DNA of 64,000 nt. It comes from Dysidea avara (lineage: Eukaryota > Porifera > Demospongiae > Dictyoceratida > Dysideidae). The translations under genes were made by a program, and so were the position numbers. This document shows, piece by piece, positions 1-64,000 of this stretch (within the stretch, counting starts at the first letter, position 1; each line of letters opens with the position of its first letter). The notes under the pieces are model-generated. The model was not told the origin of the DNA. It searched no databases and worked only from the letters and a program-made list of their open reading frames with translations. The stretch spans positions 8,539,953-8,603,952 of the forward strand of contig NC_089276.1 of NCBI RefSeq assembly GCF_963678975.1. Direction: 5' to 3'.

Positions 1-353
1 AGCAAAGTAAAGGTTTAGTGATGAACAATCACCTAGGTGGTCCCAACATTTTATATTTTCTGGTAACTTATTCATCATTCATGACATCATTGTTACAGAA
101 CAACATGTACATTGTATCACATGCAATGCTAACATAAAAAGTTTGAGTTTGACAAAAATAAACTACTGATTTTTATCATGTCAATTCAATCATTGAAGAA
201 AATGTTTGCAAGCAACACTGGACATCTACACATAATATGCCATATTCAAAGTTGAACTGGCATATATTGGAGCTGTCTCCAGAAAATCTTTTTATTATCT
301 GTTGATGCACAATAATTATTTTGTGCAACAGAATGATTCCAAATGTGATGACT

Positions 354-571
354 AGTGGACCCTCAGTTAACCAGACCTCACTTATCCCCATTCTTGGTTA
401 ACTAAATTATGGAAATGACTGCTCTATTAGAGTAGTGACTGTTCTATGTATGAGGGGTAGAAAATACAAATATTTTTCTTTATGCTATTTTAATGTGTGG
501 ACTTTTTAGACTTATGGACCAACCCTGGTCCCAAGGGGTTTGGATAACTGACTAAACTGAGGATCAACTGT
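354..571. mobile_element. MITE-like element with imperfect terminal inverted repeats
   Basis: The left end reads tggaccctcagttaacc. The reverse complement of the right end reads acagttgatcctcagttta, so the termini are inverted and similar. The interior contains one CTCTATTAGAG motif at 422-432. There is no coding potential. The family is not identified by name. Confidence 0.5.
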
Positions 572-1667
572 AACTACGTGGGCTGTAACCACGAGTTCTA
601 TCCTATCCTATCCTCAACTATCACTACTACTCCTTATAGAACACCCGTTCCTTCATTGCATTTCAAATATCTTTTTGTTATTGTTTTCATTCCATTTACC
701 TTTATATATTCATAAACATCTAGCTATTGCTATAGCTGTATAGCTCCAGTGTAATGGGTTTCATTTTGTGTTATGTTACATATCTGTATAATGACAGCAT
801 TAGCTAGCTATATGTTTTTGAAAACTATCCCTATTCTGAAGTCGTACAAAACCACTATTTACTATCAAGCCTATTAAATTACCAACTAGCCAATCACTTT
901 AATAGTGGCAGTTTCAACTCTGCTTAATATTATAGATCAGGTGCTACACAGCAGCAAACCTTCATTAGCTCGCGACATCTAGTAAATTACATAATAGTAT
1001 CTCACGACATTCTTAGTTTCACCATTTGGAATGCTATGCTATTGTGTGTTGAAATCTAAACTGAAATTTCCTGAGGAACTTTGATGAGAACAATATGCAC
1101 ATAACATTGCATATCATTATGTTTGTGATCAAGATTTCACCAAGCTAAACCACCCATATCAAACTTGAACACTTAGCTGTAATGTGTGTATTAATTATGT
1201 TTAGTACTATGGCTTCATGGCTGCATGTTGGTACAAGTAGCAGTAATCAATAGCATTTGGTGTACTACATTATAAAGCCAATAACATATATAATGTGACA
1301 GTGAACATATATATGCATGGGCAAGAAACCTTATAATTTAATTATGTAACAGCAACATGCACAGCTGGAGGGGAATATTTACCTGCGCCCAGACCTCGTA
1401 GGCGCCAGCCTTCGCGCCGGATAATATTGCATGAATAATAGTTAATTATAAACACATGTTAACCACTCACCAGGCCTGCCACTCACACTGTAGGGCTAAC
1501 TAGTTAGCTAGCTAATAATAATAATAAAATAAAGTTAGCTGGCTATTTCCACAATAAATTTCTACCGGAATATGTTGACTGAGAGGATGCATGTATATCA
1601 GATCTCGCGATCCTATAATTTATAGTTTACAAGGGAAAGGGGGTGATACACAGGCACTGGCTGAAGG
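572..1667. other. intergenic, no gene seen
   Basis: AT-rich sequence upstream of the FN3 receptor gene. I see no convincing exon, RNA gene or complete transposon. A short GC-rich stretch at about 1385-1425 is the only compositional change. Confidence 0.4.
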
Positions 1668-1845
1668 TATAGATCTGCGACCGCGGTCAAATTCTATGTC
1701 AAGGGTCAAGGCCACCAAATTCATGCTAAGTCAACGGTCAAGGGCAAAAACCGCTTAACTAAGTCAAAAAGGCTAAGGCTTAGTCGAGTCAAAAGGTCCG
1801 GCACAGCGAGTCAAGATTTTGATCCGGCGCGGTCGCAGATATATA
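1668..1845. mobile_element. short TIR element in the receptor gene promoter region
   Basis: The left end has tagatctgcgaccgcgg and the right end, reverse-complemented, has tatctgcgaccgcgcc, which gives clear inverted termini. The interior has several tcaa/gtcaag repeats. It ends about 50 bp before the receptor start codon, so it lies in the promoter or 5' UTR. Confidence 0.5.
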
Positions 1846-1895
1846 GATATATAATACGTGACACCCCGCCTTGATTCAGACGAGCTAGAGGAGAG

Positions 1896-21096
<19,201 letters not shown>

Positions 21097-21655
21097 ACAA
21101 TAATTGATCAGAGAGTTGCAAGAGTATTTCTATGTGTGCTGTTGTTTTGACCAAACTTTAGATTACTAGAGACTAAACCTTCATGTATGTATTTTAATCA
21201 TATAGTATGTGATAGGCCATCTAGCCTTAATGTTCTCCTCAGTTATATGTACAAATTGTTCTTGTTGTAGCTAACATACTAGCATACTACACACAGTATC
21301 TACAGGCAGCTGTCAGAGACAATTATATTTTTTTCCAAATCCCAGTGAAAATGTCAGGCAACCTAAAGCATTACCTGACATTGATGTGCTATTGTTTTCC
21401 ACAATTCATCATAATAGGGAAATCCTTACGATACATTGATAGAATAGAGTGACTCAACCTATAATAATACACTCGTTGTTGTCAAATTGCATTTGCCATT
21501 ATTGACAATGTTTCACTATAAAAACTCTACAATTTCCTTCTATTTTGATCTGACATTTTGTCAGGCAGGTTCCATTATGGTCGGCCATACATGACATTTG
21601 CCTGACAAATGGCCTATGCCAGGCAGTAATAATTGACTCTGTATATATATATATA
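21097..21655 (+). other. receptor 3' UTR and intergenic
   Basis: No coding sequence. There is no canonical AATAAA close to the stop. Repeats of tgtcaggca/tgcctgac in both orientations at about 21350-21625 suggest a degraded foldback element. Confidence 0.4.
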
Positions 21656-21865
21656 TACCATAAACGACAAAAGTTTGGCAAGACTTAATTTTGGAGAGTC
21701 AGCATGCGAAGCAGGCTGGTGGACTAAAAGTTTGGTGAATATACCATGCAGCTAATATGGAATTATATCCTGAATAGCTGATTGGCGAATAAAGTTTGGC
21801 AAATTCCTCAATTCACCAAATTTGCCAAACTTTAGTCACTCCAAACTTTCATCATTTATGGCATA
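21656..21865. mobile_element. MITE with TIRs 'taccataaa.ga..aaagtttgg'
   Basis: The left end taccataaacgacaaaagtt and the reverse complement of the right end tgccataaatgatgaaagtt are inverted copies. The interior repeats the aagtttgg and gccaaact motifs. The left end abuts a (TA)n tract. Confidence 0.7.
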
Positions 21866-22653
21866 CACTATTGTAACCCGATAGACATTTTGAAAAGGTA
21901 TACATGGTCCACAATCATACAGCCTTTTTCAGCCAGTGTGTACACCTAGCATTAATTACTCCTTCATGTATGTTGGCTGTTGCATTCACATGCAATTGTT
22001 TTCTGACTTGTTTAACAAATGAAACTCCATATAATCATTTTGTATTCCTTTTGTTGAATTGGATGTAGATGGCTTGTTAGCGTGAACAACCAAACTTGAC
22101 TGCATGCTTCTGTTAGAGTTTAGGAAATTGTAAAAAAGTTTTTGTATACAAACATGTAAACCCTTCCAGACTATTCCTAGCATCAATAGTTATATGAAAT
22201 ACTGTGAAGCAGATGCTTAATCATTAGTGCTAAGTTTTCAAGCTATAGTTCTGCATGTATATGGTGTTAATACATTTGAACATGTTCTGTATCTCATAGA
22301 ATGTATTGAACTAGACACAAGTCACACGGTGCTACTAGAATAGATAGCTACCATTTTAACATAGCTTGTTGTTGACACTTTGTATAATACATACGTACTG
22401 TAATACATCTTGCATACACTTGGCCTATAAGTTACGTACTGTAGCTCCAAAAGCTTCCTGCAATTAGCTACACTAAATGTAAAATATATTTGCTGCTGTG
22501 AAACTTCTAATGGTAGGAGAATATGTTGAGATGTCAGCATACTGTACTTAATGGGTATACTGTACAGCAATGGTAATTTGGTGAGAGTTCTTTGCAGCGT
22601 GTGTCCAGATAAACTTAACCAACTTACAACAACATAACCTGGCACATTGTAAT
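21866..22653. other. intergenic, nothing recognised
   Basis: Open frames on both strands are short and have no recognisable motif or splice structure. Confidence 0.4.
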
Positions 22654-23538
22654 TAGTGTTGTTCCAGTATCAGCTAGTTATTACAGTTCTAGTTCCAGTT
22701 TTGGAACCATAATCTTAAAATTACAGTTCTAGTTCCAGTTCTGGAACCATAATCTTTAGAATTACGGTTCTAGTTCCAGTTCTGGAACCATAATTTTTAG
22801 AATTACAGTTCTAGTTCCAGTTCAGGAGCCATGACATTTACTTGATATTCTAGAACAACACTTATTTTAACTTAAGTATTACCAAAAGCCCATAATGAAA
22901 TATGGAGAGTCACTATTAAGTTATATAAGCTAATATGCTACAGGTTTACTTGTTTCATATATGTAGCTAATACTGTATAGTATGTAGCCAATACTGTATA
23001 GTAGTTATCAGCATTATTACACTAACAACTATAACCCTAACACTCTATAGGGTGGTACTAAAAGACTTGTAGCTACATGTAATTATCAAACACTGAACCA
23101 GACATAACATGTGACTGAGCCAGCATTTTGCATTCTGTTCTAATATTATAGCTAATCAGTTGTTTCAAGCAGTTTTTAGCACATTGATGTATGCGTGGTT
23201 GTAATACATACATCTTGTATGAAGTTATATACTACATTAAGTGCTTTTGTCTGCAGATAAATTCTGGTCTTATAAGAACATAAAATCTCATTGGCAAAAG
23301 CTGTATGGTTATGACCAATTCCAGTTCCAGTATTAGTTCCAGTACTTGATAAAATTTCTTTCTAGTTCTAGTTCAAGTCTTGAAGAAAGTAAAATTATAG
23401 TTCTAGTTCCAGTTCCAGACTTACGAAAAGCAAAATTATTGTTCCAGTTCTAGTTCTAGTTCTAGAACTGGAACTGGAATAAAAAGGGCAGAAACTGGAA
23501 TTATTTTAGTTCCAGTACTGAGAACTGGAACAACACTA
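22654..23538. mobile_element. hAT-type non-autonomous element, 885 bp
   Basis: The ends tagtgttgttcc and ggaacaacacta are perfect 12-bp inverted repeats. They are flanked by the perfect 8-bp target duplication attgtaat at 22646-22653 and 23539-23546. The 8-bp duplication is the hAT superfamily hallmark. The interior has tandem units of gttctagttccagttctgg at both ends and no transposase. Confidence 0.88.
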
Positions 23539-23734
23539 ATTGTAATATGCAAAAAATGATGCTTTAGGGATGGTCAATTGGTGAAGAAAATAAACTATCA
23601 GTGCTGGGAAAATGAGATACATAGCCACTACAAGTGCCGACATGAAAGCTCCTACGTTAATAAATGCTGTGACTCCGAGGCTATCTAGTGTCTCTACTAC
23701 GTATAAGTTACCTGCGCACACTACTACATATTAT

Positions 23735-24058
23735 ATCTAATCAAAAGCAGCCAAGCTGTAAAAAAAGGTGCGGCCACCAAAAAGGCCATGGTGAAAAAAG
23801 ATGTGAAATCCAAGGTGGCGGCCAAGAAATGGCTGTGATGGTAGGTTAATGGTTACATTTTAATAACGACAATTCAGGTGAATTTGGTGCCAAGACCAAG
23901 CGGCACAAAATTCACCTGAATTGTCGTTATTAAAATGTAACCATTAACCTACCATCACAGCCATTTCTTGGCCGCCACCTTGGATTTCACATCTTTTTTC
24001 ACCATGGCCTTTGTGGGGGCCGCACCTTTTTTTACAGCTTGGCTGTTTTTGATTAGAT
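23735..24058. repeat. copy A head hairpin
   Basis: Two arms of ~150 bp are near-perfect inverted copies, e.g. cagccaagctgtaaaaaa against ttttttacagcttggctg. The loop reads gccaagaccaagcggcac, the reverse complement of the loop orientation in copy B. Confidence 0.9.
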
Positions 24059-24261
24059 ATCACTTCTTTTTGTATTTGTATACTGCAAAGCCGGCCTATG
24101 GCTGGCTTTGGGGCTTTTTTAACCCATTTGTTTTTTTCTTTACCACAGGAAGAACAAAAGAACTTAAAAAAGATTTTTAATACTTCAATTATTTTTGATT
24201 TTATTAGTAATTATACAAATTATATACATATATTTATTACATGCCCATTATTCCCCACAGG

Positions 24262-27200
24262 ATATTATTTTGCAGCTGATCTCTCTACTGGGTGACTTGA
24301 AATGTAGCTGAACTATATACAGGATGGTTTCTGTGTAGCTGAACTCTCTACAGGTGATTTGTTTGCAGCTAAACTCTCTACGTGGTGGTTTCTTTGTAGC
24401 TGAACTCTCTACATGATGGTTTCTTTGTAGCTGAATTCTCTATAAGGTGACTTCGTCTAGCTGAATTCTCTACAGGGTGATTTTTTTGTAGCTGAACTCT
24501 TTACACGGTGATTTCTTTGCAGCTGAACTCTCTACATGATGGTTTCTTTGTAGCTGAACTCTCTACAAGGTGACTTCTTCCAGCTGATCTCTCTACGGGA
24601 TGATTTGTTTCTAGCTGAACTCTCTACAGGTGATTTGTTTGCAGCTAAACTTTCTACATGGTGGTTTCTTTGTAGCTGAACTCCATGGTTTCTTTGTAGC
24701 TGAACTCTCTACAAGGTAACTTCTTCTCTACAGGGTGATTTGTTGTAGTTGAATTCTCTACAAGGTGGTTTGTTTGAGGCTGAACTCTCTACATGGCGGT
24801 TTCTTTGTAACTGAACACTCTACAAGGTAACTTCTTCTAGCTGATCTTTCTACAGGGTGAATTGTTTGTAGCTGAACTATCTACATGATGGTTTCTTTGT
24901 AGCTGAACTCTCTACAGAGTGATTTGTTTGCAGCTGAACTCTCTACATGATGGTTTCTTTGTAACTGAACACTCTACAAGGTAACTTCATCTAGCTGATC
25001 TTTCTACAGGGTGAATTGTTTGTAGCTGAACTATCTACAAGGTAACTTCTTCTAGCTGATCTCTCTACAGGGTGACTTGTTTGTAACTGAACTCTCTACA
25101 TGATGGTTTCTTTGTAGCTGAACTCTCTACAAGGTGACTTCTTCTAGCTGATCCCTCTAAAGGGGGATTTATTTGTAGCTGAACTCTCTACAAGTGATTT
25201 ATTTGCAGCTGAACTCTTTATGTGGTGGTTTCTTTGCAGCTGAACTCTCTACAAGGTGACCTCTTCTAGCTGATCTCTCTACAGGGTGATTTGTTTCTAG
25301 CTGAACTCTCTACAGGTGATTTTTTGCAGCTAAACACTCTACATGGTGGTTTCTTTGTAGCTGAACTCTCTACATGATGGTTTCTTTGTAGCTGAACTCT
25401 TTACAAGGTGACTTCTTCTATCTGAACTCTCTACGGGGTAATTTCTTTGTAGCTGAACTCTCTATATGATGGTTTCTTGGTAGCTGAACTCTCTACAAGG
25501 TAACTTCTTCTAGCTGATCTTTCTACTGGGTGATTTGTTTGCAGCTGAACTCTCTACATGGTGGTTTCTTTGTTGCTGAACTCTCTATATACAAGGTGAA
25601 TTCTTCTACCTGATCTCTCTACAGGGTAATTTGTTTGTAACTGAACTCTGTACAAGGTGCGTTTTTGTGGCTGCAGGTTGATTTGTTTGTAGCTGAACTC
25701 ACTATTGGGTGATTTGCTTGTAGCTGAACTCCTTGCATTGTGTCTAGTTTCTAGCTGATCTCTCTACAGGGTGATTTGTTTATAGCTGATCTCTCTACAA
25801 GTTGATTTGTGTGTAGCTGATCTCTCTGCAGGTTGATTCATTTGTAGCCGATCTCTCTACAGTGTAATTTGTTTGTAGCTGAACTGTCTATAAGGTGATT
25901 TGTTTGTAGCTGATCTCTCTGCAGGTTGATTTGTTTTAGCTGAACTCTCTACAGGGTGATTTACTTGTAGCTGAACTCCTTACATTGTGTCTAGTTTCTA
26001 GCTGATCTCTCTACAGGGTGATTTGTTTGTAGCTGATCTCTCTACAAGTTGATTTGTGTGTAGCTGATCTTTCTACAGGTTGATTTGTTTGTAGCCGATC
26101 TCTCTACAGGGTAATTTATTTGTATATAGCTGAACTCTGTACAAGGTGCTTTTTTGTAGGTGATCTCACTGCAGGTTAATTTGTTTGTAGCTGAGCTCAC
26201 TAAAGGGTGATTTGCTTGTAGCTGAACTCCTTACATTGTGTCTAGTTTCTAGCTGATCTCTCTACAGGGTGATTTGTTTGTAGCTAATCTCTCTACAAGT
26301 TGATTTGAGTGTAACTGATCTCTCTGCAGGTTGATAAATTTGTAGCCAATCTCTCTACAGGGTAATTTGTTTGTAGCTGAACTGTCTATAAGGTGATTTG
26401 TTTGTAGCTGATCTCTCTGCAGGTTGATTTGTTTTAGCTGAACTCTCTACAGGGTGATTTACTTGTAGCTGAACTCCTTACATTGTGTCTAGTTTCCAGC
26501 TGATCTCTCTACAGGTTGATTTGTTTGTAGCCGATCTTTCTACAGGGTAATTTGTTTGTAGCTGAACTCTCTATAAGGTGATTTGTTTGCAGCTGAACTC
26601 TCTACATGGTGGTTTCTTTGTTGCTGAACTCTCTACAGGGTGTTTTGCTTGTAGCTGAACTCTCTACAGGGTGATTTGTTTCTAGCTTATCTCTCTACAA
26701 GTTGATTTGTGTGTAACCGATCTCTCTACAAGCTGATTTGTTTGTAGCTGATCTCTCTGCAGGTTGATTTGCTTCTAGCTGATCTCTCTACAAGTTGATT
26801 TGTTTGTTGCTGATCGCTCTAAAAGTTGATTTGTTTGTAGCTGAACTCTCTGCAAAGTGTTTTGTTCGTAGCTGACCTCTCTTCAGGGTGATTTGTTTCT
26901 AGCTGATCTCTCTACAGGGTGATTTTTTGTAGCTGACCTCTCTTCAGGGTGATTTGTTTCTAGCTGATCTCTCTACAGGGTGATTTTTTGTAGCTGACCT
27001 CTCTTCAGGGTGATTTGTTTCTAGCTGATTGCTCTACAGGTTGATTTGTTTGTAGATGAACTATCTACAGGGTAATTTGCTTGTAGCTGAACTCCTTACA
27101 TTGTGTCTAGTTTGTAGCTGATCTCTCTACAGAGTGATTTGTTTGTAGCTGATCTCTATACAAGTTGATTTGTGTGTAGCTGATCTCTCTGCAGGGTGAT

Positions 27201-28190
27201 TTGTTTGTAGCCGATCTCTCTACAAGGTAATTTGTTTGTAGCTGAACTATCTATAAGGTGATTTGTTTGTAGCTGATCTCTCTGCAGATTGATTTGTTTT
27301 AGCTGAACTCTCTACAGGGTGATTTGTTTCTAGCTTATCTCTCTACAGGTTGATTTGTGTGTAACTGATCTCTCTACAAACTGATTTGTTTGTAGCTGAT
27401 CTCTCTGCAGGTTAATTTGTTTCTAGATGATCTCTCTACAGGTTGATTTGTTTGTTGCTGATTGCTCTAAAGGTTGATTTGTTTGTAGCTGAACTCTCTG
27501 CAAAGTGTTTTGTTTGTAGTTGATCTCTCTACAAGTTGATTTGTGTGTAGCTGATCTCTCTGCAGGTTGATTTGTTTGTAGCCGATCTCTCTACAAGGTA
27601 ATTTGTTTGTAGCTGAACTCTCTATAAGGTGATTTGTTTGTAGCTGATCTCTCTGCAGGTTGATTTGTTTTAGCTGAACTCTCTACAGGGTGATTGCTTG
27701 TAGCTGAACTCCTTACATTGTGTCTAGTTTCTAGCTGGTGTCTCTACAGGGTGATTTTTTGTAGCTGAACTCTCTACAGGGTGATTTGTTTCTAGCTTAT
27801 CTCTCTACAGGTAGATTTGTGTTGATTTGTTCATTGCTGATCGCTCTAAAGGTTGATTTGTTGTAACTGAACACTTTGCAAAGTGTTTTGTTTGTAGTTG
27901 ATCTCTCTACAGGGTAATTTGTTTGTAGCTGAACTCTCTCCACAGTGACTTGTGTGTAGCTGAATTCTGTGTAGCTGAATTCTCTAGAGAGTGACTTAAT
28001 TGTAGCTGAATCTCTACAGGGTGCATGAATTGTTTATAGCTGAACTTTCTTCAGTGTGACTTGTAATGTTTTGAATCTCTGTAGTAATATATTTGCTTAA
28101 CTCTCCACATGGTGACTTGCTTCTTGCTGAACTGTCTATAAGATTAACTGTTTGCAGCTGAACTCCCTACAGAATAACTTTTAATGTAAT
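24262..28190. repeat. minisatellite array A, ~31 bp units, with higher-order repeats
   Basis: The units resemble gtagctgaactctctacagg followed by gtgatttgttt, over nearly 4 kb. The first half mixes aactcttcta and gatttgttt unit types. From about 25.7 kb a longer pattern marked by ccttacattgtgtctagttt recurs at about 25733, 25981, 26230 and 26478, i.e. every ~248 bp or eight units, and again near 27097 and 27711. Open frames inside it are artefacts of the repeat. Confidence 0.92.
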
Positions 28191-28212
28191 AAAATTCTAT
28201 AATGGAGTAAAT

Positions 28213-29064
28213 AAATTAGCCGAATGCTCTATTAGGGTGACTGTTCTATTAGAGTATCTCAATCTCGTATTTGCTACACGGAGTTGGCTTTCGAATCATA
28301 ACTCAGTGGTTTGTAATCCGATTCTTCTGTACTACTGCAAGGACTTTCTATGAAGATTATTCCAGCAATACACCGATTTTCAGCTCATTGCTCTAAGCGG
28401 TTTGCCTAGTAGGCGTGAAAACTAATACTTTTTAAATTCATAAAAATCGATTGCGTAATTGTGACACAGGTTGGGTTTTGTGTCATATCTCCATGGTCTT
28501 TATCTCGATTCCTTTCAAACCACCAAAAGGCACTCCTACGATGGTTACTCCATCTACATAGCAATTTTCAACTCATTCCATGAAGCGGTTTACCCTGTAG
28601 GCGTGACAACATATCGATCTTGTTTTACGCGAATAATCGGTCATAACTCCTGAACCATTCATCGGAGTTGCACTAAATTTGATGCTAGGATTCGCCTTTG
28701 GACTCCCTTTCTGTGTGCCAAATTTCAAGGCGATCGGAGTATGCGTTTGCTTGTTATAGTAATTTTTTTATTTTTTTATTTTTTTTATAGTAATTATTGC
28801 AAGTGTGCGAAAACACGAAGAAAAAAAAACGAAACTTTGGCAGCTTGTATCTCGGAAATGGCTGGAGCGATTTCCTTCAAATTTGGAATGTATATAGACT
28901 CCCCTGGCTGGCGGGCAACTGTGTAGCAAATTTGGTTCCAATCGGATAGGTGATCACCGAGATACAATGGTGTGAAAATGACGTTTTCGTTCTTCCTGTC
29001 AATATACTCACGGTGTGGCGCGCCGACTTCTTGGGCCGCACGACACACTACCGTGTGTCTTGAT
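28213..29064. repeat. copy A right module
   Basis: It begins with a paired ctctattag motif (28226 and 28243) and shares many blocks with the right modules of copies B and C. Shared blocks include gtaagtgtgcgaaaa, cttcctgtcaatatactcac and cttcttgggccgcacgacac. It ends in the short terminal hairpin. It is non-coding and diverged more than B and C are from each other. Confidence 0.75.
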
Positions 29065-30291
29065 GTATGTGTATTTGATTTATTTCATAAGATGTAGCTA
29101 GCTAGACTTAAACTGACAGCTGTCCAATATTATTTTGGGTTGTACGGATTCTTTGCTTAATAACAGGTAAACCACCTCATTCAGGTTGTGTGAAATAAGC
29201 TAACTACCTTTGACCATATGTAGTGGTATTTTGAAAAAGCAAATTTAAATTTATCTGATTTAATAACAAATATATACAGCTGATTTAATAACAAATATAT
29301 ACAGTAGCTATATAATGGCTATTTGACTACATTTTACCCAGCTAATTGTTATGTTATTATGTTATGCTTTGCACAAAGGTGTGCTCTAAAGAAACTTTGT
29401 TCTTTTGTCAATTGCCAATTTCAATTTTAAAGTCCCTCACAATGAAATATTATGTTATGCTTTACACAAAGGTGTGCTCTAAAGAAACTTTGTTCTTTTG
29501 TCAATTGCCAATTTCAATTTTAAAGTCCCTCACAATGAAATCTGTAGGTATAGCTATTAGCTGTTGTTAGATTATCAGTACAGGGTAGCTCATACAAACT
29601 AGAAATGTGTGTCCCACAGTCCCACACTGATATGCTTGTATTGCATGCATGTGGATCAGAAGATGGTATAGGACCTGTTTCTGAGATCTGAGTCATCTTA
29701 ACCTTGAGGTTTATACTTGATGTGGAATCTGTTCTGAAGTAAGTTCACTGTAAAATCTCCACATTTGTGAACATCAATTGCCACACAATACCCAAGGACT
29801 GCTGGCTCCTGTATTACGTATAATTATTCACATGCAGTCTACCCTTATAGGGTCCAGTGACTCCAGTCAATACATACGTGCATACTTTTCTACTGTCATT
29901 TGGTGCAGAAGGTCCAGTAAAACTGTGATTGAGAATGGAAGTTATTGCTACAATGGTAATGAAGTATCTCACGGATGAAACATAAATATGTAGCTAGCTA
30001 GGATCATGTGTTGTGTATAATTATGTACAGATTTGTATTTTACGCTGAATTTGTAACATCAACTCTAGCTACTGATTCATTAGACATAACTTTTTTGATG
30101 GGGAATATAGTGGCAACCAGGAAACTGTATCACTTCAATCGCATTTAGCTAGTCGCAAAAAATGAAAGCTTATGTTGTCCATATTTAGCGCTTCGTGCAA
30201 AATTACGTGTACTGAGCTAGCTATCTACAATCATTGGCAGTACCAAGAGTTGATACAGACTGTTTCATCCATCACAATAGTATCACACTGT
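29065..30291. other. intergenic spacer
   Basis: Apart from the 92-bp tandem duplication listed separately, no gene or repeat is recognised. Confidence 0.4.
29359..29541. repeat. tandem duplication, two 92-bp copies
   Basis: The block starting tatgttatgctttgcacaaa at 29359 recurs at 29451 almost unchanged (g to a at one position). The near identity implies a recent duplication. Confidence 0.92.
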
Positions 30292-30804
30292 TAGGGTTTC
30301 CAACTCAAAATATGAAAGTGTCTCTTTTTGTTGTTTTTGGCGATTTTCACACAGGCTGACCTTTAAGATATAACAAACAACCATTTATTTGTTGTTAAAA
30401 TGCTTTAGCACTTGGTATTAGTGTAGTTTTTAGCATGCGTAAATACTCAAAAAGTGGTCACGTGACCAGCAATTCAATAGGCGATATTAAAACAATAATT
30501 ATGGCTAAAGCCAGTTCATAGGGTGAACTAGGACACAATTGTCATGTTTCTTACCTCAGTAACATTTTCTACATCTTGTAGTTCCGTAGCATGCACAAAG
30601 TGTGTAACTCGAACTATTGTGGGATCTTTGGTCACGTGACCACTTTTTGAGCATTTACGCATTCTAAAACTATGCTGTTACCAAGCGCTAAAGATATTTT
30701 AACAACAAATTAACACTTGTTTGTTATATCTTAAATGTTGGCCTATGTGAAAATCGCTACAAATAATATAAATGAGCACTTTCGTATTTTGAGTGGAAAC
30801 CCTA
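30292..30804. mobile_element. foldback MITE, ~180 bp arms
   Basis: The outer ends tagggtttccaactcaaaat and tagggtttccactcaaaata (right end reverse-complemented) are inverted copies. The similarity continues inward through aaaaagtggtcacgtgacca. The ~150 bp centre is unrelated. Confidence 0.75.
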
Positions 30805-31139
30805 TCACTGTGTAAAGGTTTAACCATTTTATTAATTTAGCAGGCATAAGTAGCAGCGTTGAAACCGGGTCGGGTCATCCGGGTCATCCGGGTCTGACCC
30901 GGTTTATAATTTATCCTGGTCTGACCCGGATTGGATCACGTGAGAAACGAAATTGTTCGTTTGACGATGTGGAAACTTATAAATGCTATCGCGTAGCTCT
31001 TTCGTCAGTCACGCCCACTTATCGCATTACAAACATACGCTCAACCACGCCCATTTATTAGTAATTGCAGTATGTAGCACGAAACTGAGGGTATTTATGG
31101 TGATGGTTAGCTATTGTTAGTAGGTGATGACCTTTTTTT

Positions 31140-31199
31140 TTTTTTTTTTGGTCTTTGCTAGGCCGAAGTTGTAATTCTAAAAGTCTGGATCCGCCCCTG
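31140..31199 (-). mobile_element. terminus of a CAGGGGCGGATCCAG-type element (fragment)
   Basis: A poly-T run is followed by ctggatccgcccctg, the same terminus as the element at 17137-17465. The partner terminus is not found nearby, so it is a fragment. Confidence 0.5.
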
Positions 31200-31329
31200 T
31201 TTACTCAACACGAATCAAACGCTCAAAACGTAGTCTCGCTCGCTCGAGACTAGCCGAAACATATCTCTTATCGCACGCCTCGGCTTTAATTAATCCGGGT
31301 GACCGGTCAGATGTTTCAGGCACATTAAG

Positions 31330-32264
31330 ACACCTCCTGGCGAACAACTGTTACAACGTGACATTGACAACCTCTTTAGCTGGAGTACATCCTCTAATTT
31401 ACATTTTAACTCATCTAAAAGCTGCCATTTATCGGAAGTCTCCTACATCATATACTATTAGTGGTAACATAATCATTACTAAACAATCACATAAAGATCT
31501 CGGAGTTACATTAAGTGATAATCTTGAATGGAAAACTCATCATGACATTATTTTAAGTAAAGCTTATAAGACATTGGGTCTTGTATGAAGAACCTTCAGT
31601 TCATCTATACCACCACTGACTAAAGTTAAGCTATACGTATCTCTAATCAGGTCTCAAATCATTTGAATACCTTGACTCTACCATGCTAACTTGTTTGTCC
31701 AATACATTAGTTCGACCTATCTTGGAATACAATAATCCTATTTGGGGGCCTCATTACATTCTAGACAACAGAAAGGTAGAGAAGATACAACGAAGGGCTA
31801 CTCGTCTCATCCCACAACTTCAAGACAAATCTTACTCAGAGAGGTTGACACAACTAGATTTGCCATCTTTTCATTATAGACGATTGAGAGGTGATCTAAT
31901 ATTTCTTTTCAAAATTCTTAACAATTATTTCACCACCGATTTTACTGATATATATACGTACTCAAGATCTATTACCAGGGGGCATCAATTCAAATTGTTT
32001 AAGGAACGCTCAAGACTATTGTGTAGATCTAATTACTTTATCAATAGAGTCACCAACAATTGGAATAGTTTGCCTAATTATGTTGTACATAGTTCTTCGA
32101 TTAACACTTTTAAATCATTATTAGATAGTCATTTAATTGATTCAAGATTTATTTTTGTAGAAGTTATTTAATTGATTCAAGAGTTATTTTTGTATAATTA
32201 CTGCATTGATCAGGTATGCAGGCTGTGCCTTTACCCGTATTTAATCATAATCATAATCATAATC
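31330..32264 (+). pseudogene. LINE reverse-transcriptase C-terminal remnant 1
   Basis: Two in-frame segments (about 31358-31588 and 31683-32171) and short linkers give the typical RT tail. It runs HKDLGVTLSDNLEW (HLGV/DLGV motif), AYKTLGLV, VRPILEYNNPIWGP, then VEKIQRRATRLIPQL and W-N-S-L-P. Frameshifts separate the segments. The 3' end is a (cataat)n tail at about 32246-32262. It is CR1/Jockey-like by motif order (family knowledge). Confidence 0.78.
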
Positions 32265-32969
32265 AGCTCATGTACTGCTCCCCTATCTGGCATCCATATT
32301 TAGTGAAAGACATCAGTAACCTAGAACATCTTCAGAGACGAGCCACAAAGTATATTTTGAACGATTACATTTCCGACTATAAAACTAGACTTCTCAAACT
32401 AGAGCTTCTCCCATTAATGTACAGCTATGAACTTTCAGACATCATGTTTTTCATCAAATCTATCAAAAATCCAACCAGTAGTTTCAACATTCACCATTTC
32501 ATTTTCTTCTCTACCAGTGCCAGATCAGGAGGCTTCAAATTACATCACAATCCCTCCACCACTAACAAGCAACGACACTTTTACTTTGTAAGGATCTGTC
32601 GCTTATGGAATGCGCTTCCATTAATTGACATTAATCTGTCTATTGACACTATCAGGAACAGAGTCAAGTCCCACTTCTGGAATCATTTCATTCATAACTT
32701 TGACCCCCTCAACCCCCATACACTGCACTACCACTGTCCCTGTAGTCGGTGTGTTACTGATCATTTCTCGATTAACTACACACTGTTTTAGACAATTTAT
32801 CATGTGTTCTTTTATTATTTTATAATTACTACTTTTGGCTGTAGGAACAAGCCTACAGACCTTTAGTACACCATGTGTATTGTCAATTCTTGTATCTGTG
32901 TGTGTACCTAAGCTCATGCTTGTATGTGTGTACTATAAAGCATAAATAAATAAATAAATAAATAAATAA
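32265..32969 (+). pseudogene. LINE reverse-transcriptase C-terminal remnant 2
   Basis: A second, different LINE tail begins directly after the first one's microsatellite: YCSPIWHPYLVKDISNLEHL, QRRATKYILNDY, then C-R-L-W-N-A-L-P, ending in a stop at about 32789. A 3' UTR and (aaat)n tail (32941-32969) follow. It has one long intact frame but lacks the 5' two-thirds. Confidence 0.78.
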
Positions 32970-33377
32970 AACATGCGGGTCAGTGGGTCATCCGGGTCAG
33001 CAGTAGTGACCCGGTTTCAACGCTGGTATGTATGAGCAATAAATCAATTCTACTTAGTTTAGTTACCGGTGTAGAATTTTCCTATTAGCTATATATCAGT
33101 TACCATATCACCCATTATTTTGCTCAAAAACCTGTGTGGGGATGTTGGATTATCAAGCAATATCAAACAGACAAAGTCAGATTCAGCAAACGGTGTCTGA
33201 TTACAGAGATATTCTGGATTAGAAACAGGTGTTGAATTAGAGGTTTCACAGTAGTAGCTTTAAAAATATAATAAGAACAATGCTAGTATGATATGCACTA
33301 ATATACGGAGTTGCTATTGTATAGGGTGGTTTCAAATATCCTTCAGTGATAGATACTAAACATTAGTGATACTATAT

Positions 33378-33706
33378 ATCTAATCCAAAACAGCCAAGCT
33401 GTAAAAAAACAGTGTGGCCCTCAAAAAGGCTATGGTGAAAAAAGATGTGAAATCCAAGGTGGTGGCCAAGAAAGGGCTGTGATGGTAGGTTAATGGTAAA
33501 AATTTTAATAACGACAATTCAGCTGAATTTTTGTGCTGCTTGGTCTTGGCAAAAAATTCACCTAAATTGCCGTTATTAAAATTTTTACCATTAACCTACC
33601 ATCACAGCCATTTCTTGGCCGCCACCTTGGATTTCACATCTTTTTTCACCATAGCCTTTCTCAGGGCCGCACTCTTTTTTTACAGCTTGGCTGTTTTGGA
33701 TTAGAT
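33378..33706. repeat. copy B head hairpin
   Basis: Inverted ~150 bp arms as in copies A and C. The loop reads gtgctgcttggtcttggc, inverted relative to copy A. Confidence 0.9.
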
Positions 33707-33884
33707 TTCATTTCTTTTTGTATTTGTATACCATGCACAAATAGACCGGCTTTGGGACTTTTTTAACCTGTCTTTTTTTTCTCTACCACAGGAAGAAGAA
33801 AAGATGAAGCAGATGTACTTTAAATATTTCTGATTTTATCAGTAAATGTACAAATTATATATATAATACATATATTTATTACAG

Positions 33885-35275
33885 AACTCTCCATGGTGGT
33901 TTCTTTGTAACTGATCACTCTACAAGGTGACTTCTTCTTGCTGCCCTCTCTACAGGGTGAATTGTTAGTAGCTGAACAATCTACAAGGTAACTTCTTCTA
34001 GCTGATCTCTCTACAGGGTGATTTGTTTGTAGTTGAACTATCTACAAGGTAATTTCTTCTAGCTGATCTCTCTACAGGGTGATTTGCTTGTAGCTGAATT
34101 CTGTGCAGGTGATTTGTTTGCAGTTGAGCTCTTTACAGAATGGTTTCTTTGTAGCTGAACTCTCTACAAGGTAACTTCTTCTAACTGATCTTTCTACAGG
34201 GCAATTTGTTTGTGGCTGAATTTTCTACAGGGTGATTTCTTTGAAGCTGAACTCTCCACATGGTGGTTTCTTTGTAACTGAACTCTCTACAAGGTAATTT
34301 CTTCTGGCTGATCTCTCTACAGGGTGATTTGTTTGTAGCTGAACTCTTTACAGGTGATTTCGTTGCAGCTGAACTCTCTACATGATGGTTTCTTTGTAGC
34401 TGAACTCTCCACAAGGTAACTTCTTCTATCTGATCTCTCTACAGGGAGATTTGTTTGTAGCTTAACTCTCTACAGGTGATCTGTTTGCAGCTGAACTCTC
34501 TACATGATGGTTCTTTGTAGCTGAACTCTCTACAAGGTAACTTCTTCTAGCTGATCTTTCTACAGGGAGATTTGTTTGTAGCTGAACCCTCTACAAGGAT
34601 ACTTCTTCTAGCTGATCTCTCTACAGGGAGATTTATTTGTAGCTGAACTCTCTACAGGTGATTTGTTTGCAGTTGAACTCTCTACATGATGGTTCTTTGT
34701 AGCTGAACTCTCTACAAGGTAACTTCTTCTAGCTGATCTTTCTACAGGGAGATTTGTTTGCAGTTGAACTCTCTACATGATGGTTCTTTGTAGCTGAACT
34801 CTCTACAAGGTGACTTCTTCTAGCTGATCTTTCTACAGGGAGATTTGTTTGCAGCTGAACTCTCTACATGATGGTTTCTTTGTAACTAAACTCTCTACAA
34901 GGTGATTTCTTCTAGCTGATCTTTCTACAGGGAGATTTGTTTGCAGCTGAATTCTCTACATGATGGTTTCTTTGTAACTGAACTCTCTACAAGGTGACTC
35001 CTTCTAGCTTATCTTTCTACAGGGTGATTTGTTTGTAGCAGAACTCTCTACAAGGAAACTTCTTCTAGCTGATCTCTCTACAGGGAGATTTGTTTGTAGC
35101 TGAACTCTCTACAGGTGTTTTGTTTGCAGCTGAACTCTCTACATGATGGTTTCTTTGCAGCTGAACTCTCTACAAGGTAATTTCTTCTAGCTGATCTTTC
35201 TACAGGGTGAATTGTTTCTAGCTTATCTCTATACAGGTTACTTGTTTCTAGCTGATCTCTTGAATTCTCTTCAGG
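33885..35275. repeat. minisatellite array B
   Basis: About 1.4 kb of alternating unit types, gtagctgaactctctacaag and tagctgatctctctacaggg, giving mostly a ~62-bp dimer. It is shorter than arrays A and C. Confidence 0.92.
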
Positions 35276-36173
35276 ATGACTGCTCTATTAGGATGACTGC
35301 TCTATTAGAGTATCTCGATCTCGCACTTGCTGCTCCAAGTTGGATTTCGTGTTATAACTCCGTGGCTTTAAGTCTGATTCTTCTACACCATTGAAGAGCC
35401 TTTCTAAGATGTTTGCTCCTTCTATACAGCGATTGTCAAAGCATTCCCCCTAGCGGTTTATCTGGTAGGCGTGCCAAGTAGTCGTTTTTTATTAGCTAAT
35501 CTCGATTGCATAATTGTTACACACTGTTGGTTTTTTCGCTGTATCTTCCTGGTTTTTAGCTCGATTTCTTTCAAACCACAAAAGGTTTGAGGTTCAATAG
35601 TTAACCTATTCATCCACCGATTTTTAGCTTCTTCCCATACGCGGTTTACCCTGTAGGCGTGACAACATATTGGTGTTATTTTTCGTGAATAATCGATCAT
35701 AACTCTTTTCCTGTTTATCGAATTCCAGCCAAAGTTGGTACAGAGATGCGCCTTTATACCCCCCTTCTGTGAGCCAAATTTCAGGTAGTCACTAATTTGC
35801 GGACTGGACTGGACCAATACTCCAGCGCACTCCACGGAGTCCAGTCCGCATTTTAGAGGTAGTCACTAATTTGCGGACTGGACTGGACCAGTGGACCAAT
35901 ACTCCAGCGCACTCCATGGAGTCCAGTCCGCATTTTAGAAGCTTGTGACTAATTTGCGGACTAACCACAGCGCGACTGATATATCGCCTTAATACTTGGC
36001 TATTGATTTCTTAATTAACATTTAGGCAGGCTAACCTGTGAAGCTTGTAATTAGAAGTTTTTGTTATTGTTTCTCCTTACATTGCTGGGGAAGGCCGAAA
36101 CACGGAGAAATTACGATGCATGATGCCTAATTTCGTTACTATGGATAGCAGCTGCAGCTATAGCTAGGCGAGA

Positions 36174-39114
36174 ATGTCCTTAACAGCTCATCCTATCATA
36201 CTGAACCAAGCAGAGGAATTAACGTGGGAAGCAGCCTACGACATTCTTACAGCGCAAGATGAAAAATATGTGGAATATAAGATACATGAAAGCAGTTTCC
36301 ATACGTTGAAGGGAGTTCAGTATCTGAATGATGAAGTAAGTGGAGTACAGCTACGTATATCTATCTGGTTATTTGTTTGCTGTTACCTTCATATATGTTT
36401 ATAGATTGTTAATGGATTCTTAAGTGTCCTAGCAGAAACTAGGAACAAAACAAGGAATGACACGTTTGTCATATCGTCCCAACTCACAACAGCCATTATT
36501 GACAGAACAGATCGAGTCCCAAGAAATCTCTTCTGCAAAGTAATAATTTTCATGATCATCATGTGTAATGAAATCTAGTGATTGCAGGTTAAATTTGCCT
36601 CTCAAAGTTTACTTATTGGAATGTACAATCAAGTTGTACACTTCGAGCACTGGATATTTGTGGTAAACAAAGTAGTCATTTGAGACAAGACCTGCGAAAC
36701 AGGGCATATGAGCACACAAAATTTGACAAATTTTTCAAACTTTCATGACTCATAACTTTTTATGCCACTGTGCTACGTATAGTCATGCAAGTTCACAAAT
36801 AATTAAGCATTTAATAGACTACATGATACGTAAACGTTACAGAATACAAATGGTGTGTTTCGGTACTGTCCTGTTGTGTGTATGGGGTGGAGTTTGTGCC
36901 CACATGCATGCCCTGTTTTCACAGATTTATATTATATAAGGATATACATGATTTGTTATGTAGGCAATTGATATACCAAATAAGATGTTTTACTTTCTGG
37001 ATCCTTTGAAACATTCTGATTTAGCAAGTAACGCACTTGCTAGCTTTAGGTGAGAAGTGGTGTTACCATAGCTTATTGTCACCGGCTTTTATTATAAATG
37101 TTTGTGTATGTATAACCTGCAGAGATTATTTTGTTTTGCGCCAAGAAAAGGGAATTGATGATAGCTTGCTCCTTGATGATTACAAGATAATTCAGATCAA
37201 GTCCAGGATACAATATGATGATTATAATTGTGGAGTTCTTTCACTGAAGGTATACATGCTACACATACTGCAAAGAAACAGTGCTTACCTGACGCAGTCA
37301 TGGTATAAGTGATATATATTATTTTGTGGTAAACAAAGCAGGCATCAAAGCCAAGAGCAAGCCACATTCCTGCATGATATTACCCAGGTAATAAGTGAGT
37401 TAAACCCTAAGCGGCGCCTTTGAACGCCCACGCCAAAGTGGTCAGTATAGGCATAACGCATGTAGTAATACATTGATAGGAAGTGAACAAGTAAAGTTCC
37501 TAGTTGCTACTTAATGTATAAATAAACAACATTTATAACTTGATAAAAGTCAAAGCAATGAAAGATTTATATTTAGGTTTGGTCATTTGCAAAGCATGAG
37601 GGCCACAGGCCTTCATGCTTTGGATGTATATATCAGCAAAATCTCTCACAGCCATGGTATAAATTTAATAGTTATACCATGGCCAAGAGGGATTTGCCTG
37701 ATATATATGCCCAAGCCCGAGGGCCCAAGGGCACGGGCATATATATCAGGCAAATCCAGAGTGGCCATGGTATAAGTAATATATACCACTCTGGCATGCT
37801 CACCTAATAGGTGAAGGAAGAAAAACCTGCATTCACCACATTACTTTTATACAGAGGTTTGCAAAAATCGATTGTGGGTTTAAATTGTGGGCACAAAAAA
37901 GAAATGATTGTGGGTTTCACTGGTTGTAGTGATACCATTTTAAACCAAATAATCACTTTGTGGATGAATAAAGTTACCTAAGGTACTAAAATAAACACTT
38001 AGACATATAGGTTGTGAATGTTTGAGGCATCTTTTCGTACAGTTGAAATGTACTCTGTAGAAAAACAATCCACATTGCAAAAATGATTATTTAGTGATGC
38101 TTAGTAACTGAACTATGCAATGCTGACTCACTCATTTCTTTTTACTTCACAACAATGCCCCTGACTAAATCAACATGTTTAATTCAAACCCACAATGCAA
38201 AACTTTAAGCAGCTCTAATTCAAACCCACAATGCAAAACTTTAAGCATCTCTATATAAATAATCAAAGGGAACTGATGCTTTGTAGCTGCCTCAGCATCA
38301 AAGGCAGTTGTGGTCAGGGCTATATCATGATATTGCCCTAACCACAGGGCAATATCTAGATATTGTCCTGTGGTCAGGGAAATATGTGATATATAACCCT
38401 GTGATTTCCTTTGATCTGAGGTGTCAAAGTGGTATATCTATTATTATATACCTGTATTTTCTCTAGTTAGCAGAACAGTTATGCTTTACCAACACAATCA
38501 ATGAATCTTTATTAAAGAAACTGAATTTGAAGGAGACCCGTAGTGAAATTGGAATAGAGTTGCTTCAACAGTCAGGTTAGAATATATTCACTTCATAGTG
38601 TTCCATGTATAGCCAGTTTATGGTGCCCTTGTGGTGTCAAAATGTGACCTGGCCTGCGAAAACAGGGAATGTGGGCACAAACTACACCCTGTCACACAAC
38701 AAGTAATATTGCAGTACTGGAACAGAATATTTTCATTCTGCAACTTGTATCATAAAGCCAATTAAATGCTTACTCTAAGAGCTGAAAATTGCATTGCCAT
38801 AGAATGGTGGCATGAAGAGTGTTGGAAGTTTGAAAACGTAGGCAAAATTCATGTGTCCACATGCCCTATTTTTGCAGGCCCAGTCACAAATACATTTGTT
38901 TTTTTAGTGGATCTTTCTGACCTGTGTGTGATGTGTGGGTCTGCCGATTTGTATGATAATTGGGTAGGTCAAATGTAATATCACATTCTTAATTTGTACA
39001 TGTGTAAACCACTTACAGGTCAAGTGTACACAATGCCAATGCTGGCAACACACTGAATGTGTAAATGAAGTCATATCTGACAACTTCCTCTGTTGTACCT
39101 GCACCCGTCTCTAG
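36174..39114 (+). CDS. Ulp1/SENP-like cysteine protease with C-terminal PHD finger (8 exons)
   Basis: The model is join(36174-36335, 36405-36539, 36588-36662, 36964-37049, 37123-37249, 38467-38575, 38908-38963, 39019-39114): 846 nt, 281 aa, in frame throughout with GT..AG junctions. Residues 100-195 carry the C48 peptidase core: His120-Trp121 (HFEHWIFV), Asp137 (YFLDPL), Gln183 and Cys189 (QYDDYNCGV). Together these form the complete His-Asp-Cys triad plus oxyanion Gln of SUMO-type deconjugating proteases. Residues 238-278 form a PHD-like C4-H-C3 finger (CVMC, CTQC, H-T-E-C, C-C-T-C). The open frame and intact catalytic residues suggest it is, or recently was, functional. It lies wholly inside the TIR element at 35784-39732, so it is probably transposon-borne. 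Deubiquitinase or deneddylase specificity cannot be excluded. Confidence 0.8.
36683..36921. mobile_element. MITE in intron 3 of the protease gene
   Basis: The ends gacctgcgaaacagggca and tgccctgttttcacag are inverted copies. The family is the same as 38644-38889. Confidence 0.6.
37590..37800. repeat. cluster of palindromes in protease intron 5
   Basis: The motifs gatttgcctgatatatatgc and gcatatatatcaggcaaatc, plus ccatggtataa/ttataccatgg, occur in opposite orientations several times. Intron 5 (37250-38466) otherwise shows short repeats such as a duplicated ttcaaacccacaatgcaaaa near 38180-38240, and no gene. Confidence 0.7.
38644..38889. mobile_element. MITE in intron 6 of the protease gene
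   Basis: The left end tgacctggcctgcgaaaaca and the reverse complement of the right end tgactgggcctgcaaaaata are inverted. It ends just before the acceptor of exon 7. Confidence 0.7.
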
Positions 39115-40040
39115 TGGATGCCATGTTATTTGACTTGTGATAGTATATACTCTCCCTTATACATTGTAAGATTGTCGTTTTTCAAGTTAAACAAATAAGG
39201 AAGTGCAGTATTATATTATAATAATTGCATGTATAGTTATATGACAAAAGTACACATAAACAACCAGCTAGCTAAGACTGACATATACGTAGCTAACATG
39301 TTCCATCATAGATATTAGAGCCTACAGGACCATATAGGCTCTAATGTATGTGGTTTCATTCTGAAAAAGTTTCAGAACTTTCTATTACATAGTTGAAAGT
39401 AGCTACCGATGCAGTTGGGATTCTTTAATATCTATGGTTTTTACTTCCCAGATGGGTCTTGATGACTACAGCTAGCCGAAATAACTTGCTATGATGACAG
39501 ACCATGCAATTGATTCATGTATAGCACACAAGACTATAGATGTAGGCATCTCGCTAAAGCATACTCTCGATTAGTAGCCTGAATGGCCGATTCCTATAGC
39601 TGTGTCAGGCGTGTAAACCAGCCGAAAAGTCCTCTGAGCCATCAAGTCATCCTGATGATCAGTCCGCAGGTCCGAATGGACTTGGTCGCCAGTCCAGTCC
39701 GCTGGTCCAGTCCAGTCCGCATTTTAGTGACGGCCAAATTTCAAGGAAATCGGATATAGCGTTCGCGTTTTATAGCAGTTTTTGTAAGTGTGCGAAAAGA
39801 GGAAGAAAAAAAACGAAGAAACTAAGCCAATTGTTAAAGTCGCATATCTCGGGAACGCTTGAAGCGATTTCGCTCTAATTTGGAATGTGGAGTGCTGAAG
39901 GTGGAGGAAGTGTTCACAGCAAAAATCGTCTTGTTTCATCAAGGCAGTACAGAGCTACGGAGGTGCGAAAATTGCGTTTTCTTTCTTCCTGTCAATATAC
40001 TCACGGGTGTTACGCGCCAGCTTCTTGGGCCGCACGACAC

Positions 40041-40909
40041 CAGTGGCGTAGCCAAACCCGGGCAAGCCAGGGCATTGCCCGGGCGTCAGACTTCTTTGCC
40101 CCACCATCAGCTCCTAGAGTAATTATAAAGACGTGGGCTGGATAGCTCGAGATTTTGCTAAAGTTACTTAACTATAGTCACTGCACAACTTATACAATAC
40201 TCACCGTGCCATTTTCGCCAATAGTTTCCTTCTTTTTGGCTAAACAGAGATGGGGTTATCCAAGGGATTTTCCCTACGAGTAATGTGATTGTGCACAAAT
40301 AGAGGAGGCAATAAATAGAAGCAAGATCACATGATTACAAAAAACCGCGCAGCATTGTGGCAAGGAGTGAAGGACAAAGAATTGGTTTCACTATAGTGGG
40401 CTGGACGGTTTACATTTGGATTAAGTGATCACGGTAGCTATTGGTGTGGTCAAAACTCGGGAGGCAAAGCAGTCTAGAGATATTTGTGAAATTAGCACCC
40501 ATCTATCCGTGTGGATACTGCTCAGTTCAAACGGTATGGAGTACTTGTTCAGTCAGCAATTCTTTTCTTTTTGTTTCCACTTTTCTAGGCTAACAACTGT
40601 AGTGGCAGAGCATAGTCATCACGTGATAGAGCGCCTCGTGCTTTAATTCAAGAATCTTTGTAGTGTGGTATTAAGACACATGTAGCTAGATGTATGTAAT
40701 ATGTTAGAAGGCCAATAGCTAGCTAGGCGTTCGCTTCTATTAGGTTGATATTAGTCATCTTGCATACAGTAGTGTAGGATGATACATAATGCATTTTAAA
40801 AATGTTATATTGATGTCCATATGAAGATGGGCATGTGTACGTGTGTTGCATGGGAAATGGCTTGCCCACCCATTGCCCAGGCATGGTGAAAAGTCTGGCT
40901 ACGCCACTG
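40041..40909. mobile_element. hAT-like non-autonomous element, 869 bp
   Basis: The ends cagtggcgtagcca and tggctacgccactg are perfect 14-bp inverted repeats. The 8-bp site cacgacac is duplicated exactly at 40033-40040 and 40910-40917. Copies A and C supply the uninterrupted site within the terminal hairpin region. No transposase frame is recognised. Confidence 0.88.
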
Positions 40910-40935
40910 CACGACACACTACCGTGTGTCTTGAT

Positions 40936-41479
40936 TTGCGAGTTCATATAAAATCTCAGTAAATAGTCTACAGCAGAAATTTCTGCAAATTCAAACTTTA
41001 GTCTACAAAACACAAGCAATGAGCCTTATCGCAATTACGTCACGACGCAAAAATGGCGAAAAGTGTGGGAGCCTTTTGTACAGAGAGCCATTGGGAAGAA
41101 ACCAAAAGCAGACCTTAGGACTACTCGAGAAGTACGAAAATTCGTGCCCCTACATAGTAAGATAGTTAATAAGCCTCACCAGAGTTTTCTCATGCTTTCT
41201 TCACGTGGAACATCTCGAAACGTTATCCCTTCCTAGTCTCGCGTGGCCAGACCGCTTTTTTTCCTTTTTTGAGTGATGGTCGGCGGACCATCACTCAAAA
41301 AAGGAAAAAAAGCGGTCTGGCGGACCATCACTCAAAAAAGGAAAAAAAAGCGGTCTGGCCACGCGAGACTACCTCTGGGTGGTACCGACGCATGCTGCGG
41401 TTATTACTAATCACGTACACTTCGTTCGCCTACTAAGAGGAAGCAGCAAGACACTCGAGAGCTAGACAAATTCAGAGGG
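40936..41479. other. region upstream of the second signal-peptide exon
   Basis: Contains a CpG-richer stretch near 41035-41110 and the palindrome at 41234-41371. A promoter for the 41480 exon is expected here, but no core element is identified. Confidence 0.4.
41234..41371. repeat. long perfect-type palindrome with one duplicated arm
   Basis: tagtctcgcgtggccagacc at the left end pairs with ggtctggccacgcgagacta at the right end. The arm containing ggaccatcactcaaaaaagg is present twice in tandem on the right. A degraded relative (ggtctggccatgtgagacta) occurs near 51625-51645. Confidence 0.9.
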
Positions 41480-41534
41480 ATGAAACTGCACTCAGGCTAC
41501 CTCATATTGGGGCTTCTGGTGTGGAGCCTCAAAC
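41480..41534 (+). CDS. signal-peptide exon of a putative receptor paralogue (partial)
   Basis: 55 nt encoding MKLHSGYLILGLLVWSLK, then donor gtaagt in phase 1. It has the same length and exit phase as exon 1 of the FN3 receptor and is 37/55 identical to it at nucleotide level; both contain the block tcatattgggg. The sequence just before the ATG also shares gagctaga and attcaga. No phase-1 FN3 exon is recognised in the following 22 kb. Either intron 1 is very long, the downstream exons lie beyond the window, or this is an orphaned duplicate. Confidence 0.65.
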
Positions 41535-42243
41535 GTAAGTTGCTGTTCGGTTAGCTACTGACTATAATATTTCCAAACTTTATACTAAGTCATCTAAGAG
41601 ACACGTCCCAATAGTACGTAAAATGCTTAAAATGGTGTAAAAACAGTGATGTTCGTGTATTTTTGAAGCGCCCACTGACAATATTACGTAGTGGTACCCA
41701 CTAAAAGCGATCTGCTAATTACATACCTCTAAGGAATACTCCACCGTATTTATTTTCATGGCTGTAGCTGCAGCGGATACGTGGGCCCAGCACAGTTTCT
41801 GAACCCGGTTTGTCATTTTGCCCAGTGTGTAATGTGTTGTGGGATTCACCTGTTACCAAGACTATGGGAATTCACCTTAAACTAATTAGTTTAAACACAA
41901 AAAATGGTCTGGAACATTGTGTACATGAATAATACTTCAGTAATTCGAGGGAGTTGTACGAAGAGTTGTTACCCTAGAGCGGGCCATTCAGTTTAAAGAC
42001 AAGAGTTAAGGAGAGCCGCTTCGAGAATAGTGCTGCATGAGTAACTTAGTTTAGAATGGCTTTGTTTTAGTTTCTGTAGGCATATATAAACAGACACCAT
42101 GTTTCCCAAGCCAATATTTAGTGGGTTTCTTGTGCGTTTTGACCTTACCATGTCTGTAGATATGCGGAATTCCGCTAAATTCAGTAAATTTTATTAGGTT
42201 CGCAATCCCAATATGAAAAAAAATAAAATTCAGGTACATAAAT
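41535..42243. other. putative intron sequence, nothing recognised
   Basis: No exon-like frame or repeat is identified between the signal-peptide exon and the BEL/Pao LTR. Confidence 0.4.
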
Positions 42244-42439
42244 TGTCATCAAGATTCTGCACTAAGCTGGACTTAACTATTTGATTATTTTATTGTATCA
42301 GCTAATTATAATTGTAATGATGTAATGTAATTAAGCTCATGTGATGTACCCTATAAAAGTTGTGTCTCTGTACAATTCTTTGGTCCCGACAATAATAATC
42401 ACAGTTGTTACAGTGAACTTTTGGCTTGTCTTTGTGACA
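42244..42439 (+). repeat. candidate BEL/Pao 5' LTR (196 bp)
   Basis: It begins tgtca and ends tgaca (short inverted termini). A TATA-like ctataaaag lies at about 42351. Three bases later tggcgctgcgagcgggg (from 42443) could be the tRNA primer-binding site. Without a second LTR the borders are tentative. Confidence 0.5.
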
Positions 42440-42502
42440 AAGTGGCGCTGCGAGCGGGGTACATTCACGATGTCAGGACCCATTTGAAAGCTTACAGGAC
42501 CA

Positions 42503-43620
42503 TTGAAGTCCCAGGCACAACGAGCTATTGAAGAAGCAAACATTCTTCTACAAACTGGACTTGATGGAGAAGACCTGGATAAGGGCGAAATGGACGCAGA
42601 AACCTTAATGAACAGGTTGACACTTAACGTATCAATGCTGGAGAGATGCAACAAAGACTGGACCAGAATAATGAAGGACTTGAAAGGCGAAGCAAAAGCT
42701 ACCAATGAAAAGGAATATGCGTGTGCTGCTGAAGGAGATGAAGGATTTATTGAAGCTATCATCACTGGAAATGAAGTAGTTGCCAGACTGAAAGCTAGAA
42801 TAACATTTATTTCTTGAAGACGTGACAAGGTTAACCTGGAAGCCAGTCGTGTATCGACCTTGACCTCTTCTCAGGCAGGCATGATTGAACACATAGCAGT
42901 ACAAGCATCATGTGCAGCAGTTCAAGAGAGTTTGTCATTAACACAGTTGACCCCTCGAACTTTAGATACATCCTTATCAGCTGATACAGCAATGCGTCTT
43001 CCGAAACTTCACCTGCCAAACCTTGATGGAAATATTTTGAAATGGCCTGAGTTTTGGGATGTTTTTGAATCGTCCGTGGACAGGCAAAATATTGCCAAAG
43101 TGTCAATGTTTAGTTATTTGAGGGGATGTGGAGCAGCCTTTACAGCTATTTTGGAAATTACATTCACTAATGATAATTATGATGTGGTTGTTACTCTATT
43201 GAAGCAAAAGTTTGGAAGACCGGATTCTATTATTGAGATGCTTTATTCTAAGCTTCAGCATATATCAACAGCGTCACAGAGATAAAATGATATTAAGAGA
43301 ATGTATGAAAATATTGAGAGGCTTCTTTGGCAATTGGAATCACAGGGAGAGAATGTTAATGGCCAGAAGATATTGATTCATCAGATTCTTATTAAGTTTC
43401 CTCTTGATGTTATTTTGAAGTTAGAGGATACCAAAACATTTGGCCAAGTGTGAACAATGGAACTGTTGCAAAAGTTACTAAGTCAGTATGTGGAAACACA
43501 GGAGAATGCTCAGAGACACTTTGCTAACGTTAAAGGATATGTAACTGGAGTAAGGGATGGTGAAAGTCGTCAAGGTTATCATCAGAGGTATAATTGATAC
43601 CCGAATGATCATAACAGGGG
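42503..43620 (+). pseudogene. BEL/Pao gag-like region (DUF1759 type), disrupted
   Basis: It carries a coiled N-terminal segment and then LPKLHLPNLDGNILKWPEFW, the signature of the DUF1759 gag-like family in Pao elements. It is followed by helical capsid-like sequence. Stops occur at about 42815, 43283, 43451 and 43595, so no full-length product is possible. Confidence 0.8.
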
Positions 43621-43642
43621 TATAAAACCATCCTCAGTTTCT

Positions 43643-44947
43643 GTGGGAACCTTTGCAGCTAATGTTCAAAGGAGAGGTAAATTTGTGTATAATCCTTGTG
43701 TATTTTGTCAAGGTGAGCATTTTAATGATGAGTGTGATCAATATAGAGAGTTGCCTGATCGTAAGCAAAGATTGCTCAGCCAAGGACAATGTTTTCTTTG
43801 TTTGAAGACTGGCCATGTGTTTAGAGATTGTTCATTTGTCCAGAAGAGTGGATGTTATTACTGTGGGAAGAAGAGACATCACAATCGGGCTATTTGCCCG
43901 CAGAGGTTTGGAAATTCGGCTCAACCTCAACCAAAGAGTGAAAATGTAGTTGTAACACCTACTCAACTGGACGATGATGAAACAGAGAAAGTGGAAGTCT
44001 TAATCTCCACAAGTGTTCAAACCCAGACATTGGTCATTTCTGGTGAGCGGGTTTTACTTCAGACTGCTATAGTCCTAGTGCAGTCAAGTGATAAAAGGAA
44101 GACTATCTTAGTCAAGGTACTTTTTGATAGTGCCAGCCATCGCTCCTTTATGACTGAAGAGTTTACAAAACAAATACAGTTAATCCCACAGTACAAGGAG
44201 TCATTATCAGTTTCAACCTTTGCTGCTAGAAAGCCACAAGATGTGAGTACATATGTTGTTGAGTTTAATGTAATAACAAAGGACAAATGTTGTATGCATT
44301 TTCACGCCAATGTCATTGAACAAATAACAGGACCAATTCAAAGAGGACCTCTACAACCTGCAGACATGGATTTTCTGAGGTCCATTTCAACTGATAGATT
44401 AGCTGATTCTATTCCTACTGTAGGAAACTCAGAACAATATGCTGTGGATCTATTGATAGGTTTGGATTATTGTTGGTCAGTTGTTGGTATGGAGAAGATA
44501 GTGTTACCATCAGGGCTGTTCCTTATATCATCTAAGATTGGCTATATTTTAACTGGAAGTTACCTGGATCCCATGAGCTGTCAGAAGGGGATACCTGTAT
44601 CATCATGTCTTGTTATGACACAAGTTAACTGTGTTGTACCAGCAATGAATTTTTTGTCATCTGCTGATAGCCCAGTCACTGGGAATCCTAATGTTGAGGA
44701 TCTCTGGAACTTGGAAACAATTGGTATTGTAGAGTTGTTGGATATTACCAATGATGATAGAGCCCTGGAACAGTTTAACAAGTCAATTTGTTGTGAAAAT
44801 GGAAGATACTATGTTACTTGGCCTTGGAAGTGCGAGTATCCTGATCTTCCAGAAAATTTTTATGTTGCTATGAGTAGGATGAGGTCTTTAGCAAAATGTT
44901 TTGAAAGGGATAAAGATCTTTTAATGAAGTTATTCAAAGTCAGATAG
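43643..44947 (+). pseudogene. BEL/Pao zinc knuckles and DUF1758 aspartic protease region
   Basis: A 434-codon open frame. Cys/His knuckles appear early (CVFCQGEHFNDEC, CFLCLKTGHVFRDC, CYYCGKKRHHNRAIC). The DUF1758 retropepsin region follows, with VLFDSASHRSF where a D-S/T-G/A active site is expected, and LIGLDYCWSV. The frame then closes by a frameshift before RT. It is part of a decayed polyprotein, not a host gene. Confidence 0.82.
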
Positions 44948-45428
44948 AACAAGGAGTGGTGGAAAGAGCAGTTGAAGATAAGAAAGAAACTTTAAAACAT
45001 TATCTGCCTCACCACCCAATTTTGACACCTACTAAGAACACTACGAAATTACGTGTGGTGTGTGATACATCAGTGAAGTCCAAGAAAGGAGCTAAAAGCC
45101 TCAATGAGTGTTTGTATCGTAGACCAGTACTTCTACCAGATCTTTGTGGAATTTTATTCAACTACGACTTCATCCCATAGCAGTACTTGCAGATATCGAG
45201 AAGGCTTTTTTGCAAGTGGGCATTCAGGGACCAGACAGAGATGTGACAAGGTTCTTATGGTTTGAAGATGATGATGTGAGAGTGTCAGAATATGATGTGT
45301 ACAGATTTTGCCGTGTTCCGTTTGGGATTATCTGTAGCTCATATTTGTTAGCCGGAACAGTTAAGTTTCATTTGAAACAGTTTAGAACTCCAGTTGCTCT
45401 GTCTATTGGTGATAATATATATGTCTAA
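44948..45428 (+). pseudogene. BEL/Pao reverse transcriptase, N-terminal part, truncated
   Basis: Two overlapping frames encode the Pao RT palm start: KLRVVCDTSVKS, RPVLLPDLCGIL, ADIEKAFLQVGI, then F-C-R-V-P-F-G. The sequence stops at the segment just before the catalytic YxDD position. It is inactive. Confidence 0.8.
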
Positions 45429-46788
45429 CGCAGCAGATACTGCAGGATTCTCCACGAGCTTTAGCAATAGGTCTTCTTGCATTTGTCCATGTAACAGTTC
45501 TTCTTTACTCTCCAAGGACATTCCACTCTTGCCGTAAGCAAGGTTATTTCTAGTTTAACAATAAATTCACTTACACTCTCATTTATTCCTTGTCTTAAAT
45601 GTCAAAATTCCTGTGCTGCCATGGAGTCTGACCATGTTCCAATCTGTTCTGCAGTATCTTCACTGCCTCACGCCAGTCATGGCTATACTCATCATCTAGT
45701 AGCTCCCACTCTTGTAGCACTCTACCCTTAAGGTGCCTTGCCAACTGAATAAAAGTTTCTTCATTACTCCATTCATTCCAATCAGCAGCTCGTCGCAGTG
45801 ATGGTAGCCACTCCCTCAACATGATTCCTGGGTCTTCTCCAGTGAAATAGTCAATAGGTGGTGCTTTGCCATGATGTCTTCTTACAAAGTTGACGCTTGA
45901 CTGTGCAGATGAGCTCCGGGATTCTACAGGTAACCTCGGACCAAATCTGAACGGGTGGATCTAATTGCCATTGGCTCAGCTTCGCTATCTGTCTTGTCTC
46001 AGCGCTGTGCTCAGTTACCTCTCCTAATTTCTTTTGCAGTCTAGTGATTTTCGTGTCTCTCTTTTCTATCTCCATCTTGTATCTAAGTAGCTGCTTACAC
46101 TTCTGGAACCACAAGCATTTCAATTTGCTAGCTCCTGCTCTTAACCGCTCTTCCAATTTCTTCACGTGAGCACCATCTACAGTTCTCACCTGCAGTTCTA
46201 AAAGTCACCGCTGAAATTGTTCATTAGCAAACTTCATCAGTTCTAGCTGTTCAGTGCATTGGTGCAGCAATACAGACTGCTTGTCTAACTTTGACTCAAG
46301 TGCTTATTCTCTAGGTGCGACTCGTGCTGTGCACTGCATAAGCTTTCTACTTTATTTGAGACCTTGTTACCGGTAACGTTCTGACTCAATATTAAATTAT
46401 TATTAAAATTATTACCCATGGGATCTTCAACAATATCTCTCACATGCAAGTGCGATGTACATTTATTGCTCACATGCTCTGTAGAGACAATTACTCCCTT
46501 GCCACCAACAAGGAAGATTCGTTCATTGTCGCCAACTACCACTTGGACGTTCCGAGGCTCCCGCTCCAACGGAGCCTCCCTTCTATCAACTTCTGTGTCT
46601 CTTCTATTGATGCTCCACTTGGTAACTTCACTGCCAGTTTCTTTGCCAGCACCTGCAACTGCTAGTCGCTTCGAATTTAGGGGGTAAGTCCTTCCCTCAG
46701 GGAATTCCTCCTCCACAAGTAGCTCCTCCGTTGAGCTTGCTTTACTGCTTGCCTCCCAGTTGCTGTTCCCTTTGTCAAACCACTCCAT
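45429..46788 (-). pseudogene. Ty3/gypsy-like gag, decayed
   Basis: The minus-strand frame begins near 46788 with MEWFDKGN. It continues through a polar N-terminal region (to 46285), a Lys/Arg/Glu-rich coiled segment (46189-45851) and a capsid-type segment (45822-45595: WLPSLRRAADWNEWSNEE and LARHLKGRVLQEWELL). It ends near 45429 with the last part of capsid. Frame breaks separate the segments. Confidence 0.7.
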
Positions 46789-46813
46789 GTAGGGAAAATG
46801 TCAAGGCAAACAT

Positions 46814-46980
46814 TGTCCGACACTCCAATATAATCTTTATTTCCTCTAATATCTCAGTAATGCCTCCTAATATAAAATTTAATAGGAGTGCCTTCAAGTT
46901 ACCAGTAAATTCTACACAAGATATAATATGATTGGTTAAAATACAATATGAATATTGTTAGTTATGGAGGCTCCGTTACA
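46814..46980 (-). repeat. candidate gypsy-type LTR between pol and gag fragments
   Basis: On the minus strand the segment begins tgtaacggagcctcc, a common LTR start, and contains aataaag near its end, finishing tcggaca. It lies between an integrase fragment (upstream on that strand) and the gag start (26 bp downstream). It is tentative because there is no second copy to compare. Confidence 0.45.
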
Positions 46981-47740
46981 CACGTGACATTGTAATGGGC
47001 TATCATGTCGCAGCTGCAGGCTTTGTAGTGGTCTAATACTAGATCCAGCATTTAAACTTGATTGTTTTCCATGTAAACGTAATTTGGGAGTGTGATCATA
47101 GATTAGGTGCAACGGTGTGAATTTAGTTGATTCATGAACTGCTGTTATGTAAGCAATTTGTACTTTTGGCAATTGTTTATCCTAGTTCTTCTGACTATTA
47201 GCCTGCACAACTTTTCCTAACATTGCTTCCGTGGTTCTATTATACCTCTCCACCTGTCCATTCCCTTGAGGGTGATAGGCGGATGTTTGTGAGCATTCAA
47301 TACCCAACTTTTACACATGGTATGATTTCACTGCAGAAGTTTGCATCCTGGTCACTATGGATGCTTGTTGGAACTCCAAAACAGCACACAACTTCATCAA
47401 CCATACATAACATTAGACAAAGTGACAGTCAATGTTTCTTTTAGTGGAAATGCTTCAACTCATTTTGTGAACACGTCTGTAGCAACTAAAATATACTTGT
47501 TACCATCATTAGTAACTGGTAGGAGACCCATTATGTCCAAAGAAATTTTCTCGAATGGATGATGCACTTGAATTACCAAAGTGGTGGAAAATTACTCTAT
47601 TAAGGAGGAATACCTGTTTCAACCCAGGGGCCAGAGAAGCAGGCAAAGGCTGTTGATTCTCCAGAGCAAGTAATAGTGGTTGCAGCTGTTTGTCCTTAGC
47701 TTGTTCTTGCTGAATTTTGTCTAGTGGACACACATCTTGA
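46936..47740 (-). pseudogene. Ty3/gypsy-like integrase, decayed
   Basis: The minus strand gives an H2C2-linked N-terminal region (47509-47733) and then the integrase core end (IAYITAVHESTKFTPLHLIY) at 47172-47090. It breaks off before the usual C-terminal domain. Multiple frame changes are present. Confidence 0.75.
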
Positions 47741-47849
47741 ACTACAGCTATGGTGCAGGGATATGAGATAAAGTGTCTGCATTGCTGTGAGCTTTACCAG
47801 GTCTGTACACAATATCATAGTTGAATTGTTGTAAGAATCACATCCAACG

Positions 47850-48385
47850 TGTTAGCCTACCTCCATAGTCTTTACACCTTTTAAAGTTGTCAAGGGGTTG
47901 TGATCTGTAACCAGGGTAAAACGGAACCTGTATAAATAAGGGTAAAATTCCTTGATTGCACTTACTATAGCTAACACTTCTCTTTCAGTGGTTGAACAAT
48001 TACATTCTACTTTTTGAAGCTGGTGACTCCAGTAGGCTACTATGCACTCTCTACCATCCTTGACTTGGCTTAAAACTGCACCTACAGCTGCATCCGATGC
48101 ATCAGCTGATATGATAAATGGTAGTGAAATGTCTGGATAAGACAGAATTGGGGAGCTCACTAATCACTGTTTCAACTTCTATTTACAATTGTCATTCCAA
48201 CAAAAGTTGTTGTCTTTTTGTCTTAGCTTATGCAATGGAATTGCAATTTTTCCATAACCTTTTATAAAACGGCGATAGCTAGTAAAGCCAAGAAAGTGAT
48301 TGAGTTCCTTCAAGTCTTTTGGGATAAGGTAATTAGAGACAGTTTCCACCTTTTTAGGGTCAACATACTGGCAGGTTGATGATCT
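47850..48385 (-). pseudogene. Ty3/gypsy-like RT end and RNase H, decayed
   Basis: On the minus strand the RT thumb/connection (VDPKKVETVSNYLIPKDLKE, F-L-G-F-T-S-Y-R-R-F-I) is followed by RNase H: FIISADASDAAVGAVLSQVK, YWSHQLQKVECNCSTTEREV and FTLVTDHNPLTTL. These are the standard gypsy RNase H landmarks. There is a stop between the RT and RNase H parts. Confidence 0.8.
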
Positions 48386-49163
48386 ATGTTAACATCATTA
48401 TGAAATGGTTGTATATCTACAGCGAAAGATAGACAGCACATAAAACTTTCATCTGTCTTTCAGTTAGCCACCGCAGAATCTGACTGACCTCAAATATGCA
48501 GTTACACATATAAACACACAAAATCATCATCACTACTCGTATGAAATGATTCCCTAGTGCTGTTTACTTCTTGTGTGTGTGTGTGCATGCAGAATAAGCC
48601 AATCTTATGCTAGGTAGAGAAAAAAAACTTAACCACATGTAAAGTCTGTAATGTGAAAGCTATAACCTTTGAGACTGTACCAGTCTTAACAGGTTCATTA
48701 GCAACTGTACTGCAGCCCCATAGGAAATCCCAAATTATAGAATTCTTAATTGCACAATTCAGGATTGGAGATTATAACTAGGTTAGTGTTTAGTAAAGAT
48801 CTGACCATTGCATTGTTTACTTTCATTCCATTGTTTAGGTTAACTGACAGTTACAAGGGCTCTATAATTTGAGATTTCCTATAGGGCTGCAGTACAGTTG
48901 GTAACTAATCTGTTAACAATGGTGCAGTCAAAGGTTAGTTTTGACATTATGGGCTTTACCATGTGGGTTTTTTCTTTTGTCATCTATTTGGTCAGCAAAT
49001 ACATAATTATACCAACATCAAATGGCTTAGATCAGCCTGCACTAACACACTCATAAGTACACTATATGTAAGAACCAGGGGAATCATGCCTTAAGTTTGT
49101 AATGACACTTCAGACTGCTCTTATCAATGTTGTCTTAGGTCGCCGACTGACTACCTGAAAATG

Positions 49164-49620
49164 GACTAGAGCGTTGGCCTAGTAATCAAAAGGTTTCAGT
49201 TTCAATGCCGGGTAAGGCCCAATTATTTTGGTGATGTTGTTGCTTCCTTGAGCAAGAAGCTTTACTCACATTGCTCCAGTATACCCAGCTGTTAAATAGG
49301 AGCCTTGTGACCTGGTGTCAACTGGGCAAGCAGCAGCTGTAACATCAATGGGTACCTGCATGGTGTTTACTGGGGAAGCAAATGCCAACTGTCCATGACT
49401 CACATAACAGGTGAAGGCTCATGTGGGACTTTGTGTGCTCACACCCTCACCTGTGAGGCATGGTACAGCTTTCTGTGGGTTACTAGTCATACCCCAGGAA
49501 GATTTTCCAGCGCCGTCTCTAGTGCCTGAGTAGCGCACAGGTGTCCCATTGCTAGTCACTGGGTAGGCATGATTGTGGCAACATGGCAGCCAAAGGCTTT
49601 GCTATTTTTTATTTTATTTT
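49164..49620 (+). mobile_element. tRNA-derived SINE inside the foldback element
   Basis: The head agagcgttggcctagtaatc resembles a tRNA A-box. It is followed by the B-box-like ggtttcagtttcaatgccgg. The body contains ttgcttccttgagcaagaag and cccagctgttaaat, typical of widespread metazoan SINE cores. The end is T-rich (attttttattttatttttt). Confidence 0.7.
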
Positions 49621-49656
49621 TTGATTTGTGTGTGTGTGTTTTATACAATATCAAAG

Positions 49657-49913
49657 CTACCAAAGACATGGATATGCATGGGTATTTCATGAATTTCTAA
49701 ACCAACAGTGTAAATGGGCCATGAAAATTTTACTTATCCCGTAGAATGGAATTTTCATGGTTTTATATAATCATTTTTTTCATGGGCATTTCATAGCAAT
49801 TTCCATGGGCCATGCCATGAAACTGTCATGATTTCCATTGCACATTTCCGTGGGTCATTTAGAAATTCATGGAATAACCATGCTTATTCCATGGCCAGTT
49901 TCTCTGGTAGTGA
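49657..49913. mobile_element. MITE rich in 'catggg' motifs
   Basis: The inverted ends taccaaagacatggatatgc and (reverse-complemented) taccagagaaactggccatg continue through ttcatgaatttctaaa. The composition resembles the larger 62440-62910 element. Confidence 0.6.
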
Positions 49914-50515
49914 AAACGGTTTGACAGCAGACAAATAAGCTATAGCTACTTAACAGGTCTGTTCATAATTTTATGATGCAGCTTGAAATGCACACTGCTA
50001 GACATGGGCGTATTATCTTTTAGGTGGTAGCTGTCCATTTTCAGGTAGCCAGTGGGCAACCTCAGTTAGCCTGATAAGAGCTGCCTGAAGTGTCATTACC
50101 AACTTAAGGCACGATTCCCCTGATTTTTACATATAGTGTACTTGTGAGTGTGTTAGTACAGGCTGATCTAAGCCATTTGATGTTGGTATAATTATACATT
50201 TGCTGACCAGAAAGATGACAAAAGAAAAACCCACATGGTAAAGCCCATAAAGTCAAAGCTAACCTTTGACTGCACCAGTGTTAACAGATTCATTAGCAAC
50301 TGTACTGCAGCCCTATAGGAAATCCCAAATTATAGAGCCCTTGTAACTGTCAGTTAACCTAAACAATGGAATGAAAGATAATAACAGAGTGCTTTATTTT
50401 TTTAAATTAAATGCTGACTTGCCTAGCTATCATCTCCAAACCAGAATTGTAAAGGGATATATATTTTTTTGTTAGGCAACGCATAAAATCCCAACAACAG
50501 CAAATAGCTTGTCAC

Positions 50516-52970
<2,455 letters not shown>

Positions 52971-53291
52971 ATCTAATCCAAAACAGCCAAGCTGTAAAAA
53001 AAGTGTGCGGCCCTCAGAAAGGCTATGGTGAAAAAAGATGTGAAATCCAAGGTGGCGGCCAAGAAATGGCTGTGATGGTAGGTTAATGGTAAAAATTTTA
53101 ATAACGACAATTCAGGTGAATTTTTGTGCCGCTTCACAAAATTTACCTAAATTGTCATTATTAAAATTATTACCATTAACCTACCATCACAGCCATTTCT
53201 TGGCCGCCACCTTGGATTTCACATCTTTTTTCACCATAGCCTTTCTGAGGGCCGCACACTTTTTTTACAGCTTGGCTGTTTTGGATTAGAT
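52971..53291. repeat. copy C head hairpin
   Basis: Inverted arms as in A and B. The loop is shortened to gtgccgctt and is in the copy B orientation. Confidence 0.9.
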
Positions 53292-53454
53292 TTCATTTCT
53301 TTTTGTATTTGTATACCCCAAAGCTGGCCTATGGCCAGCTTTGGGACTTTTTTAACCTATGTTTTTTTCTTTACTACAGGAAGAAGAAAAGATGAAGTAG
53401 ATGAAATATTTTATCAGTAAATGTACAAATTATATATACTGTATAATACATATA

Positions 53455-53691
53455 TGACCAGATTTGCGAAAAGGGGTCTTCCACACACATCCAATTTGCC
53501 AACTTTGACAATTGATAACTTCAGATTGGAAAGAGCTGTTGCCTTGATGTTTGGGCAGTGGTGAGCACCACTATAGCTGAATACATGGTTAAATTTTCAG
53601 GTTAATATGTTACTTGAACACTGAGTTATGGTCTCCACCGTTTACGGAATTGGATGTGTGTGGAAGACCCCTTTTCGCAAATCCGGTCACA
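53455..53691. mobile_element. MITE, 237 bp, inserted in copy C
   Basis: The ends tgaccagatttgcgaaaagg and (reverse-complemented) tgtgaccggatttgcgaaaa are inverted. Comparison with the same position in copy B (acatatatttattacag) shows a clean insertion flanked by tata on both sides (53451-53454 and 53692-53695). A TA or TATA target fits Tc1/mariner-type MITEs. Confidence 0.85.
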
Positions 53692-53701
53692 TATATTGAT
53701 T

Positions 53702-56700
53702 ACAGAAATCTCCATGGTGGTTTCTTTGTAACTGAACACTCTACAAGGTGACTTCTTCTAATTGCTCTCTCTACAGGGTGAATTATTTGTAGCTGAACGA
53801 TCTACAAGGTAACTTCTTCTAGCTGATCTCTCTACAGGGTGATGTGTTTGTAGCTGAATTTTGTATAGGTGAATTGTTTGCAGCTGAGCTCTTTACAGAA
53901 TGGTTTCTTTGTAGCTGAACTCTCTAAAAGGTAACTTCTTCTAACTGATCTTTCTACAGGGCAATTTGTTTCTGGCAGAATTTTCTACAGGGTGATTTCT
54001 TTGCAGCTGAACTCTCTACATGGTGGTTTCTTTGTAGCTGAACTCTCTACAAGGTAATTTCTTCTAGCTGATTTCTCAACAGGGAGATTTGTTTGTAGCT
54101 GAACTATCTACAAGGTAACTTCTTATAGCTGATCTCTCTACAGGGTGATTTGTTCGTAGTTGAATTCTGTACAGGTGATTTGTTTGCAGCTGAGCTCTTT
54201 ACAAAATGGTTTCTTTGTAGCTGAACTTTCTCCAAGGTAACTTCTCCTAACTGATCTTTCTACAGAGTGATTTGTTTGTAGCTGAACTATCTACAAGGTA
54301 ATTTCTTCTAGCTGATCTCTCTACAGGGTGATTTGTTTGTAGCTGAATTCTGTACAAGTGATTTGTTTGCAGCTGAGCTCTTTACAGAATGGTTTCTTTG
54401 TAGCTGAACTCTCTACAGGGTGATTTGTTTGTAGCTGAAATCCCTACAAGGTAACTTCTTCTAGCTGATCTTTGTACAGGGTGATTTGTTTGTTTGTTTG
54501 TAGCTGAACTCTCTATAAGGCGATACTTCTAGGTGATCTCTCTACAGGATTCCTTGTTTCTAACTGAACTCTCAACAGGGTGATCCGTTCATAGCTGAAC
54601 TTTCTACTGGGTGATTTGTTTGCAGCTGAATTCTCTAAATGGTGGTTTCTTTGTAGCTGAACTCTCTACAATGTGACTTCTTCTAGCTGAACTCTCTACA
54701 AGGTGACTTGTTTCTAGCTGATCTCTCTACAGGGTGACTTGTTTCTAGCTGAACTCTCTACAGGTGATTTGTTTGTAGCTGAACTCTCTACATGGTGGTT
54801 TCGTTGTAACTGAACTCTCTACAAGGTAACTTCTTCTAGCTGATCTTTTTACACTGCATATTTGTTTGTAGCTGAGTTCTCTACAGGGTGATTTGTTTGC
54901 AGCTGAACTCTCTACATGGGAGTTTCATTGTAGCTGAACTCTCTACAATGTGACTTCTTCTAGCTGAACTCTCTACAGGGTGACTTGTTTCTAGCTGAAC
55001 TCTCTACAGGTGATTTGTTTGCAGCTGAACTCTCTACATGGTGGTTTCTTTGTAGCTGAACTCTCTACAAGGTAACTTCTTCTAGCCGATCTTTCTACAA
55101 GGTGATTGAGTTTTTGCAGCTGAACTCTTTACATGGTGGTTGCTTTGTAGCTGAACTCTCTAAAAGGTGACTTCTTCTAGCTGAACTCTCTACAGGATGA
55201 TTTGTTTGCAGCTGAACTCTCTACGTGGTAGTTTCTTTGTAGCTGAACTCTCTACAATGTGACTTCTTCTAGCTGAACTCTCTACAGGGTGACTTGTTTT
55301 TAGCTGATCTCTCTACAGGGTGATTTGTTTCTAGCTGAACTCTCTACAGGTGATTTGTTTGCAGCTGAACTCTCTACATGGTGGTTTCTTTGTAGCTGAA
55401 CTCTCTACAAGGTAACTTCTTCTAGCTGATCTTTCTACAGGGTGATTTGTTTGTAGCTGAATTCTCTACAGGGTGATTTATTTGCAGCTTAACTCTCTAC
55501 TAGGTGACTTCTTCTAGCTGATCTTTCTACAGGGTGATTTGTTTGTAGCTGAATTCTCTACAGGGTGATTTATTTGCAGCTTAACTCTCTACAAGGTAAC
55601 TTCTTCTAGCTGATCTTTCTACAGGGTGATTTGTTTGTAGCTGAATTCTCTACAGGGTGATTTATTTGCAGCTTAACTCTCTACTAGGTGACTTCTTCTA
55701 GCTGAACTCTCTACAGAGTGATTGATTTTTTTTGCAGCTGAACTCTCTACATGGTGGTTTCTTTGTAACTTAACTCTCTACAGGGTGATTTGTTTGTAGC
55801 TGAACTCTCTGCAGGGTGATCTGTTCATAGCTCAGCTCCCTAAAAGGTAACTTCTTCTAGCTAATCTTTCTACAGGGCGATTTGTTTGTAGCTGAGTTCT
55901 CTACAGGGTGATTTGCTTGCAGCTGAACTCTACATGGTAGTTTCTTTGTAGCTCTACAATGTGACTTCTTCTAGCTGAACTCTCGACAAGGTGACTTGTT
56001 TCTAGCTGATCTCTCTACAGGGTGACTTGTTTCTAGCTGAACTCTCTACAGGTGATTTGTTTGCAGCTAAACTCTCTACATGGTTTATTTCTTTGTAACT
56101 GAACTCCCTGCAAGGTGACTTCTTCTAGCTGATCTCTCTACAGGGAGATTTGTTTGTAGCTTAACTCTCTACAGGTGATTTGTTTGAAGCTGAACTCTCT
56201 ACATGATGGTTTCTTTGTAGCTGAACTCTCTACAAGGTAATTTCTTCTAGCTGATCTCTCTACAGGCTGATTTGTTTGTAGCTGAACTCTCTACATGATG
56301 GTTTCTTTGTAGCTGAACTCTCTACAAGGTGATTTCTTCTATAGCTGATCTTTCTACAGGGTGATTTGTTTGTAGTTGAACTCTCTACATGATAGATTCT
56401 TTGTAGCTGAACTCTCTACAAGGTGATTTCTTCTATAGCTGATCTTTCTACAGGGTGATTTATTTGTACCTGAACTATCTACATGATGGTTTCTTTGTAG
56501 CTGAACTCTCTACAAGGTAACTTCTTCTAGCTGATCTCTCTACAGGACAATTTGTTTGTACCTGAACTCTCACATGATTGTTTCTTTGAAGCTGAACTCT
56601 CTACAAGGTGATTTCTTCTAGCTGATCTTTCTACACGGTGATTTGTTTGTAGCAGAACTCTCTACAAGGAAACTTCTTCTAGCTGATCTCTCTACAGGGA

Positions 56701-57405
56701 GATTTGTTTGTAGCTGAACTCTCTATACATGATTTGTTTGCGGCTGAATTCTCTACATGATGGTTTCTTTGTAGCTGAACTCTCTACAAGGTAACTTCTT
56801 CTAGCTGATCTCTTTACAGGGTGAATTGTTTTGTAGCTGAACGATCTACAAGGTAACTTCTTCATACTTATCTCTCTACAGGGTGATTTGTTTGTAGCTG
56901 AACTTTCTACAAGGAAACCTCATTTAACTAAGCTCTGTACAGGGTGAATTATTTGTAGCTGAACTATCTACAAGGTAACTTCTTCTAGCTGATCTCTCTA
57001 CAGGATGATTTGTTTGTAGCTGAACTATCTACAAGGTAACTTCTTCTAGCTGATCTCTCTACAGGGTGATTTGTTTGTAGCTGAATTCTGTATAGGTGAT
57101 TTGTTTGCAGCTGAGCTCTTTACAGAATGGTTTCTTTGTAGCTGAACTCTCTACAAGGTAACTTCTTCTAGCTGATGTATCTACAGGGTCACTAGTTTGT
57201 AGCTGAATTCTCTACATGGTGGTTTCTTTGATCTTTCAACAGGGTGATTTGTTTGTAACTGAACTCTCTACAAGAAAACTTCTTCTAACTGATGTCTGAA
57301 CAGGGTGAATTGTTTGTAGCTGAACTCTCTACAGGGTGATTTGTCTGTAGCTGATCTCTATACAGGTTACTTATTTCTAACTGATCTCTTGAATTCTGTT
57401 CAGGG
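53702..57405. repeat. minisatellite array C
   Basis: About 3.7 kb of the same ~31 bp units as arrays A and B, mostly in ~62-bp dimers. Local longer duplications occur; for example, the block ending atttatttgcagcttaactc recurs three times at about 55475-55680. Confidence 0.92.
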
Positions 57406-58256
57406 TGACTGCTCTATTAGGATGACTGCTCTATTAGAGTATCTCGATCTCGCACTTGCTACACCAAGTTGGATTTCGTGTTATAACTCCGTGACTTTAA
57501 GTCTGATTCTTCTACACCATTGAAGAGCCTTTCTAAGATAATAACTCCATCTGTACAGCGATTTTCAAAGCATTACCCCAAGTGGTTTATCTGGTAGGCG
57601 TGGCAAGCATAATAATAATAATAATAATAAAAATTAGCTAATCTCGATTGCGTAATTGTTACACACTGTTGATTTTTTCGCTGTATCTTCCTGGTTTTTA
57701 GCTCGATTTCTTTCAAACCACAAAAGGTTTGAGGTTCAATAGTTAACCTATTCACCCACCGATTTTCAGCTTCTTCCCATGCGCGGTTTACCCTGTAGGT
57801 GTGACAACATATTGGTGTTATTTTTCGTGCATAATCGCTCATAACTCTTTGCCTGTTTATGGTATTCCAGCCAAAGTTGGTACCGAGATGCGCCTTTATA
57901 CCCCCCTTCTGTGTGCCAAATTTCAAGGCAATCGGATAACGCGTTCGCGTTTTATAGCAGTTTTTGTAAGTGTGCGAAAAGAGGAAGAAAAATAAGAAGA
58001 AGAAGAAAAAAACGAAGAAACTAAGCCAATTTTTGAAGTCGCATATCTCAGGAATTCCTGAAGCGATTTCGCTCAAATTTGGAATGTGGAGTACTGAAGT
58101 TGGAGGGAATGTACACAGCAAAATTTGTCTTGTTTCATCAAGGCAGCACAGAGCTATGGAGGTGCGAAAATTGCGTTTTCTTTCTTCCTGTCAATATACT
58201 CACGGGGTTGCGCGCCGGCTTCTTGGGCCGCACGACACACTACCGTGTGTCTTGAT
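57406..58256. repeat. copy C right module
   Basis: It begins with the paired ctctattag motif (57412 and 57430) and ends in the short terminal hairpin. An (aat)n tract at 57610-57630 is specific to this copy. It is non-coding. Confidence 0.75.
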
Positions 58257-59214
58257 GTGTAAAGGCAAAGCACAGATGTTAATTTGTAGGAGTTTGACTT
58301 TTAAATGGTGATATAGGCTTAGTGTTTATTCGAGGATTAGTTTGTTTTGGGGTTGACTCAATCTGGAGTTATCCTCCCTTTCTGTGTAAAGATGAGATCT
58401 TAATTCAAGTGATCACAAAGTTAAGTTCACAGCCAGTATAATTTTTTGAGATCAAGTTGAGCAACTTGTTGGCAATCATGTCATTGTATTAAGTACTGAT
58501 TGCTTCCTGTTAGGGGGTTATCCTGCCTAACAACCCTAGATTTAATGCTGTCTAGGCTTCAGTGCTTAATATTAGTGTCGGTGTTGGCAAATTATTTGCT
58601 AAAAATATTGATATCGGAAGTATCGGTAAAGGTGGTATAGGTACATCTCTAATTTTAATAAACAAGAAAGTTAGTAAAAGTCTCGTATGGCTTCTTAAAC
58701 TGAACAAACAATTTTGTTCTCAAACTAGGACTGCCACAAACCAAATTAGGAATGCAAACAATGTCCTTCAATCATGTGCAAGGGACTGACCTATACATGT
58801 TTGTGGTTAGTTGCCATTTAAGAATGCATATCATACTTATGCTAATCTACAGTGATGAACAAACTAGGTACATTAATCTTTGGAATTGAGTTACATGAAG
58901 GCCAGCATGCATTGCAGTGCTCTGATCAATATCACTTCTGCCCCCATAGCAAGTGTATACTAACAGACTACCTGTGATTTTTCACCTTCACATCGATTCA
59001 TTGATCTTGTAATCATTGCACTATTTTGGTGACAGGTCCAGCACAGGTCAGACATTGGCTTCCCTATGATGATATGAGGCAGACATGTCTTCCAGTATCT
59101 GCAACATGTTGATAGACCAACTGATAACATGCCACTGACTATACACGATTCATCATAAAGGGTGTTCTGGAGTTAGAAAATTAAAAATAAAGTAAGTCAT
59201 CAACTCTACAGTGT
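58257..59214. other. intergenic, nothing recognised
   Basis: No exon, RNA gene or repeat termini could be supported. Confidence 0.4.
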
Positions 59215-59600
59215 TACCTTTTTGCTTATGCTTGATGACAATATCTTAATATCATCCCGCTTGTATCCAGGAATCCGTGCAGGAAGAAGGATGCCATTTT
59301 CTTCAGGGTAATCACTGATAAAACGGACTATATGCTGGAAGACCACATATGGAGTGACATCGGGTGGTAACTTCCCAGTACATGAATGCTCAAGCCATCG
59401 AATATCGGTGATGTAGTGATTTTTAATGCCAGCAGTCTCTCCTTGCTGATCCCGTGAAGGAATCTAAGGTTTGCTGGCACACTTTACGGCCATTATGCAT
59501 GTATGTTGTGTGTGCCCTTTGTCTTTCTTCAACTGTGTGTCCACCATCTGTGATGTGCTCTCTGTTGTTGGTCAATGCCATCATAGCTCCAGTAAGTGCC
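59215..59600 (-). pseudogene. transposase-like gene fragment, frameshifted
   Basis: The minus strand encodes NGRKVCQQTL. After a frameshift it reads FLHGISKERLLALK, and after another, PYVVFQHIVRFISDYPEENG, then ILLPARIPGYKRDDIK. The order V-C-x-x-T-F..HGIS...RL, V..VV.FI..Y.E..g..LPgRiPGyKR.Di is the pattern of a multicopy, transposon-derived protein family I recall from cnidarians and sponges. I cannot name the superfamily with confidence. An aag|gtaaca donor-like site ends the similarity. It is broken and probably dead. Confidence 0.55.
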
Positions 59601-60066
59601 ATGTCAAGGTCCTTGTGACTCAAAAGATCAGCTTGGGCACGATGTGATATATAATAGTGCAGAGTAAAGAAGTTGCTAGAAGTGGGACTCTCAATAGTGT
59701 AAGGCCAAGCCAGTAGGTATAGCCCTGGAGAACTCCAGAACTGTGAGTAATAGTGTGGTGCGATTTTAAAAATTCTGCCACAAAAAGGGAGATTGGTCCA
59801 AACCGTAAGAACCCCCCTGGCCATGCCCTTGATGATGTGATCATTTTTTAAAGCAGGTCTTATTTATATTTGTAGTTGTTACTTTGTTGAAAACTTTAAC
59901 CTTGTTGCTTATACCAGGAACAGGGCGTGACGCTAGTAGTTCTTAAACACTTTTGACTTCTAAACCCCGATAGGGAAGTCACTCTATATTCACTACTGCT
60001 CAGTGGTTTGTTGAATCATAATGATGCTGGTTTTAGAGGAAGCCACAATGAGTTAAAGACCTTATT

Positions 60067-60385
60067 GCACCTATCAATATTACGCCCCACTACCCCCTTC
60101 CCGGGTGTATACGGAGGATTAATGGGGATTTGATCCAATTTGAACTTAATATTAGTGGGGGATTTGATCGAATTTGAACTTAAAATTTGCCCCACTAGTG
60201 GGATATTTAACTGTTCAAAAATGTCATGTTGTTGCTTCCTTCAAGAATAACCGGTTTTAAAAATACTTATGTGGGGATTTGACTACCTGTTGTGTCCGGG
60301 GATTTGATATTCGGAAAAGTCAAATCCCCACCCCTCCCCACTATTTCCCGAGAAGGAGGAGGTGGAGGATAATATTGAAAAGTGC
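60067..60385. mobile_element. MITE with 'gcac.t.tcaatatta' TIRs
   Basis: The left end gcacctatcaatattacgcc and the reverse complement of the right end gcacttttcaatattatcct are inverted. The interior repeats ggggatttgat several times. Confidence 0.6.
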
Positions 60386-60597
60386 ATAAACATTAACTGC
60401 TATGTTAATTATGAACACCTTATAATATTATGTGTTCAAAATCACAATTTTATACATTTGAACTATGCATGAAATTCAAAACTTGCATGTGTGTGAGATT
60501 GCATCTCAAACCATGTTGTTCATGCCAGAGGTATGACAGTTGAGTCTAACTAAAACTACATACGAATTTTTTTTTTAATAATGGATTTTAAAAAAGT

Positions 60598-61842
60598 AAA
60601 CAAAATAGATAAATTAAAAAATGGCATTTTAATAAGGTAAATTGGGATCGCTGAAAAAAGTAACAAAACAAGAAGGGATCGCTGAAAAAAGTAACAAAAC
60701 ATGAAGGGATCGCTGGGGTTACAAAGTAAGCCACAAATCCATAGTTTGACTTGGCAGAACAGAAAAATATTAAACAAAATGTTTTACTTATTGTGTTATG
60801 AGTTAATAGCCATATAGCTACCAAGGTAGAGTAAAGTCAAAAGAGGATCACTTTTTTCAGTGATCCCTTCTTATTTTGTTGCTTTTTCAAGCAATCCCTA
60901 TCAGTGGCGTAGCCAGGAAAAATATTTAACGATGCAAAGTTTATACGTTGACCAAATTGAGGGTCTGCTTCTGACTCAACTGATTCACAAATACTTTTCA
61001 AGTATGGGTGGTACAGCATTTGCAGGTTGACTATCTGGTTGGATGGAGGAAACTGTTTCAGAAGACTCTGAACGTTTTTCTACATGTCATAAGTGATGCT
61101 CCAGCATAGTTAATGCTATAGTATACCATGCTTCAATCATAAGAGTAGTTTAATTACATGCAACACAACTTACTCCGGAGATATTTTGAACAGTCAGGCC
61201 ATCCATGAACTGTAATGGAGGTCATAGTCATGCACACTACTTTTTATTGATCTGATGTGATGTTTAAGTCAGAGATAATTCTTGTGATGTTCAACTGCAT
61301 GTGCTAGGGAGTCTGGGGGAATGCTCCCTCTCAAGGAAATTTTACTTTGAAATGGAATGTGGAGCAAGCTTTTTTTTTATTGTGACAGCTAATGCATAAT
61401 CAATTAGCTCAATGTAATGCCATGCAGTTAAAAAGTAATGTAAAGACAATTGATATAAATGTAAATAATCAAGCAGTGTAATGGGAATAATGGCTATAAT
61501 CTGTATTGAATGCTCTATTAGAGTATATTACTATGACTGCTCTATTAGAGTATCTCGATCTTTTACTAATTCAAACCACACAAAATAGAATCTATGGCTG
61601 TAGTACTTATCAGGGCTGGAGCCTATGGTACCTTGATGGTGCTGGACCACTTTTCAGCTACTGGGGTACAGCAATGCTGTCTAGTAACGTTTGAGTAGAA
61701 AATCCGGAGTGCCAAAACTCAGGCCTGCTCAGCCTGCTGTTAAGCATTTTTACCAAGGCAGCTACTTTGGTTGCCTCAATGGTAGCTACGCCACTGCCTA
61801 TTTACCTTTTTAAAATGCCATTTTTTAATTTATCTAGTATAA
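60598..61842. mobile_element. foldback element split by a hAT-like insertion
   Basis: The outer inverted segments aattaaaaaatggcatttta (60608-60640) and aaaatgccattttttaattt (61812-61840) face each other. Inside, ggatcgctgaaaaaagtaac (twice at 60648-60714) is inverted at 60845-60899. The element at 60902-61796 lies between them. Confidence 0.6.
60902..61796. mobile_element. hAT-like element, 895 bp
   Basis: The ends cagtggcgtagcca and (reverse-complemented) cagtggcgtagctacc match the termini of the 40041-40909 element. The flanks share cctat (5 bp) on both sides. It carries paired CTCTATTAGAG motifs 27 bp apart (61513 and 61540). No transposase is seen. Confidence 0.72.
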
Positions 61843-62269
61843 TGTGTATGTCAACTCCCTCTTTGTACATGCACAAGCACACACAAATATTCACGCATAC
61901 AGCTTCTACACACACACACACTGTATACACCCAACACAAAGTGTTACAGGTAGCAGCATTGTTTGTTCATCTTCAGGAAGGATTGTCCTTGACCTGTTGA
62001 GAATACATTGCCATCAACTAAGGGATTAAGAGATATTGTAAGTCTTTTGAAGACACTTTAAGGAACACGTTCATGCTGTAATATCCTATGCATGCTTATG
62101 CACACGACCATTACACATGCATGCAAACATGTGTCCTTGAAAGTAAGTAATGTTCAGCCGTGCACATATTAACTATGCAATGGAAACACTTTCTTACATA
62201 AATCATATACACTAGCCCTTAGCTGAATGTCATGAACCACGATAGTGGGTTCATAATAGGTATCGTGGA

Positions 62270-63465
62270 AATTTTCAAAGATACTTAGATACTTATATGT
62301 GACTGAATTTGAGAAAACCATCGATCTACACACAAGAATAGATTGTGAGATACACGGTTTTAAAGATTTTAATCGAGTATAGCTCAGGAAGGCCAAAAGT
62401 TACGAGTTTGAATTTTTCACTGTGAATGCAGCCACCTATCACTACTGGACAATGATCCATGCTATTACCATAAAATTCCCATGATCCTATGAACTACGCA
62501 TGAAAGCTGCAGTTGGTTTTTTTTCATGGGTAATGAAATACCCATGAAATGCTGGAGTAAAATAATGTACCCACGAACAACCCATGAACGAGTGAGTTTT
62601 CATGGGTTTGTATACTATGAAAATCTGTGAATCACAGCCATGAAAAACCTGTTGAAAACTGTGAATAATATTCATTGGCTTTCCACAGGTTTTTCATAGG
62701 TGAGATTTCACAGGCTTTTCATGGGTTGTGCATGCATACAAACCCATGAAAACCCACTTGTTCATGGGTTGTTTGTGGGTACATTATTTTGCTCCGTGCA
62801 TTTCATAAGTATTTCATTACCCGTGAAAAATACCAAGTACAACTTCCATGGGTATTTCATGATGATCATGAGATTTCCATGGTAACAGCATGGATTATTG
62901 TCCAGTAGTGTATGCTATTTAACACACTTTAGTCAGCAGTAGGCTAGTTATTGACATAACCATGATTTTGAGCAACTTTTTTCACCATGGTATCTATATC
63001 ACATGTTCATTACCTAGGGTGGTGGTGGCAGCGGTGGGAGGGCAATTGATATATGAAGAGAAAATGGCCGAGCGGGTTATATGGAGTGTCCAGCCTTATT
63101 ATAGGGCCACCATTTCCACCAGCACCGCTCATTGCCACCAGCACCACTCAAAGTGAAGGAAATATACTTAGAAAATGTCTGGACAGCTTCTCAAGACTGT
63201 CCACGTCTGTAGCTTCGTGCTCCAGCTGCCCAGTGCCATTCCAAGGTGCCAGTGTGCTCCCAGTAGCTCACACACGCCCGTACAAATCCACTCGAGAAAA
63301 GCAGCCTTGGCAAAGTATTGGCTTGGCTGTGGTGCAAAAGTGTAGTGTATTGATGTGGCTATCCATTTATGGTGAAAAGTCAACTTCAAGGTTGTGTGCG
63401 TAGATCGAGGGTTTTGTAAAATTTGGTCACATATACTTATAAAGATACTTAGATGCTGAGATACT
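62270..63465. mobile_element. foldback structure containing a nested MITE
   Basis: The segment at 62270-62342 (around gttttctcaaattc on the minus strand) is inverted relative to 63392-63465, which shares gtagatcga, gtcacatata and agatacttag. The interior holds the 62440-62910 hairpin and a non-coding GC-richer block at 63000-63390. Confidence 0.5.
62440..62910. mobile_element. hairpin MITE with ~190 bp arms
   Basis: The termini cactactggacaat and attgtccagtagtg are perfect inverted copies, and the inversion continues through aaaataatgtacccac and aacccatgaa. The loop is about 70 bp. Confidence 0.85.
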
Positions 63466-63812
63466 TAACTTTTATGTTGGAGTGTTTTGGACTACAGTGG
63501 AACCTATCTTAACAACCACTTCTATGGTAAGACCACCTCTCTAAAATGGTCAACTTTAGATTTACCTACTGAAGAAGGTATAAACTAATTCACCCATCTA
63601 AAGCATGATAATAGCCTAAGCGACCAGGACAATGATGAAGGTGTTGGTTGTGTGACAATGTCATAGATAGTTTGACTTTGTTTCGATTTTAATTTACAAC
63701 TCAATATTTTTTTAGTAGTTTCCATGAAGCTTTAGCTTTAAAATTCTTCGTATGTATGTATGTACTTGTAGTACTTGTATGTATGTTTGTTTTTGTTTTT
63801 TAAATTTTATAG

Positions 63813-63860
63813 GGTTGACTTGGTGAAGTTGGAGAGAGTGGCATAGACCCTGGCCCTAAT
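63813..63860 (+). pseudogene. damaged collagen-like exon (or pseudo-exon)
   Basis: Bounded by tatag and gtatgt, 48 nt. In the frame of the next exon it gives G-(stop)-L-G-E-V-G-E-S-G-I-D-P-G-P-N: Gly at every third position for four triplets, then one extra codon. A TGA replaces the second codon. This would be a 45-nt collagen exon plus one codon with a nonsense change. Sequencing error or a decoy are alternatives. Confidence 0.45.
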
Positions 63861-63913
63861 GTATGTCTCCAGTAATTTCACTATGTCATTAATCCTGTTT
63901 TAGTCATACTCAG

Positions 63914-63958
63914 GGTAAGGATGACAACATTGGACCAACTGGTGCTACTGGAGCACAA
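63914..63958 (+). CDS. 45-nt collagen-type exon (Gly-X-Y)
   Basis: Acceptor actcag, then GKDDNIGPTGATGAQ, then donor gtgagt; phase 0 at both ends. It is 45 nt, exactly five Gly-X-Y triplets except that the second triplet begins with Asp. Phase-0 45- and 54-nt exons starting with a complete Gly codon are the classic exon units of fibrillar-type collagens (family knowledge). It would belong to a gene continuing beyond the right edge on the + strand. Confidence 0.65.
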
Positions 63959-64000
63959 GTGAGTCATCTTTTATTGTTTGTATAGTGTGTGTCATGTTGC

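Follow-up and report, generated by a model that had tools for sequence, protein, structure and literature searches.

Mutator transposons encoding Ulp1 were reported in hydra and lancelet by Bao et al. (2010, PMC2836005), and Fig. 1e of that paper, according to its legend, aligns Ginger1 with Mutator transposases over their Ulp1 and PHD domains; animal Mutator elements combining the two domains are already on record there. Plant MULEs carry Ulp1-like genes too, as cited in the same paper, which gives the target site duplication (TSD) of Ginger1 as 4 bp. For MULEs, TSDs of 8-11 bp are reported, and TIRs of 18-50 bp are among those given (PMC6446971).

The element described here, from Dysidea avara, resembles the Mutator elements of hydra and lancelet, compared by their description, in encoding Ulp1, whereas neither CXXC nor a WRKY-like finger is mentioned in that description (PMC2836005). 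Plant MULEs likewise carry the protease, although their hosts differ and CXXC is not mentioned for them in the same source. Ginger1 elements with Ulp1 and PHD (Ginger1-9_HM) have a like cassette, but the transposase described for them is Gypsy-integrase-like rather than MULE-type, and their 4-bp TSD contrasts with 8 bp in the family of our element (PMC2836005). No report of a CXXC-bearing MULE was found within the limited literature searched. The copy studied here is ordinary by itself; less expected are the CXXC finger on a MULE and the occurrence of an intron-bearing Ulp1-PHD cassette in Ginger1 as well.

The window, i.e. the whole 64,000-bp stretch analysed (contig NC_089276.1, positions 8,539,953 to 8,603,952), contains an element of 3,952 bp (35784-39735), which is very probably a non-autonomous internal-deletion copy of an 8.2-kb MULE, with Ulp1-PHD forming the 3′-terminal part of its coding sequence (Table 1). 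Its inverted ends, put at about 25 bp in an earlier note on this DNA, are indeed present as 33-bp TIRs starting inwards from 35784 and 39735, with 29 of the 33 bases identical. The same note proposed an 11-bp target duplication, and the flank repeat GCCAAATTTCA occurs four times in the window versus 0.05 expected from shuffling. However, GCC forms the terminal bases of the element in all eight right ends compared and is present even in copies whose left target flank has no GCC, so it belongs to the element end, which places the right boundary at 39735 and reduces the TSD to the 8 bp AAATTTCA. The TSD is exact at 8 bp in six of the eight family copies, with 6 of 8 bases matching in L013 and no match in L015. 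The two empty-site copies noticed earlier within the window are borne out by the alignment of the joined element flanks with 57866-57985 (95.8% over 120 bp) and with 28689-28770 (81% over 83 bp).

Table 1. Features of the element and its flanks in the window
Feature	Position	Strand	Remarks
Left target site duplication AAATTTCA	35776..35783	.	8 bp; boundary set by other copies
Left TIR, first bases GGTAGTCACTAA	35784..35816	+	33 bp
Fold-back units	35788..35938	+	Tandem pair, subterminal, left end
Exon 1	36174..36335	+	MULE gene start (to ~36273) fused in frame to Ulp1 exon
Deletion junction	36274..36276	.	3-bp microhomology (GAA); ~5.1 kb of L010 absent here
Exon 2	36405..36539	+	Ulp1 domain
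Exon 3	36588..36662	+	Ulp1 domain; catalytic His in EHW
Exon 4	36964..37049	+	Ulp1 domain; catalytic Asp in FLDP
Exon 5	37123..37249	+	Ulp1 domain; Gln and Cys in QYDDYNCG
Nested insertion (probable)	37671..38429	.	~760 bp of intron 5, palindrome-rich; missing from L010 and L034
Exon 6	38467..38575	+	C48 domain end, linker
Exon 7	38908..38963	+	PHD finger, first half
Exon 8	39019..39114	+	PHD finger, second half; stop
Right TIR, last bases ..TTTTAGTGACGGCC	39703..39735	-	
Right target site duplication AAATTTCA	39736..39743	.	

The gene of the window copy has the eight exons proposed for it earlier, with GT-AG borders at all seven introns and an open frame of 281 aa containing no internal stop. 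Its product is predicted to be a protease of the C48 (Ulp1/SENP) type, whose C48 domain is characterized by the residues His-Asp-(Gln)-Cys: the domain is recognized by Pfam at 4.1e-7, and the full set that the note had read in the Ulp1/C48 core (H, D, Q and C) is in place. The best solved relative of the protease is SENP2 (3.5e-4). The C-terminal PHD finger, also claimed before and encoded by exons 7-8, shows the C4HC3 zinc-ligand pattern, although its Pfam values, 0.13 for the whole window protein and 0.00029 for the L010 finger alone, both lie below the curated cut-off. A nine-exon model was rejected, since nothing in the Ginger A protein corresponds to its additional exon (37358-37387), which also lowers the C48 score (3.4e-5 versus 4.1e-7 with eight exons).

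The gene also occurs in other TIR copies, Ulp1 catalytic exons being present in four of eight, one of which, the decayed copy L015 with stops and indels, has them in a partial and damaged state. The larger transposase-encoding relative hinted at earlier exists as well: L010, a copy of 8,154 bp on C8 with an 8-bp TSD, and L011/L034, a copy on C2 in two parts about 28 kb apart, encode a MULE-type transposase, so that the description of the protease as the only gene, with no transposase, holds for the window copy and fails for the family. The domain order in the two long copies is WRKY-like finger, MULE-type DDE transposase, SWIM motif, conserved linker, zf-CXXC, Ulp1 and PHD, and Pfam finds WRKY (1e-4), MULE (0.0056), SWIM (0.034) and zf-CXXC (2.2e-12) in the extra DNA of L010; all domains of the long copies are presumably carried on one polypeptide. 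A wholly intact copy was not demonstrated among those compared: exon 1 of L010 contains a 4-base expansion that breaks the frame there, while L011 has an insertion in one Ulp1 exon, is longer by 9 bases in segment B and shows a single stop, possibly outside the exon, in one of the segments compared. Between the transposase segments of L010 and L011 there are 20 synonymous and 12 nonsynonymous differences, with 79% nonsynonymous expected (p = 5e-7), a pattern suggesting constraint on the transposase exons of both long copies. In such a protein CXXC and PHD might help position the transposase on chromatin, and Ulp1 might strip host factors of SUMO, either at the element or at the repair site. 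That transposases should carry a SUMO protease together with chromatin readers suggests an attack on SUMO-dependent silencing or chromatin-steered integration.

The family's own Pfam MULE and SWIM scores are both below the curated cut-offs (PF10551 at 0.0044 for its own protein), and its membership in the MULEs rests on relatives and conserved motifs. Among six aligned transposases from the genome (the family and five relatives, representing six of ten loci with near-duplicates left out), PF10551 was found in five, at best 1.1e-6, and Transposase_mut (PF00872) in two, at best 2.3e-9; the DDE block and a C-x2-H motif are conserved in the alignment. By these features the transposase is of the MULE-type DDE class, the 8-bp TSD falls inside the MULE range, and the 33-bp TIRs agree with those given for MULEs, on the short side. 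Membership of the element in Ginger1 was rejected, the transposase of the long copies being MULE-type and not Gypsy-integrase-like. KDZ (Kyakuja/Dileera/Zisupton) elements have an 8-bp TSD and an association with Ulp1, and Pfam includes a KDZ model. An assignment to this superfamily instead of the MULEs would fit both traits but is almost certainly wrong, as Pfam gives MULE and Transposase_mut for the relatives, whereas KDZ families are absent from its matches, taken up to E = 1 for L010 and 0.05 for the six transposases.

At the junction in the window copy, L010 carries about 5.1 kb and L011 5.3 kb of extra DNA, the sequences flanking this point being 95.5% (423 bp) and 99.1% (1,397 bp) identical between L010 and the window. 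The long form looks ancestral, since L061, a related MULE with 52% identity, has the same domain order from the WRKY-like finger through CXXC, and the size difference probably arose by deletion and not by insertion. Loss of about 5.1 kb at the 3-bp microhomology would have taken out all that lay between exon 1 and the beginning of Ulp1, by chance leaving the reading frame from exon 1 into the protease intact; the resulting copy would be mobile only with transposase from a longer copy acting on the common ends. What had been taken for a small animal element made of a protease and PHD thus appears to be the shortened offspring of an 8.2-kb MULE, and an internal deletion can mimic a purpose-built gene. 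Among ten matches compared, the window alone extends across the junction, and a propagated short subfamily was rejected on this ground. It is very improbable that the short element is a functional unit, its trimmed gene being expressed and aiding mobility or countering silencing in trans without a transposase: the 281-aa frame is open, having been preserved by the deletion, and the splice sites, catalytic residues and PHD cysteines are retained, but the junction is present in one copy only among the matches, and the changes relative to L010, the nearest relative (5 nonsynonymous, 3 synonymous), look neutral, with the 99% identity in the matched Ulp1 stretch leaving too few of them to judge selection. 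The Ulp1-PHD counts were made with the nine-exon model, 10 of whose 258 codons belong to the dropped exon, as does one nonsynonymous difference to L011. The constraint that the earlier note set as its test for a selected gene is seen between the two long copies, whereas the comparison of the window copy with L010 does not show it.

A Ulp1-PHD cassette homologous to that of the MULE is carried by the genome's Ginger1 transposons (L018/L048 and L049). Over five of the eight exons, the MULE and Ginger1 cassettes share 43-44% identity (69/160 and 70/160 positions), and the two Ginger1 cassettes share 50% (83/166 positions) with each other, figures that do not place the MULE cassette within Ginger1. 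Seven intron positions are placed alike in the MULE cassette and in L049, the one copy of its Ginger1 group compared, in which exon borders were set by eye, guided by the MULE gene, and the exon 4 donor was picked among alternatives. The matching introns suggest either exon shuffling between unrelated transposons or a single host-gene capture. With a probability slightly below even, Ulp1-PHD is a portable intron-bearing cassette moved as DNA by exon shuffling between two unrelated DNA-transposon superfamilies, Ginger1 and MULE; set beside CXXC, it would provide the transposase with a deSUMOylase and with readers of both CpG and histone tails. The CXXC-Ulp1-PHD transposase and its intron-matched Ginger1 counterpart offer a case in which the exchange of domains by unrelated transposons can be tested. 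The cassette may have been gained by the window element's family, since two related MULEs with CXXC (L061 and L062) have no Ulp1-PHD in the stretches examined; the 9-kb stretch of L060, a 53% identical MULE, stops before any CXXC exon and is uninformative on this point. Such a gain would also agree with the rather unlikely alternative that the MULE family, and Ginger1 likewise, took Ulp1-PHD from a host gene, comparable to gene capture by plant MULEs, and a common host source would equally yield common introns, but no host Ulp1-PHD gene was recognized among nine loci outside the family, taken from 110 genome matches to a query that included the dropped exon of the nine-exon model. A Ginger1-type integrase match lies near seven of the nine (L027 and L044 being one place). 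No such match was found for L029 or in the short flank of L026, and the Ulp1 part of L026 reaches 97% identity with Ginger A.

Judged from its sequence, the window element is a deletion derivative of a MULE, because the long copy L010 on contig C8, which matches it up to 36276 and then again from 36274, holds at this junction about 5.1 kb of additional, transposase-coding DNA, and because relatives of that transposase match PF10551 or PF00872. The earlier note described a small element of protease and PHD finger without a transposase, which is true of this copy but not of the family, as L010 encodes a MULE transposase in the very stretch missing here; the larger transposase-encoding relative suggested there is this same copy, with a MULE domain scoring below the curated Pfam cut-off. 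Exon 1 of the window copy corresponds to the beginning of the MULE gene. The deletion left the reading frame intact, and its junction is spanned by no other match among the ten found with the left end of the element in the genome DNA search. The transposase exon used as query gave 119 genome matches, including families at 52–53%, 44% and 40–42% identity, and six transposases from six of ten loci of this search were aligned. They have in common a YDTTF block, a second Asp and a C-x2-H motif, with NQSEG common to the three long enough to include that region; PF10551 was found in five of the six and PF00872 in two.

Features of the window element, its surroundings and its relatives (positions count within the window)
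Feature	Location	Detail
Window element	35784-39735	inverted ends, 29/33 bases identical; direct repeat on both sides
Junction relative to L010	36274-36276	overlap of three bases (GAA)
Dispersed repeat in introns	36678-36924; 38642-38898	opposite orientation
Best empty site	57866-57985	95.8% identity to joined flanks, 120 bp
Second empty copy	28689-28770	more diverged
31/61-bp repeat arrays (TAGCTGAACTCTCTACA..)	about 24236-27345; 33827-35315; 53648 onward	three blocks
Homologous unit downstream of each array block	28.4, 35.5, 57.6 kb	best empty site in third unit
Long inverted repeats	48813-49126 + 50072-50384; 8115-8538 + 9308-9718	arms 86-165 bp, 87-93% complementary
WRKY-like finger	extra DNA of L010	Pfam 1e-4
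MULE transposase domain	extra DNA of L010	Pfam 0.0056, below curated cut-off
SWIM motif	extra DNA of L010	Pfam 0.034, below cut-off
zf-CXXC	extra DNA of L010	Pfam 2.2e-12
TSD AAATTTCA	window copy	exact 8 bp
TSD AATTTTCA	L009	exact 8 bp
TSD CATAATGG	L010	exact 8 bp, on either side
TSD TATTGGAG	L012	exact 8 bp
TSD TATTTAGT	L014	exact 8 bp
TSD TATGGGTT	L011/L034	exact 8 bp, one extra G at left end
TSD	L013	6/8 bases match
TSD	L015	no match

The 11-bp sequence GCCAAATTTCA, previously taken for an exact target duplication, is present as a repeat (four occurrences in the window versus 0.05 expected), but the true TSD is 8 bp, since GCC belongs to the element end: all eight right ends read terminate in GCC, including that of L010, the left target of which lacks it. 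An exact 8-bp TSD was found in six of the eight family copies, and both empty-site copies reported within the window were recovered.

The DNA searches covered the whole genome (550.8 Mb, 108 contigs). The right end gave at least 52 matches, including the same eight copies in pieces and one additional fragment at C9:19638799; at least 31 of them at 83–87% and at least one at 67% are hits of the dispersed repeat located in introns of the element. Long copies are L010 and L011/L034, the latter being halves of one copy (C2:39832231-39868637) separated by ~28 kb of other DNA, as the identical TSD at both outer ends indicates. The window copy is deleted, L015 decayed and deleted, and L009, L012, L013 and L014 are deleted derivatives retaining the end regions and the PHD exons in whole or part, with foreign DNA additionally in L014. 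The long inverted repeats elsewhere in the window look like further TIR elements.

The gene of the window element consists, as claimed, of eight exons with GT-AG introns and codes for 281 aa without an internal stop, with a C48 domain (Pfam 4.1e-7); among proteins of solved structure, the top matches are SENP2 (3.5e-4) and yeast Ulp1 (0.012). The C-terminal PHD finger has all eight zinc ligands despite Pfam scores below the curated cut-off (0.13 on the whole protein; 0.00029 for that of L010 taken alone). A nine-exon model scored lower and was dropped. Constraint is indicated between the long copies, L010 and L011 differing in four coding segments by 20 synonymous and 12 nonsynonymous changes (79% nonsynonymous expected without constraint; p = 5e-7), but there is no sign of it in the window copy since the deletion (3 synonymous and 5 nonsynonymous differences from L010 in Ulp1-PHD). 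Compared with L011 plus L034, the Ulp1-PHD part of the window copy has 9 synonymous and 4 nonsynonymous differences. Against constraint count a frame-breaking expansion in exon 1 of L010, an insertion in the Ulp1 exons of L011 and one stop in one of its compared segments.

The long copy would produce the transposase, the N-terminal finger presumably binding the element ends and the DDE core doing the cutting. In other proteins CXXC fingers bind unmethylated CpG and PHD fingers particular histone tails, and here they could direct the transposase to such sites, while Ulp1 could deSUMOylate factors involved in silencing or repair. If the window copy is mobile at all, it is so in trans, and it might, but need not, yield a small protease-PHD protein. 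A repair-related role of transposon Ulp1 proteases is proposed in a passage of Bao et al. 2010 (PMC2836005). According to the same paper, Mutator elements in hydra and lancelet encode Ulp1, as the present family does, and a figure legend there refers to aligned Ulp1 and PHD domains of Ginger1 transposases and their Mutator counterparts; the core combination has thus already been published. For MULEs, Dupeyron et al. 2019 (PMC6446971) give TSDs of 8–11 bp; they also list SWIM fingers and mention a PHD finger in the outgroup Rehavkus. The words PHD, Ulp1, CXXC, SWIM and WRKY are absent from the main text of a 2026 arthropod MULE survey (PMC13359780), and no report of a CXXC-bearing MULE was found in the literature searched.

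Among 110 genome matches to the window protein, nine loci outside the family were examined, and seven of these (L018, L019, L022, L027, L030, L044 and L049, with L027 and L044 being the same place) adjoin a Gypsy-integrase-like, Ginger1-type transposase, whereas that of the family is MULE-type; none was present within the short flanks of L026 and L029. The homologous Ulp1-PHD cassette is intronless in the L018 group of Ginger1, while in the L049 group it has introns at the same seven positions as in the MULE, and the acceptor before the first cassette exon of L049 matches as well. With L049 borders placed by eye on a single copy, the MULE gene serving as guide, exon lengths (MULE/L049) are 123/123, 135/127, 75/69, 86/87, 127/133, 109/109 and 56/77, equal modulo three in five of seven, the other two each having a visible frame break in L049. 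Identity over five exons is 43% between MULE and Ginger B, 44% between MULE and Ginger A and 50% between Ginger A and Ginger B. We infer that the cassette passed between Ginger1 and MULE as intron-containing DNA or that both took it from one host gene. The related MULEs L061 and L062 possess CXXC (Pfam 1.5e-8 and 82% identical, respectively), and Ulp1-PHD was not found in about 3.7 kb read beyond it in each. Genome-wide there are more than 100 CXXC-finger matches, and since many repeat the same identity values and frame lengths, this suggests that such fingers travel on several repeat families in Dysidea avara.
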